A stretch of 64,000 nt of DNA. Source: Paenibacillus sp. E222. GTDB lineage: Bacteria; Bacillota; Bacilli; Paenibacillales; Paenibacillaceae. Every line of letters begins with the position of its first letter. Position 1 is the stretch's first letter. The notes below the pieces were generated by a model. That model was not told the origin of the DNA, made no database searches, and saw only the letters and a list, made by a program, of their open reading frames with translations. Position numbers and translations under genes: made by a program. Shown in pieces: positions 1 through 64,000 of the stretch. Where the stretch lies: positions 3,348,001 through 3,412,000 of the forward strand of contig NZ_CP058552.1 of NCBI RefSeq assembly GCF_013401555.1, given 5' to 3'.

Positions 1-1
1 A

Positions 2-3000
2 AGTGCGTTTTCTTTCTGGCAGGAGCTGGAGCAGGCGGCACCACTAATGCAGGAACTGTCCAAGCTGGTCAGTGCATTTGGAGAGCGATATCGACAGGCC
101 AAGCAGGAACGCGGTCAGGTCGATTTCAGTGACCTGGAGCATTACTGTCTTCATATTTTGCGTCATGAGGATTCAACCCCCGAGCTGTCCATGCCTTCGG
201 ATGCAGCAATGGAATATCGGGCACGTTTCGATGAAGTGCTGCTGGATGAATATCAGGATACCAATACAGTGCAGGAAGATATCGTCAGACTGATTTCCAG
301 AGAAAATCCAGGAAACCGATTCATGGTCGGTGATGTGAAACAGAGTATTTACCGTTTTCGTCTGGCTGAACCCGGTCTGTTTCTGAACAAGTATCGTCAA
401 TACGCAGCGAATTCGGATATGGGAGTGGACGGAGAGAGAGATTCATTGCATGCAGGAAGACGTATTGATCTTGCACGTAACTTCCGCAGTCGTGCAGAAG
501 TCGTCCATTCGGTCAATATGTTATTCAAGCAGCTCATGAATGAAGGGGTAGCCGAGATTGCCTATGATGAACGAGCGCAGCTCGCTTATGGAGCTACTTT
601 CCCGGAAGAGACGCTTGGAGATGAGGCTTACACACCTGAACTCATGCTGATCGATCGTCAAGGCGGAGGACCTGATCTCACGGAAAGCACGGACGAGAAT
701 GGGGATGCGCTGCCTTCTGCTGAGTTGGAAAGTGCCGAGCTCGAAACCGCCCAGCTGGAGGCTCGGGCCATCGCTCGCCGTATTCGTGAAATGGTTGGAG
801 ATACGGATAAACCAGCCCTCAACGTTTACGATAAAGCCCTCAAATCCATGCGACCTGCGCGTTATGGAGACATTGTTATTTTGCTGCGTTCTGCCCTGAT
901 GTGGGCTCCACTCATGATTGAGGAATTCAGACAGCAGGGTATTCCTGCCGGAGGGGAGCAAAGCAAAGGGTATTTCCAGGCGACGGAAGTGGAAGTGATG
1001 TTGTCCTTGCTGCAGATTGTGGATAATCCAAGGCAGGATATCCCGCTTGCTTCCGTGCTTCGTTCGCCGATTGTCGGACTAGATGAAGAGGAACTGGCTC
1101 AGATTCGCCTTGGGGACAAGCGACAGTCTTTCTATGATGCTGTTGTTTCAGCTACAGGAGCATTCACTAGTTCGTTGAATGTTTTCGGGCAGCATGGTGA
1201 GAAAGTTTCAAATTCGAATTCATCTGCAATCCAGCTGCAATGGCCCGAAGTCTGGTCAGAAATGGAACAGGGGCAGCGGGAGTCGGCAGTATCCGCCGAG
1301 GCAGACGCTATCGAAGACATACATGAATCCTCTGTTCAGGCAGATACAGATGAGGTTCTGGATGCCGGTACAGATGCAAGTATGGGTGGACGTATAAGCG
1401 ATGATGCAGATAAGGAAAACGGTACCAGCACAGAGCTGCAACAAAAGTTAATTCGCTTTATGCGTCAGTTGGAACAGTGGCGGCTTGAAGCGAGACAAGG
1501 CAGCCTGAGTGAACTCATTTGGCGTATGTATCGGGAAACGGGTTATCTGGACTGGGTTGGTGGCCTACCTGGAGGCATGCAGCGTCAAAGTAATTTGAAG
1601 GCTCTATATGATCGCGCGCGGCAATATGAGGAGGCAACGGCCAATCGTGGATTGTTCCGCTTCCTGACTTATGTGTCCAGACTACGTGAGAATGGGGGAG
1701 ATCTCGGCACCGTAGCAGGTGGTTCTGGTGAGCAGGATAATGCGGTACGCATCATGACAATTCACCGAAGTAAGGGCTTGGAGTTCCCTATTGTTTTTGT
1801 CGGGGGCATATCCAAAATGTTCAATCAGCAGGATCTGAATTCGCCGTTTCTGATGCATAAGGAGCTGGGATTTGGCCCGAGGTTTGTAGATCGTGAGAAG
1901 CGGGTTGCCTATCCAACCTTGGCGAATCTGGCGATTCGTCGTCGTGCCCAGTTTGAGCTGCTTGCCGAAGAGATGCGGGTGCTCTATGTGGCCCTGACCC
2001 GTCCAAAGGAGAAAATGATTCTCGTTGGTACGGTGAAAGATGTTGTTAAAAAGGCAGTGGCTTGGTCTCAGATTAAGGACAGTCCGGAACGGGTATTGCC
2101 TGACTATCTTCTTGCAGCCGGACGTAGCTATCTGGACTGGATCGGTCCATCCTTGATGAGACATCCAGACGCAGCTTTGCTGCGTGCACTTGCGGGAGGC
2201 ACTGATTCATATGCTGCCTGCCTTGTGGATGATGAATCACGTTGGGGCATTTCCGTCATTTCTGCTGATCAAGTATCCCGGGAAATAGTTGTGGATCAGA
2301 CACTTGGTGAAGAAGACGGCATGACAGAAGTGCGGAAACATCGAATTGCTGCCCTAAAAGCAGTTCAGCCTGTGGAGCTGTTTCCTTCCTCAACTGAAGA
2401 AGAGATGATGGAGGACACACAAGATGCAGCTCCACGAGACATCAGTGAGGAAGATGTATCTACAATAGGTCAGCAAGAGGGTGTACAGCTGCTTCGTGAA
2501 GTGGATAAACGGCTTTCTTGGACGTATCCTCATCTAGCAGCAACGCAAGTAGCTGCCAGCACATCGGTTACCGAACTGAAGACATTGCTAGCCATGCAGA
2601 ATCACCAGTCGTTACAGATGATGGAGAAAGTTGAAGAACAATCTGCGTCGTTCGTGGATTCTGAGGGGTATGAAGTGAAGGATGGAGGTTCGTCCTTTAA
2701 ATTGCACCTGCGTCGTCCCAAATTCATGGAGGAGAAACAATTGACTGGAGCCGAACGAGGAACGGTGTATCATACGTTGATGCAGCATCTTCCTGTAGAT
2801 GGTTCACCCGTTGATTCGCAAATCGTTGAGCAGACACTTTTGCGGTTAGTTGAGCTCCAGATTTTGCTCCCTCATCAGGCAGAGGTTATTGAGTCTGATC
2901 AACTGGCCGGATTTTTCAATACAGAGCCTGGGACAGAACTGTTGCGTGCGGAGTGGGTGAAACGGGAGATCCCGTTTATTTATGGACTCCCGGCACATCA

Positions 3001-3328
3001 TTCTCCTGCGGAATGGCTCCATAATCTGTTACCAGATGCTGGCATGCAAACGTTGGAGGAAGACAGTAAGATGCAGGCATCACTTGAAAATGAGACCGTG
3101 CTGGTACAGGGGATTATTGACTGCCTGTATGAAGTGGATGGCGAGCTTGTTTTGCTCGATTACAAGACAGATCGGGTGTTGGAGCATCGGGGTGGACTGG
3201 ACAAACTGACGGAAAACTATCGTTTCCAGCTGGAGCTGTATGCCCGGGCTATTGAGGATATTCTGGGTCGGAAGGTCGACCGGAAGTGGTTGTACTTTTT
3301 TGATGGCGGACATGCTGTGAAATTATAA
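2..3328 (+). CDS. addA: ATP-dependent helicase/nuclease subunit A, AddA (5' truncated)
   Basis: Catalytic subunit of the AddAB helicase-nuclease that resects double-strand breaks for RecA. The reading frame is open from base 2, so the N-terminus with the Walker A motif lies outside the window. Visible UvrD-type motifs are DEYQDTN (near 245), VGDVKQSIYRFR, LARNFRS, MTIHRSKGLEFP (near 1755) and VLYVALTRPKEK (near 1980). The C-terminal nuclease domain shows GTVYHTLMQHL, GIIDCL and DYKTDR (near 3159). About 1,108 residues are present; family members run to roughly 1,200-1,400. Two acidic, low-complexity stretches (about 1190-1440 and 2270-2480) look like linker insertions. sbcD and sbcC follow, forming an end-processing cluster as in other Bacillales. 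Confidence 0.96.
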   Translation, partial: SAFSFWQELEQAAPLMQELSKLVSAFGERYRQAKQERGQVDFSDLEHYCLHILRHEDSTPELSMPSDAAMEYRARFDEVLLDEYQDTNTVQEDIVRLISRENPGNRFMVGDVKQSIYRFRLAEPGLFLNKYRQYAANSDMGVDGERDSLHAGRRIDLARNFRSRAEVVHSVNMLFKQLMNEGVAEIAYDERAQLAYGATFPEETLGDEAYTPELMLIDRQGGGPDLTESTDENGDALPSAELESAELETAQLEARAIARRIREMVGDTDKPALNVYDKALKSMRPARYGDIVILLRSALMWAPLMIEEFRQQGIPAGGEQSKGYFQATEVEVMLSLLQIVDNPRQDIPLASVLRSPIVGLDEEELAQIRLGDKRQSFYDAVVSATGAFTSSLNVFGQHGEKVSNSNSSAIQLQWPEVWSEMEQGQRESAVSAEADAIEDIHESSVQADTDEVLDAGTDASMGGRISDDADKENGTSTELQQKLIRFMRQLEQWRLEARQGSLSELIWRMYRETGYLDWVGGLPGGMQRQSNLKALYDRARQYEEATANRGLFRFLTYVSRLRENGGDLGTVAGGSGEQDNAVRIMTIHRSKGLEFPIVFVGGISKMFNQQDLNSPFLMHKELGFGPRFVDREKRVAYPTLANLAIRRRAQFELLAEEMRVLYVALTRPKEKMILVGTVKDVVKKAVAWSQIKDSPERVLPDYLLAAGRSYLDWIGPSLMRHPDAALLRALAGGTDSYAACLVDDESRWGISVISADQVSREIVVDQTLGEEDGMTEVRKHRIAALKAVQPVELFPSSTEEEMMEDTQDAAPRDISEEDVSTIGQQEGVQLLREVDKRLSWTYPHLAATQVAASTSVTELKTLLAMQNHQSLQMMEKVEEQSASFVDSEGYEVKDGGSSFKLHLRRPKFMEEKQLTGAERGTVYHTLMQHLPVDGSPVDSQIVEQTLLRLVELQILLPHQAEVIESDQLAGFFNTEPGTELLRAEWVKREIPFIYGLPAHHSPAEWLHNLLPDAGMQTLEEDSKMQASLENETVLVQGIIDCLYEVDGELVLLDYKTDRVLEHRGGLDKLTENYRFQLELYARAIEDILGRKVDRKWLYFFDGGHAVKL

Positions 3329-3397
3329 AGTGAAATTTAAAACGGCGGGATGAATTTGTATCATCGGATTTTGCATGAGAGAGGGGTTGAACGGACG

Positions 3398-4582
3398 ATG
3401 CGTATTTTGCACACAGGGGACTGGCATCTAGGGAAAACGCTGGAGGGACGGAGCCGGCTGCGAGAGCAGGAGGATTTTGTGGATGAGCTTGTCAGGCTCG
3501 CGGATGAGCAGCAGGCAGATGCCATATTGATGGCTGGAGACGTGTATGATTCTGTAAATCCGCCTGCATCGGCGGAACAGCTTTTTTATGAGGCTGCGGC
3601 GCGTCTGACGGAACAAGGGAGACCTCTTGTGGTGATTGCGGGAAACCATGATCAGCCGGAGCGAGTGGCTTCGGTGACCCCGCTTGTGAACAGACAGGGA
3701 ATTACACTTGTAGGTATGCCTACTTCAGAAGCAGTTACGATCCATGCCAAGCGAACTGGAGAGACTGCGCAGATTGCTGCATTGCCATATCCCTCGGAAG
3801 CGCGACTGAACGAACTGCTGACAACGGATGGGGACGAGAATGTGCTTCGTCAGGCTTACAGTCGCCGGGTTGGCATGTTAATGCAGCGTCTGGCTGCTTC
3901 TTTTCGTCCGGATACGGTGAATTTGGCGATGAGTCATATTTATGTTCTGGGCGGAGTGGAGAGTGATTCGGAACGTCCCATTCAGGTAGGGGGGGCCTAT
4001 ACGGTCGACCCTTCTGCATTGTCAACAGGTGCGCAATATACAGCACTGGGGCATCTCCATCGTGCGCAGGCAGTAAAAGGTGACGGTGTGATACGGTATA
4101 GTGGCTCTCCACTGGCCTACAGTTTCTCCGAAGCGGGGCAGAGCAAGTCCGTCACCATGGTTGATCTGGCACCAGGGGGTGCCGCAAGCGTGGAAGAAGT
4201 GCTGTTGACCTCCGGACGTCCACTTGTGCGCTGGAAGGCGCGTGGCGGTCTGGCTGAAGTTTATCGATGGCTGGATGAAGGGCGTGATCCTCAGGCTTTT
4301 ATTGATATGGAAGTATGGCTGGATGACGCCATGTCTCTGAAAGAAATCCAGCAGCTCCGTAAGTCGCATGACGGGATCATCCATATCCGTCCGGTGTATC
4401 CCGAGATGGCAGCCGCAGGGCTTTTGGAGCAACGGTCCGAGCTTCCGGTACATGAGCTTTTCCGCAAATTTTATCAGCGTCAGACAGGTGGGGCATTACC
4501 TGAAGACAGTCTGGTTCAACTGTTCCTGGAACTTGTCGATGAGGACGAGCCGGGTGTGCGTGAGGAGGTCGAGGGAAATTGA
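3398..4582 (+). CDS. sbcD: Exonuclease SbcCD subunit D
   Basis: Mre11-like metallophosphoesterase that, with SbcC, cuts DNA hairpins and protein-blocked ends. Metal-binding motifs are in order: GDWHLG at the N-terminus, AGDVYDS, AGNHDQ, MSHIYV and GHLHRAQ. The frame is open from 3350, but the ATG at 3398 is chosen because it follows GAGAGGGG and gives the standard start MRILHTGDWH; length is then 394 residues, normal for the family. Its stop codon overlaps the TTG start of sbcC (TTGA), which indicates translational coupling of the two subunits. Confidence 0.95.
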   Translation: MRILHTGDWHLGKTLEGRSRLREQEDFVDELVRLADEQQADAILMAGDVYDSVNPPASAEQLFYEAAARLTEQGRPLVVIAGNHDQPERVASVTPLVNRQGITLVGMPTSEAVTIHAKRTGETAQIAALPYPSEARLNELLTTDGDENVLRQAYSRRVGMLMQRLAASFRPDTVNLAMSHIYVLGGVESDSERPIQVGGAYTVDPSALSTGAQYTALGHLHRAQAVKGDGVIRYSGSPLAYSFSEAGQSKSVTMVDLAPGGAASVEEVLLTSGRPLVRWKARGGLAEVYRWLDEGRDPQAFIDMEVWLDDAMSLKEIQQLRKSHDGIIHIRPVYPEMAAAGLLEQRSELPVHELFRKFYQRQTGGALPEDSLVQLFLELVDEDEPGVREEVEGN

Positions 4583-7500
4583 AGCCGATTTTATTGAAAG
4601 TTGCTGGCCTGCAAAGTTATCGGGAGGCTCAGGAGATTGATTTTACCGTATTGACGGAAACGGGACTGTTCGGCATTTTTGGTCCTACAGGCAGTGGGAA
4701 GTCTTCTTTGCTCGACGCGATTACGCTGGCGATGTACGGAAAAGTGGAACGTGCGGTTAATGGTACCCAGGGAATCATGAATCACGCTGAGGATTCGTTG
4801 TCCGTTGCTTTTACATTTGAACTTGTATCGGCAGAAGGCACAAGAAGATTTCGGGTGGAACGACGTTTCAAACGAAACAATGAGGTTTCGGTGAGCAACA
4901 CCATCAGCAAATTCATTGAGACCGTCAACGGAGAGGAACAGGTGCTGGCTGATAAACTGGCAGACGTGAACCGATGCGTTGAAGATGTAATCGGATTGAA
5001 AATGGATGATTTTACGCGAGCCGTTGTGCTTCCACAAGGTAAATTCGCTGAGTTTCTATCGCTGAAAGGCAGTGAAAGACGCCAGATGCTTCAACGTTTA
5101 TTCCATTTGGAGAAGTATGGAGATCAGCTTGCCATCAAGCTCAGCCGGCGGGTGAAGGATAATGATATGGTTCATCAGTCATTGGCGGCGGAGCAGCAGG
5201 GGCTTGGGAATGCGAGCAAAGAGACGTTGGCAGAAACGGAGCTTCTTCTTCAAGCTGCTGTGAAACAGTCTGAATTGTCACGCAAAACGCTTGATGAAGC
5301 GATGAAGGAAGCTGAAGAGCTTGGCAAAGTTCGTGAGTTAAGCCATGAACGTCAAGCTCGTATGGAGGAACACGAAAAGCTGAAAGCACGTTCACCACAG
5401 ATCGAAGCTGGGGAACAACGGCTGAAACAGGCCGGGGCGGCAGATGCGATCCTCCCTTCATTGCAGACGATGCGTGATGCAGCAGCACAGCAGAAGTTGC
5501 GTGAGGATGCAGCCGGCATTGCTCACCAGCAAGCGGTGGAACATGAACGGCTGTCTGTACTGGAAGCCGAGAAGGCCGAAACGGCCCGTGTACAGATGGC
5601 TGAGGAAGAACCAAAGTTGCTGCTTCGATTGGAACAGCTGGAACAGGCCAAGGAGTTACAGCGGGAACGTGACGGGCTCCGTGAGGATCGTACACGTCTT
5701 AAGCAGCTTTTGGACAAAGGGCAGGCTGAGCAGAGTGTCATCGGACAACAGCTGGAGAAGGAGAAAGAACTACAGCAGCGTGGCCGCAAACGGCGGGAAG
5801 AATTACAGGAAAGCCTCAAGCCGAATGAAGTGAAGTCCGAAGAACGCAGACAGCTGCAGGCCGCACTGGAATTGAAGCATCGATTGGATACTGCGGCGGA
5901 GCAATTGCGCCAAAACAAGGCTGAGATGGAAGCTAATAAGCAGTCGGCTGAACAGGGGGCAGACAGGCTGAAGCTGGCTGCCCAGGAAGAGAGCCGTCTG
6001 AGTGAACAGCGTCAGCATCTGATCGGAAAGGCGGCAATGGGTCTGGAGGCCTTGCTTGCCTGTGAGCAGGACATTGGCCGCGAACAGAGCCTGCTGGCCA
6101 AGGCGGAGGAGCAGCTGCGCGGAACCATGCGTGAGCAGGAGCTGCATCGGCTCTCCTCCGCCTTGCGCGCCGAGCTGCGCGACGGCGAGCCATGCCCGGT
6201 GTGCGGCTCCGCACACCACCCGCTCCCGGCGGCGCCGCCGGGAGAAGGTCCGCCCGCAGGCGATGCGGACCTGGAACTGCTGCGCAGCCTGCATGCGGAG
6301 CTGCAGGAGCTGCAGGAGCTGCGCTTTGGGCTGCGCCAGCAGCTGCACGAACGTCGCAGCCTGCTGACGCAGCTTGGCGCTGCGGCCGGCGAAGCCCCGG
6401 CCGCAGCCGAGGCCGCGCCTGCGGCTGCGGAGCCGGAGCCCGCCGGTTCGCCCGTACACGGGCGCTCCCCGGCGGACTGGGCGGAGCGTGCCGCCGCGCT
6501 ACGCGAAGCCGCGCGGGCGCTGGCCGCAGCCGCAGCGCCGCTGCAAGCGGAAGCCGCCGCGTTGCAGCAGGCGGCTTCAGGCGCGCAGCAGCGCCGCATG
6601 GAAGCGGCGGCTGCGCAGGAGGCCGGCCAAGCCGGACTCGCCCAGGCGGAGCGCCGGTTGGCCGAGAGCGAGGCCGCCGCAGCCGCATTGCACGGCCGCT
6701 GGGCCGCGGAATTGCCAGGCATCGCCCAAGAGCAGGCCATGGCCCTCCACCAGGCGATGCAGGAGCGCGACGCGCGCGCAGAAGACATCAAGGAACGGCT
6801 GAACAAAAGTGTGACGTTCCTTGAGGAAAAGGAACAGCTCGTACAGTCCCTCCAGCAGAAGCTGGTTGAGTTGGACAAACAGCTGATCCAGTGGCAAACG
6901 GAATGGCAAGGGAACAGCAAACAGCTCGCCGAGAAGGAAGAACGTTTGCGCCAATGGGTTGGCGAGCAGCGGGTCGAGGATTTGATTGCTGCGGCTCAGA
7001 CTCGATTGGATGAGCTGCGGAAAATTGCTGCCGATTCAGCCCAGCGTTTCAAGGAAGCGGATGCGTTGAAACAGGAATCGGCCAAGAGGGATGTCATGGC
7101 TCATCAAGCAGCAGCCTCGGCAGCAGAGCATTTGCAGCAGGCACAGGAACGCTGGAAGCAATTGCTGGATCAATCGCCATTTGACTCCGAGAGTGCCGTT
7201 GTGGAAGCAGCCCTTCCTTCCCAGGAAGCAGAGCGGCTGGCGGCGGAAATTCAGCAGCATCGGGAGCGTGATCGTGAACTTGTTTCCCAATTGCGTGAGC
7301 TGGAACAAAAACTGGGCGGTGCTGTTGTATCCGAGGAACAATGGTTGGCATGCACTGAGCGACTGAAGCAGTCTCGTGCAGAGGATGAAGCGGCACTTAG
7401 AGCCAAGGCGCGTGCAGAACGGGATCTGGAAGATGTGCAGCAGCGACATGTTCGCTGGACGGAGTTGGAGAACAAACGGGTGGAAGTCAGCCGACAAGGT

Positions 7501-8007
7501 GAGATGCTTAGCAAACTGCAAGCAGCTTTCAGAGGTAATGCGTTTGTCGAGTATATTGCAGAAGAACAGCTGATGCAGGTCAGTCAGGCTGCTTCACAGC
7601 GTCTGCGCTTCCTGACCAAACAACGTTATTCACTTGAGGTGGATTCAGGCGGCGGCTTTGTCATCTGTGATGATGCAAACGGTGGAGTCAAACGTCCGGT
7701 GTCCACCTTGTCTGGTGGAGAGACGTTCCTGACCTCGTTGTCACTGGCCCTGGCTCTGTCTGCCCAGATTCAGCTGCGCGGCCAGTACCCGCTGCAATTT
7801 TTCTTCCTGGATGAAGGCTTTGGTACACTTGACCCTGAATTGCTGGATACCGTCATTACATCGTTAGAAAAACTGCATGATGACCGTCTTGCCGTCGGTA
7901 TTATCAGCCACGTTCCGGAGCTGCGAGCACGCTTGCCACGCAAACTTGTAGTTATTCCAGCGGGCGAAGCCGGAGCTGGCTCTCGCGTAGTATTGGAAAC
8001 ATTATAG
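4579..8007 (+). CDS. sbcC: Exonuclease SbcCD subunit C
   Basis: Rad50-like SMC ATPase partner of SbcD. Walker A GPTGSGKSS lies near residue 35, the zinc-hook CPVCG near residue 539, the ABC signature LSGGE near 1043 and Walker B FFFLDEGFGTLD near 1074; long coiled-coil arms lie between. Length is 1,142 residues. The start is a TTG overlapping the sbcD stop and preceded by GAGGAGGTCGAGGG. From the zinc hook on (about 6120-6790) the gene becomes very GC-rich and encodes alanine/glutamate/arginine-rich coiled coil, unlike the rest of the gene; long spurious ORFs on both strands result. The reading frame itself is intact, so I treat it as one functional gene. Confidence 0.95.
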   Translation: MKPILLKVAGLQSYREAQEIDFTVLTETGLFGIFGPTGSGKSSLLDAITLAMYGKVERAVNGTQGIMNHAEDSLSVAFTFELVSAEGTRRFRVERRFKRNNEVSVSNTISKFIETVNGEEQVLADKLADVNRCVEDVIGLKMDDFTRAVVLPQGKFAEFLSLKGSERRQMLQRLFHLEKYGDQLAIKLSRRVKDNDMVHQSLAAEQQGLGNASKETLAETELLLQAAVKQSELSRKTLDEAMKEAEELGKVRELSHERQARMEEHEKLKARSPQIEAGEQRLKQAGAADAILPSLQTMRDAAAQQKLREDAAGIAHQQAVEHERLSVLEAEKAETARVQMAEEEPKLLLRLEQLEQAKELQRERDGLREDRTRLKQLLDKGQAEQSVIGQQLEKEKELQQRGRKRREELQESLKPNEVKSEERRQLQAALELKHRLDTAAEQLRQNKAEMEANKQSAEQGADRLKLAAQEESRLSEQRQHLIGKAAMGLEALLACEQDIGREQSLLAKAEEQLRGTMREQELHRLSSALRAELRDGEPCPVCGSAHHPLPAAPPGEGPPAGDADLELLRSLHAELQELQELRFGLRQQLHERRSLLTQLGAAAGEAPAAAEAAPAAAEPEPAGSPVHGRSPADWAERAAALREAARALAAAAAPLQAEAAALQQAASGAQQRRMEAAAAQEAGQAGLAQAERRLAESEAAAAALHGRWAAELPGIAQEQAMALHQAMQERDARAEDIKERLNKSVTFLEEKEQLVQSLQQKLVELDKQLIQWQTEWQGNSKQLAEKEERLRQWVGEQRVEDLIAAAQTRLDELRKIAADSAQRFKEADALKQESAKRDVMAHQAAASAAEHLQQAQERWKQLLDQSPFDSESAVVEAALPSQEAERLAAEIQQHRERDRELVSQLRELEQKLGGAVVSEEQWLACTERLKQSRAEDEAALRAKARAERDLEDVQQRHVRWTELENKRVEVSRQGEMLSKLQAAFRGNAFVEYIAEEQLMQVSQAASQRLRFLTKQRYSLEVDSGGGFVICDDANGGVKRPVSTLSGGETFLTSLSLALALSAQIQLRGQYPLQFFFLDEGFGTLDPELLDTVITSLEKLHDDRLAVGIISHVPELRARLPRKLVVIPAGEAGAGSRVVLETL

Positions 8008-8055
8008 GAACTTGAACACAGAACACATACGATTGAATGACCCTCGGTTGGGATG

Positions 8056-8092
8056 CCCTCAGGAACCGGCCGTACAAGGTTGTTCCTGAGGG
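8056..8092 (+). terminator. Perfect 11-bp hairpin after sbcC
   Basis: CCCTCAGGAAC (8056-8066) pairs perfectly with GTTCCTGAGGG (8082-8092) around a 15-nt loop, 49 bases after the sbcC stop. There is no T-run after it, so it may stabilise the mRNA end or act as a weak terminator rather than a classical intrinsic one. Confidence 0.45.
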
Positions 8093-8226
8093 GGGATCTC
8101 TGATTGATTGAGTGTTGTTGGTTTGAATCTCATTATATATATTCGTTGTAACAGTTGAGTGAGATAGCTCACAGATACAGGTTCATCCTGTTGTTATACT
8201 ACAGTTAAGCCGACAAACTTTATGTT

Positions 8227-8330
8227 AAGCACCCCGGCGGACGTCTGATCAGGAATAATCCTGGTTAGACGTCCGCGACAGCAGACTTCCGCATGGAAAC
8301 TGCAACGGGGTGCTTCTTTTTTCTTTTTTA
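8227..8330 (+). ncRNA. Structured RNA candidate: three-way junction ending in a terminator
   Basis: AAGCACCCCG (8227-8236) pairs with CGGGGTGCTT (8306-8315) to close a junction holding two hairpins. Hairpin 1 is GCGGACGTCT (8237-8246) with AGACGTCCGC (8267-8276), continued by CAGGA/TCCTG around an ATAA loop. Hairpin 2 is GCAG/CTGC plus TTCC/GGAA (8281-8303). A long T-rich run follows directly (8314-8329), so the outer stem can terminate transcription. A possible -10 (TATACT, 8195-8200) lies just upstream, without a clear -35. It could be a small RNA, a cis-regulatory leader of the next gene or an elaborate terminator of sbcC. I do not recognise it as a known riboswitch. The rest of the 8008-8437 gap shows nothing else. 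Confidence 0.5.
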
Positions 8331-8437
8331 ATAGGCACTTATGTTGGAACTCTTGTCATTCACAGTGTCATTTCGCCCAGATCTGAATACCATGAAAGGG
8401 TGATGAAGAGCAGAACAGATTCTGGAGGCGATTGATC

Positions 8438-8782
8438 GTGGAAAAGGTAGAAGCGAAGAAACTGTGTAAGGAACACATGCATCGCTATGTATGTATACAG
8501 ATGCATGACGGTGCCCATTATGATGGCATCGTGGAAAATGTAGATGATGACATGATTTATTTGGCTGTTCCCGTGGGGCATGAAGCCATGGTTAATCATG
8601 CAAACGCAAACTGGGGACCGAATATGATGCCGGTTACTTATCCTGCTCATGCACGGGGATTCTTCCCGGGCTATGGTTACCCCTACCCCTACCCTTATTA
8701 TGGTTATGGTCGCAGAAGGTTCAATAGGTTGGTACTGCCTCTGATTGGCCTCACTGCCTTAACATTATTACCTTATTATTAA
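8438..8782 (+). CDS. Small LSm-like protein with a Tyr/Pro/Gly tract
   Basis: Unrecognised 114-residue protein. The GTG at 8438 is preferred to the TTG at 8432 because TGGAGG (8423-8428) is then 9 bases away. Residues about 10-45 alternate hydrophobic and polar positions around HDGAHYDGIVENVDDDMIYL, a pattern like the Sm1 region of Hfq/LSm beta barrels. This is followed by a tract GYGYPYPYPYYGYGRRR and a hydrophobic C-terminus. The combination suggests a small RNA- or membrane/coat-associated protein; no function can be assigned. It lies alone between two terminators. Confidence 0.7.
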   Translation: MEKVEAKKLCKEHMHRYVCIQMHDGAHYDGIVENVDDDMIYLAVPVGHEAMVNHANANWGPNMMPVTYPAHARGFFPGYGYPYPYPYYGYGRRRFNRLVLPLIGLTALTLLPYY

Positions 8783-8824
8783 TAGAATTGTGTGATGGAT
8801 TAATACGTGTGATGCGTATAATGA

Positions 8825-8881
8825 CCTTTTTCATCTGTGGTGAACGCTCAGCAGTCCACTAAGATGTGAAAGGTTTTTTTG
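8825..8881 (+). terminator. Intrinsic terminator
   Basis: CCTTTTTCATCT (8825-8836) faces AGATGTGAAAGG (8862-8873), with an inner GTGG/CCAC pair, followed by TTTTTTT. It ends the transcript of the small LSm-like gene. Confidence 0.85.
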
Positions 8882-8922
8882 TTGAAAATTCCGATCTTAG
8901 TCACATAGCTGAACAGGTTAAA

Positions 8923-8952
8923 TTGGACGTGAGTTTTCAGTTCCGGTATGAT
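8923..8952 (+). promoter_or_regulatory. SigA-type promoter for the HIT gene
   Basis: TTGGAC (8923-8928) and TATGAT (8947-8952) are separated by 18 bases and lie 43 bases before the HIT start codon. Confidence 0.6.
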
Positions 8953-8995
8953 AGAAGGGTATACATAATTTTAAAATCGAAGGAGGGTATGAACA

Positions 8996-9355
8996 ATGGA
9001 TTGCTTATTTTGCAAAATTGTAGAGGGCAGCATTCCCTCCAATAAGGTACTGGAGAATGACCATGTCATCGTCTTTCATGACATCCATCCCGCTGCACCG
9101 ACCCATGTACTCGTTATTCCCAAGAAACATATTGCTTCCATGAATGAAGTAACCGCGGAAGACTTGCCATTGATCGGTGAGATTCATTTGGCTGCGCAGG
9201 AAGCGGCCAAGCGTCTCGGTGTGGAAGAAACAGGTTACCGACTGATTAATAACTGCGGCAAGGATGGAGAACAGACCGTTCATCATCTGCACTATCATTT
9301 GCTTGGTGGGACCCGACTTGGGGTGTTGACAAGTTTGTCAGACTCTCACAAATAA
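8996..9355 (+). CDS. hit: HIT family protein (histidine triad nucleotide hydrolase)
   Basis: 119-residue histidine-triad protein, typical length for HinT/Hit nucleoside phosphoramidate or dinucleotide hydrolases. The N-terminal CLFCKIVEGSIPS is the usual HIT opening, and the triad HHLHYHLLGG lies near residue 95. A strong GGAGGG precedes the ATG. It has its own promoter and is monocistronic by spacing. The natural substrate of bacterial HIT proteins is poorly defined and cannot be read from the sequence. Confidence 0.93.
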   Translation: MDCLFCKIVEGSIPSNKVLENDHVIVFHDIHPAAPTHVLVIPKKHIASMNEVTAEDLPLIGEIHLAAQEAAKRLGVEETGYRLINNCGKDGEQTVHHLHYHLLGGTRLGVLTSLSDSHK

Positions 9356-9455
9356 ACGATTAAAGTTACTCTAAATCAGGACTGATCCATTTATGCATAA
9401 AAGGCATGAATATGGAGCTGAAGTTCACATAAAATAAATGATCATTACGTTAAGG

Positions 9456-9485
9456 TTGACACCTTTATTACCTTTCGCCTATAAT
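9456..9485 (+). promoter_or_regulatory. SigA-type promoter for rpsU-yqeY
   Basis: TTGACA (9456-9461) and TATAAT (9480-9485) with an 18-base spacer: both hexamers match the consensus exactly, consistent with a strongly expressed ribosomal protein gene. Confidence 0.85.
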
Positions 9486-9544
9486 GAAAGGTGATGAACC
9501 GTGTTATTGCTCTTGGACGGTCTGGTCGGAGGGAGGGAAAACTG

Positions 9545-9718
9545 GTGTCTGAAACTAAAGTTCGCAAAAACGAGACTATTGATGCTGCACTTCGTCGTTT
9601 TAAACGCTCCATCGCTAAAGATGGCGTATTGGCTGAGGTGAAGAAACGTAAGCATTATGAGAAGCCAAGCGTAAAGCGCAAGAAAAAGTCCGAGGCTGCT
9701 CGTAAGAGAAAGTTTTAG
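9545..9718 (+). CDS. rpsU: 30S ribosomal protein S21 (bS21)
   Basis: 57-residue, very basic protein of the small subunit, near the 3' end of 16S rRNA. The frame is open further upstream, but the GTG at 9545 is preceded by GGAGGGAGGG and yields the canonical start [20 protein letters not shown]. The C-terminus is lysine/arginine-rich ([14 protein letters not shown]). yqeY follows 15 bases later, the usual Bacillales arrangement. Confidence 0.97.
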
Positions 9719-9733
9719 GAGGATTTTAACTAC

Positions 9734-10177
9734 ATGAATCTTAGCGAACGATTGAACGAAGATATGAAGCAAGCGATGAAGAGTAAGGACAAGTTCAGAC
9801 TCTCCAACATTCGGTTGATTCGTTCGACGATCAAGAATCTTGAAATAGATTTGAAAAGAGATTTGGATGACAACGAAGTGCTTGATATTCTGAGTCGTGA
9901 AATCAAACAGCGCAAAGATGCCCTCCAAGAATTTGACAAAGCGGGCCGTGAAGACCTCGCGGCAAATGCAAAAGCGGAAATTGAAGTACTCATCCAGTAC
10001 CTTCCCGCACAACTTTCCGAAGAAGAAATTAAAGTTATTGTACAGCAGACCATCCAGGAAACCGGTGCTTCTTCGAAAGCCGAGATGGGGAAAGTTATGG
10101 CGGCCCTTATGCCGAAAGTTAAAGGCAAAGCGGACGGCAAACTGGTGAATCAAGCAGTTCAACAATTTCTGCAATAA
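9734..10177 (+). CDS. yqeY: GatB/YqeY domain protein
   Basis: 147-residue protein matching the YqeY family, which resembles the C-terminal tRNA-binding tail domain of GatB/GatE amidotransferases; its role is unsettled. It starts with MNLSERLNEDMKQAMKSKDK and shows the family's IQYLPAQLSEEEI and GKVMAALMPKVKGKADGK segments. The AGGAGG Shine-Dalgarno overlaps the rpsU stop codon, so the two genes are co-transcribed and probably coupled. Confidence 0.94.
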   Translation: MNLSERLNEDMKQAMKSKDKFRLSNIRLIRSTIKNLEIDLKRDLDDNEVLDILSREIKQRKDALQEFDKAGREDLAANAKAEIEVLIQYLPAQLSEEEIKVIVQQTIQETGASSKAEMGKVMAALMPKVKGKADGKLVNQAVQQFLQ

Positions 10178-10189
10178 AGCAAATCAATA

Positions 10190-10222
10190 AACACCTCCTG
10201 ACTTGTCAGGGGGTGTTTTTTC
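10190..10222 (+). terminator. Intrinsic terminator after yqeY
   Basis: CACCTCCTGAC and TCAGGGGGTG form a stem with a short loop followed by TTTTTT. Confidence 0.9.
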
Positions 10223-10394
10223 CATTTTATATCACTGATACGGTACTCCGTTTCTACAGGAATTTGAAATGTGATCGGAAAGCGCTCATTTGTTCATGGA
10301 AATTCACAAATATTGCTTTTAAATGGATAATATATATGATTATGGATTTAAAATGTTGCAATTACTTCCGGTTTCAAATATAATTTTAAGATTT

Positions 10395-10420
10395 TGAAAC
10401 GAAATGTTGCATTGTACGTA
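10395..10420 (+). promoter_or_regulatory. Putative SigW promoter for nfeD-floA
   Basis: TGAAAC (10395-10400) and CGTA (10417-10420) are separated by exactly 16 bases, matching the extracytoplasmic sigma-W consensus. It lies 53 bases before the nfeD start. In B. subtilis the homologous yqeZ-yqfA-yqfB operon is known to be SigW-controlled, which supports the call. Confidence 0.8.
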
Positions 10421-10473
10421 ATAAATACCATAAGCTGGACAGTATAACATTAATGGAAAAGGGGGGACTATTT

Positions 10474-11835
10474 GTGAAGGGAAAGCGCCGGAAGAAGCTT
10501 ACGGGGCCATTGATGCTCATGATGCTACTGACGCTGCTGCTTCCTGTCTGGATTGGATCACCGTCAGCGCATGCAGCTGAGAAAAGTGGCGCCGTATATA
10601 TCATTCCGGTAGATAAACCAATCGAGCAGGGACTTGGCAAGTTTATGGAACGTGGGTTCAAGGAAGCAGAAGAGATGAATGCTGGCCTGATTGTTCTGGA
10701 TATCAATACGCCGGGAGGGCGTGTCGACACGGCAGAAGAACTAGGTACTTTAATTAAGGAAAGCCCAATTGAAACCGTTGCATTTGTCCGTGGAGATGCT
10801 GCCTCGGCCGGAAGTTTTCTGGCTTTGAATGCAGATAAGATCGTAATGTCGCCAGGCAGCATGATTGGTGCGGCAGCGATGGTGGACAGCACGGGTAAAC
10901 ATGTCGATGATCCGAAGTTGGTTGCATTCTGGAAGAGCAAGATGCAGGGCGCGGCTGAGAAAAGTGGCCGTGACGGCAAAATTGCAGCCGGAATGACGGA
11001 TGTTAACATGGTTGTGGAGATGCCTGAGATTAATAAAACCAAAGAAAAAGGTGAAATTATTGCTCTCTCGGCCGAAGAAGCGCTGAAAGTGGGTTATGCG
11101 GACCATATCAGCAACACGCCGGAAGAAGCCGCCGCCTGGCTTGGTTACAGTCAGGATGATGTGTTCACCGTTCAGAGAACAACCGCAGAGAACATATCCA
11201 CATTTCTCACCAATCCTGTCGTCATGACGGTATTGCTATTCCTCGGAATAGCCGGTGTGATCATTGAGTTGATTGTACCTGGGTTCGGAGTGCCGGGTAT
11301 TGTTGGTATCGTGTGCTTTGTGCTTTATTTCTCAGGCAATTACATTGCCGGTTTTGCCGGAGCAGAGACATGGGTATTATTCACTGTCGGACTCGTCATG
11401 ATGATTCTGGAGATGTTTATCCCAAGCTTCGGTATTCTGGGTATTTTGGGATCGATTGCGCTTGTCGCTGGTGTCGTGCGAGCCGCCTATGATACAAGTG
11501 ATGCATTTATATCGTTAGGTATTGCTTTTGGAGCCGCGCTGGTAGTCATTGCAATCGTTGTTATTCTGTTTAAGGATCGAGGCATATGGAATCGATTCAT
11601 ATTAAGTGACAGGCTGTCTGCTGATCAAGGATACTCTTCGGCGACAGAACGCAAAGAGTTGATCGGTCTGCAGGGTATCAGTTTGACTCCACTTCGTCCT
11701 TCGGGAACAGCGATATTTAACGGAGAACGCGTCGATGTGGTGTCGGATGGAGATTTCATTCCGATTGATACACCAATTATTGTGATCAAAGCGGAAGGTA
11801 CCCGGATTGTGGTTCAACAAGCGTTACCGGTGTAG
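10474..11835 (+). CDS. nfeD: NfeD family membrane-bound serine protease (ClpP class)
   Basis: 453-residue long-form NfeD protein, homologue of B. subtilis YqeZ and partner of flotillin. The GTG at 10474 is chosen over the ATG at 10453 because AAGGGGGG lies between them at the correct distance. Order: a cleavable signal (LLTLLLPVWIGSPSAHA), a ClpP-like periplasm-facing domain with DINTPGGRVDTA and the ASAGS motif (Ser near residue 111), then about four membrane segments (LLFLGIAGVIIELIVPGFG onward), and a C-terminal OB-fold NfeD domain (LIGLQGISLTPLRPSGTA). It is first in the probable SigW operon with floA. Confidence 0.92.
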   Translation: MKGKRRKKLTGPLMLMMLLTLLLPVWIGSPSAHAAEKSGAVYIIPVDKPIEQGLGKFMERGFKEAEEMNAGLIVLDINTPGGRVDTAEELGTLIKESPIETVAFVRGDAASAGSFLALNADKIVMSPGSMIGAAAMVDSTGKHVDDPKLVAFWKSKMQGAAEKSGRDGKIAAGMTDVNMVVEMPEINKTKEKGEIIALSAEEALKVGYADHISNTPEEAAAWLGYSQDDVFTVQRTTAENISTFLTNPVVMTVLLFLGIAGVIIELIVPGFGVPGIVGIVCFVLYFSGNYIAGFAGAETWVLFTVGLVMMILEMFIPSFGILGILGSIALVAGVVRAAYDTSDAFISLGIAFGAALVVIAIVVILFKDRGIWNRFILSDRLSADQGYSSATERKELIGLQGISLTPLRPSGTAIFNGERVDVVSDGDFIPIDTPIIVIKAEGTRIVVQQALPV

Positions 11836-11997
11836 CCCGCTCTGTTGCCGGAGTTGATTAAAGCTTCGGCAATGTACATAACCATTCTACGGAGGCTGCT
11901 AGTGGAGTGGTGTGAATCAATGCACAGCAGCAAAGTTCCACACCGTCTTTATCATGTTTCTTACAAAAATCAAATTGCAAATGGAGGAATTTTGACT

Positions 11998-13008
11998 ATG
12001 GAACCAACCTTGATTACGGTTTTGCTCATTGCGGTAGTTGCGATTATCGTATTGAGCGTATTCTTCAGCTTTTTCCCGGTGATGCTCTGGATCTCAGCCC
12101 TTGCATCGGGCGTACGCGTGGGGATTATCACGCTGGTAGCGATGAGACTAAGACGTGTAACGCCTAGCCGGATCGTAAATCCACTGATTAAAGCAACTAA
12201 AGCCGGACTTCAATTGACAATGAACCAACTGGAGAGTCACTTCCTGGCCGGTGGTAACGTAGACCGAGTTGTTAACGCCCTGATTGCTGCACAACGTGCG
12301 AACATTCCACTCGAATTTGAACGTGCAGCAGCGATCGACCTTGCAGGTCGTGACGTATTGCAAGCCGTACAGATGAGTGTAAACCCACGTGTTATTGAAA
12401 CACCGATTGTTTCTGCGGTAGCCAAAGATGGTATCGAAGTTAAAGTAAGAGCACGGGTTACGGTTCGTGCCAATATTGACCGCCTCGTCGGTGGTGCGGG
12501 TGAAGAGACGATTATCGCCCGTGTCGGCGAAGGTATCGTAAGTACGAACGGTTCCTCGAATTCCCATAAAGACGTCCTGGAAAATCCGGATCTCATCTCC
12601 CGTACCGTATTGTCCAAAGGTCTGGATGCAGGTACCGCTTTTGAAATCCTGTCTATTGATATCGCGGACGTGGATGTAGGTAAAAACATTGGTGCCTTCC
12701 TGCAAACGGAGCAGGCAGAGGCTGACAAACGTATTGCACAGGCGAAAGCGGAAGAACGTCGTGCTATGGCCGTAGCTCAAGAGCAAGAGATGAAAGCGCG
12801 CGTAGTGGAAATGAGAGCGCGTGTGGTTGAGTCCGAATCTCAAGTACCTCTGGCAATGTCTGAAGCACTCCGCAGCGGTAAAATTGGTGTAATGGACTAC
12901 ATGAACCTGAAAAACATTGAAGCAGATACTCAAATGCGTAACACATTGGGAAAACCTGGTGAAGGTTCGAACTCCAACGATCAGGGTGATTCCAAAAACG
13001 GAAGATAG
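11998..13008 (+). CDS. floA: Flotillin-like protein FloA
   Basis: 336-residue SPFH-domain scaffold of functional membrane microdomains, homologue of YqfA. The ATG at 11998 follows GGAGG (11983-11987); the longer frame from 11845 has no ribosome binding site. A hydrophobic hairpin at residues 5-45 ([20 protein letters not shown]) anchors the protein. The SPFH region follows, then a Glu/Ala/Arg-rich coil ([20 protein letters not shown]), typical of flotillins. It lies downstream of nfeD, as in Bacillus, and shares its probable SigW control. Confidence 0.95.
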
Positions 13009-13021
13009 GCGGTGAGTGCAT

Positions 13022-13654
13022 ATGGGCCTATTTGAATGGATTTTTAACAATCTGTATATTGTAGCAGTCATCGCTTTTGCACTCTTTTCCTTCATTGGAA
13101 AAGCAGCCAAGTCGGCTGATCCGAATAAAAAGCGTCCAAGTAACGGGATGCCAACGTTTGGAGGGAGTGGTGATTCAGATCGGGATGATCGCTCGCGGGG
13201 GAATACTGCACCGCAGCAGTCATCGGCTCCTTCTGATCCCCGCTATGACGAGCAGTATGACGAACGGTACGATGAGCGGTATGAAGATGATCAGTATGAA
13301 GATGATCAGTATGATGATCGTTATGATCAAACCTATTCAGAGCCGGCGACGACATCTGCTCGTCCCGTTGATGACGATTTAGGAGGACGGAGTTCTTTGG
13401 GTGGAATGGCAAACTCGCTTGAAGAACAAATGAAAGTGATGGAGCAACGACAACGTGAAATTCGAGAGCGACTGGATCGTATTTCTACTGCAAATACACC
13501 GGTTGTGTCTGACTCGGGTTGGGATGAAGTTTCATCCAGTGAGTCTGGAACGTCCCAGCTTCGCCGGGAAGACATTCGTACTGGTGTGTTGTGGGCAGAA
13601 GTTCTCGGTTCTCCGCGCTCTAAACAACCCTTTGGGACACGAGGCAAACTATAA
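13022..13654 (+). CDS. Membrane-anchored acidic repeat protein downstream of floA
   Basis: Unrecognised 210-residue protein. It has one N-terminal membrane segment (LYIVAVIAFALFSFIGKAA), a basic/polar region, then a run of tandem acidic units rich in Tyr, Asp, Glu and Arg (residues about 75-105), a short coiled coil (EEQMKVMEQRQREIRERLDR) and a C-terminus containing LRREDIRTGVLWAEVLGSPR. The ATG at 13022 is 7 bases from AGGCGGTGA; a GTG at 13016 is possible. It occupies the place of yqfB in the SigW operon, so a role with the flotillin domain is plausible but unproven. Confidence 0.8.
   Translation: MGLFEWIFNNLYIVAVIAFALFSFIGKAAKSADPNKKRPSNGMPTFGGSGDSDRDDRSRGNTAPQQSSAPSDPRYDEQYDERYDERYEDDQYEDDQYDDRYDQTYSEPATTSARPVDDDLGGRSSLGGMANSLEEQMKVMEQRQREIRERLDRISTANTPVVSDSGWDEVSSSESGTSQLRREDIRTGVLWAEVLGSPRSKQPFGTRGKL
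13246..13329 (+). repeat. In-frame tandem repeats coding Tyr-Asp/Glu units
   Basis: Degenerate 12-base units (TATGACGAGCAG-like) are followed by two identical 15-base CAGTATGAAGATGAT copies and a related CAGTATGATGATCGT. The units stay in frame and encode YDEQ, YDER and QYEDD blocks, so copy number can change without shifting the frame. Confidence 0.75.
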
Positions 13655-13676
13655 CTTCATATGGTTTTAATAAGTG

Positions 13677-13720
13677 AAAAGCCGTCTCTGGTGAGCATAA
13701 TCCCAGACGACGGCTTTTTT
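13677..13720 (+). terminator. Intrinsic terminator ending the nfeD-floA operon
   Basis: AAAAGCCGTC and GACGGCTTTTTT flank an inner CTGG/CCAG pair, followed by T residues. Confidence 0.9.
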
Positions 13721-13769
13721 CTGTTTAGGCCTCTTTTTATTTTCACATCTAACACGTTCCGTAGTTTTC

Positions 13770-13796
13770 ATAATTTCAGGAATCTGCGCATAAGTT
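13770..13796 (+). promoter_or_regulatory. Putative SigE promoter for yqfC-yqfD
   Basis: ATA (13770-13772, in TTCATAATT) and CATAAGTT (13789-13796) are 16 bases apart, close to the mother-cell sigma-E consensus. yqfCD is known to be SigE-dependent in B. subtilis. Confidence 0.5.
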
Positions 13797-13826
13797 GAAC
13801 TGTAGAGGAAGGGGGAAGACCTTCGA

Positions 13827-14120
13827 ATGACCCGGATCAGCCGCAAGCTGCGCAGATGGACCAGTGAAGTTCTGGATCTGCCGCAGGACGTGCTTTACGA
13901 TATGCCACGGTTAACCCTGATCGGCACAAAGCAATTGTATATAGAGAATCATCGTGGTGTCATTCATTTTACACCGGATCGCATCGTTCTGGCTCTCTCA
14001 CAGGGTCAGTTGGAGATCAAAGGGACTGAACTGATGATTCGAAATATTTTGCCGGATGAAGTAGCTGTTGAAGGAACAATTCTGGATATTCATATGAATG
14101 GAGCGGAGGGGAACGGATGA
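13827..14120 (+). CDS. yqfC: Sporulation protein YqfC
   Basis: 97-residue YqfC/YabP-like protein made in the mother cell during sporulation. It begins MTRISRKLRRWTSEVLDLP and contains the family segment MPRLTLIGTKQLYIENHRG. Its stop overlaps the yqfD start (ATGA), so the two are translated together. The molecular role in B. subtilis is unknown beyond a sporulation requirement. Confidence 0.92.
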   Translation: MTRISRKLRRWTSEVLDLPQDVLYDMPRLTLIGTKQLYIENHRGVIHFTPDRIVLALSQGQLEIKGTELMIRNILPDEVAVEGTILDIHMNGAEGNG

Positions 14121-15310
14121 AGCAGCCCAGTCTGTACAAACTGCGCGGAGCAGTCCGAATCACGGTTACTGGGGGGGATATTGAAGCATTAATCAATACG
14201 CTGGCAGAGCAGGGACTGGAAGTATGGGACCTGCGTGCCCATGACGGACGCAAGGCAGAAATGAATATTCTGCTACCGCATTTTTTCAGGCTGCGTCCTT
14301 TGCTGAAACGGACAGGCTGCCGGGTAAAGGTGACACACCGAAGTGGGTTTCCTTTTTTTGCAGCCCGTTTGCTAAGAAGGAAGTTCTTTCTGGGCGGCAT
14401 GTTGTTTTTTGTAGCAGCTCTGTTTGCATTGTCATCGATGGTTTGGGATGTAGAAGTGAAAGGCAATGTGACGATTCCCACGGATGAAGTGCTCGCAGCA
14501 GCAAAGAAAGAAGGTATCTATCCCTTCCAGTGGGGATTTCGGCTGCAAAGCCAGGACAAGCTCTCCAGACAGCTCGCGCTGGCTCTTCCAGATGTAACCT
14601 GGATCGGGGTGAGCAAAGAAGGGACAACCATCACCATCCAGGTTGTGGAGTCAGCACAGCCCAAGCGTGAACCACTGCTGAACCCGAGACACTTGGTCAG
14701 TAAAACAGATGCTGTAATCACTCAAATTTATGCCGAGCAGGGGCGCCCTGTCGTGCAGAAGGACATGCGTGTCAAGAAGGGACAGGTCCTGATATCCGGT
14801 ATTTTGGGAGATGAAGAGAATACAAAGACCATTGTTGCCAAAGGGGAAGTGCGCGGACTGGTATGGCGTGAATATCAAGTCGAAGTCCCTCTTGTGCAGA
14901 AACATAATACAATGACTGGAGAAAGCAAGGAACGTTTTTACATTGTGCTGGGGAAATGGGCGGTACAACTCTGGGGATACGGGAATACGCCTTTTACCAC
15001 ATTTGATACCGAAAGTGATCATAAGCCGCTGACCTGGAGATCCTTCACACTTCCCATGGGATGGCTGACAGAGAAAGATTTGGAAACGCGGGAACAAGAG
15101 GAGCAGCACACGGTTGAATGGGCTAGAACGAAAGGATTGGAAGGAGCAAGAAACGATATTATCGCTAAAAACGGCAAAGGAACGAAAATTTTAAGCGAAA
15201 AAATTTTGCATGAGAAGAAAGAGAATGGTAAAGTTTATATGAAAGTATTATTTGAAGTGGAAGAAAGCATTGCGGAAGAACTTCCGTTAGTCCATAGTCA
15301 AGGAGAATGA
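14117..15310 (+). CDS. yqfD: Sporulation membrane protein YqfD
   Basis: 397-residue YqfD/SpoIV-like protein with an N-terminal cytoplasmic region, one membrane segment near residues 90-112 (FFLGGMLFFVAALFALSSMV) and a large extracytoplasmic C-terminal part. The conserved segment WDVEVKGNVTIPTDEVLAAA follows the membrane span. It overlaps yqfC by four bases and precedes phoH, the standard Bacillales order. Confidence 0.93.
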   Translation: MKQPSLYKLRGAVRITVTGGDIEALINTLAEQGLEVWDLRAHDGRKAEMNILLPHFFRLRPLLKRTGCRVKVTHRSGFPFFAARLLRRKFFLGGMLFFVAALFALSSMVWDVEVKGNVTIPTDEVLAAAKKEGIYPFQWGFRLQSQDKLSRQLALALPDVTWIGVSKEGTTITIQVVESAQPKREPLLNPRHLVSKTDAVITQIYAEQGRPVVQKDMRVKKGQVLISGILGDEENTKTIVAKGEVRGLVWREYQVEVPLVQKHNTMTGESKERFYIVLGKWAVQLWGYGNTPFTTFDTESDHKPLTWRSFTLPMGWLTEKDLETREQEEQHTVEWARTKGLEGARNDIIAKNGKGTKILSEKILHEKKENGKVYMKVLFEVEESIAEELPLVHSQGE

Positions 15311-15316
15311 GGCTAT

Positions 15317-16288
15317 TTGTCAGAGCAAACACGCAGCATACGAATCTCCCTCCAAAGTGCGGGAGAGGGTCAATCTCTTTTTGGACCCCAAGATATTTTT
15401 CTGAAACAAATTGAATCCGAGATTCCTGCCCAGATCGCATCCCGTGAAGCGGAGATTGTAATCCATGGCAACATTCAGAATGTAGAATCGCTTGAACAAT
15501 TATTTGATGTGTTGTTGCAATTGGTACGTAACGGATACGTGTTAACCGAAAGGGACGTTAAGTATGCCATTGAGCTGGCAAAAGAACTGCGTGCAGACCA
15601 GCTTCTGGATTTGTTCAAAGGCGAGATTACAACGACGTACCGTGGGAAGCCGATCCGTGTTAAAACGATTGGACAGAAACACTATGTAACTACAATTAAA
15701 AAACGTGATGTTGTATTTGGTATCGGTCCTGCCGGTACAGGTAAAACGTATCTTGCTGTTGTGCTGGCTGTGGCAGCACTTAAGGAAGGAAGCGTCAAGC
15801 GGATCGTGCTCACAAGACCTGCAGTTGAAGCGGGAGAGAGTCTTGGTTTCTTGCCTGGTGATCTTCAGGAAAAAGTTGATCCTTATTTACGGCCGCTGTA
15901 TGACGCTTTGTACGATGTTATGGGACAAGAGCAGACTGCGAAAGCACTGGAGCGCGGTTTGATTGAAATTGCACCTCTAGCCTATATGCGGGGACGTACA
16001 CTGGATGATTCGTTTATTATCCTGGATGAAGCCCAGAATACGACACCGGAGCAGATGAAAATGTTTCTGACCCGTCTCGGTTTTGGCTCCAAAATGGTCA
16101 TTACTGGTGACGTGACACAAATCGATTTACCGCGCGGCAAAAAGTCGGGGCTTGTGGAGGCAAATACAATCCTGGGCCAAGTGGAAGAGATTGGATTTGT
16201 CTATTTTGCCGAGCAAGACGTTGTACGGCACTCCCTCGTCCAGAAAATTATCGTCGCCTATAACCACGCCGCAGAAAATCAAGAATAG
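15317..16288 (+). CDS. phoH: PhoH-like ATPase
   Basis: 323-residue cytoplasmic P-loop ATPase with Walker A GPAGTGKT and Walker B FIILDEAQNTTPEQM; an N-terminal KH-like region precedes it. Starts at TTG (15317) after AAGGAGAATGAGG. PhoH proteins next to ybeY are thought to act in RNA processing, but their substrate is not established. A second PhoH paralogue fused to a PIN domain is at 49952. Confidence 0.93.
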   Translation: MSEQTRSIRISLQSAGEGQSLFGPQDIFLKQIESEIPAQIASREAEIVIHGNIQNVESLEQLFDVLLQLVRNGYVLTERDVKYAIELAKELRADQLLDLFKGEITTTYRGKPIRVKTIGQKHYVTTIKKRDVVFGIGPAGTGKTYLAVVLAVAALKEGSVKRIVLTRPAVEAGESLGFLPGDLQEKVDPYLRPLYDALYDVMGQEQTAKALERGLIEIAPLAYMRGRTLDDSFIILDEAQNTTPEQMKMFLTRLGFGSKMVITGDVTQIDLPRGKKSGLVEANTILGQVEEIGFVYFAEQDVVRHSLVQKIIVAYNHAAENQE

Positions 16289-16303
16289 AAAGGGATTGTC
16301 TCG

Positions 16304-18553
16304 ATGACCTCGAAGGAACTGTCAAAAGGCAAATCTTTTCAAAATAGAGCTACAGGATGGAAGTATAGCGTGTGGGCACGCTATCTTCTGTTTTTGTTTC
16401 TGGTGATCCTCTTCTACGTGGGTCTTGCTTCCAAGCTGCTCCCTGAGCGGTATGATATCCAGGAAGGCACACGGAGTGAAGTCAATATTGCTGCGCCCAT
16501 GCAGATCCCGAATACCAAGGCTACACTGAAAGCGCAAGAAGAAGCTGCTGAACGTGTGCAGCCGATGTTTCAGATCGTGCAGATGCGGAACGAAAATCTG
16601 ATAACGACTCTGCTTGATCGTATTGATCGACTGAATCAGGATGATCAGATTTCCAGTCAGGACAAGATTGACATCTATCGTGATGAAATACCACAGCGTC
16701 AGAAAGACTTTGTTTCCAACTTTATCAACAACAACCGGAAAGCGGGTACATACTCCGAAACTCTGTTGGAAGAGATCAGAAATGTGGTACAGGAGCAGAG
16801 CTACCGCATCCCGGAAGAGACATATATCAAAATTTCACGTCTGACTTCGGATGATATTCAGGAGATGAAGGCCGTCGCTCGGGATATCGTCTCCAGATTA
16901 ATGACCGACCAGATTAGTGAGGCAACAACAGCTCGTGCCAAAGTGGCCGAGATGGTGAGTGTGAGCTCCTTAAGCAAGCGTACGCAGCGTGAGGTTGTGC
17001 AGGAGCTTGCTCGTCTTGTAGTGACGTCCAACCGCTTCTACGATGAAGAGGGTACAAAAGAAGCTAAAGTACAGGCTCGTGAGAACACTCAAACGGTGTT
17101 TATCAAGCAAGGCGATACGCTTGTTGCCAAGGGTGAGATGATTACCCCGGAGATGTACACCCTTCTGGGCGAGAACGATTTGCTGAAAAACGAAGTGAAC
17201 TATTGGCCTCAGCTTGGACTACTTATGCTGTCCTGTCTGTTGTCTGCAGCGATTCTCATGTACATTCAGCAATTCAGCGGAACGCATTTCAAATATAATA
17301 ATGCTCAGCTGCTGATGCTTGTTCTCATATTTATCATTACGATTGTGGTTATGCATGTTACTGCGATACTCCAGACCAGTGAGAATTCATACGTAGGCTT
17401 TCTTGCTCCTGTTGCCGTAGGAGCCATGCTAATTGCATTGCTGCTGGATACATCGCTTGCCTTTGTCTGCTCGATTATTATCGGCATGCTGTCGAGCATT
17501 ATTTTGAATACACATCAGGGTCAGATTTTTGACTTTGAACTTGGATTCTTCGCCGTGTTAGTATCGTTTGTTGCGATCTTCGCCACCCATCGGGCAAGTC
17601 AGCGGTCTACGATCCTGAAAGGCGCCATTATGGTTTGTCTTTTCGGATCGATCGCAGTTTTCACGCTGGCTCTGATTGACTCAAGTGACTGGAACCGGAC
17701 GACAACGCTGTACGGCATCGGATTTGCGTTTGCCGGTGGCGTACTGACCGCCATATTGGTTATTGGGCTGATGCCGTTTTTTGAAACCTCGTTTGGCATC
17801 TTGTCTGCGCTGAAACTGGTGGAACTGTCTAATCCTAATCACCCACTATTGCGCAAACTGCTAACAGAGACACCGGGCACATATCACCACAGTGTGATGG
17901 TAGGAAACCTTTCAGAAGCCGCCGCGGAGGCAATCGGTGCCAATGGGTTGTTATGTCGGGTCGGCTCGTATTACCATGATATTGGCAAGACCAAGCGACC
18001 GATTTATTTTATTGAAAATCAAAACAATATGGAAAATCCGCATGATTCGATTGATCCAAAGCTGAGCAAGTCCATTATCGTGGCTCACGCACGCGATGGT
18101 GTGGAAATGCAGAAGGACTACAAGCTGCCAAGGCCTATTCGGGACATTGCTGAGCAGCATCATGGAACAACTTTCCTGCATTATTTCTATCACAAAGCAC
18201 TGCGTCAGGCTGAGGAAGCAGGAGTAGAACCTGATTTTACGGAAGATGATTTCCGTTATCCGGGTCCCAAGGCTCAGTCCAAAGAGTCGGCAATTGTTGG
18301 TATTGCTGACAGCGTGGAAGCTGCGGTTCGTTCCTTACGGAAACCTACTGTGGAACAAGTGGAGTCCATGATCGAAAAGATTATTAAAGGTCGGCTGGAC
18401 GATCATCAGTTTAACGATTGTGATCTGACGATGCGGGAGCTGGATATCGTCGCCAAGACCCTTAAGGAAACCGTTATGGGCATATTCCACTCCAGGATTG
18501 AATATCCGGAAGAAATGAAGAAACCGAAGCCAACCTCGCCTGAAGCAGGTTGA
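16304..18553 (+). CDS. pgpH: Cyclic-di-AMP phosphodiesterase PgpH (7TM-HD)
   Basis: 749-residue membrane enzyme that hydrolyses c-di-AMP, homologue of YqfF. An N-terminal membrane helix (YLLFLFLVILFYVGLASKLL) is followed by a large extracellular 7TMR-HDED domain (to about residue 300), seven membrane helices (about 305-500) and a cytoplasmic HD domain. The HD motif is visible: YHHSVMVGN near 526 and YYHDIGKTKRP near 557, then EQHHGTTFL. It sits between phoH and ybeY as in B. subtilis. Confidence 0.95.
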   Translation: MTSKELSKGKSFQNRATGWKYSVWARYLLFLFLVILFYVGLASKLLPERYDIQEGTRSEVNIAAPMQIPNTKATLKAQEEAAERVQPMFQIVQMRNENLITTLLDRIDRLNQDDQISSQDKIDIYRDEIPQRQKDFVSNFINNNRKAGTYSETLLEEIRNVVQEQSYRIPEETYIKISRLTSDDIQEMKAVARDIVSRLMTDQISEATTARAKVAEMVSVSSLSKRTQREVVQELARLVVTSNRFYDEEGTKEAKVQARENTQTVFIKQGDTLVAKGEMITPEMYTLLGENDLLKNEVNYWPQLGLLMLSCLLSAAILMYIQQFSGTHFKYNNAQLLMLVLIFIITIVVMHVTAILQTSENSYVGFLAPVAVGAMLIALLLDTSLAFVCSIIIGMLSSIILNTHQGQIFDFELGFFAVLVSFVAIFATHRASQRSTILKGAIMVCLFGSIAVFTLALIDSSDWNRTTTLYGIGFAFAGGVLTAILVIGLMPFFETSFGILSALKLVELSNPNHPLLRKLLTETPGTYHHSVMVGNLSEAAAEAIGANGLLCRVGSYYHDIGKTKRPIYFIENQNNMENPHDSIDPKLSKSIIVAHARDGVEMQKDYKLPRPIRDIAEQHHGTTFLHYFYHKALRQAEEAGVEPDFTEDDFRYPGPKAQSKESAIVGIADSVEAAVRSLRKPTVEQVESMIEKIIKGRLDDHQFNDCDLTMRELDIVAKTLKETVMGIFHSRIEYPEEMKKPKPTSPEAG

Positions 18554-18586
18554 TTCGCTAATATGAGAAGACAGGAGTATGAAAGA

Positions 18587-19084
18587 ATGAGTCTTAACCT
18601 AGCTTGGAATAATGAACAACAGGATAAAGAAATTACCGAACCGATGATTGCAATGCTGGAACAGCTGCTGAACCTTGCAGGGGAAGCAGAGGGTGTTGCG
18701 GACGGGGAAGTAGCCCTGACTTTCGTAGATGATGAGCAGATTCATGAGCTGAACCGTGACTATCGCGGCATTGATCGTCCAACAGATGTATTGTCTTTTG
18801 CAATGAATGAGACTGTGGATGAGGAGCTGGATATCATCTACGAACTGGACGAGGATGAGGAAATGGAAGAAATGCCTGATGTGCTGGGGGATATTATTAT
18901 TTCTGTTCCACGGACCATTCTGCAGAGTGAAGAATATGGCCATTCATTTGAACGTGAGCTCGGGTTCCTGTTTGTTCATGGCTTCTTGCATCTGCTTGGA
19001 TATGATCATCAGGATGAAGCCAGCGAAGCCGAAATGATGGGCAAACAGGAAGCGGTACTCGCCCAAGCCGGGTTGACACGATAA
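18587..19084 (+). CDS. ybeY: Endoribonuclease YbeY, rRNA maturation factor
   Basis: 165-residue zinc endoribonuclease needed for 16S rRNA 3' maturation and ribosome quality control. The metal site HGFLHLLGYDH lies near the C-terminus. The frame begins at 18563, but the ATG at 18587 has AGGAG nine bases upstream and gives MSLNLAWNNEQQ. The insert DELDIIYELDEDEEMEEM is unusually acidic. The stop codon overlaps the dgkA start by one base. Confidence 0.94.
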   Translation: MSLNLAWNNEQQDKEITEPMIAMLEQLLNLAGEAEGVADGEVALTFVDDEQIHELNRDYRGIDRPTDVLSFAMNETVDEELDIIYELDEDEEMEEMPDVLGDIIISVPRTILQSEEYGHSFERELGFLFVHGFLHLLGYDHQDEASEAEMMGKQEAVLAQAGLTR

Positions 19085-19455
19085 TGAAAAGGCGCTCCTG
19101 GGGGATGGTATTCCGCAATGCTGCGGAAGGAATCGTATACGGGCTGCGGACTCAGCGGAATGTAAGAGTTCATACAGGAGTCGCCATTTTGATGTGTGCA
19201 GCCGGCTTTTTTTTCGGGATTTCCAGAACGGACTGGATGTTTGTATTAACAGCTGTCTTTCTGGTTCTTGTGACGGAGCTGATGAATACAGCAGTGGAAG
19301 CTGCGGTAGATCTGGCGCATCCGCATATACATCCGCTGGCAAAAGCGGCGAAGGACACCGCGGCCGGTGCAGTTTTGCTGGCTGCGGTGTTCGCCGTCAT
19401 CATCGGGTGTGTCGTTTTCATTAAGCCGGTGATGAGCTGGCTGGGTTTGCTCTGA
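19084..19455 (+). CDS. dgkA: Diacylglycerol/undecaprenol kinase family protein
   Basis: 123-residue integral membrane kinase with three predicted membrane helices. The family's catalytic stretch TELMNTAVEAAVDL is present. In Gram-positives this family acts mainly on undecaprenol, feeding the lipid carrier pool. Start overlaps the ybeY stop; the order ybeY-dgkA-cdd-era matches Bacillus. Confidence 0.93.
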   Translation: MKRRSWGMVFRNAAEGIVYGLRTQRNVRVHTGVAILMCAAGFFFGISRTDWMFVLTAVFLVLVTELMNTAVEAAVDLAHPHIHPLAKAAKDTAAGAVLLAAVFAVIIGCVVFIKPVMSWLGLL

Positions 19456-19496
19456 TTCTTTTTACAATACACAACAACGATAAAGTTGGACCTTTT

Positions 19497-19686
19497 TTAA
19501 GTTGAACTTCTTAAAAATACACAATAACGGAGAAGACAGAAAAAACCTGGAAAAGCGGAGCGTTCGCCTTTATCATCGGATTTTCACTTTTGGAGAAAGT
19601 GAATGAAAAAAATCAGAGGATAACAGCGATTGAAAGGTTATTCTGGCAGCGAAGTGGTCAGTGTATTTGGATTTAGTTGAACTTAA
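19497..19686. repeat. Symmetric interspersed element with covarying hairpin, copy 1
   Basis: Between dgkA and cdd. The core begins with a small hairpin GCGGA-gcg-TTCGC (19555-19567), then a long hairpin TTATCATCGGATTTT (19570-19584) with AAAATCAGAGGATAA (19609-19623), capped by CACTTT/AAAGTG, and ends ACAGCGAT. The ends are near-inverted repeats TTAAGTTGAACT (19497-19508) and AGTTGAACTTAA (19675-19686), each about 50-58 bases from the core. Copy 2 lies at 46814-47064. A degenerate direct repeat AATACACAAcAACG/AATACACAAtAACG lies at 19467-19531. It could be a MITE-like element or a repeated RNA structure. Confidence 0.65.
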
Positions 19687-19732
19687 TCTATAGGATAGAA
19701 CTTTATATACACCCCAAAGGGAGAGATTAATT

Positions 19733-20146
19733 ATGGATAATGGTTTATTGATGCAAGAAGCAATTAAGGCACGTACGAAAGCGTATACGCCTTATTCTCA
19801 TTTTGGTGTAGGTGCAGCTTTGCTTGACAGTGAGGGACATGTGCATCATGGTTGTAATATTGAGAATGCTGCTTATACGCCAGGCAACTGTGCTGAGCGT
19901 ACAGCTATGTTCAGCGCGATTGCAGGAGGTAAGCAACCACGCAGTTTCAAAGCCATGGCCATTGTAGGAGATACAGACGGCCCGATTGCTCCATGCGGCG
20001 TATGTCGTCAAGTAATGTACGAGCTGTGTGAACCGGATATGAAAGTTATTCTGGGTAACTTGAAAGGTGATCTGCAGGAAACTACAGTTGCCGAACTATT
20101 GCCATGGGCTTTTGGACCATCTGATCTGAACTCTGCTAAAAAGTAA
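19733..20146 (+). CDS. cdd: Cytidine deaminase
   Basis: 137-residue homotetrameric zinc enzyme of pyrimidine salvage converting cytidine/deoxycytidine to uridine forms. Substrate and zinc motifs are plain: HGCNIENAAYTPGNCAERTA and PCGVCRQV. AAAGGGAGAG precedes the ATG. It stands 277 bases from dgkA, separated by the repeat element, and is followed by era. Confidence 0.97.
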   Translation: MDNGLLMQEAIKARTKAYTPYSHFGVGAALLDSEGHVHHGCNIENAAYTPGNCAERTAMFSAIAGGKQPRSFKAMAIVGDTDGPIAPCGVCRQVMYELCEPDMKVILGNLKGDLQETTVAELLPWAFGPSDLNSAKK

Positions 20147-20187
20147 AAACCAATACATTCCAGGCCTAGGCGCCTGAGGAGGAACAT

Positions 20188-21087
20188 ATGAAAAAACAAG
20201 CATTCAAATCCGGCTTTGTAGCCATTATTGGACGTCCCAATGTAGGTAAATCCACACTGATGAACCAAGTCATTGGACAGAAGATTGCGATCATGTCGGA
20301 CAAGCCACAAACGACGCGTAATAAGATTCATGGTGTATATACATCGGAACAACAACAAATCGTTTTCCTGGATACGCCAGGGATTCACAAACGTCAATCC
20401 AAGCTCGGCGATTACATGAACCAGACCGCTTTGAACACGCTCGGAGAAGTCGAAGCTGCTCTGTTCCTGATCGATGCCTCGGAAGGCATGGGCGGTGGTG
20501 ACCGTTATATTGCCGAACAATTGAAAAATGTGCGGACGCCTGTCATTCTTGTCATGAACAAAATTGATAAAATTGAGCCGGAAGCACTGCTTCCGCTGAT
20601 TGAGGAATATCGCAAGCTGCACAATTTCGCTGAAATCGTACCTGTTTCTGCCATGCTCGGCAGCAATGTAAGCACGTTGCTGGAGCAGCTCGGCAAGTAT
20701 TTGCCGGAAGGTCCGCAGTACTATCCAGATGACCAGGTCACAGACCATCCAGAGCAGTTTGTTTGTGCCGAGTTAATTCGGGAGAAAATTTTGCAAATGA
20801 CGCGCGAAGAAGTTCCTCACTCCATTGCAGTAACGATTGAGGATATGAAAGTACAGGACAACGGCGTCGTTTATATTTCAGCCGTCATCTTTGTGGAGCG
20901 TGATTCACAAAAAGGGATCATTATCGGAAAACAGGGTGCCTTGCTCAAAGAAGTGGGGAAACGTGCCCGTCAGGATATTCAGAATCTGTTGGGCTCCAAA
21001 ATCTTCATGGATCTTTGGGTTAAAGTGAAGAAGGACTGGAGAAACCAGGAGCGAGTGCTGAGAGATCTGGGATTCGGTCGCGAATAA
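20188..21087 (+). CDS. era: GTPase Era
   Basis: 299-residue GTPase for 30S subunit assembly and 16S rRNA 3' end maturation. G1 [10 protein letters not shown]3 DTPGIHK and G4 NKID are present in the N-terminal half; the C-terminal KH domain shows [19 protein letters not shown], which binds rRNA. TGAGGAGGAACAT precedes the ATG. It lies in its conserved place before yqzL and recO. Confidence 0.97.
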
Positions 21088-21188
21088 TAAATGTAGTATC
21101 CAGTAATTGCATCACATAGTTTACCTTGCAGGACTCCATCCTATCTGGTAGAAGCAGACGTCATTTCCGAAGAGAGGATGAAATTCCG

Positions 21189-21329
21189 ATGCGAGATTTT
21201 TCGTGGAAGGTTTTTGCGATGACGGGGGATGTGGAATCCTATCTGTTGTATGCCGAGGCGTGTGGCTCGGTGGGACAGGACTCTGAACCTGCAAGGGAAG
21301 TGATTGAAGATGAAGAAGCCGAAGGTTAA
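21189..21329 (+). CDS. yqzL: YqzL family small protein
   Basis: 46-residue acidic protein beginning MRDFSWKVFAMTGDVESYLL, the hallmark of the YqzL family found between era and recO in Bacillales. The ATG at 21189 is 10 bases from AGAGAGG; the longer frame from 21126 has no ribosome binding site. Function unknown. Confidence 0.85.
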   Translation: MRDFSWKVFAMTGDVESYLLYAEACGSVGQDSEPAREVIEDEEAEG

Positions 21330-21362
21330 TTGGCTAATTCGGGAATGGTTAGGTGACGAGGC

Positions 21363-22115
21363 ATGCTATATAGGGTGGAAGGGATTGTCATCCGCAGCAT
21401 GGACTACGGCGAGGGGAACAAAATCATTACGCTTTGCACCGAAAGCGGCGGGAAAGTAGGGGTACTCGTCCGCGGTGCCAAAAAGCCCAAAAGCCGACAT
21501 GCTGCACTGGTGCAGCCATTTACGTACGGTCAATATGTATATTTTCGCAACACCGGTCTGGGGACACTAAACGCAGGTGAGATCATCGAATCTTATCACG
21601 AGCTGCGTGAAGATCTGATAAAGGCCTCCTATGCATCTTATGCCTGTGAACTGCTGGATCGTGTGTTGCAGGATGAAGAGACGGGCACGTTCTGGTTCAA
21701 ACAGTTGAAAGCCTGTCTTCAGGCGTTGAAGGAAGAGAAGGATCCGGTCGTCATCACAAGTCCGTATGAAATGAAAATATTACAGGCAGCCGGGTACGGA
21801 CCTCAGCTTGATGATTGCATTTCTTGTGGTCACGAACGTCCGGATGAGCAATTATTTGTTAGTCCTAGACTCGGGGGCGTTCTGTGCCGTGCTTGCAAAC
21901 ACTTTGATCCTCCCGCGATGTCCGTTAGTCCGAAGACGTTGAAGCTCTTGCGTCTGTTTGAACAGCTGGATCTGCAAAGGCTTGGTAATATATCGGTGAG
22001 CGAAGGCACCCGGGATGAGATCAAAAAAATCATGAGGGCCTTTATGGATCATCAGCTTGGCTTGAATCTCAAATCCCGTTCTTTTCTTGATCAAATGGAA
22101 AAGTACGGGATTTGA
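21363..22115 (+). CDS. recO: DNA repair protein RecO
   Basis: 250-residue recombination mediator that loads RecA on SSB-coated single strands with RecR. N-terminal OB fold (MLYRVEGIVIRSMDYGEGNK), helical middle, and a zinc-binding region with CISCG...LCRAC near residues 158-180. The ATG follows TTAGGTGACGAGGC. It closes the era-recO cluster. Confidence 0.94.
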   Translation: MLYRVEGIVIRSMDYGEGNKIITLCTESGGKVGVLVRGAKKPKSRHAALVQPFTYGQYVYFRNTGLGTLNAGEIIESYHELREDLIKASYASYACELLDRVLQDEETGTFWFKQLKACLQALKEEKDPVVITSPYEMKILQAAGYGPQLDDCISCGHERPDEQLFVSPRLGGVLCRACKHFDPPAMSVSPKTLKLLRLFEQLDLQRLGNISVSEGTRDEIKKIMRAFMDHQLGLNLKSRSFLDQMEKYGI

Positions 22116-22145
22116 GTCGTCTTGATACGAAATAATTAATATATC

Positions 22146-22174
22146 TTGACTTCGTACTTATTTTTATATATTAT
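22146..22174 (+). promoter_or_regulatory. SigA-type promoter of the glyQS T-box transcript
   Basis: TTGACT (22146-22151) and TATTAT (22169-22174) separated by 17 bases; transcription would begin near 22181, just before the T-box structure. Confidence 0.7.
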
Positions 22175-22180
22175 GAAATA

Positions 22181-22470
22181 TAATTTCTCTTTTGGAGACA
22201 TGCATTGAACGAGAAAGTAGGAGACTGGATTTATTACATTCAGGAGCAGAAGGGGTCGGTTGACCTTACTAATCTTGTGTGAGCGAGCCGGGGATGGTGG
22301 GAGCCGGGTTGAATCGGTCTGTGAAATGGCACTCGGGAGCATGAATGACACGGAAAAGTGGGCTTGAATGAACAGGATCTCCTGTTTATATCTAAGCCAA
22401 GTAGGGTGGAACCGCGGGAATAGCTCTCGTCCCTATGTCTGTATAACAGGCGTAGGACGGGGGCTTTTTA
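22181..22470 (+). promoter_or_regulatory. T-box riboswitch leader for glycyl-tRNA synthetase
   Basis: The diagnostic T-box sequence AGGGTGGAACCGCGGG is at 22403-22418. It is followed by a terminator stem (AGCTCTCGTCC...GGACGGGGGCT, 22422-22466) and a T-run. The Stem I region upstream contains GTGAAATGGCAC, in which GGC (22328-22330) is the likely specifier codon for glycine. Uncharged tRNA-Gly(GCC) would stabilise the antiterminator and switch on glyQS. This accounts for the 410-base gap after recO. Confidence 0.93.
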
Positions 22471-22525
22471 TTGTCTGTACCGTTCTAGGCTTGTTCACCA
22501 CAAACCATCGAAAAGGAGCATGATT

Positions 22526-23413
22526 ATGAATTTTCAGCAGATGATCCTCACGCTGCAACAATTCTGGGCCGAGCACAACTGTATTATTGTTCAACCATAT
22601 GATACGGAAAAAGGGGCAGGTACGATGAATCCGATGACCTTTTTGCGTTCGCTTGGACCCGAGCCTTGGAAAGTAGCTTATGTAGAGCCGTCCCGCCGTC
22701 CTTCGGATGGTCGTTATGGAGAAAATCCAAACCGTCTCTATCAGCATCATCAATTCCAGGTTATTATCAAGCCTTCGCCGGACAATATTCAGGAGATTTA
22801 CCTGGAAAGTCTGAAACAATTGGGCATTGATCCGCTCAAACATGATATTCGGTTTGTTGAAGACAACTGGGAGAACCCTTCCCTCGGCTGTGCGGGTCTT
22901 GGCTGGGAAGTATGGCTGGACGGTATGGAGATCACCCAATTTACGTATTTCCAACAAGTCGGTGGGATCGAGACGAACCCGGTAGCGGTTGAGATTACGT
23001 ATGGTATGGAGCGTCTTGCTTCATACATTCAGGAAAAAGAAAATGTGTTTGAACTGGAATGGGTAGACGGCATTACATATGGTGATGTGTTCCGTCAGCC
23101 TGAATTCGAACACTCCAAATATACGTTTGAAGTATCTGATGTCAAAATGTTGTTTACGCTCTTCAACATGCATGAAGAGGAAGCGAACAAGGCAATGGCT
23201 CAGAATCTGGTTTTTCCGGCATATGACTATGTGTTGAAATGTTCACATACGTTCAACCTGCTGGATGCGCGAGGAGCAATCAGTGTAACGGAGCGTACCG
23301 GGTACATTACCCGTGTGCGTAATCTGGCTCGTCAAGTAGCTGCAACATATGTGGAAGAGCGTGAGAAGCTCGGCTTCCCGCTGATCAAGAAAGGGGGAGC
23401 TGAGCATGTCTAA
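22526..23413 (+). CDS. glyQ: Glycyl-tRNA synthetase alpha subunit
   Basis: 295-residue catalytic subunit of the alpha2beta2 bacterial glycyl-tRNA synthetase. It begins [19 protein letters not shown] and contains class II motifs such as [19 protein letters not shown] and [18 protein letters not shown]. The ATG at 22526 is better spaced from AAGGAG (22513-22518) than the ATG at 22520. It overlaps glyS by 8 bases. Regulated by the T-box leader. Confidence 0.97.
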
Positions 23414-25481
23414 GGATCTGTTGTTTGAAATTGGTCTGGAAGAAGTGCCTGCTCGCTTCATGCGAGCAGCAATTGAACAGCTGCAGGATCGTGTCGTGAA
23501 ATGGCTGGATGCATCCCGCATTGCTTATGGTGAAGTAAATGCCTATGCCACACCGCGCCGACTGGCTGTTTTGATCAAGGATGTTGCCGAGAAACAGGAG
23601 GACGTGGAGGAAGAAGTAAAAGGACCTTCCCGTAAAATAGCTCTGGACGACAGTGGCAACTGGAGTAAAGCCGCACTCGGATTTGCCCGCAGTCAGGGTG
23701 TTGAACCGGATCAGTTTACATTCAAGGAATTGAGCGGCGTGGAATATATCTACGCAACCAAGAGCAGCAAAGGCGTGGAAACGTCCTCTGTGATTGGTCA
23801 GGGTTTGCTGGCCATACTGCATGCCATGACGTTCCCGAAATTCATGCGTTGGGCTTCGTATGATTTCAAATTTGTACGTCCGATTCGCTGGATTGTCGCT
23901 CTGCTGGGCAGCGATGTTATTGAGTTGGAAGTTGCAGGCGTAAAGTCTGGCAATGTAACACGTGGACATCGTTTCCTCGGTAAAGAGGCGGTTATTTCGG
24001 ATCCCGCTTCGTATGTGGAAGTGCTTCGTTCCGAGCACGTCATTGCAGATATCAAAGAACGTGAGCAAATGATTGTATCCCAGATCCAGGCACTGGCTGC
24101 CGAGAAAAAATGGGATATTGCAATCAAGGAAGATTTGCTCGAAGAGGTTCTGTTCCTGGTTGAGACACCAACAGTGCTGTTCGGAACATTCGAATCTTCA
24201 TTTTTGAATATTCCACAAGAGGTACTGATTACTTCGATGCGTGAGCATCAACGTTATTTCCCGGTGCTTGATAATGATGGACAATTACTTCCATACTTCG
24301 TTACGGTTCGTAACGGCGGCAGCGATTCACTGGATGTCATTGCAAAAGGGAACGAAAAGGTACTTCGTGCACGTCTGTCTGATGCCAAGTTCTTCTACGA
24401 GGAAGACCAGAAGCTGGAGATCAAGGATGCGTTATCGAAACTGGAAAGTATCGTCTTCCAGGAAGAGCTGGGAACGGTTGGAGATAAAGTTCGCCGTATT
24501 CGCAAAATTGCGGATGGTTTGGCTAGCAAACTGCAAGTATCTGATGATGTAGCCGAAGCGGTGAGTCGTTCAGCAGATATCTGCAAATTCGACCTTGTTA
24601 CACTTATGGTGGGAGAATTCCCTGAACTGCAAGGTGTGATGGGTGAAGATTATGCCCGCAAAGCTGGTGAAAAAGAAGAAGTGGCCAAAGCGGTGTTTGA
24701 GCACTATCAGCCACGCTTTGCCGGGGATCAATCTCCTGCTTCGCTCGTTGGTGCTATAGTGAGTGCTGCGGATAAAATGGATACAATTGTAGGTTGTTTC
24801 TCGATCAATATCATTCCTACAGGATCTCAAGATCCGTACGCACTGCGCCGTCAGGCAGCAGGTATCGTCCAAATTTTGCTGGATCACAATCTTCCGCTGA
24901 CATTATCCGATGTATTCGGCGTGGCACTTCAAGTGCATGCTCAGATGAACCTGTTGAAACGTGCGGATGAAGAGGTGCGTAAAGATTTGCAGGACTTCTT
25001 CGGTCTTCGTGTGAAAAAACTGTTGTCGGAAACGGTCCGTTATGATGTTGTGGACGCAGTGATTTCTTCCGGATTTGATGATATCAGCGCGGTAGTTCCA
25101 AAAGGTGAGGCACTCATGGCAGCTGTTCAAACGGGAGATGCCTTCAAAACAACCGTCGAATCCTTCAACCGTGTGGGTAATCTGGCTGCCAAAGCATCCA
25201 ATGCTTCGGTTCATGCAGAACTCTTCACTGAAGAAGGAGAGCGCCAGCTGCATGAAGCATGGAGCAAAACCAATGAGGAATATCGTCAGGTATTGTCTCA
25301 GCATGCTGCTGCTGAAGCGCTCGCGATTGCATCGGCTTGGAAGGAAGCGATCACCGTATTCTTCGATTCGGTTATGGTTATGGCTGAAGATGAGGCTGTG
25401 CGTGCGAATCGTCTGGCATTGCTTGCAGCCATTGACCGGGATCTGAAAGCTTTTGCTGATTTCTCCAAATTGGTCTGGTAG
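23406..25481 (+). CDS. glyS: Glycyl-tRNA synthetase beta subunit
   Basis: 691-residue tRNA-binding subunit of glycyl-tRNA synthetase. It opens [19 protein letters not shown], typical of GlyS, has the HD-like region ([21 protein letters not shown]) and the segment [20 protein letters not shown], and ends in an anticodon-binding domain. AAAGGGGGAGC precedes the ATG, which lies inside the end of glyQ. Co-transcribed with glyQ from the T-box leader. Confidence 0.97.
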
Positions 25482-25564
25482 TCTGGTCCTTTTCTGCTCC
25501 GGTAGGACAGATCTGCGGCAAAGTATAAATTCAGTATTAAAGAAGGATATATGAGGGTATAAAT

Positions 25565-25614
25565 ATACGGAACGGATTGTGAAAAATTTATATTTACAGC
25601 CGTTCCGTATTTTA
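25565..25614 (+). terminator. Hairpin terminator after glyS
   Basis: ATACGGAACGG (25565-25575) pairs perfectly with CCGTTCCGTAT (25600-25610), followed by TTT; the loop is 24 bases, so termination may be modest. Confidence 0.65.
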
Positions 25615-25647
25615 GCCTTTGATTTCCATAGACCGGTCAGAAGGATT

Positions 25648-25675
25648 TTGACTGGCTGGGGTCGTATATTACAAT
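25648..25675 (+). promoter_or_regulatory. SigA-type promoter for yqxD-dnaG-rpoD
   Basis: TTGACT (25648-25653) and TACAAT (25670-25675), spacer 16. The predicted start near 25682 leaves almost no leader before an ATG at 25689, which favours the TTG at 25710 as the yqxD start. Confidence 0.6.
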
Positions 25676-25709
25676 ATGCAGCTATTTTATGAAACCGGGT
25701 GGTCTGGCT

Positions 25710-26177
25710 TTGAGTGAGTTGAATGTACGGCACATTGTTGTGGATGGTGATGCTTGCCCGGTCAAAGCTGAGATCGCTGAAACAGCTCTCCGATTCAAAG
25801 TTCCTGTATTGATGGTTTCTTCATTTGACCATTTTCTTCAGGGCGGAGAAGGCGTGCGCACCGTTCAGGTAGATCGAAGTGATCAGAGTGCAGACCTGTA
25901 CATTGCCAATCACATCAAGCCGTACGATGTGGTCATAACACAGGATTATGGACTGGCGGCGCTCGCACTTGGCAAACGTTGTTATGTTTTATCATTTCGT
26001 GGTCGTGAGTTTAATGATCGTGACATTGATTTCATGCTGGATTCCCGTCATACTGCAGCCAAAGCTCGAAAAAGAGGGCATTATGGAAAAGGCCCAAAGC
26101 CCTTCACAGAGCAGGATCGGGAAATTTTTCAACATAAACTGACAAAACTTTTGAAAGATTTGCAGGAGAATGTGTAA
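25710..26177 (+). CDS. yqxD: YaiI/YqxD family protein (UPF0178)
   Basis: 155-residue conserved protein with the family motif VDGDACPVKAEI and a PIN-like layout (ADLYIANHIKPYDVVITQDYGLA, then RGREFNDRDIDFML split by a short gap). Function is not established. The TTG at 25710 follows GGGTGG; an ATG at 25689 is in frame but has no Shine-Dalgarno and is too near the promoter. It is the first gene before dnaG, as in Bacillus. Confidence 0.88.
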   Translation: MSELNVRHIVVDGDACPVKAEIAETALRFKVPVLMVSSFDHFLQGGEGVRTVQVDRSDQSADLYIANHIKPYDVVITQDYGLAALALGKRCYVLSFRGREFNDRDIDFMLDSRHTAAKARKRGHYGKGPKPFTEQDREIFQHKLTKLLKDLQENV

Positions 26178-26224
26178 GTTTATCGAATAATATTTACGTG
26201 TTAAAGAGATGAAGGTGGACCAAG

Positions 26225-28045
26225 ATGAGTACCGGACAAGGCGGTATACCCGAAAGCATTATTGAATCGGTGTTACAGCAGCATGATATCGTCGATACGG
26301 TGAGCCGATTTGTACATCTGACCAAACAGGGGAAATATATGAAAGGCCTCTGTCCTTTTCATTCTGAGAAGACGCCTTCGTTTACAGTTACGCCAGAGAA
26401 ACAAATTTTCTATTGCTACGGTTGCGGCACGGGTGGAAATGCCATCAAATTCAGGATGGAAATCGAAGGGTTATCCTTTCCCGAGGCTGTCAAGACGATG
26501 GCAGAAGAAAGCCACATTTCAATGGGGGACTGGCAAGGGCGTGAATCGGCTCATGTTAATCCAGAGACTGAACGTTTATTGGAAGCATATGAGCTTACCG
26601 CGAAGCTGTACCATTTCTTATTGAAAAATACAGAGCACGGTAAAGTGGCTATGGAATATTTACGCTCACGTGGGTTTAGCGACAAACTCATTGACCAATT
26701 CCAGATTGGCTATGCGCCTAATCGCTGGGATACCTTGGTACAATTTCTGGAAAAGCGCGAATTTCCGCTTGAAGAGATGGAAAAGGGTGGTTTACTGTCA
26801 CCGCGAAACGAAGGTCAGGGGTATGTGGACCGTTTCCGGGACAGGGTCATGTTTCCGATTAATGGCAGGAGCGGTAAGCCGATTGCATTTGCGGGTCGCA
26901 TTTTGGGAGACGGGCAACCGAAGTACCTCAATTCACCGGAAACCCGGTTATTTAACAAAAGCCGTGTTCTCTACAATCTGCATCATGCCAAAAATGCAAT
27001 TCGCAAACAAAGGCAGGCCATATTGTTTGAAGGGTATGGCGATGTTATCTCCGCCTGGGATCAGGATATCCAGAACGGTGTAGCGGCAATGGGTACCGCG
27101 CTCACTGAGAATCAGGCATTGATGCTTAAAGGCATGTGTGATGAAGTCATCGTATGTTATGACGGCGATCGAGCCGGACAGGCTGCAGCACTCAAAAACT
27201 TCCCTATTCTTGAGGAAGCCGGATTGCAGGTCAAAATTGCTCTGATACCGGATGGGCTCGACCCGGATGATTTTATCCGCAAGTATGGTGGTGAACGGTT
27301 CCGAAACCAGATTGTGGACGGCGCCGTAACGACTACAAAATTTAAGCTTATAAACCTAAAAAAAAACCATATACTGCTAGAAGGCGGCGGACAAATCGCT
27401 TATTCCAAGGAAGCGGTCAAACTTATTGCTCCTTTATCTTCTCCTACAGAACGGGAAGTATATCTTCGGGAACTGGCTGCGGAAGTGGATGTTTCATTTG
27501 AAACACTGAAACAGGAGTGTAATGAAGAACGGGAGGCCATGAAAAATAACCTCCAGTATGGGGATAATAACCCGAAAAGGTGGAATAATGGTAGGCAACA
27601 AAATAGGCAGGTGCCTACACCCAATCTGTTGCCGGCTTACCACGCTGCTGAACGCAAGCTGCTCTCCTGGATGCTTCAGGATGATGAGGCTGCCCAGTAC
27701 GTGAATGAGCATCTTGGTGAAGCTTTTAACTTGGATGATCATGCAGCTATTGCTGCTTATCTATATGCCTATTATGCGCAAGGCAAACCGTCGGATACAA
27801 GCCGTTTTATGTCTTCGCTGCATGACGACCGACTGGAAAAAACGGTCAGTTCAATCTCGATGATGGATGGTCCAGGTGAATGGAGTATTCAAGTGCTCGA
27901 CGATTGCATCAGGGAAGTGCTGAAATATCCGCGTAAGAAAGAGTACGACCTGAAAAAAGAAGAAATGATTGCTGCAGAGCGGGCAGGTGATTCTGTACGC
28001 GCGGCACAAATTGCAATTGAAATGATTGCCCTAGAGAGACAGTGA
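26225..28045 (+). CDS. dnaG: DNA primase
   Basis: 606-residue primase making RNA primers at the replication fork. N-terminal CHC2 zinc finger: LCPFHSEKTPSFTV and FYCYGCGTGGNA (residues about 40-65). The Toprim core is shown by LFEGYGDVISAWDQ and VCYDGDRAGQAA (residues about 270-320); the C-terminal helicase-binding domain follows a linker rich in Asn and Arg. AAGGTGGACCAAG precedes the ATG. Followed by rpoD after 43 bases. Confidence 0.97.
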   Translation: MSTGQGGIPESIIESVLQQHDIVDTVSRFVHLTKQGKYMKGLCPFHSEKTPSFTVTPEKQIFYCYGCGTGGNAIKFRMEIEGLSFPEAVKTMAEESHISMGDWQGRESAHVNPETERLLEAYELTAKLYHFLLKNTEHGKVAMEYLRSRGFSDKLIDQFQIGYAPNRWDTLVQFLEKREFPLEEMEKGGLLSPRNEGQGYVDRFRDRVMFPINGRSGKPIAFAGRILGDGQPKYLNSPETRLFNKSRVLYNLHHAKNAIRKQRQAILFEGYGDVISAWDQDIQNGVAAMGTALTENQALMLKGMCDEVIVCYDGDRAGQAAALKNFPILEEAGLQVKIALIPDGLDPDDFIRKYGGERFRNQIVDGAVTTTKFKLINLKKNHILLEGGGQIAYSKEAVKLIAPLSSPTEREVYLRELAAEVDVSFETLKQECNEEREAMKNNLQYGDNNPKRWNNGRQQNRQVPTPNLLPAYHAAERKLLSWMLQDDEAAQYVNEHLGEAFNLDDHAAIAAYLYAYYAQGKPSDTSRFMSSLHDDRLEKTVSSISMMDGPGEWSIQVLDDCIREVLKYPRKKEYDLKKEEMIAAERAGDSVRAAQIAIEMIALERQ

Positions 28046-28088
28046 ACGTCTGAATGTTGGATGTTTCTAGGGAGGAGGGAGTCGAGTT

Positions 28089-29228
28089 ATGGCGAATGAT
28101 CAGCATACTGAACTAGAAACAGAATTGACGCTGGATCAGGTTAAGGATCAATTGATTGAGTCAGGTAAGAAAAGAGCTTCGTTGAACTACAAGGAAATTA
28201 TAGAAAAACTCTCCCCGTTTGAGCAAGACGCTGAGCAGATGGATGAGTTCTATGAACAACTGAGCGATCTGGGTATTGATGTTGTGAACGAAAATGATGA
28301 AGAGGTAACCCTTCGCCCTAGTGAAGATTCCGAGAACAACACCAGAGAGGGAGACGATGAATTCCACTTTGATGATGATCTGAGCCTTCCACCAGGAATC
28401 AAAATCAACGACCCTGTTCGTATGTATCTCAAAGAAATTGGTCGTGTACCTTTGTTGTCTGCGGATGACGAAGTAGAACTGGCTAAACGGATTGAAAACG
28501 GGGATGAAGAGGCGAAACGTCGTTTGGCTGAAGCTAACCTTCGTCTCGTGGTCAGTATCGCCAAGCGTTATGTTGGACGTGGCATGTTGTTCCTGGATCT
28601 GATTCAGGAAGGTAACATGGGTCTGATCAAAGCTGTTGAGAAGTTCGACCACAAAAAGGGCTATAAATTCAGTACGTATGCGACATGGTGGATTCGCCAA
28701 GCGATCACCCGTGCGATTGCGGACCAGGCGCGTACCATACGTATCCCTGTGCATATGGTGGAGACGATCAATAAGCTGATCCGGGTATCCCGTCAGCTGT
28801 TGCAGGAACTTGGGCGTGAACCGACACCAGAAGAAATCGCTGCCGAGATGGATCTGAGTGTGGAAAAAGTTCGTGAGATTACGAAGATTGCTCAGGAACC
28901 GGTTTCCTTGGAAACACCGATTGGTGAGGAAGATGATTCCCATCTGGGTGATTTCATCGAGGATCAGGAAGCGCTGGCTCCGGCGGATGCTGCTGCTTAT
29001 GAGCTGCTGAAAGAACAGCTCGAAGATGTCCTGGATACTTTGACTGAGCGTGAAGAGAATGTGCTTCGTCTGCGTTTTGGTCTGGACGATGGACGTACAA
29101 GAACGCTGGAAGAAGTGGGCAAGGTATTTGGTGTTACGCGTGAGCGTATTCGTCAGATTGAAGCCAAGGCTCTTCGTAAATTGCGTCACCCTAGCCGCAG
29201 TAAACGGCTTAAAGATTTCCTCGAATAA
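28089..29228 (+). CDS. rpoD: RNA polymerase primary sigma factor SigA
   Basis: 379-residue housekeeping sigma-70. Short acidic region 1.1, region 1.2 ([20 protein letters not shown]), region 2 with [20 protein letters not shown] and [20 protein letters not shown] for core binding and -10 recognition, region 3, and region 4.2 [20 protein letters not shown] for the -35. A strong GGGAGGAGGG precedes the ATG. The dnaG-rpoD pairing is the classical macromolecular synthesis arrangement. Confidence 0.98.
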
Positions 29229-29237
29229 ATCACTATG

Positions 29238-29288
29238 GGAGACTTTCCGCAAGACGCTTAAGCGGCGGCGGGGTCTCCTTTATTTTTA
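29238..29288 (+). terminator. Intrinsic terminator after rpoD
   Basis: GGAGAC (29238-29243) pairs with GTCTCC (29273-29278), with inner CCGC/GCGG, followed by TTTATTTTT. Confidence 0.8.
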
Positions 29289-29411
29289 AATTGAACATCT
29301 AAATTTCTTGGTTTTGGTAATTCATCCTTGAAATGTTTTATTGGATTTCATTTTATCGCTTTTCGTTGTTCAATGCAAATCAATAAATTAAATGAATGGT
29401 GTAGGTGCTTC

Positions 29412-30170
29412 ATGAAACTTTCGAATCGATTACAGCGGATACATGATCAAATTCCCGAAGGCAGCCGCTTGGCTGACATTGGCTCAGACCACGCTTTGCT
29501 TCCGGTAGCGGCAGTACGCAGCGGGAAAGCAGTTACTGCAATAGCCGGAGAAGTTAATCCCGGCCCTTATGAAGCTGCACGCAAGCAAGTCAGCGATGCT
29601 GGACTGAAGGAACAAATTACAGTACGTCGTGGTGATGGCTTGGATATCATCTCTGCAGGAGAAGTGGACGTTATCACCATTGCCGGTATGGGAGGAGCAC
29701 TCATTGCCTCCATTCTGGATCGCGGCCTCTCCAAGCTGGATGAGGTCAAGCTTCTCATTTTGCAGCCTAATGTTGGTGAGGATATTCTCAGACGTTGGTT
29801 GTTGGAACATCACTGGGTGGTTGTTGCAGAGCAGCTGCTTGAGGAAGATGGCAAAGTGTACGAGATTGTTACAGCAATGCCGAAGGAACTCAGTCCGATT
29901 GCCAATGAGGAAGTGTATCGCGCACGACCGCTTGAAGGCGGAGTGGTATTGACATCAGATTTGCTGCTGCGCATGGGGCCTTATTTAACAGACCGTCCTA
30001 CGGATGTTTTTTTTGCCAAATGGGAGAGCGAAATCGTCAAGCTGCAAAGTGTTGTGCAGTCCATCTCCAAATCCGATCAGGAGTCCTCACGGGACAAGGC
30101 GGCTGAGGTGGAGCGTCTTATTGTGAACTTGAAGGAGGTACTCTCATGTTTGCCAAAGGTCAAACTGTAA
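29412..30170 (+). CDS. trmK: tRNA (adenine(22)-N(1))-methyltransferase TrmK
   Basis: 252-residue Rossmann-fold methyltransferase (YqfN family) methylating A22 of tRNA from S-adenosylmethionine. SAM-binding LADIGSDHALLPVAAV is near residue 20, with VDVITIAGMGGALIASIL and LILQPN later; the C-terminus is a coiled coil. The ATG at 29412 has a weak AGGTG; the frame is open from 29328 but that extension lacks family similarity. It overlaps yqfO by 25 bases. Confidence 0.93.
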   Translation: MKLSNRLQRIHDQIPEGSRLADIGSDHALLPVAAVRSGKAVTAIAGEVNPGPYEAARKQVSDAGLKEQITVRRGDGLDIISAGEVDVITIAGMGGALIASILDRGLSKLDEVKLLILQPNVGEDILRRWLLEHHWVVVAEQLLEEDGKVYEIVTAMPKELSPIANEEVYRARPLEGGVVLTSDLLLRMGPYLTDRPTDVFFAKWESEIVKLQSVVQSISKSDQESSRDKAAEVERLIVNLKEVLSCLPKVKL

Positions 30171-31261
30171 TTCAATTGATGGAGCAGCTTGCTCCCAAAC
30201 ATCTGGCCGTGCCGGACGATCGGATTGGTCTTCAGCTTGGCAGTTTGCAAAAGGAAATTACGCACGTTCTTATCGCGCTTGATGTTACAAACGAAGTTGT
30301 AGACGAGGCCATTCGGATTGGAGCCAATCTGATTATTGCGCACCATGCCATCATTTTCCGTCCAGTCAAATCCTTGAATACAGATACACCCATGGGGAAA
30401 TTGTACGAGAAGCTGATCAAGCATGATATTGCGGTGTACATTAGTCATACCAATCTGGATGTGGCTGAAGGTGGCATGAATGACTGGATGGCCGAGGCCA
30501 TTGGAATAGAGAGCAAGGAATCACTTGAGGATGTACATACAGATCATTTATTTAAATTGGCTGTATTTGTACCCCGCACCCATCATGAGCAGGTGCTCCA
30601 AGCGATCCTCGAAGCCGGCGCTGGCAGTATTGGTCAGTACAATAAGTGCAGCTTCAACACCGAAGGTACAGGTACTTTTGTACCGGGTGAGGGGACACAG
30701 CCCTTCATCGGTACAGAGGGACAGATGGAGCGTGTAGAGGAAATGCGGATTGAGACCATTGTACCGCAGAGTCTGCGCAGCAAGGTTATACAAGCGATGC
30801 TGAAGGCTCATCCGTATGAGGAAGTGGCCTATGACCTGTATGCAATGGATTTAAAAGGCCGTACGCTGGGTCTGGGGCGCTTGGGACCACTCAAACAACC
30901 AAAGACACTCGGTGAGCTGGTGGAGGTCGTTAAGGCCCAACTGGATGTGCCATACGTTAGGGTGGTAGGGGATCTCCATCGGCAGATCAAAAAAGCAGCC
31001 GTGCTTGGCGGTTCAGGCAGCCGTTATACCCTTCCAGCACGGTTCAAAGGGGCCGATGTTATCGTAACTGGAGACATTGATTATCATACGGCTCATGATG
31101 CGCTGATGGCGGGCATGTGTATTATCGATGTCGGGCATAATGCGGAGAAAATCATGAAACCGAAAACTGCGGACTGGCTGCGTTTACGTTTGGAAGACAA
31201 ACGTTATGACACACAAGTAAGTGCATCCGAGGTAAACACGGAAGTATTTCAGTTTATCTAA
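30146..31261 (+). CDS. yqfO: Nif3-like dinuclear metal centre protein YqfO
   Basis: 371-residue NIF3 family hexamer. Metal ligands are visible in LIIAHHAIIFRPVKSL (near residue 65), ISHTNLDVAEGGMND (near 107) and the C-terminal VTGDIDYHTAHDA and IDVGHN. A PII/CutA-like insert (residues about 125-230) divides the two halves, as in B. subtilis YqfO. GGAGG lies inside the end of trmK. The biochemical role of the family is uncertain. Confidence 0.93.
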   Translation: MFAKGQTVIQLMEQLAPKHLAVPDDRIGLQLGSLQKEITHVLIALDVTNEVVDEAIRIGANLIIAHHAIIFRPVKSLNTDTPMGKLYEKLIKHDIAVYISHTNLDVAEGGMNDWMAEAIGIESKESLEDVHTDHLFKLAVFVPRTHHEQVLQAILEAGAGSIGQYNKCSFNTEGTGTFVPGEGTQPFIGTEGQMERVEEMRIETIVPQSLRSKVIQAMLKAHPYEEVAYDLYAMDLKGRTLGLGRLGPLKQPKTLGELVEVVKAQLDVPYVRVVGDLHRQIKKAAVLGGSGSRYTLPARFKGADVIVTGDIDYHTAHDALMAGMCIIDVGHNAEKIMKPKTADWLRLRLEDKRYDTQVSASEVNTEVFQFI

Positions 31262-31297
31262 AAGTACTCGGGCTCATGGCTTCCAGTAAGATTAGAC

Positions 31298-31326
31298 TTG
31301 TTTGTAAACCCAAATGCCTGTATACT
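31298..31326 (+). promoter_or_regulatory. SigA-type promoter of rnpB
   Basis: TTGTTT (31298-31303) and TATACT (31321-31326) with a 17-base spacer; the predicted start near 31333 matches the 5' end of the RNase P RNA fold. Confidence 0.75.
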
Positions 31327-31333
31327 ATGTAAT

Positions 31334-31760
31334 GTTGTTCGGAAAGCTTGACAGACAATCGCTGGTGGCCTTCGTTGCCACGAGAGGAAAGTCCGGGCTC
31401 CACAGGGCAGGATGCTGGATAACGTCCAGTCAGCGCGAGTTGAAGGATAGTGCCACAGAAATGGACCGCCGATGGCCGGATTTTCCGGCACAGGCAAGGA
31501 TGGAACCGAGGTGTAAGAGACCCCGAGGAACGCTGGTGACTTCGTTCCTGGTAAACCCCATCTGGAGCAAGACCTAATGGGACACAGTCGACTCTTTGGA
31601 GAAGGCAGCCTTAGCCCGAGGTGTGTCTAGGTTGGTCGCTTGAGCTGTGCAGCAATGTATGGCCTAGATAGATGATTGTCGCTTGTGGTGGGAGGGTAGT
31701 TCCCGTCTGAACCACGAAGAGCACAGAACCCGGCTTACGGTAAGCTTTCCTAACTACAAC
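31334..31760 (+). ncRNA. rnpB: RNase P RNA (type B)
   Basis: Catalytic RNA for tRNA 5' maturation. The universal core GAGGAAAGTCCGGGCTC is at 31384-31400 and its 3' partner ACAGAACCCGGCTTACGG at about 31723-31740. P1 closes by GTTGT/ACAAC and GGAAAGCTT (31341-31349) with AAGCTTTCC (31742-31750). The layout with GGTGGGAGGGTAG...GAACCACGAAG and AGGCAGCC...TAGCCCGAGG fits the Bacillus type B form. Ends are set by the P1 pairing and may be off by a few bases. Confidence 0.96.
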
Positions 31761-31889
31761 ACAACAGTAACAAGTGCAGTCCACTATCAGTCAAGGGCCA
31801 AACAGAAGGAATTGTATCTGATGTGCCTGACTGATCAGAAGGACGCGATTATATTAAAAAGATTTCCTGCACTCGCAGGTCATATAAAT

Positions 31890-31935
31890 AAGGCGTCAGA
31901 CTTCGAGATTTCTCGGGTCTGACGCCTTATTTTTG
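31890..31935. terminator. Bidirectional terminator between rnpB and the aminotransferase
   Basis: AAGGCGTCAGAC (31890-31901) and GTCTGACGCCTT (31917-31928) form a perfect 12-bp stem. TTATTTTTG follows on the + strand and TTATTTAT on the - strand, so it can end both converging transcripts. Bases 31761-31889 show nothing else. Confidence 0.85.
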
Positions 31936-31990
31936 TTGTTATTCGTTGGAATGAGAAACTGTTCCGAATGAAACAGTGGATGACAGTTCG

Positions 31991-33220
31991 TTACAGTGTA
32001 ACTACACTATCTGACTGTAATGATGCATGCCAGCGTTGAATGGCACGATCCATACGCTCTACAGCCTCAGGAAGCAGATCTGGATCAGTATGAGTAAAGT
32101 TGATCCGCATACGGTTCAGCTCCGGTGTACCCGCATAGAAGGAATCCCCTGGTACAATGCATACTTTCTCCTGAATTCCATACGTGAACAGATTGCTGGC
32201 CAGCATGCCCTTAGGCAGTTGCAGCCATAGGAACATTCCGCCTTGAGGTGAGTTCCAAGAGATACCATCCCACGATTTTGCAGCCATGAGTGTGGTCATT
32301 TTTTTCATCCGTTGTTCATAATTCAGTGAGATATTGCGAATATGTCCGTCCAGATCGAAAGACTCCAGTAGCGCATGAAGTGCTCTTTGGTCGATGCTGC
32401 TGGAGTGCAAATCTGCCCCCTGTTTGGCGCGGGCAGCTATTTTGATTACATCCGGAGCAGCCAGTATCCAGCCAGTACGGAGGCCTGGAGCTACTGTTTT
32501 GGAGAATGTACTGGTGTAGATGACATTGGATGGACCCTCATAGGATGCTGCATCCAGCTGCGCCAGTGCAGGGGCATCCAGCTGCTCCGGTTTAAAGCGG
32601 ATTTCACCATAGGGATCGTCTTCCAGAATCAGTACCCCGTATTTCCGGCACAGATCTACGGCTTGCTGGCGTCTGGCGCGACTCCATACTTTGCCCGACG
32701 GGTTGGAGAAGGTAGGGTTAATGTAAACGAGCTTGGGACGATGCAATTGCAGCTGTTCCTCCAGTGATTCAGGCAACATTCCGTCATCATCACAGGCAAC
32801 ACCGCGCGCCTCAGCCTGATAGGAATGAATGACCTGAAGGGCAGCCAGATAGGTTGGTGATTCAACCAATACGCTGTCGCCTGGATCGAGTAAAATGCGG
32901 CACACCAGGTCAATGGATTGCTGAGATCCGGTAGTCAGAAGCATATGATCAGGTGAAGCGGGAATGCCCTTGGATTCAAGACGTTCGGCAATTTTGGCAC
33001 GTAGTGGTCGGAAACCTTCCGTCTCTGCATATTGAAGAGCCGCTGAACCACCCATGAATACCTTTTCGTATGCGTCACGTATGGCTTCAAGCGGGAATGA
33101 TGACTGGGCAGGTAACCCGCCGGCAAGAGAAATCATTCCAGGCGCCTGTGCAGCCTGCAACATGTCGCGAACGACAGAGGACGGGGTATTTTGTGCCATT
33201 TTAGACCAAGGGGTATTCAT
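31991..33220 (-). CDS. PLP-dependent class I/II aminotransferase
   Basis: 409-residue fold-type I aminotransferase, similar to the 2-aminoadipate/alpha-amino acid transaminase group. Landmarks: SLAGGLPAQSSFP at the N-terminus, TTGSQQSIDLVCRILLDPGD, YINPTFSNPSGKVWS, LEDDPYGEIRF, and the PLP lysine in TSTFSKTVAPGLRTGW. The substrate cannot be deduced. It is divergent from a MocR-type regulator whose catalytic domain is related, with shared half-sites in the 109-base gap, so the regulator probably controls it. Confidence 0.9.
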   Translation of the reverse strand: MNTPWSKMAQNTPSSVVRDMLQAAQAPGMISLAGGLPAQSSFPLEAIRDAYEKVFMGGSAALQYAETEGFRPLRAKIAERLESKGIPASPDHMLLTTGSQQSIDLVCRILLDPGDSVLVESPTYLAALQVIHSYQAEARGVACDDDGMLPESLEEQLQLHRPKLVYINPTFSNPSGKVWSRARRQQAVDLCRKYGVLILEDDPYGEIRFKPEQLDAPALAQLDAASYEGPSNVIYTSTFSKTVAPGLRTGWILAAPDVIKIAARAKQGADLHSSSIDQRALHALLESFDLDGHIRNISLNYEQRMKKMTTLMAAKSWDGISWNSPQGGMFLWLQLPKGMLASNLFTYGIQEKVCIVPGDSFYAGTPELNRMRINFTHTDPDLLPEAVERMDRAIQRWHASLQSDSVVTL

Positions 33221-33234
33221 ATTATTCTCATCTC

Positions 33235-33313
33235 CTGTTATTCACTGTTATACTGATATTATAAACTATCATAGACTGAATGCTGTATAACAGTAAAATG
33301 CTGATCATAACAG
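33235..33313. promoter_or_regulatory. Putative operator array for the MocR-type regulator
   Basis: CTGTTA occurs at 33235-33240 and 33245-33250 (10-base phase), and its reverse complement TAACAG at 33288-33293 and 33308-33313 (20-base phase). Helical spacing and opposite orientation in the divergent gap match the direct-repeat operators known for MocR proteins. A TATAAT for the - strand gene lies between them (33258-33263). Confidence 0.55.
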
Positions 33314-33329
33314 TTGGGAGGGTGCATGT

Positions 33330-34856
33330 GTGCATATTGAATTGAAACGGGGAAGCAGCACCAAATTATATGTTCAGATTGCTCTTACACTTGCTGACCG
33401 AATAAGGTCTGGACTAATCGAGCCTGGAACCCGTCTGCCGTCGGTTCGTAAAATGACCGCAGATCTGGGCGTCAGCCTGGTCACTGTGTCCAAAGCCTAT
33501 GCCGAGCTCGAAGCGATACAGTTGGTTACGTGCTCCCAGGGGAAGGGTTGTTATGTACGGGGGGCGCAAGAGCTGGAGATAACGGAGGATATGGAGATGG
33601 AGAAGACTCACCGTACCCATGCAAAGAATGAATCCAGCACACCCTGGAACTGGCAGATGGCTCTTGTAGATTATTTGCCTCGAGCACAGCTTTGGAGACA
33701 TTTTGACGCATCTCCTCAAGTTAAATATGAGCTGCATATGTCGGCAATTCAGCCTGAATTGTTGCCAACACGAGAGATTATCGATAGTGCGTACCGGCTT
33801 TCCTCCGATCATCCAGAGCGCATGGCTGCTTATGGTTCCTTTCAGGGAGATCGAGAACTGCGTCAGACGTTTTCCGGGCACTTTGCAGAAAGAGAGTTGC
33901 GGGTAATGCCTGAACGGATGCTGATTACGAGCGGTACTCAGCAGGGAATCGATCTTGTCGCGCGTACGTTTGTTGGTCCTGGCGACGTCGTCTACATGGA
34001 AGCACCGAGCTATACGGGAGCCATTGATGTGTTCACAAGCAGAGGAGCGAAGATTATTACGGTGCCTATGGATGATGATGGTATGCGTATTGATTTGTTA
34101 ACCCGGTTATGTGATACATACCCGCCCAAGTTGATATATACCATTCCTACGTTTCACAATCCTACAGGTATTACGATGAGTGCCAAACGGCGTGCGCAAC
34201 TGCTTAACCTTGCTCAAAGCTATCATTGTCTCATTCTGGAGGATGATCCGTTCGCCGATCTGTATTTCCGTGATCCGCCGCCTGCTTCCATTAAATCCAT
34301 GGATGGGACGGGCCATGTGATATATATCAAAAGCTTCAGCAAAGTATTATCCCCCGGCTGTCGTGTGGCGTGTGCGGTTGCAGATGGAAGTGTACTCACC
34401 CGACTTGTTGCAGCCAAATCCACTGCGGATCTCGGAAGTCCGCTGCTTACACAAAAAGCATTGCAATCTTTCATACAGCATCAATACAGTGAGTATACAG
34501 CACGATTGAGGGATGAGTTATATTCCCGACTGCTTGCGGCATCGACGGTACTGGAGGAACATGGTCCTCCCGGGATGTACTGGACTTTGCCTGATGGGGG
34601 ACTAAACTTATGGCTGCAATTGCCGGATGGCTTGGATATGCATGAGCTGCACCGCCAGTCGCTTGCCGCAGGTGTTTCCTTTTTGCCGGGTTCTGCCTGT
34701 TATGTGGGGGAAACGGATACGGCGAGTCTGCGGATTTGCTTTACGGTTACGAAACAGGATCTGTTATGTGAAGGGCTGCGGGTATTATGCAGTGTCATTA
34801 AGAACATTACACCGCAACAGGGTGGGGCAACGGCGGACAGGCTCCCGCTTATATAA
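33330..34856 (+). CDS. MocR/GntR-family regulator with aminotransferase domain
   Basis: 508-residue MocR-type protein: an N-terminal GntR winged helix (RIRSGLIEPGTRLPSVRKM, then DLGVSLVTVSKAYAELEAI; residues about 25-75), a linker, then a fold-type I aminotransferase-like domain. The latter has TSGTQQGIDLVARTFVGPGD, IYTIPTFHNPTGITMS, LEDDPFADLYF and the PLP lysine in IKSFSKVLSPG. GTG start 8 bases after GGGAGG. Family members sense PLP or an amino acid-PLP adduct. The divergent aminotransferase is the likely target. Confidence 0.92.
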   Translation: MHIELKRGSSTKLYVQIALTLADRIRSGLIEPGTRLPSVRKMTADLGVSLVTVSKAYAELEAIQLVTCSQGKGCYVRGAQELEITEDMEMEKTHRTHAKNESSTPWNWQMALVDYLPRAQLWRHFDASPQVKYELHMSAIQPELLPTREIIDSAYRLSSDHPERMAAYGSFQGDRELRQTFSGHFAERELRVMPERMLITSGTQQGIDLVARTFVGPGDVVYMEAPSYTGAIDVFTSRGAKIITVPMDDDGMRIDLLTRLCDTYPPKLIYTIPTFHNPTGITMSAKRRAQLLNLAQSYHCLILEDDPFADLYFRDPPPASIKSMDGTGHVIYIKSFSKVLSPGCRVACAVADGSVLTRLVAAKSTADLGSPLLTQKALQSFIQHQYSEYTARLRDELYSRLLAASTVLEEHGPPGMYWTLPDGGLNLWLQLPDGLDMHELHRQSLAAGVSFLPGSACYVGETDTASLRICFTVTKQDLLCEGLRVLCSVIKNITPQQGGATADRLPLI

Positions 34857-34941
34857 TTTTTCGGAACACGGACATACATCCAATCCACATCGGACTCAGT
34901 GCAATACGTTATAGTATCACTTGAAAGGGAGTTGGTTTGAA

Positions 34942-35199
34942 ATGAACCATTTCTGTCCACCGCTTTGTCCGATTGTATGTGACCCAATCCAGGTTGTTGA
35001 AGATTACTACATTCCACAAATCGTACCCGTAATTCATCCGATCGAAGTCATCAAAAAACACCACTGTGTACCAATCCATCATCACATGTATCCTGTCGTG
35101 GTCAAAGAAGAAGATCCGTGTTATGTTTCAAGCCACAACGGCAAGAAAAAATCCGTGAAAAAATCAGGCAAATCCCGCACAACTTCTCGCAAACGCTAG
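34942..35199 (+). CDS. CotD-like spore coat protein
   Basis: 85-residue protein rich in Cys, His, Pro, Ile and Val: HFCPPLCPIVCDPIQVVEDY, then IPQIVPVIHPIEVI and KKHHCVPIHHHMYPVV, ending in a basic SGKSRTTSRKR tail. This resembles the CotD family of inner coat proteins in composition and in the PxIHP pattern. The ATG at 34942 is 10 bases after AAAGGGAG. A strong terminator follows. Assignment rests on pattern, not on a full alignment. Confidence 0.7.
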   Translation: MNHFCPPLCPIVCDPIQVVEDYYIPQIVPVIHPIEVIKKHHCVPIHHHMYPVVVKEEDPCYVSSHNGKKKSVKKSGKSRTTSRKR

Positions 35200-35201
35200 T
35201 C

Positions 35202-35282
35202 GCAGCGGGTGCCCCGGGGGAATAGGTAACATACCAAAGAGCAGCATACGCCCCGGGGCGCAGCTGCTTTTGTTTTTTTTTA
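35202..35282 (+). terminator. Strong GC-rich intrinsic terminator
   Basis: GTGCCCCGGGG (35209-35219) pairs with CCCCGGGGCGC (35251-35261), extended by GCAGC/GCTGC (35202-35206, 35263-35267), followed by a long T-run. It lies between converging genes. Confidence 0.88.
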
Positions 35283-35296
35283 TATCCAGTGTACGG

Positions 35297-37174
35297 TTAG
35301 TGTTTGATGTACTTTTTCATGGCATTGTCCATTTGCTGTCTTACATGCTGCGGCCAGAACTGAAGTGGGGCACTGTTCCCAGAGGCCGCCTCCAATGCTT
35401 TAAACACATCGATTTGACCATAGCCGTAATACTTGTCGTGACCTGGGTCACCGAGATCAATGACGCTTTGACGCATCAAATCCATGACCTCCGTGTTGGT
35501 CAGATCGGGATTTAACGAGCGAATCAAGCCTGCAAGTGCCGCGACATGGGGACTTGCCATAGACGTTCCGGACAAGGCTGCATATTGGTTTTTCGGATAC
35601 GTACTTGCAATGCTGGACCCGGGGGCCGTCACATCCACGTAATCCCCATAATTGGAATAGGAAGCTTTGTTCATGTCCGGATCCGTGGCGGATACCGCAA
35701 ATACTTCCGGATAGGCGGCAGGGTATCCCGGACGCTCGGTATTATCGTTACCCGTCGCTGCAATTAATACGATGTCGCGATCAAAAGCGTATTTAATGGC
35801 ATCATGAAGAAATTGGGCATCGGCGTAATTGCCCAGACTCATGTTAATGACCTTGGCACCATGATCAGCAGCCCAAATGATGCCTTCAGCCACAGCATAG
35901 GTTGTGCCTGAACCCGAATTGTCGAGCACTTTAACAGGAAGTACCTTGTTATACCAGCTCATGCCTGCTACACCTTCGTTGTTATTCACAACAGCGCCGA
36001 TGATGCCTGCTACATGTGTACCATGGCCTACGTCATCAAGTGGTTTGCTCGCTGGATCAACAACGTTATAACCATCCAGCAGCTTGCCCTTCAAATCGGG
36101 ATGAGTCAGATCGACGCCGGTGTCCACCACGGCAACGATAACATCCTTGTTTCCCTTCGTAATATTCCAGCCACGGTTAGTCTCAATGGCGGGTAGGTTC
36201 CATTGGTAGTCGGAAAACAAAATATCATTGGGCACGGTTACATCTTTTTGTTCAGGTACGGTTTCATTGGTTAAATACAAGTAGTGAGGTTCCATATACA
36301 GCGGATTCCATTTACGTTCGAAATAGGCATGTAATTGCTCATAATTCATATGTTCTGACCGAAAAACATACGTGTATCCCAGCTTGCGAGCTGATTGAGT
36401 CCGCAGATCGGATTTAATGATTCGCATATCCCGTTCACCTGGATCCTGACGGAAACGGATGACGATTTCATTTTCGTAAAAATGACTGGCATTGGCGTTA
36501 TCATGCCCTGTTTTTACAGTAATTTCTTTCAGGGTGTCGGGGTGTACAGACTCGATTTTGAATTTACCTTCACGCGGATAAGGAATCATACGCAAATTTT
36601 TACGCTGATGCTGCTCCACGGCATTTAGTACATTTTGGCTAAACAAAGCGATGACGGCTCGTTCTCCATCCTTAGAGGGCTGACCCATGACAAAAAACTT
36701 TTCCTTGCCCAGAGGAAACGAAGAAGATTCGAAGCTTTGACGTTTGTTCACGGCTTTCTTGGCCAAGGCGAGAGAATGTTCCAGCTTTTGCTGTTCCAAC
36801 TTGCTTCCTTTTGCTGCTGTTTTGTCAAAGTGCCGACTGCGTGATTCTTTGGTATTTATTACATCAATAAAGCGAATATGATCATGTGTTTGTTGAAGCT
36901 CTTTAACGTATTGACTTATCTGCACATCATTCATTTGGGAGGTCTTCTCAAGCATGATGCGAAGATGCTGTTTGGCATCCGCACGGGTCAGCATATCGGT
37001 TGACTTTACATCCTGAACTTTGAGACGTTGTTTGCTCGCATGCTCCTCGTGTGGAGAATCGGGCATGGCACTTGGAGCAGGAACAGGGCGATTGGACGTC
37101 GGAAGCAAAAGCGTCAAGGCAAGTGCGCCCGCACCCGCGGCAATGGCCCAGTTAACCCATTTCGGTCTGGACAT
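35297..37174 (-). CDS. S8 family serine peptidase (subtilisin-like), membrane anchored or secreted
   Basis: 625-residue protein. The ATG at 37174 (MSRPKWVNW) is 11 bases after AGGAGG; the frame continues upstream to 37210. A hydrophobic N-terminal segment (AIAAGAGALALTLLLP) with basic flank suggests a signal or anchor. About 320 residues of charged, helix-forming sequence precede the catalytic domain, longer than a usual propeptide. The triad is visible: VVDTGVDLTHPDL (Asp near 350), HGTHVAGIIGA (His near 384) and SGTSMASPHVAAL (Ser near 536), with ATGND as oxyanion site. Substrate unknown. Confidence 0.92.
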   Translation of the reverse strand: MSRPKWVNWAIAAGAGALALTLLLPTSNRPVPAPSAMPDSPHEEHASKQRLKVQDVKSTDMLTRADAKQHLRIMLEKTSQMNDVQISQYVKELQQTHDHIRFIDVINTKESRSRHFDKTAAKGSKLEQQKLEHSLALAKKAVNKRQSFESSSFPLGKEKFFVMGQPSKDGERAVIALFSQNVLNAVEQHQRKNLRMIPYPREGKFKIESVHPDTLKEITVKTGHDNANASHFYENEIVIRFRQDPGERDMRIIKSDLRTQSARKLGYTYVFRSEHMNYEQLHAYFERKWNPLYMEPHYLYLTNETVPEQKDVTVPNDILFSDYQWNLPAIETNRGWNITKGNKDVIVAVVDTGVDLTHPDLKGKLLDGYNVVDPASKPLDDVGHGTHVAGIIGAVVNNNEGVAGMSWYNKVLPVKVLDNSGSGTTYAVAEGIIWAADHGAKVINMSLGNYADAQFLHDAIKYAFDRDIVLIAATGNDNTERPGYPAAYPEVFAVSATDPDMNKASYSNYGDYVDVTAPGSSIASTYPKNQYAALSGTSMASPHVAALAGLIRSLNPDLTNTEVMDLMRQSVIDLGDPGHDKYYGYGQIDVFKALEAASGNSAPLQFWPQHVRQQMDNAMKKYIKH

Positions 37175-37462
37175 AGGGGATGGAACCTCCTCGTTTGTTT
37201 TGATAATCATCTAACAGTGCTCTGATTTCATCGTTGTCACTGGATATATCTATCGTTAGGAAAAGCGGTTATTTTTATGCAGGTGAACATCAGGTGAGCT
37301 GTGTGTAATGGGCATGTTCAGGGACATAACGGGAAAGCCTGATTAAGGGATACCGCTCGTCATCTTTTTATGGTAGGATAGTACCTGAGAATTCAAGGTC
37401 AGGGGAGAATCTCCCGTTGGCCGATCTATATGTAAGGACTTATTTAAGGGGGAGCTACCTTT

Positions 37463-37969
37463 ATGTCAGCAGCCAATGTACAGAAAACATGTGAGTCAAC
37501 TAGGGAAAAGTTAAAACCGGCTATCGATCGGATTGAAAAATTTTTGAATGAAAATGCCTTGCCTGAACTGGATCAGAATCAGACGGAGGAGTCATCAGCC
37601 TTCTACAAAGGATTTCTTTCGGATCTCCGTCATTTGCTCGTTTTTTCTGAAGTTTCTTACGAAAAACTTGGCGTTGTGCTGCGTCGTGCCAATTTTGATG
37701 TTGATTTTGCCGAAAAGGCTCTCTATAACACATACCATCAAAGCATCAACAGCTTTTTTTATCCTAAAAATGAATGTTACTCCGAAGATGGAAGATATGC
37801 TTACACTGGTCAGGATGCAATCCGTTTCCGTGATAAGCCCATTCGTGCAGTACGGGATGTTATTCTTGAAATATCAAAAACGTACGAAGAATTGCGTGAT
37901 GATCTGGCCTTTTATGAAAGTGACTACCTGACGCAGCGTCGGATGCAAAACCAACGTAATCACGCGTAA
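37463..37969 (+). CDS. ypuI: YpuI family protein (DUF3907)
   Basis: 168-residue cytoplasmic, mostly helical protein. Segments such as FYKGFLSDLRHLLVFSE, AEKALYNTYHQSINSFFYPK and DGRYAYTGQDAIRFRDKP match the YpuI family of Bacillales as I recall it. No function is known. AAGGGGGAGC precedes the ATG. It is monocistronic, with a terminator after it. Confidence 0.82.
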   Translation: MSAANVQKTCESTREKLKPAIDRIEKFLNENALPELDQNQTEESSAFYKGFLSDLRHLLVFSEVSYEKLGVVLRRANFDVDFAEKALYNTYHQSINSFFYPKNECYSEDGRYAYTGQDAIRFRDKPIRAVRDVILEISKTYEELRDDLAFYESDYLTQRRMQNQRNHA

Positions 37970-37998
37970 ATACATTTTCAACGATATGAGAATTGGAC

Positions 37999-38032
37999 AA
38001 AACCGCCCTTGTGGCGGTTTTTTTGCGTTTTT
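37999..38032 (+). terminator. Intrinsic terminator after ypuI
   Basis: AAAACCGCC and GGCGGTTTT around a CTTGT loop, followed by T residues. Confidence 0.9.
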
Positions 38033-38133
38033 TTAATGGAATTGCGGATGAGGGAGCATGTCATCATCTGGCATTTCGTTGGAGAATAGCCGATTTACAG
38101 TGCGGAGACAATAGATGTCGAGGTGATAAAAAA

Positions 38134-38352
38134 ATGAGCCAAGAGAAGCCGATCGTCAAATGCAGTGTCTCGAACTGCAACTTTTGGGGAGAAAACAATT
38201 TCTGCCAGGCTGATGCCATTATGATTGACATTGACCAACATGCCACCCGTCGCTTACATGAGGAATTTGCCGGAGAGACCTTTGATTCAGACCATCAAGA
38301 CTATGCACGTACTTCATCAGCGACATGCTGCCACACATTCAAACCAAAATGA
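38134..38352 (+). CDS. DUF1540 domain protein (small Cys-rich)
   Basis: 72-residue protein with one DUF1540 unit: VKCSVSNCNFWGENNFCQAD and the closing ATCCHTFKPK, with conserved cysteines suggesting metal binding. The ATG at 38134 follows GAGGTGATAA; the longer frame from 37993 runs through the upstream terminator and is not used. The function of the family is unknown. Confidence 0.82.
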   Translation: MSQEKPIVKCSVSNCNFWGENNFCQADAIMIDIDQHATRRLHEEFAGETFDSDHQDYARTSSATCCHTFKPK

Positions 38353-38386
38353 GCAGTCATTCCCATTTATATGGAGGTGCTTTGCA

Positions 38387-38803
38387 TTGAATAATGACCG
38401 TAGAGATGATCACCCGTTACAGCGTCCCAAAACGACTCCGTTAGATGAAAAGCAGCGTCAGCGTGTAGATTATCCAAGACGTAGCCACAAGGAAGAGTAT
38501 GGCGCAGAGGTAGCCCCCACAACAGGTTCTATTCGAACAGAACCTACAGAAAGAACAGATCATACCCCTGTCAAGCGTGAAGATGACGGTGTTATGAAAT
38601 CTACTGGCCGTATCTCCGGGTATATGGGTCTGGCCTTTGGTATCGCATCCTTATTTATGTGGTCCATCGTCCTTGGTCCAGCCGCAGCGGTACTTGGTTA
38701 CTATGCTTATGTCAATGGCCGGAAAACGGCTGGTGCATGGTCCATCGGACTTGGCGCAGTGGCAACTCTCAGCTATTTCTTCATGATTCCATTTGCCCGT
38801 TAA
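38387..38803 (+). CDS. Small membrane protein, DUF4190-like
   Basis: 138-residue protein. The TTG at 38387 is 7 bases after GGAGGTG. A polar, charged N-terminal half (about 65 residues, many Arg, Thr, Glu) is followed by two membrane segments, LAFGIASLFMWSIVLGPAAA and TAGAWSIGLGAVATLSYFFM (the latter shown with its first residues), joined by YYAYVNGRK. The GYMGLAFGIAS...GPAAAVLGYYA pattern is that of DUF4190-type domains. Function unknown. It is 34 bases downstream of the DUF1540 gene. Confidence 0.75.
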   Translation: MNNDRRDDHPLQRPKTTPLDEKQRQRVDYPRRSHKEEYGAEVAPTTGSIRTEPTERTDHTPVKREDDGVMKSTGRISGYMGLAFGIASLFMWSIVLGPAAAVLGYYAYVNGRKTAGAWSIGLGAVATLSYFFMIPFAR

Positions 38804-38811
38804 TAAAGCAA

Positions 38812-38870
38812 AAAGCATATAATGATCTGACAAGCGATATACAAGATCATAACCGAACTGGATATGCTTT
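38812..38870 (+). other. Nested hairpin after the DUF4190-like gene
   Basis: AAAGCATAT (38812-38820) pairs with ATATGCTTT (38862-38870) and encloses ATGATCT (38822-38828) with AGATCAT (38844-38850). No T-run follows, so it is either a weak terminator or another structured RNA element. Confidence 0.45.
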
Positions 38871-38967
38871 GGGTTATTTGCAGCCTTCTGCTTCCACCTT
38901 ACTAAAAGGGGACTGCAGAGGGTTTTTTCGCATATGCGCAATGATGTTGTATAATCGGTCTATTTTT

Positions 38968-38996
38968 TTGAAAACAATGGAACCTTCCTGTAAAAT
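38968..38996 (+). promoter_or_regulatory. SigA-type promoter for the lytic transglycosylase gene
   Basis: TTGAAA (38968-38973) and TAAAAT (38991-38996), spacer 17, 56 bases before the start codon. Confidence 0.55.
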
Positions 38997-39051
38997 AATG
39001 TAGAATAAAGTCATAATCTACGTTTACATTATACGGGAGTGAATATAACTC

Positions 39052-39813
39052 ATGCAGATTGATCCGCGCGCGTCGCGGCAGTTGCTGGAACTGCAATTGT
39101 CCAATAGTCTCAACGAAACAAATGCATCGGATGGAAATTCCGGTTCAACCGTGGATTTTGCCAGTATGATGGACGGGCTGCTCGGCACGAATTCAAATTC
39201 TTCGAACAATAGCGGTACCATAGGCGAAGACGTGAACTCTGCAGTGAGCTCCAAACGGTCCAATGACGGTCTGTTGTGGCTGCAACTGGGCAGCATGTAT
39301 AACCCGGATGCAAGTTCTGTTTCTTCTTCGAACAGTAATGCGATTTCTTTATCTGCCCTGTTAAATACTGGAGCAGTGGATTCGGGTGCATCTGTACCTA
39401 CAGATTTTGAATCATTGATTGCTTCAGCAAGTGCCAAATATGGGGTGCCTGAATCTTTGATCAAGGCGGTTATTGATACAGAATCTGGCTTCAATCCGAA
39501 TGTAGTTTCTTCCGCAGGTGCCAAAGGACTAATGCAGTTGATGGATGGGACGGCAGCAGGGTTGGGGGTAAGCAACGCTTACGATCCCGCTCAAAATATA
39601 GATGGTGGTACCAAATACCTTTCTCTCCAGCTCCAGCGTTTTGGTGGAGAGGTGAAGATGGCACTTGCTGCTTATAATGCCGGACCGGGACGGGTTTCGA
39701 GTCTGGGCGTATCGAGTGATGCTGAACTGATGAGTGTACTTAATCGTCTTCCTTCAGAAACTCAGGCTTATATTTCCAAAGTGGAGAAGGCGCAGACGAA
39801 ATATATGGTATAA
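39052..39813 (+). CDS. Lytic transglycosylase (SLT domain), CwlQ-like
   Basis: 253-residue protein with a C-terminal SLT domain (residues about 120-240): YGVPESLIKAVIDTESGFNP carries the catalytic Glu, followed by GAKGLMQLMDGTA, YLSLQLQRFGG and ALAAYNAGPGRV. The N-terminal 115 residues are Ser/Asn-rich and disordered, and there is no signal peptide, as in B. subtilis CwlQ (YjbJ). It probably cleaves peptidoglycan during flagellar or envelope assembly, reaching the wall by a non-Sec route. Confidence 0.88.
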   Translation: MQIDPRASRQLLELQLSNSLNETNASDGNSGSTVDFASMMDGLLGTNSNSSNNSGTIGEDVNSAVSSKRSNDGLLWLQLGSMYNPDASSVSSSNSNAISLSALLNTGAVDSGASVPTDFESLIASASAKYGVPESLIKAVIDTESGFNPNVVSSAGAKGLMQLMDGTAAGLGVSNAYDPAQNIDGGTKYLSLQLQRFGGEVKMALAAYNAGPGRVSSLGVSSDAELMSVLNRLPSETQAYISKVEKAQTKYMV

Positions 39814-39987
39814 ATGGTATAGACCGAAGAAATGGCAACACAACAGTATGTTCTGGAAGAGATCAAACGCGGGAACAGCACCCTTAAATGTGCTTGGTTC
39901 CTGTTTGGTCTTTTTGTGTTGAGCGGGGATCGTGTTACAATGCTCACTGTAGATTCCACAACGAAGAGACAAGGAGGGGAACCTCAT

Positions 39988-41136
39988 TTGAAATATTTTG
40001 ATTATGCAGCAACGACGCCTCCTCATCCGGATGTCGTTCGAACTATGGCTGAGATTATGGAGGCGCAATATGGAAATCCGTCTTCGATTCATGGATATGG
40101 TGAGCGTGCTCATCAGTTGTTACGCCGAGCGCGAGCTGGTTGTGCTGCCGCTATTGATGTGAAACCGGAGGAAATCGTATTTACCTCAGGCGCAACCGAG
40201 AGCAACAATCTTGCCATTAAAGGCGCAGCATTGAGGTATCAGTCCCGGGGCAAACATATCATTACAACTGCAACGGAGCATGCTTCGGTATATGAGAGTT
40301 TTGTGCAGTTGCAGCAGTGGGGATGGGATGTCACTTGGCTTCCCGTCGATTCCGACGGTCTGGTTAGCGCCCAGCAGGTAATGGATGCCATAAGATCAGA
40401 TACGGTGCTTGTGAGTCTGATGCATGTGAACAATGAAACGGGAGCAATACATCCAATTGCTGAAATTGGAGTACGACTGAAAAAGGAAGCGCCAAAGGTG
40501 CTTTTTCATGTGGATGGTGTGCAGGGTTTTGGCAAGTTGGATGCTAAACCTGCGGAATGGGGCGCGGATCTGTACAGCTTGTCTGCTCACAAGATTCGTG
40601 GTCCCAAAGGAGCTGGACTTCTCTACGTACGAAGTGGAGTGGAGCTTACGCCTCTACTGTCCGGGGGGTCCCAAGAGCAGGGGTTGAGAGCGGGAACTGA
40701 AAACGTACCTTTGCTTGTGGGTATGGCGAAGGCAATGCGTCTCGCTGCGGAACGTCAGGCTGACTTTGCGCAGCGTACAACGATTTTGCGAGATCGTATT
40801 ATGCAGGTCATAGATACGATTCCCGGACTTGTGCTAAATAGTCGTAAAGAGGGTGCACCGCACATTGTTCATTTTTCCTATCCTGGAATGAAGGCAGAAG
40901 TGGCACTGCATACCCTGGAGCAACTTGGAGTAACTGTTTCTACACAATCTGCCTGCTCTTCGCGATCGGCTGAACCCAGCAGGGTATTGCTCGCCATGGG
41001 CAGGGATAATGCTTGTGCTGCTGGTGGATTGCGTATTAGTCTTGGAGATGAACATATAGAAGAAGATGTGGCTCTGCTGGAGCAGGCTTTACATCAGATG
41101 GTGGCGCAGCTGCGCCCGTTGGAAAGGCGGATGTGA
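39988..41136 (+). CDS. nifZ: Cysteine desulfurase (NifS-like) partner of ThiI
   Basis: 382-residue PLP enzyme that takes sulfur from cysteine. The TTG at 39988 (LKYFDYAATTPPHPDV) follows AAGGAGGGG; the frame extends to 39832 without a ribosome binding site. PLP lysine is in LYSLSAHKIRGPKGAG and the sulfur-carrying cysteine in QSACSSRS. thiI follows after 6 bases, the pairing known for 4-thiouridine synthesis in B. subtilis, so it most likely donates sulfur to ThiI. Confidence 0.92.
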   Translation: MKYFDYAATTPPHPDVVRTMAEIMEAQYGNPSSIHGYGERAHQLLRRARAGCAAAIDVKPEEIVFTSGATESNNLAIKGAALRYQSRGKHIITTATEHASVYESFVQLQQWGWDVTWLPVDSDGLVSAQQVMDAIRSDTVLVSLMHVNNETGAIHPIAEIGVRLKKEAPKVLFHVDGVQGFGKLDAKPAEWGADLYSLSAHKIRGPKGAGLLYVRSGVELTPLLSGGSQEQGLRAGTENVPLLVGMAKAMRLAAERQADFAQRTTILRDRIMQVIDTIPGLVLNSRKEGAPHIVHFSYPGMKAEVALHTLEQLGVTVSTQSACSSRSAEPSRVLLAMGRDNACAAGGLRISLGDEHIEEDVALLEQALHQMVAQLRPLERRM

Positions 41137-41142
41137 TTTTAG

Positions 41143-42387
41143 ATGAAATATGATATGCTGCTTCTCCGTTTCGGAGAGTTTATGTTAAAAGGAAAAAACC
41201 GTGCCCGGTTTGAAAAAACAATCATCACCCAGGTACGTTCCCTGCTCAAACCTTATCCAGGTGCAAGTCTGCGTAAGGAGTTTGGACGGTTGTATGTCGA
41301 TCTGGGTGGTGAATCTCATACAGAGCTGATTGCTGTGCTGAAACGAGTATTCGGTGTTATGTCGATCAGTCCCGTTAAAGTGACCCCATCTGAAGCTGAT
41401 CAGATCGTGGAGACTGCCATCGCTTTTATGGATGAGAGGGAGTCTGAATTCAAAGAAGGTACCACATTCAAAGTTAATGCACGGCGTGTATGGAAAGAGT
41501 TCCCCAATTCTTCCCATGAAATGAACCATCTCGTAGGTTCTCCTATTCTTCGGAAATTCCAGCAGTTAAGTGTAGACGTGCGTCAACCTGACATTGAACT
41601 GCGTGTGGAAATTCGGGATCAGGGCACGTATATCTTCAGTGAGGTGATTCCGGCTGTAGGCGGGTTCCCCCTGGGCACAAATGGAAAAGCAATGCTGTTA
41701 TTATCGGGTGGCATAGATAGCCCTGTAGCGGCATGGTCTTCGATGCGTAGAGGTCTGGAAGTGGAATGTGTACACTTTTACAGTTATCCGTTCACAAGCC
41801 AGCGTGCCAAAGAAAAGGTCATTGATTTGGCGCGTGCACTTGCTGATCATGCAGGCACAATTAAGCTGCATCTGGTTCCTTTTACGGAAATTCAAACAGC
41901 ATTTACCCAACTGGGACAGGATAACTTGATCATCACACTGATGCGCCGCTCCATGTTACGTATTGCAACCAAGCTGGCTGAACGTGAACGTGCGCTTGCA
42001 CTGATTACCGGAGATAGTCTGGGACAGGTAGCGAGCCAAACCTTGCCAAGCATGAATGTCATTGGACGTGCGACGGATCTGCCGCTGCTGCGGCCGCTTG
42101 TCATGATGGACAAACAGGAAATTATAACTTTATCCAAACAGATCGGAACGTACGATATATCGATTCTGCCATATGAGGATTGTTGTACTCTTTTTGTACC
42201 AAAATCCCCCACGACGAACCCAAATCTTCGTATTGTGGATAAAATCGAAGCGACCATGAGTCAGCTGCCGGAATGGGTGGAGCAGGCGGTGGAGAAGACA
42301 GAAACCATTACGCTGCATGCAGGTGAAAACTTTATGGTAACCAATCAGCAGGATGAAGCTAATGAAATGAAAGAAGAGTGGTTCTGA
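41143..42387 (+). CDS. thiI: tRNA 4-thiouridine synthetase ThiI
   Basis: 414-residue enzyme adenylating and thiolating U8 of tRNA. N-terminal ferredoxin-like and THUMP domain (residues 1-165), then a PP-loop LLSGGIDSPVAAW near residue 186, and the active-site region YEDCCTLFVPKSPTTNP near the C-terminus. It lacks the rhodanese extension, as in Bacillus. The ribosome binding site is weak (GGAAAGG, distant), suggesting coupling to the upstream desulfurase. Confidence 0.95.
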   Translation: MKYDMLLLRFGEFMLKGKNRARFEKTIITQVRSLLKPYPGASLRKEFGRLYVDLGGESHTELIAVLKRVFGVMSISPVKVTPSEADQIVETAIAFMDERESEFKEGTTFKVNARRVWKEFPNSSHEMNHLVGSPILRKFQQLSVDVRQPDIELRVEIRDQGTYIFSEVIPAVGGFPLGTNGKAMLLLSGGIDSPVAAWSSMRRGLEVECVHFYSYPFTSQRAKEKVIDLARALADHAGTIKLHLVPFTEIQTAFTQLGQDNLIITLMRRSMLRIATKLAERERALALITGDSLGQVASQTLPSMNVIGRATDLPLLRPLVMMDKQEIITLSKQIGTYDISILPYEDCCTLFVPKSPTTNPNLRIVDKIEATMSQLPEWVEQAVEKTETITLHAGENFMVTNQQDEANEMKEEWF

Positions 42388-42442
42388 GAAACCGTATTCT
42401 GGATTGAATAACATAATAAGGACTATGTTATCTTCATGAAGA

Positions 42443-42484
42443 AAAAGGACTGGCCGATGTAGTTATCGGTCAGTCCTTTTTTAT
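42443..42484 (+). terminator. Intrinsic terminator after thiI
   Basis: AAAAGGACTG (42443-42452) with CAGTCCTTTT (42471-42480) and inner CCGAT/ATCGG, then T residues. Confidence 0.92.
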
Positions 42485-42519
42485 GGTTGTGGCTGATGGG
42501 GATTTCACTTAATTAAAGC

Positions 42520-43221
42520 TTAGGAATAGGAGTGCTGACGCTCTCCACCTGGTTTATTGCTGCTTGCACGTTTGCGATATCCCGCAAATACGACACCACC
42601 AGTAACGAGAACGATAAATAAGATTCTCAGTGCAGGATGCTCAGTGAAGAAAGGCACGAGACGGTGTTCCTCTGTAATCATATTGGAAGCCGTATACCCT
42701 AGCACGATAGCTCCCAGATAAATGATCCAAGGGAAATGATTAATTAACTTGATAAACAACGTACTGCCCCAAACGATAATAGGCACACTGATCAGCAGTC
42801 CGAGTATAACAAGTACCAAGTGCTGCTGTGCTGCACCGGCAACGGCGATGACGTTATCCAGTCCCATGGCAGCATCTGCGATAACAATTGTACGCACAGC
42901 TACCCAGAGAGAACTGCCAGCCTTGATATCGGAATGTTCTTCCCCTTGATCTGCCAATAGCTTGTACGCAATCCAAATTAGGAGTAATCCCCCAACAAGG
43001 AGCAGCCAAGGCACTTTAAGCAGCCAGAGCACAATCACGGTGGCTACAATGCGAATCAAAAGTGCGCCGCCTGTTCCGTAAAGAATCGCCCTTTTCTGCA
43101 CAGAAGGGTGCAAATTTCGAGCTGCAAGACCAATCACGATGGCATTATCGCCAGCCAGAATTAGATCAATAAATACAACGTTCAACAACGCTAGCCAAAA
43201 AGCGGGGCTAAACAACTCCAT
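42520..43221 (-). CDS. TerC family membrane protein (paralogue 1)
   Basis: 233-residue TerC/YjbE-type integral membrane protein. It shows NVVFIDLILAGDNAIVIGLA near the N-terminus and ADAAMGLDNVIAVAGAAQQH in the middle, the two acidic-Asn motifs of the family, within about seven membrane helices. The C-terminus is basic (GYRKRASSNKPGG). Family members export manganese during protein secretion or confer metal resistance. GGAGTGACATCGT lies before the start. It is divergent from a second TerC gene. Confidence 0.9.
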   Translation of the reverse strand: MELFSPAFWLALLNVVFIDLILAGDNAIVIGLAARNLHPSVQKRAILYGTGGALLIRIVATVIVLWLLKVPWLLLVGGLLLIWIAYKLLADQGEEHSDIKAGSSLWVAVRTIVIADAAMGLDNVIAVAGAAQQHLVLVILGLLISVPIIVWGSTLFIKLINHFPWIIYLGAIVLGYTASNMITEEHRLVPFFTEHPALRILFIVLVTGGVVFAGYRKRASSNKPGGERQHSYS

Positions 43222-43326
43222 ACGATGTCACTCCTTCTATATATCCAAACCTGAGAAAGCTTGTTCAACGTTTAAGAATAGCATGGACAACTTTGACATA
43301 CAAGTTAGAGTGGGGGGATGAGAAGC

Positions 43327-43986
43327 ATGGATACGCTATGGCTGTTGACCGAAATATTAATGATCAATCTGGTTCTGAGTGGAGATAATGCGGTTGTTAT
43401 CGCACTTGCAAGTAAGGATTTGCCTGCGAGACAGCGCAAGCAGGCAGTATGGTGGGGGGCTTTCGGCGCTGTTGTTTTGCGCTGCTTGTTAACCTTTGCA
43501 GCTGTGCTGCTATTGGGGATTCCTTTTATTCAGGCGGCTGGCGGTCTGCTGTTGCTATGGATTGCTGTTAAGCTGCTGCTTCAGAATGAAGATGAAGTAC
43601 ATATTCGTAAAGCGTCCACGACCTGGAAAGCGATCCAAACGATTTTGATTGCTGACTTTGTCATGAGTCTGGATAATGTTCTCGCAATTGCTGCTCTGGC
43701 GGATGGGGACTTGGCGCTCACGGTCATCGGAATTGCTATAAGTATTCCGATTGTGGTGTGGGGCAGCGGATTAATTGTCGGTTTGTTGAAGCGGTTTCCG
43801 ATTCTGGTATTTGCCGGTTCAGGTATTTTGGCCTTCACAGCAGGTGAGATGGTGATGAATGATCCGAAGCTGGGACAGTGGCTTGGCGGCTTGGCAGCTG
43901 AGGCGCATACCTTGCTGCCTGCAGCTATGGCTTGTCTTGTAATCGCGATTGGAGGAGCGCATAAGTTCGTTCGTCGAAACGTGTAA
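43327..43986 (+). CDS. TerC family membrane protein (paralogue 2)
   Basis: 219-residue TerC-type membrane protein with ILMINLVLSGDNAVVIALAS and ADFVMSLDNVLAIAALADGD. The ATG at 43327 is about 9 bases from GGGGGG; the ATG at 43318 directly abuts it and is less likely. About seven membrane helices. Only a 105-base gap separates it from the divergent paralogue; no yybP-ykoY manganese riboswitch fits in that gap. Confidence 0.9.
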   Translation: MDTLWLLTEILMINLVLSGDNAVVIALASKDLPARQRKQAVWWGAFGAVVLRCLLTFAAVLLLGIPFIQAAGGLLLLWIAVKLLLQNEDEVHIRKASTTWKAIQTILIADFVMSLDNVLAIAALADGDLALTVIGIAISIPIVVWGSGLIVGLLKRFPILVFAGSGILAFTAGEMVMNDPKLGQWLGGLAAEAHTLLPAAMACLVIAIGGAHKFVRRNV

Positions 43987-44024
43987 ATTGATTTGAACAA
44001 ACGGAAATATAAATTGTTCTGGCG

Positions 44025-44051
44025 AACTGCTCTTTTGGGGCAGTTTTTTTG
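44025..44051 (+). terminator. Intrinsic terminator after terC paralogue 2
   Basis: AACTGC (44025-44030) with GCAGTT (44040-44045) and a T-run. The rest of the 43987-44277 gap shows no further feature. Confidence 0.82.
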
Positions 44052-44277
44052 CTGTGTTTATTTGTTCTAGAGGTATGGGCGAACTTGAATAAGTCATAGA
44101 CCGATCAGTTTAGGGTAATACAGGATAATGGAGAGAGGCAAAGTACGACATAAGGTGTAGTTTTTTGCATACACATCGGCTACACTAGAAAAAGGCTGGG
44201 AACAGTCAGTCATCATGGAATTGTTTATCATTTTAGCTTGCGGGTACATAGCCAAATGTTATAAGAGGTGATTGTAG

Positions 44278-44772
44278 ATGAGGATGAGAAATGAAAAAGC
44301 AATCGGAATATTTATTTTTGTTGCAGGTTTAATAATTTTACTCGGCAAACTTGGTGTGTTTGGCTTTATTGGCCGGCACTTCTGGCCTTTGCTCATCTTG
44401 TTGCCTGGTATTGCTCTTCATGCATTATATTATGCAAGGCTTACGCCATCATGGTCACTCGTTCCAGCAGGTACGTTAACCGTCTATGGTCTGTTGTTTG
44501 GAATCACGAACACATGGGGCAGCGGATTGATGAGCAACCTGTGGCCTGCTTTTTTGCTTGGAATTGCCGTTGGTTTGCTTGAATATGCACTGGCTGATCA
44601 TCGAAGACCTGCAGTGGTACTTCCGGTTGCATTGGGCGTGGGAATCCTTTCAATTATTTTGTTCGGATTTACAATGCTTCACACCGGTATTATCTATGTG
44701 CTGGCGGTAATTTTGATTGTAGGCGGGATATGGTTGCTGTTTGGCCGAGGACGTCAAGGGAGAGGCTGGTAA
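44278..44772 (+). CDS. Membrane protein with LiaI/LiaF-like transmembrane region
   Basis: 164-residue integral membrane protein with about six hydrophobic segments. It starts MRMRNEKAIGIFIFVAGLII, continues with LGKLGVFGFIGRHFWPLLIL and has LLPGIALHAL, the pattern of LiaI-LiaF-like/DUF5668 proteins; no C-terminal LiaF domain is present. AGAGGTGA lies 9 bases before the ATG at 44278 (an ATG at 44284 is also possible). The function is unknown; such proteins are often tied to envelope stress. Confidence 0.78.
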   Translation: MRMRNEKAIGIFIFVAGLIILLGKLGVFGFIGRHFWPLLILLPGIALHALYYARLTPSWSLVPAGTLTVYGLLFGITNTWGSGLMSNLWPAFLLGIAVGLLEYALADHRRPAVVLPVALGVGILSIILFGFTMLHTGIIYVLAVILIVGGIWLLFGRGRQGRGW

Positions 44773-44802
44773 CATTCCCATTGGTCTTTCAAGCGAAATA
44801 TC

Positions 44803-44830
44803 TTGATTTTTACCTATGATCAACTATAAT
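44803..44830 (+). promoter_or_regulatory. SigA-type promoter of typA
   Basis: TTGATT (44803-44808) and TATAAT (44825-44830), spacer 16; it leaves a leader of about 110 bases. Confidence 0.6.
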
Positions 44831-44846
44831 ATAAGGGATATAGGAT

Positions 44847-44874
44847 GCGTCGGGATATCACCGACGCTTATTTT
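44847..44874 (+). promoter_or_regulatory. Leader hairpin with short T-run upstream of typA
   Basis: GCGTCGG (44847-44853) pairs with CCGACGC (44861-44867), followed by TTATTTT. It resembles a weak terminator inside the typA leader and may attenuate transcription. Confidence 0.5.
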
Positions 44875-44948
44875 GGGTGAGTAACCTGCGAATTTGCGGG
44901 AAGTTTAGTAGATAAGAATTGAAATTGGAAAGGATATGGATACAAACC

Positions 44949-46793
44949 ATGCATTCAAGAGAACACATTCGCAATATTGCGATTATTGCCCACGTCGACC
45001 ACGGGAAAACAACGCTCGTCGACAAGTTGCTCCAGCAATCCGGTACTTTCCGTGATCACGAAACGGTACAGGAGCGCGCAATGGACTCCAACGATTTGGA
45101 GCGTGAACGCGGTATTACGATTCTGGCTAAAAACACAGCTATTACCTATAAAGATTACCTGATTAACATTGTGGATACACCAGGACACGCCGACTTCGGT
45201 GGTGAAGTGGAACGTATCATGAAAATGGTTGACGGCGTATTGCTCGTTGTTGATGCTTATGAAGGCTGTATGCCACAAACGAAATTCGTACTTCGTAAAG
45301 CACTGGAGCACAACCTGACACCAATCGTTGTGGTAAACAAAATTGACCGTCCAGCGGCTCGTCCGACTGAGGTTATTGATGAAGTACTGGACCTGTTCAT
45401 TGAACTGGGTGCCAACGATGAACAACTTGAATTCCCTGTTGTATATGCTTCCGCATTGAACGGAACATCCAGCATGGAAAGTGATCCTGCGAAACAGGAC
45501 GACAACATGATGGCGATCTACGATACGATCGTTAGTCATATCCCTCACCCAACAGAGAATGTTGAAGAGCCACTTCAATTCCTCGTTACTTTGATGGACT
45601 ACAATGAATACCTTGGCCGTATTGCCATTGGTCGTGTTAACCGCGGTGTGATCCGTCAAGGACAATCGGTAACGGTTATTATGCGTGATGGTAAGAGCAA
45701 AACTGCACGTATCGAGAAACTGTTCGGTTTCCAGGGGCTCAAACGTATTGAGACAGAAGAAGCAGGAGCAGGCGACATCGTTGCGATTGCAGGGATCAAG
45801 GACATCAACATTGGTGAAACCATTGCCGACCCTAACAATCCAGAAGCACTTCCAGTTTTGAAAATCGATGAGCCTACCCTGCAAATGACGTTCCTCGTGA
45901 ACAACAGTCCATTCGCAGGTCGTGAAGGTAAATGGGTAACTTCCCGTAAACTTCGTGAGCGTTTGTTAAAAGAATTGGAAACAGACGTTTCCCTTCGTGT
46001 TGACGAAACGGAAAGCCCGGATGCATTTGTCGTTTCCGGACGTGGTGAGCTTCACTTGGGTATCCTGATTGAGAATATGCGTCGTGAAGGATATGAGCTT
46101 CAAGTATCCAAACCGGAAGTTATCGTTAAAGAAGTTGACGGTAAGAAAATGGAACCTCTTGAGCGCTTGTTGATTGATATCCCTGAAGAAAGCATGGGTT
46201 CCGTAATGGAGAGCCTGGGCGCACGTAAAGCAGAGATGGTTAACATGGTCAACACAGGTAGTGGTCAAGTTCGTCTGGAGTTCCTGATTCCAGCACGTGG
46301 TTTGATCGGATATAGCACAAACTTCCTGACATTGACTCGTGGTTACGGTGTGATGAACCATGCATTTGACAGCTACGCTCCAGTAGTATCCGGTCAAGTG
46401 GGTGGACGTCACCAAGGTGTACTGATCTCAACTGAAACGGGTACATCTACGTTCTATGGAATGATGGGCGTTGAGGATCGTGGTACTCTCTTCTTGGAGC
46501 CGGGTACTGAAATCTACGAAGGTATGATTGTTGGTGAACATACACGTGACAATGATATCGTTGTTAACATCTGCAAAGAAAAACAACTGACTAACGTTCG
46601 TTCTTCTGGTAAAGATGATACGGTTAAAATTAAAACTCCGATTATCTTCTCGTTGGAACAGGCGCTTGAATATCTGAATGATGATGAATATTGTGAGATT
46701 ACACCGAAATCTATTCGTCTTCGTAAGAAGATCCTGAATAAATCCGAGCGTGAACGTGCGGAAAAACAACGCAAAATGGCTTCCAAAGCCTAA
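44949..46793 (+). CDS. typA: Translational GTPase TypA/BipA
   Basis: 614-residue ribosome-associated GTPase of the EF-G family for 50S assembly and stress adaptation. G1 AHVDHGKTT, switch region RERGITI, G3 DTPGHADF and G4 NKIDRP; later domains include [19 protein letters not shown] and the BipA-specific C-terminal part with [19 protein letters not shown]. The ATG at 44949 gives [20 protein letters not shown]; the frame runs up to 44919. Codon use is that of a highly expressed gene, which also produces long antisense ORFs. ylaH follows, as in B. subtilis. Confidence 0.96.
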
Positions 46794-46813
46794 TCATAAC
46801 AACAAAATAATTT

Positions 46814-47064
46814 ATATAAGTTAACGTTTGACGGGCCCGGTAAGTAACGAGAGCTTGTACAGCTAAAGTAGTGTAGGGATCAGAATCGATTCTGAAGAAG
46901 CGAAGCGTTCGCCTTTATCCCCGGATTTTACCATTGAGTAAATGGATCAAAAAAATCTGGGGATAACAGCGATCGGAAGAACGAGCTGATACCGAAACGG
47001 TCACGATGCACGTACTGGTTATCTAAGTTGCTAGAGGGAGTCTCATCAACCAGTTAACTTATAT
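46814..47064. repeat. Symmetric interspersed element with covarying hairpin, copy 2
   Basis: Fills the typA-ylaH gap. Perfect 12-base terminal inverted repeats ATATAAGTTAAC (46814-46825) and GTTAACTTATAT (47053-47064) flank a core lying about 85 bases from each end. Core: hairpin GCGAA-gcg-TTCGC (46900-46912), then TTATCCCCGGATTTT (46915-46929) with AAAATCTGGGGATAA (46952-46966), capped by CCATT/AATGG, ending ACAGCGAT. A further palindrome CAGAATCGATTCTG lies at 46881-46894 and ACTGGTT/AACCAGT at 47014-47054. The core matches copy 1 (19497-19686) with compensatory changes. Confidence 0.7.
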
Positions 47065-47095
47065 TTAGCATGAACACGAAAGGAGCTGGCTGTGC

Positions 47096-47392
47096 ATGCA
47101 AGCATGGTTCGCATCACACCCGATCGTAGCCTACATCGTCATCTTTGTATTGATTACTTACGTTTATAATAAGGTGTTTCGGGTACGTCAGAAATTGCCG
47201 CTTGGTAAGGAAATCGTTCTCTATATATTGATGGCGATGGGCACATTCATGCTCCTTGTTTTTCAAATCGACAAGCTGCCCATTATTCAATGTTTGCTGG
47301 TCGCAGTTGGTTTGATGCTGTTAGTGAGAGTGCGCTATTTTATCGAAGGTCGTCAAAAGAAAAAAGCGGAAGCTGCCGCTCGAAACTCATAA
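47096..47392 (+). CDS. ylaH: YlaH-like membrane protein
   Basis: 98-residue protein with three hydrophobic segments (IVAYIVIFVLITYVYNKVF, VLYILMAMGTFMLLVFQI, CLLVAVGLMLLVRVRYF) and a basic C-terminal tail. Position next to typA and the pattern IVxxVLITYxYNKVF...LPIIQ identify the YlaH family. AAAGGAGCTGGC precedes the ATG. Function unknown. Confidence 0.88.
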   Translation: MQAWFASHPIVAYIVIFVLITYVYNKVFRVRQKLPLGKEIVLYILMAMGTFMLLVFQIDKLPIIQCLLVAVGLMLLVRVRYFIEGRQKKKAEAAARNS

Positions 47393-47413
47393 ATTCTGTA
47401 TAGTATAGACCAT

Positions 47414-47435
47414 CCGTTTTCCTTAGGGAAAGCGG
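47414..47435 (+). other. Small hairpin between ylaH and the LCP gene
   Basis: CCGTTTTCC (47414-47422) pairs with GGAAAGCGG (47427-47435), allowing one G-T pair; only a weak T-rich stretch follows. It may reduce read-through into the next gene. Confidence 0.4.
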
Positions 47436-47482
47436 TTGTCTTATATATGGGCCAAAACAGATGTGATAAAGGTGTTGAAGAT

Positions 47483-48544
47483 ATGAACTCGAATTCGAAT
47501 GGACTGCCTCCACGGAGACAGGCACCGACTCAATCCGGCGCTTCTGGATCGAAGAATGGCAAAGGCAAGCAACCAAAGAAGAAGAAACGGATGCGAACCT
47601 TTGGCAGACTGGTTTTAAGTTTATTGGCTATTGCAATTTTGGTAGGCGGCGGATATCTCTATTGGGTCTATAATCAGGTAGCGGATACGGGCATTGATAA
47701 ACCGGTTCCTCCTGGAATGTCTGCCAAAACCAAACCCATTACGATGTTGCTGTTAGGTACGGATAATCGTCCGGAAACAGGTACGTATCTCTCGGATGTG
47801 GTTATGGTAGCTTCTCTGAATCCGGAGACCAAGACGGCAACCATTGTATCTTTACCTCGGGACACGCGTATTCAACTGGATGGATATAAAGCGAATAAAT
47901 TGAATTCTTATTATCCTAAATTTAAAGCACAGGAAAAAACCTCTGGCAAAAATGCAGAGGATCAAATGAAAGAAATGATGAGCAAGTATCTGGATGTGGA
48001 TATCAATTATACGACTGTCCTGAATTTCCAGGCATTCCGGGATGCGGTCAATGCTGTAGGTGGCGTGGATGTGACAGTGGATAAAAACATGTGTTACAAA
48101 GATACGGCCGATGGCACGGATATTAATCTGGTGGCTGGTGCACAGCATTTGGATGGCAAAGAAGCACTTGATTTTGTTCGTTACCGTAAATCGAACTGTA
48201 AGCCGAAGACAGATGAATCCAACGACTTTGACCGAAATAAACGTCAGAATCAAGTGTTGAATTCTATGTTGGATCAGTTGAAATCACTGGGAGGCGTCAC
48301 GAAGATTGGTAAAGTGATTGGTGCTGTTGACAAGAACATGACAACAGACGTGGAATCGGAGCAAATGAAGAACTTCATTTCAACCTACTGGAATATTTCC
48401 AAATCGGATGTGCACTACACACCTGTAACCGGAGAGTGGAGAAGTCCATATGTATATATCAACGAAACGGAATTGGCTAATGCCAAACAGGCGTTGAAGG
48501 ATACACTATCAGGTAAAGTAACAGCATCTCCGACAGCTGAATAA
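47483..48544 (+). CDS. LytR-CpsA-Psr (LCP) family cell wall ligase
   Basis: 353-residue membrane-anchored LCP protein that attaches wall teichoic acid or other polymers to peptidoglycan from lipid-linked precursors. Basic N-terminus (PKKKKRMRTF), one membrane helix (LVLSLLAIAILVGGGYLYWV), then the LCP domain: TMLLLGTDNRPETGTYLSDV, IVSLPRDTRI, LDFVRYRKS and RNKRQNQVLN provide the pyrophosphate/metal-binding Arg and Asp residues. The ATG at 47483 is 8 bases after AAAGGTG. It separates ylaH from the ylaJ-ylaK part of the block. Confidence 0.93.
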   Translation: MNSNSNGLPPRRQAPTQSGASGSKNGKGKQPKKKKRMRTFGRLVLSLLAIAILVGGGYLYWVYNQVADTGIDKPVPPGMSAKTKPITMLLLGTDNRPETGTYLSDVVMVASLNPETKTATIVSLPRDTRIQLDGYKANKLNSYYPKFKAQEKTSGKNAEDQMKEMMSKYLDVDINYTTVLNFQAFRDAVNAVGGVDVTVDKNMCYKDTADGTDINLVAGAQHLDGKEALDFVRYRKSNCKPKTDESNDFDRNKRQNQVLNSMLDQLKSLGGVTKIGKVIGAVDKNMTTDVESEQMKNFISTYWNISKSDVHYTPVTGEWRSPYVYINETELANAKQALKDTLSGKVTASPTAE

Positions 48545-48560
48545 CATTCATTCTTTTGGA

Positions 48561-48590
48561 TTGGAAGCGAGTTTGATGGTATGCTATAAT
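48561..48590 (+). promoter_or_regulatory. SigA-type promoter with extended -10
   Basis: TTGGAA (48561-48566) and TGCTATAAT (TATAAT at 48585-48590), spacer 18; it drives the PNPOx-like gene. Confidence 0.7.
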
Positions 48591-48642
48591 AACATCAACA
48601 ACGAATCAAGAATTGCATAAAGAAGATTAGGGGGCTGGTTGG

Positions 48643-49095
48643 ATGTCCGAAGCCGTCACACAATTGACTGAATCTCTTTTACAGCAATTCAAGAATGAAA
48701 CTTTTGTGCTCTTAAGCACCGTGGACATTGAATCTGGAGGTCCGACATCCACAGCAATCTCCTGGATTTATGCGGAGAATGCTTCTACTCTTCGTGTGGC
48801 GATTGATCATCGTTCGCGTCTCGTGAACAATATGATTGAGAATCCGGTCATTACCGTCACCATTTTTGGAGAAGAGATGGTGTATGCGGTAAACGGACGT
48901 GCTTCCGTACGACAAAATCCGTTACAGGATGTTCCGTTTAACATGTGCTGTTTCGACATTTCCATTGAAGCGGTGAGAAACGCCCTTTTTTATGGAGCCC
49001 AATTGTCCTCTGTGCCTCAATTTGTCAAAATATATGATCAGCGTGCTGCTGAGAAATTAGATGAGCAGGTTTTTACTGCAATGAAAAAAGCCTAG
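48643..49095 (+). CDS. Pyridoxamine 5'-phosphate oxidase-like flavin-binding protein
   Basis: 150-residue split-barrel protein of the PNPOx-like superfamily. The pattern FVLLSTVDIESGGPTSTAIS, then LRVAIDHRSRLVNNMIENP and VYAVNGRASVRQNP follows the FMN-binding barrel; enzymatic substrate unknown. GGGGCTGG precedes the ATG. The gene ends within the stem of a terminator shared with the converging ylaJ. Confidence 0.85.
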   Translation: MSEAVTQLTESLLQQFKNETFVLLSTVDIESGGPTSTAISWIYAENASTLRVAIDHRSRLVNNMIENPVITVTIFGEEMVYAVNGRASVRQNPLQDVPFNMCCFDISIEAVRNALFYGAQLSSVPQFVKIYDQRAAEKLDEQVFTAMKKA

Positions 49096-49118
49096 TGAGA
49101 GATCACTGGGCTTTTTGT
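49085..49118. terminator. Bidirectional terminator overlapping two stop codons
   Basis: AAAAAGCC (49085-49092) and GGCTTTTT (49109-49116) with inner AGTGA/TCACT (49094-49098, 49103-49107). T-runs follow on both strands. The stem contains the stop codons of both converging genes. Confidence 0.88.
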
Positions 49119-49798
49119 TGTCTTTTGTCTGAAGAATGCAGTTGCTGCATTTGTTGTTCACGTTTTAGATGTTCATCCGGATTTTGACGGACTTTGACAT
49201 CTTTCGGGAGTTGGGGAATGATTCGGCCCACCATGTCAGCGAGTTCTGAAGCGAAACCGGATATTGGATGACCTTGACGAATATGCTCGCCAATTTCCTT
49301 AATGCGTTCAGTGACATCAGCATCTGCGGTAACAATGGAATCTACACCTTCCGGATCTTTGCGGAGGGCTTCGGCCACAGAGTATTTAATTGTACCTACT
49401 CGTGCGCGTTCCAGTTCACCGTCAACATCAATGCCAACTACGGCTGTATTGCCAAGAATGACACAGTTGGCATCTTTGACACCTTCCACTTGCTTGGCAA
49501 GTGTTTTGAGGTGGGTGACCCTTTTTTCGTTTGGCATCCGAGCCGCCTTGGTGTTGTCCGTGACGTTTTTCTCATGAACCTCACCCGTATTTTCGGTCAG
49601 ATGGTCCACAGCAGAAGGGTGCAACCGATCTTCCTGAGTATTGAGCATGTGAGATCCTTTCCGTTGATCTTGCTGAGTTGTAACATTTCCTCCGTAACCA
49701 TTGGCATGCTGACCTTGCTGCTGTGAGGCATTACGTGTAGAACTGTTGCAGCCTGTAAGTATAAAGATCAGAAGCAGCGTGCAAACCCAATATTTCAT
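49103..49798 (-). CDS. ylaJ: YhcN/YlaJ family sporulation lipoprotein
   Basis: 231-residue lipoprotein with signal KYWVCTLLLIFILTGC, where LTGC is the lipobox. A polar linker rich in Gln, His and Asn leads to the YhcN/YlaJ domain: VEGVKDANCVILGNTAVVGI (part) and RIKEIGEHIRQGHPISGFA. Homologues sit in the spore inner membrane and help germination. AAAGGATGAACAT lies before the start. Its place before ylaK matches B. subtilis, but here the gene is on the opposite strand. Confidence 0.9.
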   Translation of the reverse strand: MKYWVCTLLLIFILTGCNSSTRNASQQQGQHANGYGGNVTTQQDQRKGSHMLNTQEDRLHPSAVDHLTENTGEVHEKNVTDNTKAARMPNEKRVTHLKTLAKQVEGVKDANCVILGNTAVVGIDVDGELERARVGTIKYSVAEALRKDPEGVDSIVTADADVTERIKEIGEHIRQGHPISGFASELADMVGRIIPQLPKDVKVRQNPDEHLKREQQMQQLHSSDKRQQKAQ

Positions 49799-49951
49799 AA
49801 ATGTTCATCCTTTCCTGGAGTTTTTCAGAATGGTTGACAATTATTTTGTCCTAGTCGAATACATTTATGTATGGGAGCATGATTGTCCATGCCGCTGCTG
49901 AAAGATCGCACTTATCCATGCCTTTAACGACGCCGCTTTGGAGGGGATTGA

Positions 49952-51286
49952 ATGAAAAAGATTTTTGTATTGGATACGAACGTGCTTCTGCATGACCCCA
50001 ATGCCATATTTGCCTTTGAGGAACATGAGGTAATCATTCCCGCGGTTGTACTGGAGGAGATCGACTCCAAAAAAAGAAATGCTGATGAAATTGGTCGTAA
50101 TGCCCGTAACGTATCCAGACTTCTTGATGGGTTGCGTGAACTGGGACATCTGCACAGTGGCGTCCCCTTGGCTAACGGAGGCAATCTGAAAGTGGAACTG
50201 AATCACCGCAGTTTTGTGAAAGTACAGGAAATGTTTGGAGAAGTGTCTAACGATAATCGGATTTTGGCCGTCGCCCTGAATTATCAGATTGAGGAAAATG
50301 AGAAAGAGGTTGTTGAGCGCCAGGTGGTTCTGGTCAGCAAGGATGTGCTTGTTCGTATCAAAGCGGATGTACTTGGTCTTTTCACACAGGATTACTTGTC
50401 AGATCGCACGGCAGGTCTCAGTGAATTATATCCAGGCTATACTGCCCTTAAGGTTCATCCTTCGGTCATTGATGAGTTTTACACATATCGCTTTTTACCG
50501 ATCAAACCGTTACAGTTGTCTTATTCGCTTTACCCGAATGAATTTGTAATTCTCAAGGATGAGATGGGAACCAATAAATCGGCTTTGCTCAAAGTAAACA
50601 CAGAGGGAACAAAGCTGGAGCCACTTTTTCTGAGTAATGATAATGTATGGGGCATCAGTGCACGTAACGCGCAACAGCGGATGGCCCTAGAACTGCTCCT
50701 GAATGATGACATTCCACTTGTCACGATTACAGGAAAGGCAGGTACGGGCAAAACCTTGTTGGCTCTTGCTGCGGGGTTGCTGAAAGTCGAGGATGATCAT
50801 AAGTACAAAAAATTATTGATCGCCCGTCCGGTTGTTCCGATGGGGAAAGATATCGGTTATCTTCCTGGAGAGAAAGAAGAAAAGCTGAGACCATGGATGC
50901 AACCGATTTATGATAACTTGGAATTTTTGTTTGATACCAAAAAAGCAGGCGACATTGATAAAATTTTGATGGGACTTGGCAGTATTCAGGTGGAGGCACT
51001 CACATATATTCGTGGTCGGTCTATACCAGGACAGTTTATCATTATCGATGAAGCACAGAACCTGTCACGTCATGAAGTGAAGACCATTGTATCGAGGGTT
51101 GGTGAAGGCAGCAAAATTATTTTGATGGGTGACCCTGAGCAAATAGACCATCCTTATCTGGATTCAGCAAGTAATGGTTTGACGTATATTGTGGAGCGAT
51201 TCAAGCAAGAGGGAATCAGCGGACACATTATGCTGGAAAAAGGAGAACGTTCCAAGCTGGCGCAGCTTGCGGCGGATTTATTGTAA
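49952..51286 (+). CDS. ylaK: PIN domain plus PhoH ATPase fusion (PhoH2 type)
   Basis: 444-residue protein. An N-terminal PIN RNase domain opens with KKIFVLDTNVLLHDPNAI and carries VLEEIDSKKRN and DNRILAVAL acidic positions (residues 1-150). The C-terminal PhoH ATPase has Walker A TGKAGTGKT near residue 266 and Walker B FIIIDEAQNLSRHEV. PhoH2 proteins are described as RNA-unwinding ribonucleases. GGAGGGGATTG precedes the ATG. A possible promoter is TTGACA (49834-49839) with GAATAC 17 bases on. Second PhoH-type protein of the window. Confidence 0.94.
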   Translation: MKKIFVLDTNVLLHDPNAIFAFEEHEVIIPAVVLEEIDSKKRNADEIGRNARNVSRLLDGLRELGHLHSGVPLANGGNLKVELNHRSFVKVQEMFGEVSNDNRILAVALNYQIEENEKEVVERQVVLVSKDVLVRIKADVLGLFTQDYLSDRTAGLSELYPGYTALKVHPSVIDEFYTYRFLPIKPLQLSYSLYPNEFVILKDEMGTNKSALLKVNTEGTKLEPLFLSNDNVWGISARNAQQRMALELLLNDDIPLVTITGKAGTGKTLLALAAGLLKVEDDHKYKKLLIARPVVPMGKDIGYLPGEKEEKLRPWMQPIYDNLEFLFDTKKAGDIDKILMGLGSIQVEALTYIRGRSIPGQFIIIDEAQNLSRHEVKTIVSRVGEGSKIILMGDPEQIDHPYLDSASNGLTYIVERFKQEGISGHIMLEKGERSKLAQLAADLL

Positions 51287-51324
51287 GGAAACGGAAAGTT
51301 ATTTCCCGGAAAATGTTTCTATTG

Positions 51325-51351
51325 AACCGGCTCTTCGAGCCGGTTTTTTTT
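51325..51351 (+). terminator. Intrinsic terminator after ylaK
   Basis: AACCGGCTC (51325-51333), TTC loop, GAGCCGGTT (51337-51345) and eight T residues. Confidence 0.95.
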
Positions 51352-51509
51352 GCTGAAAAAATAAAAATCAGTTATTGCACAGAACTCGATATGCTCGAGG
51401 TATGCAAAATATCAGAAAACTGTTTTTTGGCAGGATAGGACAAGAGCACTACTTATTTGTTACAATGAGTGTTGCAGGAAAAAATTAGGTGAGCAAGGAG
51501 GGGAAGTTA

Positions 51510-52790
51510 ATGAAGCGTGGACACCAGGTTATTTTGTTCGCAGTACTGCTGCTTTCGTTAACGATTCTGTCTCCCAGCTTTGATTTTAGAGGTTCACAGC
51601 ATAATCAGGAGCGAGACCAGGAAAAAGATGCATTTCCCAACACGTCATCACGCAGCGAGGACCAACATGCCCCTTTAGAGATTGTAGTCTCGATGTCAGA
51701 GGCAGACTTTAAATCGTTTAAAAAAATGGCCAATGAAGTAGCGACTTCTCAACATGTGGAAATCAGTCTTCGGAATTTGGAGCCGGATACATATAAGCGA
51801 GTGCTTGATAACAAATTTTCGGTAGGGGAGAGCGGCGATATTATTCTTCTGGATAGTGCGGAAGTTCAATATCATGCCAAAAAAGGACATCTGTATCCGT
51901 TAAACGGTACAACGCTGTCCAAGTCGTTAGGAGGAACGGTGGTTGGCTTGCGGGAATTGACAGAGTGGAATGGTTACCAATGGGGTATGCCGTTTGATTT
52001 TGACGCTTATGTACTCGCAGCTCGTTCCCCATTCCTGGACAAAGCCGGTTTGGCAGGTTTACCCGAAAATAAGGAGCAGTGGGTCAAACTTGTACAACAA
52101 GCAAAGCAAGACGGAACGGATTTATTAAGTATAAACTTAAATGACCTGCAAGCGGTAAGTGCGTGGTTGAATCAGTTTGAGCCAGGCATGTCCCCGAGTA
52201 AAATTAAGAAAGCGCAAACTTCTTCGCAAACGGAGGCGTATCAACAGATTATACAGCTGCTGGATCAGATTCAATCGCATATTACGGCCGAATCAATGAA
52301 TCCGACGATTTCTGCTTCTGGTGAACAAACGGAGGCTCCTATGGCAGTAACGTTGCTGTCAAGTTTGTTGAGCGTAAATCAAGGTGTGGAAGGTGAACAG
52401 GATTCATCGGAGAAGATAGCTTTCAGTGCGTTGGAACCTCTAAGATCAAGAAGTCTTGTTATCGCAGCTGGCTCACTTGAGGCGGAAGAGGCCAGCCGCT
52501 GGATTGAAGGAATGACTTCCTCTTCTGTGCAAACGGAATGGTACCAACAGGCTAACTACTTACCAGCAAAGCAACAGGAACTAGATCTTGAGTCACAGAA
52601 ACTAATAACGAAATATGATACGACGGATGTAAAATCCTGGTTCCCAGCAGAATCTTCACAGACTGTAATGACTGAAAGTCCTATACTAACTCCTGCCTTT
52701 CAAAAGAAGATCCAACAACTTCTCGTCGGAGAGATCACGGCTAATCAGTACGTCAAAAGCATTATTGCCTTGCAAAGCTCGTCAGAATGA
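51510..52790 (+). CDS. Extracellular solute-binding-like protein without lipobox
   Basis: 426-residue exported protein. The ATG at 51510 follows AAGGAGGGG (51496-51504). The signal is HQVILFAVLLLSLTILSPSF with no cysteine, so it is not a typical substrate-binding lipoprotein. The body resembles family 1 solute-binding proteins: EIVVSMSEADFKSFKKMANE, then GESGDIILLDSAEVQYHAKKG and WNGYQWGMPFDFDAYVLAAR. No permease or ATPase genes are near. The last 9 bases overlap the 3' end of the convergent gene. It may be a sensor or a degenerate binding protein. Confidence 0.75.
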   Translation: MKRGHQVILFAVLLLSLTILSPSFDFRGSQHNQERDQEKDAFPNTSSRSEDQHAPLEIVVSMSEADFKSFKKMANEVATSQHVEISLRNLEPDTYKRVLDNKFSVGESGDIILLDSAEVQYHAKKGHLYPLNGTTLSKSLGGTVVGLRELTEWNGYQWGMPFDFDAYVLAARSPFLDKAGLAGLPENKEQWVKLVQQAKQDGTDLLSINLNDLQAVSAWLNQFEPGMSPSKIKKAQTSSQTEAYQQIIQLLDQIQSHITAESMNPTISASGEQTEAPMAVTLLSSLLSVNQGVEGEQDSSEKIAFSALEPLRSRSLVIAAGSLEAEEASRWIEGMTSSSVQTEWYQQANYLPAKQQELDLESQKLITKYDTTDVKSWFPAESSQTVMTESPILTPAFQKKIQQLLVGEITANQYVKSIIALQSSSE

Positions 52791-53861
52791 AATGGCGAGC
52801 TTTACTTCAAGTATGCCTTCAGTTGTGGATACCTCTGTGGCTTTGACAAACGACAGAATTTTCTGTGGGTAAAATCCGAGATCGAATTCTCGTTCCAGCA
52901 TACGACGTGTGGTATCAGGTAGTTCTAACTGATTAAACACAAGTTTATCGACATGAAATCGAATTGAATTCTGAGGTTCATTCTCGACCGTATAATGACC
53001 TTCAATGCTTAATTGCAACTGATCACGCTGCCCTGAGGCGGTAATTCGATCTTTGTCGAACTGAAAGGCGAAGTCTTTAAAGATCGGATTCTGCGAACGT
53101 AGGAACGTATTTAGCTCATCTTGTCCAATTTGAATGGTATACGTTGTTCCGGTCGTGGAGATGCCGCCGTTTTGTTCCTGGATAAATTGCGGCAGATTCT
53201 GCATGGCTGATGCCAATGCTTTGAAATATCGCTTGACCTCGTATATGCCGATGTTCTCCCAATAGATGGTCAACTCATCCATCAGTTTCTGCATGGCTGC
53301 AGCATCCCCGCTGGCAGCTACTTTTCCGTCAACTTCTTTCTGTAATGCAAGTACTCGTTCACGTTGATTTTGAAGATTATTTTTAAGTTCAGACAGTTCT
53401 GCAGAGGTTTGGTTAATCTGGGCAGACGTTTGCTGCATCGTGCGATATCGATCCTGATACTTGTCCAGCACAGCCTGATCCCTGCCAATAATGATCTGAT
53501 AGTAATCGTATAGAATGAACAGGTCCTTAATGGATCTTGCTCCCAGTACCGTCATCAAGAGGCTATCACGCTCTCCGACATAGTAGGATCTTACAACTGC
53601 ACCCGCACGGTCTTGCTGAGTATGTATCTGGTCTTCCTGTTCCTGGAGCTGAATGGATAACGTCTGACGCTGTTCGTCCAGCTGTTTTTGTCTATCTGCA
53701 ATACGTTCGATTTCATGATCGATTTCGACGATGGATAGGCTCTGTTGCAGTATTTCGCGTGTTTCCTCAGAGGATGGCTCTCCATAGGCATAAGTCCAAG
53801 GTAGCTGGATCAAAAATATAATGCATACGATGAAGCCGGGAATGCCGTATCGACGTTTCAC
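52782..53861 (-). CDS. Secreted coiled-coil protein, unknown function
   Basis: 359-residue protein with a signal peptide (FIVCIIFLIQLPWTYAYG) and a long coiled coil (residues about 35-195) whose first half, with QQDRAGAVVRSYYVGERDSL and LFILYDYYQIIIGRDQAVLD, recalls the N-terminal coiled coils of PcsB/CwlO-type wall hydrolase regulators. The C-terminal 150 residues form an alpha/beta domain without a hydrolase motif. I do not recognise the family. GGAGAATGATGGG precedes the start. Confidence 0.75.
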   Translation of the reverse strand: MKRRYGIPGFIVCIIFLIQLPWTYAYGEPSSEETREILQQSLSIVEIDHEIERIADRQKQLDEQRQTLSIQLQEQEDQIHTQQDRAGAVVRSYYVGERDSLLMTVLGARSIKDLFILYDYYQIIIGRDQAVLDKYQDRYRTMQQTSAQINQTSAELSELKNNLQNQRERVLALQKEVDGKVAASGDAAAMQKLMDELTIYWENIGIYEVKRYFKALASAMQNLPQFIQEQNGGISTTGTTYTIQIGQDELNTFLRSQNPIFKDFAFQFDKDRITASGQRDQLQLSIEGHYTVENEPQNSIRFHVDKLVFNQLELPDTTRRMLEREFDLGFYPQKILSFVKATEVSTTEGILEVKLAISF

Positions 53862-54001
53862 CCATCATTCTCCTTTCCATGTGTAATATGTACATACAAT
53901 GCGAACGGGCTTATCTCTTCCAGACAATATATGAAATAGATACGTGAAATATCCGTAGTGGTTACATAACACAAAGAATAGTCATTTAATCTGAAAACGA
54001 C

Positions 54002-54036
54002 AAAAAAGCAATCCGACATTAGCCGGATCGCTTTGA
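54002..54036 (-). terminator. Intrinsic terminator for the DUF2626 gene
   Basis: Read on the - strand: AAAGCGATCCG, a short loop, CGGATTGCTTTTTTG. It lies just beyond the stop codon at 54050. Confidence 0.85.
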
Positions 54037-54049
54037 TGCTGCTGGCGGA

Positions 54050-54286
54050 TTAGAGCGGCAAATCCATTTGGAATACGGTCCAGTAGCTGAACCCTGTGAA
54101 TGTCACGATCATATAACCCCAGAAGAGCAATATGTACGTACGTTCCGTAAATTTCAAATATCCCAAAATGACAAAAAACGCAGTCTGCAGGAAAAAAAGC
54201 AAAGCCATTTCGACCAGGTCTCCTGCAAAAGCCATCAGGCCAATCGCTAGCGTGAAGAACCCGAGTACCCGAAACATGCGCGCCAC
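54050..54286 (-). CDS. DUF2626 family membrane protein (YqgY-like)
   Basis: 78-residue membrane protein. The GTG at 54286 (VARMFRVLGFFTLAIG) is 7 bases after AGGAGG. Two or three membrane segments: GLMAFAGDLVEMALLFFLQT and YILLFWGYMIVTFTGFSYW, joined by YLKFTERTY, which matches the DUF2626/YqgY family as I recall it. Function unknown. It has its own promoter and terminator. Confidence 0.82.
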   Translation of the reverse strand: MARMFRVLGFFTLAIGLMAFAGDLVEMALLFFLQTAFFVILGYLKFTERTYILLFWGYMIVTFTGFSYWTVFQMDLPL

Positions 54287-54332
54287 GGTAAGTCCTCCTC
54301 TCCTATGTACGATCATAGATTGTCTACACAAC

Positions 54333-54361
54333 ATTATACCGGGAAAGGAAAAAGGTGTAAA
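54333..54361 (-). promoter_or_regulatory. SigA-type promoter of the DUF2626 gene
   Basis: On the - strand TTTACA (54361-54356) and TATAAT (54338-54333) are separated by 17 bases, 47 bases before the GTG start. The rest of the 54287-54601 gap shows no further feature that I can support. Confidence 0.75.
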
Positions 54362-54601
54362 CAAAATTGGATATGAAAGCGAATTCTTTTTTTGGCTAAA
54401 AAGAGTTAAAGTATGGTTTGTTTTGCATATGTAACGTATGAGTACTCATAAATGTGGAAATACATTTTAGTATGAAATCAATTCTATGAACTCTATGAGA
54501 GGCATAAGAATGAATGAAGCAGCTTTTATACCTAATTCACATACCGGGAAATCGGTTATGCGGACGGTTATTTTAGGATGTTGTTAGGAGGGTATTATAG
54601 C

Positions 54602-55252
54602 ATGACTGCAGTGAGACAGGATGCTTGGAGTACAGAGGACGATTTGATTTTGGCTGAGGTTACTTTGCGTCATATTCGGGAAGGAAGTACACAACTGGCC
54701 GCTTTTGAAGAGGTTGGCGAAAAAATAGGCAGAACTTCTGCCGCTTGCGGTTTTCGCTGGAACAGCTGTGTACGTAAGAAGTATGAGTCTGCTATTAGCA
54801 ATGCTAAGGCTCAACGACAAAAACGAAGTTATCTCCGCAAACAACCGGCTTTGCTCGGACCACAGGTAGCAGCTTTGTCCACACTGGATACAGAAGAAAA
54901 TCTGTACAAAGCGGATGGGATTTCGGAAGACTCTCTATCCATTGATGCAGTTATACGATTCTTGCGGCAATGGAAGGGAACTGTACAGGAAAATGGTCGC
55001 CAGCTTAAAATGCTTGAGAAAGAGCTTCGTGAAAAAGAGGATGAACTTCATGAACTGCGTTGCGAGAATGATCGTCTGTCTAAGGAAGTAAATGAAGTAC
55101 AGACCGATTATCGTGTTGTAAACGACGATTATAAAGCTTTGATTCAGATTATGGATCGTGCTCGCAGACTCGCATTTCTGACAGAAGAAGAAGAGGAACT
55201 CAAAACGAGATTCAAAATGGACGCCAACGGGAATCTGGAACGAATTGAATAA
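54602..55252 (+). CDS. rsfA: RsfA family prespore transcription factor
   Basis: 216-residue DNA-binding protein with an N-terminal Myb/SANT-like region: MTAVRQDAWSTEDDLILAEV, then LRHIREGSTQLAAFEEVGEK and RTSAACGFRWNSCVRKKYES, the signature of the RsfA family. The C-terminal half is a coiled coil. In B. subtilis RsfA fine-tunes SigF-dependent genes in the forespore. The ATG at 54602 follows GGAGGG. Monocistronic. Confidence 0.9.
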   Translation: MTAVRQDAWSTEDDLILAEVTLRHIREGSTQLAAFEEVGEKIGRTSAACGFRWNSCVRKKYESAISNAKAQRQKRSYLRKQPALLGPQVAALSTLDTEENLYKADGISEDSLSIDAVIRFLRQWKGTVQENGRQLKMLEKELREKEDELHELRCENDRLSKEVNEVQTDYRVVNDDYKALIQIMDRARRLAFLTEEEEELKTRFKMDANGNLERIE

Positions 55253-55286
55253 CAAAATGTGTTTGATGTTAAGCATTAGATAAGGG

Positions 55287-55331
55287 CCCGTCACACCTCC
55301 GTTACATAACGGCGGGTATGACGGGTTTTTT
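55287..55331 (+). terminator. Intrinsic terminator after rsfA
   Basis: CCCGTCA (55287-55293) with TGACGGG (55319-55325), inner CCGTTACATAACGG, followed by TTTTTT. Confidence 0.92.
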
Positions 55332-55393
55332 GTTTGCCGTTTTTGTTCTATTATAAGTAAAAGCAACTATTGGAGTAGAGGTAGGGATGCAGC

Positions 55394-56356
55394 ATGATCA
55401 TTGACGTTGTAGGATCAGGGTCACTGGGTCTTTTGTATGGAGGAAAGCTTCAGGACGCAGGCAACGAGGTTCGATTTTGGACCAGAACAGCTGAGCAGGC
55501 AAATAAACTGAGTTTAGAAGGATTTAAGGTCATTGAACGAGAGAAAACCATCCAGATATCATCTGAGCATATCCAGGTAAAACCGATTACGGAGTTAACC
55601 CGAGTGTGGGAACACTCGCCTGGAGATTGGCTACTATTAATGGTGAAACAGACAGCGATACAGGATGTTATACGTGAACTTGGTCCATTGGAGGCGCGAG
55701 TGATGAACATCGCATGTTTCCAAAATGGGGTTGGACATCTGGATTATGTGCAATCCAATATGCCGCATTCCAATGTATATAGCGTCATAACGACAGAAGG
55801 GGCGAAACGTCAGCAAGATGGAGTCATCCGTGCGGGTATAGGAGAGACCTGGTTGGGCAAAAGTGCAGATGTACGTATCTCATCTCTAACGCCGATGGAT
55901 CAAAATGAACCCATTCGTTTACAGGGGCTTTTGCAGCAGGCAGGATTTGGCTGTACAGTGTCGAATGAAATCGATAAGCTGATTTATAGGAAGTTGTTAA
56001 TCAATGCTGTTATTAACCCTCTTACCGCAATATGGCGTATTCCTAACGGTGAGTTAATCACAAGGGAAGAGCGAATTAGGTTCATGCGTCAGCTGTATGA
56101 TGAGGCATTGGCAGTATATGAAGGCAGCGGAATACTTATTGATGGGGATGTATGGGAACAAATTCTCTCCGTCTGTCGTTCTACAGCCTCGAATACATCC
56201 TCCATGCTGTCGGATGTTTTGCATGGACAACAAACGGAGGTGCAATCCATTAACGGGCAAATCGTAAGTATGGCGTGTCGGTGTGGCCTGTTTGCTCCGA
56301 CGCATGAAGTACTGCTTCATCTGATTGAAGGTATGCAACCGGAAGGAGTGAGTTAA
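55394..56356 (+). CDS. panE: 2-dehydropantoate 2-reductase (ketopantoate reductase family)
   Basis: 320-residue NADPH-dependent reductase making pantoate for CoA. The Rossmann motif VGSGSLGLLYGGKL opens the protein; the catalytic Lys lies in LIYRKLLINAVINPLTAIW and the helical C-terminal domain follows. GTAGGGATGCAGC lies before the ATG. The stop overlaps the start of the DUF3397 gene. Some family members reduce other 2-oxo acids. Confidence 0.9.
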   Translation: MIIDVVGSGSLGLLYGGKLQDAGNEVRFWTRTAEQANKLSLEGFKVIEREKTIQISSEHIQVKPITELTRVWEHSPGDWLLLMVKQTAIQDVIRELGPLEARVMNIACFQNGVGHLDYVQSNMPHSNVYSVITTEGAKRQQDGVIRAGIGETWLGKSADVRISSLTPMDQNEPIRLQGLLQQAGFGCTVSNEIDKLIYRKLLINAVINPLTAIWRIPNGELITREERIRFMRQLYDEALAVYEGSGILIDGDVWEQILSVCRSTASNTSSMLSDVLHGQQTEVQSINGQIVSMACRCGLFAPTHEVLLHLIEGMQPEGVS

Positions 56357-56730
56357 TGGGATTTTTTATTGTACTGAGCATACTGCCGTTCTTTCCGTTT
56401 ATTCTTGTGTATTGGATCATGTACGGATGGAAGAAAGATAAGCGTGTGGCGTTGAGTTCGGCGATGGATGTAACAACCTTATTTCTTATTTTCTCAGTAT
56501 CGGCGTTATTCAACTTAACATTTGATTCGAATTTTGGATTTTATTTAACACTTATACTCATACTAATAGCGCTTGGATTCATCGGAGGAGCACAAAATAG
56601 GCTCAAAGGTAAGGTCGATGGGGGTAGAATGTTCCGGGCCGTTTGGCGCATGGCTTTTGTCATAATGAGTTTTGGGTATGTTTTGTTTACTATATTTGGA
56701 TTATTTAGATACTTCATGAAACAGATGTGA
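56356..56730 (+). CDS. DUF3397 family membrane protein
   Basis: 124-residue protein with four hydrophobic segments (LSILPFFPFILVYWIMYGW, VTTLFLIFSVSALFNLTF, LTLILILIALGFIGG, MAFVIMSFGYVLFTIFGLF) matching the DUF3397 family that accompanies panE and bshC in Bacillales. GGAAGGAGTGAG precedes the ATG, which shares its first base with the panE stop. Function unknown. Confidence 0.8.
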   Translation: MGFFIVLSILPFFPFILVYWIMYGWKKDKRVALSSAMDVTTLFLIFSVSALFNLTFDSNFGFYLTLILILIALGFIGGAQNRLKGKVDGGRMFRAVWRMAFVIMSFGYVLFTIFGLFRYFMKQM

Positions 56731-56787
56731 GGATACATAACGCAAAAAGGCTAAAAAATGTGTCGATTTTGTCGAAAACTGAAAAAA

Positions 56788-56821
56788 ACATTACTTTCTG
56801 AAAAAGTAATGTAGATTTTTT
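56788..56821 (+). terminator. Intrinsic terminator between the DUF3397 gene and oppA
   Basis: ACATTACTTT (56788-56797) pairs perfectly with AAAGTAATGT (56803-56812), followed by AGATTTTTTT. It separates panE-DUF3397 from the peptide transporter. A TATAAT at 56835-56840 may belong to the oppA promoter. Confidence 0.85.
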
Positions 56822-56881
56822 TGACCGGTGGTTGTATAATCTATAAACATATACCACATCAATTTAGGGGGAAAGTGTTAG

Positions 56882-58579
56882 ATGAAAAGGAAAAGTCTAT
56901 TAGTCCTTTTGACGCTGATTTTGGCGTTCGGTACCGTACTTGCAGCGTGCGGATCGAAAAACGAAGGCACAGGTAACACCGATACTGGTTCTGCAACCGA
57001 AGGAAATGGTCTTGCTAAAGATCAAGTCCTGAAAATTAACCTGTCAGCTGAACCTCCTACGTTAGACCCGGCTCAAGCAAAAGACAGCCAAACCAACACT
57101 GTTCTGAAATTCTTGTATGAAGGTCTTGTGCGTATCGACGCTGATGGTAAAGAAGCTCCAGGCGTTGCTAAAGACTGGACAATCTCCGAAGATGGTTTGA
57201 AATATGTTTTCAACCTGAACCCGGATGCAAAATGGAGCAACGGTGATGCAATCACTGCCGAAGACTTTGTACGTTCTTGGGAACGTGCGTTGAAACCGGA
57301 AACAGCTTCTCCATATGCTTACCAATTGTATTACATCAAAGGTGCTGAGGGTTACAACCTGAGCAAAGACGAAACATATAAAGGTACTAAAATCACAGAC
57401 TTCTCTCAAGTAGGTGTTAAAGCTACTGATGAGCACACGCTGGAAGTAACGTTGGAAAACCCAACACCTTACTTCTTGGGTCTGACAGCATTCTACACGT
57501 ACTACCCAGTACACAAGTCTGCTGACACGAATGACAAATTCTTCACAGACTACAAAAACATGATCGTTAACGGACCATTCACAATGGATCAATACGCTAA
57601 AGGTCAAAAAATCGTCGTGAAGAAAAACGAAGGCTACCATGCAGCTTCCGATATCAAATTGTCTGAAATCAACATGTCCCTGACAAACAGCAGTGCTTCT
57701 GAACTGCAAGCTTACAAATCAGGACAATTGGACTACACAGGCGCACCTAACGGTGAAATTCCTTCCGACCAAATTCCTTCTGTAAAAGCGGAATTGCCGG
57801 ACGAGTTTAAAGCTACTGGTATTGCTAGTACGTACTACTACCAGTTCAACGTTAATGAAGCTCCATTTAACAACGTTAAAATCCGTAAAGCTTTTGCAAT
57901 GGCTATTGAACGTCAATTGATTGTTGACAAAGTAACACAAGGTGGACAAATTCCAGCTTTCGGCTTTGTACCTCCAGGTATCCGCGGTGAAAACGGCGAA
58001 TTCCGTGATGAGCACAAAGATGACTACTTCACTGAAAACGTAGAAGAAGCTAAGAAATTGCTTGCTGAAGGTATGAAAGAAGAAGGCTACACAACATTGC
58101 CTGCAGTAACATTGATCTATAACACTAGTGACGGTCACGCGAAAATCGCTCTTGCTGTTGCTGATATGTGGAAGAAAAACCTTGGTGTTGACGTGAAAAC
58201 GGAAAACCAAGAGTGGGGCGTATTCCTTGAGAACCGTCAAAACCAAAACTTCCAAGTGGCTCGTGCAGGTTGGTCTGCGGACTACAACGATCCGTACAAC
58301 TTCTTGGAAATGTGGACAACAGGCAACACAAACAACGATGCTAAATTCAGCAACGAACAGTTTGACAAAGATGTTAAAGAAACTGTAAAATCGGCTGATC
58401 CTGCTACACGTATGGCTGCTTTTGCTGATGCAGAGAAAGTCCTGATTCAAGATGAAATGGCAGTAATGCCAATCTATTACTACACTAATGTATCTTTGAC
58501 TAAGCCTTACCTGAAAGGCGTACAACTTGATTTCAGTGGAGCGATTGACTTCACTCGTGCATATCTGGAAGAGAAATAA
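56882..58579 (+). CDS. oppA: Oligopeptide ABC transporter substrate-binding lipoprotein
   Basis: 565-residue SBP family 5 lipoprotein. Signal LLTLILAFGTVLAACG ends in the lipobox LAAC; a Gly/Thr/Asn linker follows. Family segments include LNPDAKWSNGDAITAEDFVR (near residue 120), GPFTMDQYAKGQKIVVKKN and FGFVPPGI. AGGGGGAAAG precedes the ATG. Codons are strongly biased to favoured ones, indicating high expression. A 13-bp terminator follows, so oppA mRNA should exceed that of the permeases. Confidence 0.95.
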   Translation: MKRKSLLVLLTLILAFGTVLAACGSKNEGTGNTDTGSATEGNGLAKDQVLKINLSAEPPTLDPAQAKDSQTNTVLKFLYEGLVRIDADGKEAPGVAKDWTISEDGLKYVFNLNPDAKWSNGDAITAEDFVRSWERALKPETASPYAYQLYYIKGAEGYNLSKDETYKGTKITDFSQVGVKATDEHTLEVTLENPTPYFLGLTAFYTYYPVHKSADTNDKFFTDYKNMIVNGPFTMDQYAKGQKIVVKKNEGYHAASDIKLSEINMSLTNSSASELQAYKSGQLDYTGAPNGEIPSDQIPSVKAELPDEFKATGIASTYYYQFNVNEAPFNNVKIRKAFAMAIERQLIVDKVTQGGQIPAFGFVPPGIRGENGEFRDEHKDDYFTENVEEAKKLLAEGMKEEGYTTLPAVTLIYNTSDGHAKIALAVADMWKKNLGVDVKTENQEWGVFLENRQNQNFQVARAGWSADYNDPYNFLEMWTTGNTNNDAKFSNEQFDKDVKETVKSADPATRMAAFADAEKVLIQDEMAVMPIYYYTNVSLTKPYLKGVQLDFSGAIDFTRAYLEEK

Positions 58580-58606
58580 GTTGTTCTGAAGTCTATATGA
58601 TTACTT

Positions 58607-58648
58607 CGGGATATATATGTGGAATTCCATATATATCCCGATTTTTTT
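58607..58648 (+). terminator. Intrinsic terminator between oppA and oppB
   Basis: CGGGATATATATG (58607-58619) pairs perfectly with CATATATATCCCG (58628-58640), followed by ATTTTTTT. Confidence 0.93.
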
Positions 58649-58697
58649 GTATGTGCACCGATTTTCCTTATAATTCTTGAAATTTCCGATAAATGGA

Positions 58698-58727
58698 TTG
58701 GACATTATTCTTGTCTAATTCTACAAT
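58698..58727 (+). promoter_or_regulatory. Internal SigA-type promoter for oppBCDF
   Basis: TTGGAC (58698-58703) and TACAAT (58722-58727), spacer 18, 42 bases before the oppB start. Confidence 0.6.
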
Positions 58728-58768
58728 CGATTTGTATACAAAATATTGTTTGTGGAGGTGTGCAAGGG

Positions 58769-59701
58769 TTGGTTAAGTACGTGCTGAAAAAACTGCTATT
58801 TATGCTGCTATCGCTTTTCATACTCGCATCAGCAACCTTCTTCCTGATGAAGGCCATTCCGGGTGACCCTTTTACATCCGAGAAAAAAGTATCACCTGAA
58901 ATCCGGGCACTTTTGGAAGTGAAGTATGGTTTGGACAAACCGATGTATGAACAATACCTGAAGTATATGGGTGGAATCATTCAGGGTGATTTCGGGGTTT
59001 CTATGAAATACCTGAATCAGGATGTAACCGGTATGATCACTCAAACGTTTACAGCATCGCTGAAGTTAGGTATCTTTGCGATTATTATCTCAATTGTTGT
59101 TGGTGTGTTGTTAGGGCTTATTGCCGCAGTTTACCATCGCAAGCTGATTGATGATATTACGATGATCCTCGCTGTTATCGGGATTGCTGTACCAAGTTTC
59201 TTGCTCGCATCCCTGGTGCAGTATGTTTTTGCATTCAAACTCGGCTGGTTTAACGTTATGGGCTTCGATGGCCCACTCGACTATGTGCTTCCGGTTGCAG
59301 CACTGTCGGCATCGCCAATTGCCTTTATCGCTCGTTTGACGCGTTCAAGCATGTTGGAAGTATTGCATGCCGATTACATCAAGACAGCCAAGGCCAAAGG
59401 TTTAAAATGGCCTGCTATTATGTTTAGACACGTTTTACGGAACGGTATTTTGCCAGTTGTTACTTATGTTGGTCCGATGACAGCAAATATTATCACAGGT
59501 TCCGTTGTTATTGAGCAAATCTTTAACATTGGTGGAATTGGTAAAGTGTTCGTAGAGAGTATTACGAATCGTGATTACACGATGATCATGGGAATTACAA
59601 TCTTCTATGGTATTCTCTTGATGCTTGCGCGTTTCCTGACAGATATTGCTTACGTGTTGATTGATCCTAGAATTAAGCTAGAAAGCCGGAAGGGGGCATA
59701 A
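58769..59701 (+). CDS. oppB: Oligopeptide ABC transporter permease OppB
   Basis: 310-residue inner membrane permease with about six helices. The TTG at 58769 (VKYVLKKLLFMLLSLFILA after the start) is 8 bases after GGAGGTG; the frame to 58619 runs through the terminator and is not used. The EAA-type loop is LEVLHADYIKTAKAKGLKWP, where the ATPase docks, and AIPGDPF follows the first helix as in OppB/DppB. Confidence 0.95.
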   Translation: MVKYVLKKLLFMLLSLFILASATFFLMKAIPGDPFTSEKKVSPEIRALLEVKYGLDKPMYEQYLKYMGGIIQGDFGVSMKYLNQDVTGMITQTFTASLKLGIFAIIISIVVGVLLGLIAAVYHRKLIDDITMILAVIGIAVPSFLLASLVQYVFAFKLGWFNVMGFDGPLDYVLPVAALSASPIAFIARLTRSSMLEVLHADYIKTAKAKGLKWPAIMFRHVLRNGILPVVTYVGPMTANIITGSVVIEQIFNIGGIGKVFVESITNRDYTMIMGITIFYGILLMLARFLTDIAYVLIDPRIKLESRKGA

Positions 59702-59703
59702 CG

Positions 59704-60630
59704 TTGTCTGGCACGAATAACAACAATAATGAAACGGCGAACACAGGCCTGGATAGTCAGGCAGCGTTGAAATCGCAAGAGAGTGTATCGCTATTCAAAG
59801 ACGCTATGTACAGACTTGCAACCAACAAGGCCGCTATGATTAGTTTGGCTGTTCTAGTCCTTGTTGTCATTTTCTCTATGATTGGTCCAACTTCGTTGTT
59901 CTCAAGCTATAATTATTATTCCAATGATTTGTTGAATGCCAATGCTGCACCGAGTGCAGAACACTGGTTTGGAACAGATGAACTGGGTCGCGATGTATGG
60001 GTAAGAACCTGGGTAGGTGCACGTGTGTCTCTTACTGTAGGTTTGGCGGCTGCTTTGATTGACCTTGTTATCGGGGTCATTTATGGAGCCATTATGGGCT
60101 TCTACGGTGGACGTGTTGATGGCATCATGAACAAGTTCTCTGAGATCCTGTACTCCCTGCCTTACATGCTCGTTGTTATCTTGTTGCTGGTTGTATTGGA
60201 GCCAAGTCTGACAACGATTATCATTGCACTTACCATCACAGGCTGGATCAGTATGTCTTGGATTGTGCGTGGTGAGATTATGCAGCTCAAAAACAGAGAC
60301 TTTATCCTTGCTGCTCGTTCGATGGGCGCAAGCACTGGACGTCAACTGTTCCGTCATTTGTTGCCAAATGCTGTCGGACCAATTCTCGTTACATTGACGT
60401 TGTCCATCCCAAATGCGATCTTCGCAGAAGCATTTTTGAGCTTCCTCGGATTGGGTGTATCTGCACCTAAGTCCTCTCTTGGATCTATGATCAATGATGC
60501 ACTTACAGGCTGGACGCTGTATCCTTGGCGGATGTGGTTCCCTGCAGGTTTGATGGTTATGACAATGCTTGCATTTAACTTGCTTGGTGACGGTTTGCGC
60601 GACGCGCTTGATCCGAAATTACGTAAATAG
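59704..60630 (+). CDS. oppC: Oligopeptide ABC transporter permease OppC
   Basis: 308-residue permease. TTG start after GGAAGGGGG. A polar Asn-rich N-terminus precedes the first helix ([18 protein letters not shown]). [20 protein letters not shown] is the OppC/DppC hallmark, and the EAA loop is [16 protein letters not shown]. It forms the channel with OppB. Confidence 0.95.
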
Positions 60631-60647
60631 AAATAGGAGGTGGGATT

Positions 60648-62411
60648 ATGGAGCCGATTTTAACAGTCAAAGACCTGAGTGTGTCATTTACGACGCGTTC
60701 TGGTGAGTTTGATGCCGTTAAAAATGTGAGTTTTGAACTTGGCAAAGGAGAGACGCTGGGGATCGTAGGTGAATCCGGTAGTGGTAAGAGTGTTACTGCC
60801 CAAACCATCATGAAATTGATTCCCTCCCCGCCTTCGAAGGTCAAAAGCGGAGAAATTACTTTTCACGGGCAGGACCTGCTGAATAAGACAGATAAACAGA
60901 TGGAAGCCATCCGTGGTAAAGATATCGGCATGATCTTCCAGGATCCAATGACTTCTTTGAATCCTACCATCAAAATTGGTAAGCAAATTACCGAGGTACT
61001 GCGCAAGCATCAGAATATGTCCAAAAAAGACGCTGAAAAAAGCGCATTGGAAATGCTCGAACTTGTAGGCATCAAAAATGCGGAAGTGCGTATGAACCAT
61101 TATCCGCACCAATTTTCCGGTGGTATGCGCCAGCGTGCTATGATTGCGATTGCCTTGGCATGTCGTCCATCCCTTCTGATTGCGGATGAACCAACAACTG
61201 CACTCGACGTAACGATTCAGGCACAAATCCTGGATGTTATGAAGGACATGCAACAAAAACTTGGAACTTCGATCATGCTTATCACACATGACCTTGGAGT
61301 AGTCGCAGGAATGTGTGATCGTGTTGTCGTTATGAAGGAAGGCGAAGTTGTCGAAACAGGAACAACTGCTGAAATCTTCAGTAATCCTCAACATCCATAC
61401 ACAATTAAATTGCTGAATGCTCTTCCTCGTCTGGACGAGCCTAAAAAAGAAAAGCCTACTCCAGTTGGTATTATCAAAGGTGCCAACAAGCCGCTGGTTC
61501 AAGTGAAGAACCTCAAACAATACTTCAATTTGGGCAAAGGGAATATTCTCAAAGCGGTTAATGATGTTAGCTTTGATATTTTTGAAGGCGAAACACTTGG
61601 AGTTGTAGGGGAGTCTGGATGTGGTAAATCCACAACGGGCCGTACAATTCTGCGCCTTTATGAGCCAACAGGCGGAAATGTTAACTTTAATGGAACTGAC
61701 ATCTACAAGCTGTCTCCGCGCAAGATGAAAGAAATGCGTAAAGATATGCAGATGATTTTCCAGGATCCTTATGCATCTTTGAACCCACGTTTCAACGTTA
61801 TGGATATCATCGGTGAATCTCTTGATATTCACGGTCTGGCATCGAGTAAGGCAGAGCGGAAGAGACGCGTTGAAGAACTGCTGGATCTTGTAGGCCTGAA
61901 TCCTAGCCATGCACTCCGTTATCCACATGAATTCTCAGGTGGTCAAAGACAACGGATCGGGATTGCCCGTGCATTGGCCGTAGACCCTAAATTCATCATC
62001 TGTGATGAGCCGTTGTCTGCATTGGACGTGTCCATTCAGGCTCAGGTCGTTAATTTGCTTGAAGAACTTCAGCAACGCCTCGGTCTGACATACCTGTTCA
62101 TTGCGCATGACTTGTCCATGGTTAAACATATCAGTGACCGTGTAGCTGTAATGTACATGGGTAAAGTGGTGGAGTTGGCAGAAAGTGAAGAACTTTATGC
62201 GAATCCGATTCACCCTTACACCAAAACATTGCTGTCTGCGATCCCTGTACCTGATCCGGAAGTAGAAGCGAGCAAACGTCGCATTTTGCTTCCAGAAGAA
62301 CAAGCACTTAAGAATGGATCTGGTGGTCCTGTAAATGATCCATACAACCTGCAGAACGCTCAATTGATTGAGGTATCCAAAGGTCACTGGGTTGCAGAAC
62401 CTTACGTATAA
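60648..62411 (+). CDS. Fused OppD-OppF ABC transporter ATPase
   Basis: 587-residue protein with two complete ABC ATPase units. Unit 1 (residues about 1-275): Walker A GESGSGKS, signature [16 protein letters not shown], Walker [13 protein letters not shown]. Unit 2 (about 285-570): Walker A GESGCGKS, signature [16 protein letters not shown], Walker [13 protein letters not shown]. Each ends in the HPYT segment of OppD/OppF-type proteins. In most Firmicutes these are two genes, so one chain here supplies both ATP sites. TAGGAGGTGGG precedes the ATG; 17 bases after oppC. Confidence 0.95.
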
Positions 62412-62448
62412 AAAGTACAAATTTCATTTGGACTTATCCATGAATATC

Positions 62449-62480
62449 AAACCGCCGACTTTGTTCGGCGGTTTTTTATT
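62449..62480 (+). terminator. Intrinsic terminator of the opp operon
   Basis: AAACCGCCGA (62449-62458) pairs with TCGGCGGTTT (62465-62474), followed by T residues. Confidence 0.95.
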
Positions 62481-62566
62481 TTTTGATGCACTTTCTTTTG
62501 ACGAAGAGGGCTCTCATTCGGTACAATCAAGAAAGGCTCTTTGAAGCAGAATAGGAGGCAGACCTC

Positions 62567-64000
62567 ATGAAAGGTATTACCGAGGCACTCCGCAGCGGAA
62601 CGCGACTTGCAGAAGACTATGTCTGTTCAAGGGATGCTGCGCGTGGCCTTTACGAGTATGACATTCGCTGGGAATCGGGGCTTCATGCGCGTGCCGAGTG
62701 GCTGGACCAATCGGAGAACACACGTATTCCTCGTCAACGTCTGGCAGAGTATCTACGTATATATAATAAACGTGTGAACGATCATGGTGCAGTCCATGAA
62801 TCCATCACACGTCTCGCGGAACAGGATGCGTTGGTTGTTACGGGAGGACAGCAAAGCGGCCTGCTTACAGGTCCGTTGTTTGTAATTTACAAAGCAGCAA
62901 GTGTAGTTGCAGCTGCGCGGGAAGCGGAGAACAGGCTACAACGGCCGGTCGTTCCCGTTTTTTGGATTGCAGGTGAAGACCATGACTGGGATGAAGTCAA
63001 CCACACATATTTGCCTGACGCCAGCGGTGATATGACGAAGATCAAGTTACAAGGGCGGTTTGCAGGCAGGGATTCTGTGAGTAATGTCCATGTGGAAACA
63101 GAGCATTGGATGACTGTGCTGGAGCAGGTGGAACATCTGTTACCGGATACGGTGCACAAACCAGGTTTGATGAAGCTGGTTACGGAAATCCATCAGGCGA
63201 GTTCGAACCTGAGTGATGCGTTTGCTCGGTTTATCTCAGCGTTATTTGGCAGCAGTGGACTTATTCTGTTGGATGCTGCGGATCCAGACTTGCGCAGACT
63301 AGAGCAGCCTGTATTTGAACGCTTGATTCGTGAAAATGGGACATTACGCCAAGCCTATGCACAGGGGGCCTCCGCATTGGAACAAGCCGGATATGCCATG
63401 CCTGCTGAAGTTGCAGAAGATGGGGCCAATCTGTTTTACATACATGAAGGGGCACGATTGCTTCTGATGTTGAAAGACGGCTTGTACAGCGACCGTAAAG
63501 GTCTGGTTTCATTTACAGAAGAGCGACTGCTTCAGGAACTGGCTGAACATCCCGAGCGGTTTAGTAACAATGTATTGACCAGGCCATTAATGCAGGATTC
63601 CATTTTACCTGTAGCGGCTGTTATTTTGGGTCAAGGTGAAATCGCGTATTGGGGATTGACGCGTGAAGCGTTTGGCCGTTTCGGGCTGCAGATGCCTATC
63701 TTGCTTCCACGTCTGTCCTTTACCATCATGGAAGATGTTCATCACAAACATATGGTGCAGTACGGTCTTTCTTTCCAGGACGTTCAATATCATATGGAAG
63801 AAAAGAAGGAACAATGGCTGGCACAGCAGGAGACCTTCCAGGTCGATGAACAGTTCGAGCGCGTTCAGCAAGCATTTGCCGATCTATATCGTCCATTGCT
63901 TGATCAGATTGCAGAGATCCACCCTGGTCTGGACCGAATTGGAGATACCAATGTAGGCAAGATCAGCGCACAGATGCAATATCTGCAACAGCAGACCCAC
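62567..64000 (+). CDS. bshC: Bacillithiol biosynthesis cysteine-adding enzyme BshC (3' truncated)
   Basis: The frame opens at the ATG 62567, 8 bases after AGGAGG, and is still open at base 64000 (478 residues; BshC is about 540). BshC adds cysteine to glucosaminyl-malate in the last step of bacillithiol synthesis. Family landmarks: VVTGGQQSGLLTGPLFVIYK near residue 90, PVFWIAGEDHDWDEVNHTY near 127 and GEIAYWGLTREAFGRFGLQM near 360. In Bacillus it follows panE directly; here the opp operon lies between. Confidence 0.95.
   Translation, partial: MKGITEALRSGTRLAEDYVCSRDAARGLYEYDIRWESGLHARAEWLDQSENTRIPRQRLAEYLRIYNKRVNDHGAVHESITRLAEQDALVVTGGQQSGLLTGPLFVIYKAASVVAAAREAENRLQRPVVPVFWIAGEDHDWDEVNHTYLPDASGDMTKIKLQGRFAGRDSVSNVHVETEHWMTVLEQVEHLLPDTVHKPGLMKLVTEIHQASSNLSDAFARFISALFGSSGLILLDAADPDLRRLEQPVFERLIRENGTLRQAYAQGASALEQAGYAMPAEVAEDGANLFYIHEGARLLLMLKDGLYSDRKGLVSFTEERLLQELAEHPERFSNNVLTRPLMQDSILPVAAVILGQGEIAYWGLTREAFGRFGLQMPILLPRLSFTIMEDVHHKHMVQYGLSFQDVQYHMEEKKEQWLAQQETFQVDEQFERVQQAFADLYRPLLDQIAEIHPGLDRIGDTNVGKISAQMQYLQQQTH

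Follow-up and report, generated by a model that had tools for sequence, protein, structure and literature searches.

Does the hairpin shared by two intergenic gaps of Paenibacillus sp. E222, one between dgkA and cdd and the other between typA and ylaH, belong to a structured RNA under selection, or is it the segment of a mobile element that folds? Both gaps, whose identity is backed by Pfam, lie within the 64-kb stretch of DNA that we analyzed (hereafter the window). A reading of the sequence alone had seen a common core in them, on the plus strand in both cases. This core is confirmed by inspection of the sequence and by the covariance model R1, which was built from 33 copies, copies 1 and 2 among them, and which gave two full matches in the window and no other.

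Two foldback elements in the window

The two copies and their surroundings comprise the following features.

~19480..19706, plus strand: copy 1, whole foldback element in the dgkA-cdd gap, middle of type A, bounded by inverted arms
19497-19522/19661-19686 and 19480-19487/19699-19706: arms of copy 1, inverted pairs
19524..19665, plus strand: conserved middle of copy 1 (R1 match, 133.2 bits)
19555..19561, plus strand: mini-hairpin GC-GGA-GC of copy 1 (sequence; G-C/A-U covariation in the family)
19564..19584, plus strand: 5' strand of the copy 1 long stem, TCGC + CT + TTATCATCGGATTTT (two mismatches in the stem)
19609..19629, plus strand: 3' strand of the copy 1 long stem, AAAATCAGAGGATAA + CA + GCGA (sequence, inverted pairing)
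19733..20146, plus strand: cdd, cytidine deaminase, 3' of copy 1 (Pfam PF00383/PF08211)
~46814..47064, plus strand: copy 2, whole foldback element with a type B middle in the typA-ylaH gap, ends ATATAAGTTAAC/GTTAACTTATAT (perfect 12-bp terminal inverted repeat)
46868..47008, plus strand: conserved middle of copy 2 (R1 match, 148.4 bits)
46879..46893, plus strand: 5' strand of the copy 2 outer stem, ATCAGAATCGATTCT (pairs with 46978-46990)
46900..46906, plus strand: mini-hairpin GC-GAA-GC of copy 2 (sequence)
46909..46929, plus strand: 5' strand of the copy 2 long stem (sequence, fold)
46952..46972, plus strand: 3' strand of the copy 2 long stem (sequence, fold)
46978..46990, plus strand: 3' strand of the copy 2 outer stem, AGAACGAGCTGAT (sequence, fold)
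47096..47392, plus strand: ylaH, 3' of copy 2, with its start codon 31 nt past the element end (Pfam PF14036)

At position 7, the long stem has T-A in the first copy and C-G in the second, just as the sequence-only reading had it, and the apical stems that it described, CACTTT/AAAGTG and CCATT/AATGG, are real in both copies. Other parts of that reading have to be revised. First, a small hairpin is present, but it is better written GC-GNA-GC: the TTCGC that had been assigned to it lies outside and pairs long-range with GCGA. The mini-hairpin is backed by a G-C to A-U exchange in 4 of 33 copies, and the TCGC/GCGA helix by two-sided changes at all four of its pairs. Second, the repeat is not limited to the ~80 nt originally proposed, because with its arms each copy spans the whole-element coordinates given above. 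Third, the copy 1 long stem contains two mismatches that had gone unmentioned, A·G at position 6 and G·A at position 9, so that the two copies alone are weak evidence.

Folded with its arms, copy 1 forms one hairpin over the whole stretch (-57 kcal/mol, z -2.84, reached by 1 of 200 shuffles), and copy 2 (263 nt) forms a single long hairpin on the plus strand (-82.5 kcal/mol, z -4.70, 0 of 200 shuffles), with -69.1 kcal/mol and z -3.73 on the minus strand. The 101-nt cores gave plus-strand z scores of -1.71 for copy 1 (a fold that 12 of 200 shuffles equalled or bettered) and -5.63 for copy 2, and minus-strand z scores of -2.80 and -3.31, respectively; against shuffles, the minus strand of the copy 1 core thus does better than its plus strand. 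Since the copy 1 core fold is modest on its own, the case is decided by the genome-wide copies and by covariation.

Membership in a known Rfam family was rejected for the window and the two loci. At gathering score, Rfam matched the window only at RNase P RNA, and at the two loci, with E values up to 5, it returned only weak matches far under the gathering scores and nothing credible. The RNase P RNA itself is an ordinary one of bacterial class A (31343-31752, plus strand; RF00010, 260.1 bits).

A dispersed repeat family of Paenibacillus and its relatives

Building a covariance model and searching Paenibacillus genomes with it, as had been suggested for these hairpins, brought up many further copies and significant covariation among them. 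The 7.5-Mb genome that contains the window has at least 125 R1 matches with E ≤ 0.01 among the best 150 of 2829 candidates scored, and 115 copies with E ≤ 1e-12, in 99 loci, were taken from it for analysis. A 281-base query found at least 47 pieces in the same genome (best 40 of 143 candidates scored), and a strict pattern found 11 exact copies there, compared with 0 for the reversed control.

Among 99 relatives the repeat was present in 71, namely all 60 of the genus (the source genome included) and 11 of the 39 that belong to the order's other families; the latter have 1-8 copies each, and one of them is marginal (E 0.007). The model matched 17 of 200 Bacilli, all 17 in the window's own family, and none of the 200 outside it. 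A pattern scan gave at least 120 stretches, and all 80 records among the matches listed were named Paenibacillus. It is therefore well established that the two window hairpins belong to one family of dispersed foldback repeats in Paenibacillus and some relatives of the same order.

Carriage by phages or plasmids was considered and rejected: with one copy as the query, no phage record was found, and the plasmid records were two from P. cellulosilyticus. Three viral contigs carry the exact pattern, including a pair that we describe below (L222 and L223).

Conserved core and variable modules

Where the arms are readable, the element measures about 190-250 bp (about 230-250 bp for the window copies). 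From outside to inside it consists of the arms, the outer stem, the junction CTGNAGAA, the mini-hairpin GC-GNA-GC, the long stem and a variable apical hairpin. The long stem has the consensus TCGC-CT-TTATCnnCGGATTTT / AAAATCnGnGGATAA-CA-GCGA, in which CU/CA forms a conserved internal loop, and a second junction reads YRNAAG. A loose script rule sorted the middles of the 115 copies into 77 of type A, 25 of type B and 13 others. Two junction motifs, CUGNAGAA and YRNAAG, resemble the boxes of the hammerhead ribozyme; by inspection, a self-cleaving ribozyme was rejected, because stem I is missing from the junction and CUG is followed by a variable base.

Thirty-five of the 115 copies reach a length of 165 nt or more, and three of these (L151, L156 and L007) exceed 190 nt. 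All 26 long copies shown contain an extra hairpin module of ~38 nt (TAAAAGCTTTCTGAAAGAAAGCT...GCATACGC), which enters at two alternative points at or beside the mini-hairpin. In the three longest copies there are two modules or nearly two. Carriers include L101-L120, L146, L148, L149, L151, L156 and L007:2936-3151, and at the cdd site the module is found in L172 and L173 and is absent from the other copies shown there. Arrays in tandem, each with at least three copies, occur 5' of cdd in one species (L171:1982-2793, three copies and a weak fourth) and in P. cellulosilyticus (L290:7226-7859). In the source genome, at ~434.5-435.4 kb (L160:741-1654), four diverged GC-rich copies (65-67%) stand in tandem at intervals of ~250-260 bp; they share the architecture but have other bases in the stems, and are perhaps a separate subfamily.

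Covariation and the folding strand

We measured covariation on the 115 copies (alignment A4), an earlier alignment with 35 partial reverse-strand matches (A2) having been set aside. Two-sided changes occur in 30 of the 32 pairs against 14.3 in shuffles, 363 cells are compensated against 92 ± 13, standard pairs make up 93.7% of the pair cells against 84.9%, and the covariation score is 0.314 against 0.150 in shuffles and at most 0.082 with the partner slid; these values are to be read with the fact that the covariation alignments were fitted to the structure, and so lean towards it, and that the copies are mutually related. For the 82 copies outside the model, pairing is 93.1% versus 83.9%, with 259 compensated cells compared with a mean of 65 and a maximum of 84 in 300 shuffles. 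Three individual pairs depart from the standard in 43, 29 and 28 of the 115 copies, respectively. In the 33-copy alignment, 91.0% of the cells pair versus 84.0% in shuffles and the covariation score is 0.263 versus 0.147 (0 of 500 shuffles as high); neither the count of two-sided pairs (15 versus 11.9, 35 of 500 as high) nor the number of pair types (reached by 246 of 500 shuffles) stands out in it.

The same signature is seen among orthologous copies at one site. The alignment of 15 of the 16 ylaH copies (A3, with L203 left out) has 16 two-sided cells versus 4.3 ± 1.6 in shuffles, and at two of the outer pairs 7 of the 15 have a non-standard combination. In the outer stem of copy 2, both sides are altered between orthologues, from ATCAG/CTGAT in L191 to ATCGG/CCGAT in L192. 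Covariation far above the controls supports the proposal, first made for the two window copies, that selection on structure rather than chance likeness explains the shared pairing. That proposal had named as contrary outcomes a lack of further copies and stems broken as often as they are restored; what we found is a large number of copies in which standard pairs prevail at the proportion given above.

G·U cells outnumber A·C cells by 170 to 26, or by 97 to 26 without the one pair that is mostly G·U. This imbalance points to the plus strand as the one that folds.

Arms that differ in sequence and still pair

The arms are often specific to the locus and complementary to themselves. The duplex of a copy's own arms averaged -24.0 kcal/mol compared with -16.8 kcal/mol for swapped arms in 27 type-B-like copies, and -22.0 compared with -16.9 kcal/mol in 81 other copies (0 of 2000 permutations in each set). 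The own partner was the single best match of an arm in 11 of the 27 and in 10 of the 81. At the ends of several loci (e.g., L011 and L004) the sequences are unrelated, yet a dozen bases pair. At the ylaH site, the arms fall into several nearly unrelated sequence classes across close species whose YlaH is 94-100% identical to that of the window; own-arm pairing is stronger than swapped pairing on average in 15 of 15, marginally in some and not always as the best.

These arm classes could in principle be produced by template-switch (quasi-palindrome) repair or by recombination between copies, with one arm copied onto the other or both arms swapped as a block, so that complementarity would be kept by a process other than selection. 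We consider this improbable. It would account for the block-like form of the ylaH classes, which differ almost totally between close species next to similar ends and core, and for L204, which looks like a mosaic of two classes. However, many changes in the core replace one pair in isolation (A-U by G-C at several positions), the excess of G·U over A·C cells is not predicted by templated copying, and the mini-hairpin and junction are conserved. Furthermore, no donor of an arm class appeared among the loci compared: gene conversion as the origin of the ylaH classes was rejected for this set of loci, since the sole matches beyond the listed ylaH loci were in L230, which we took for the same ylaH site in P. 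barcinonensis.

Filled and empty sites

Orthologous sites record the history of the element. In the cdd sample (30 loci from 44 genomes), the element is located 5' of cdd in 13 loci (L161-L173, our own included) and was not found there in L174-L190, of which L174 retains a stretch that resembles the 3' end of the element. In the ylaH sample (30 loci), it is located 5' of ylaH in 16 (L191-L206, our own included) and was not found there in L207-L220; in L203, a type A copy sits inside a type B copy. Further filled and empty pairs are L046/L319, L292/L340 and L340/L224. The sites read as empty are L207-L209 at ylaH, L174-L176 at cdd, and L319, L340 and L224. The viral contigs L222 and L223 have flanks that are ~96% identical, and one carries the element, whereas the other has lost the core and keeps remnants of the arms; this difference possibly represents a route by which the element is lost. 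Gain or loss, tandem duplication and rearrangement are thus seen at orthologous sites.

In the 25 of 168 candidate filled/empty pairs that we read, there was no clean long target-site duplication, and TA or TCTA at L046/L319 is the only possible candidate. Terminal inverted repeats are present, perfect over 12 bp in copy 2 and of the TATATAARTTSAACT type on many copies, while other copies have ends that pair although their sequences are unrelated. With coding capacity judged from the ORF lists, the repeat has the make-up of a MITE, a short non-coding element with terminal inverted repeats. A parent transposon was not recognized in the source genome, where 52 matches to the ends within 2 mismatches included no inward-facing pair of transposon size.

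A purely parasitic MITE, whose fold serves mobilization in trans (as folded single-stranded DNA or through a transposase) and has no function for the host, would agree with the MITE-like size and inverted ends, the filled and empty orthologous sites and the tandem arrays (L171, L290 and L160). We nevertheless regard it as rather unlikely. In such an element the ends are expected to be best conserved, but in our reading of the alignment the core is conserved and the ends drift; the two-sided changes among orthologous copies at one site also speak against it, as does the lack of a recognized autonomous element with these ends among the matches in the source genome. Each side of the question raised at the outset, an RNA family or the fold of a mobile element, is partly right: the repeat is dispersed and behaves like an insertion, as its empty sites indicate, and the fold of its plus strand is the conserved feature.

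Position relative to genes and replication

For the source genome, 108 of the 115 copies could be placed, the four L160 copies and three copies without a neighbor being left out. The orientation counts come from a crude ORF script that ignored called ORFs overlapping a copy (28 of 115): 62 copies are tandem-sense and 10 tandem-antisense (p 2.7e-10), 21 are in divergent and 15 in convergent gaps. In 17 of the 21 divergent gaps, the sense gene is the nearer one, on the 3' side. A sense gene is thus located downstream of 83 copies, and the other 25 are the antisense and convergent ones. Over all 115 copies, 52 of 87 sense starts are 34-90 nt past the 3' end of the model, which puts them shortly after the 3' arm. 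An independent sample from loci named Paenibacillus, in which 108 of 133 elements were used and 25 left out, had 69 elements in sense and 11 in antisense in tandem gaps (p 2e-11), besides 16 in convergent and 12 in divergent gaps (10 of the 12 nearer on the 3' side), and 47 of its 81 sense starts fell within 34-90 nt; element-free gaps of 150-500 bp in named Paenibacillus were 155 tandem, 75 divergent and 43 convergent. In both sets, the tandem gaps (62:10 and 69:11) have the sense placement 5' of genes that is expected of a cis-acting leader.

The leading strand holds 83 of the 108 copies and the lagging strand 25, with dnaA at 1.19 Mb and the terminus assumed to be opposite; in convergent gaps, the numbers are 9 leading and 6 lagging. 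Beside genes on the lagging strand, 6 copies are sense and 3 antisense (nine cases only), and for this reason the direction of replication alone does not seem to explain the sense bias. A replication-strand bias as the sole cause of orientation does not seem enough, within the few lagging-gene cases; the sense share did not differ significantly between genes of the leading and lagging strands (Fisher p 0.10).

As a separate observation, only 3 of the 124 listed copies are at 4-5 Mb of the genome, around the expected terminus, whereas every other bin has 8-28 (the last bin is of half length).

We rejected the idea that the element brings or follows a promoter, because sigma-A-like sites are not enriched 5' of it under a simple PWM (22 of 110, compared with 23 on the reverse strand). 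This result also bears on a family of trans-acting small RNA genes with many paralogues, for which the stable conserved fold and the conserved unpaired bases of the junction would be natural. That origin is highly improbable, given more than 100 copies, the lack of promoter enrichment upstream, a 3' end that usually runs into a gene start and, by eye, no terminator past the 3' arm.

The parasitic reading could explain the sense bias by the purging of antisense copies or by transcription-coupled insertion, and some of the gene-level results are in its favor. Copies with (83) and without (25) a sense gene downstream do not differ significantly in structural integrity (94.2% versus 93.0% pairs, p 0.15) or in folding energy per base (p 0.35), and a cis role is therefore not demonstrated by differences in selection. 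Nor did the downstream genes reveal an evident functional theme among the 61 proteins listed, of which 19, together with YlaH, were scanned for families. The scanned proteins include pyrimidine-nucleoside phosphorylase, trpS, argB, argD, secA, carA, thyA, pcrA, purC, fabZ, hisA, ppk, mgtE, xylulokinase and others, three having no family.

Comparison with known repeats

The BOX repeats are the closest in kind to the Paenibacillus repeat, by analogy. Sections of PMC3049150 report 125 BOX in the Streptococcus pneumoniae genome studied and describe them as small, with inverted ends, an optional boxB module and a predicted RNA fold. As described there, they are nearly confined to the pneumococcus and S. 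mitis, have neighbors without a functional theme, are over-represented between convergent genes, and 60.8% lie on the leading strand. BOX (boxA-boxB-boxC, considered with RUP and SPRITE) resembles our repeat in number, size, inverted ends, modularity and fold, in a comparison of architecture drawn from those sections of text. In contrast, the Paenibacillus repeat is sense in 86% of tandem gaps (62/72 and 69/80), is on the leading strand in 77% of cases (83/108) and often near start codons, and has arms measured to be locus-specific. The authors of the BOX study, in its abstract, judged the pneumococcal repeats in a way similar to the parasitic reading (PMC3049150).

Other families compare less fully. 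Correia/NEMIS of Neisseria and ERIC of enterobacteria are likewise MITE-like and belong to another host group; part of PMC10969869 states that RNase III cleaves transcripts holding Correia elements and that ERIC insertions affect mRNA levels, and the likeness is one of description. PMC3733652 counts bcr1 among the bacterial MITEs; this interspersed repeat of another Bacillota group is specific to the B. cereus group by the title of its description, whereas the model of the Paenibacillus repeat, in the genomes searched, matched only relatives of the same order. REP/REPIN with RAYT transposases are also high-copy extragenic palindromes; REPs are 20-40 bp according to part of PMC3733652, whereas the Paenibacillus unit is larger, about 190-250 bp with a three-way junction. 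We found no description of the Paenibacillus repeat in the open-licence literature searched: strings of the core sequence gave no match there in a paper on Paenibacillus by title, and the main texts of PMC4666352 and PMC3733652 nowhere mention Paenibacillus.

A proposed role for the hairpin

The reading that we favor, as somewhat more likely than not, is that of a structured, MITE-like repeat whose copies are retained as RNA hairpins acting in cis, in leaders or between cistrons, with a function that we infer. The repeat would have spread as a non-autonomous, MITE-like mobile element, and its copies would be retained where the plus strand is transcribed within an mRNA leader or an intercistronic segment. 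There, the long hairpin would most likely act in cis on the message as a processing site of the RNase III or RNase Y type and as a stem that protects the 5' end for the gene that follows. Its conserved core (GNA mini-hairpin, three-way junction and CU/CA internal loop) would be the part recognized by a protein or RNase, and the arms would need only to pair. A cis-acting RNA hairpin fits because the copies are in sense orientation before gene starts, wobble pairs mark the plus strand and the arms retain pairing alone. A processing or stabilization step is suggested by the analogous effects of Correia (RNase III) and ERIC (mRNA), and on this analogy processing or stabilization would be the most likely role. 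More tentatively, the repeat may be a mobile RNA module that serves Paenibacillus as a generic mRNA leader: a long hairpin with a constant core that a protein would recognize, and with self-complementary arms free to vary by locus, placed in sense before ~80 otherwise unrelated genes of this genome (83 of the 108 placed copies), would set the processing or lifetime of their messages, and hairpin modules inserted beside the junction would tune the effect.

A structured repeat is thus present in every congener searched, yet without an Rfam match in the window or a description in the open-licence literature searched. Its sense bias by gene starts separates it from BOX, which the BOX authors judged parasitic. 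Arms that evolve yet still pair are a clear case of structure retained while sequence is replaced. With more than 100 copies, a single Paenibacillus genome provides natural replicates of what a large hairpin before the ribosome-binding site may do to an mRNA.
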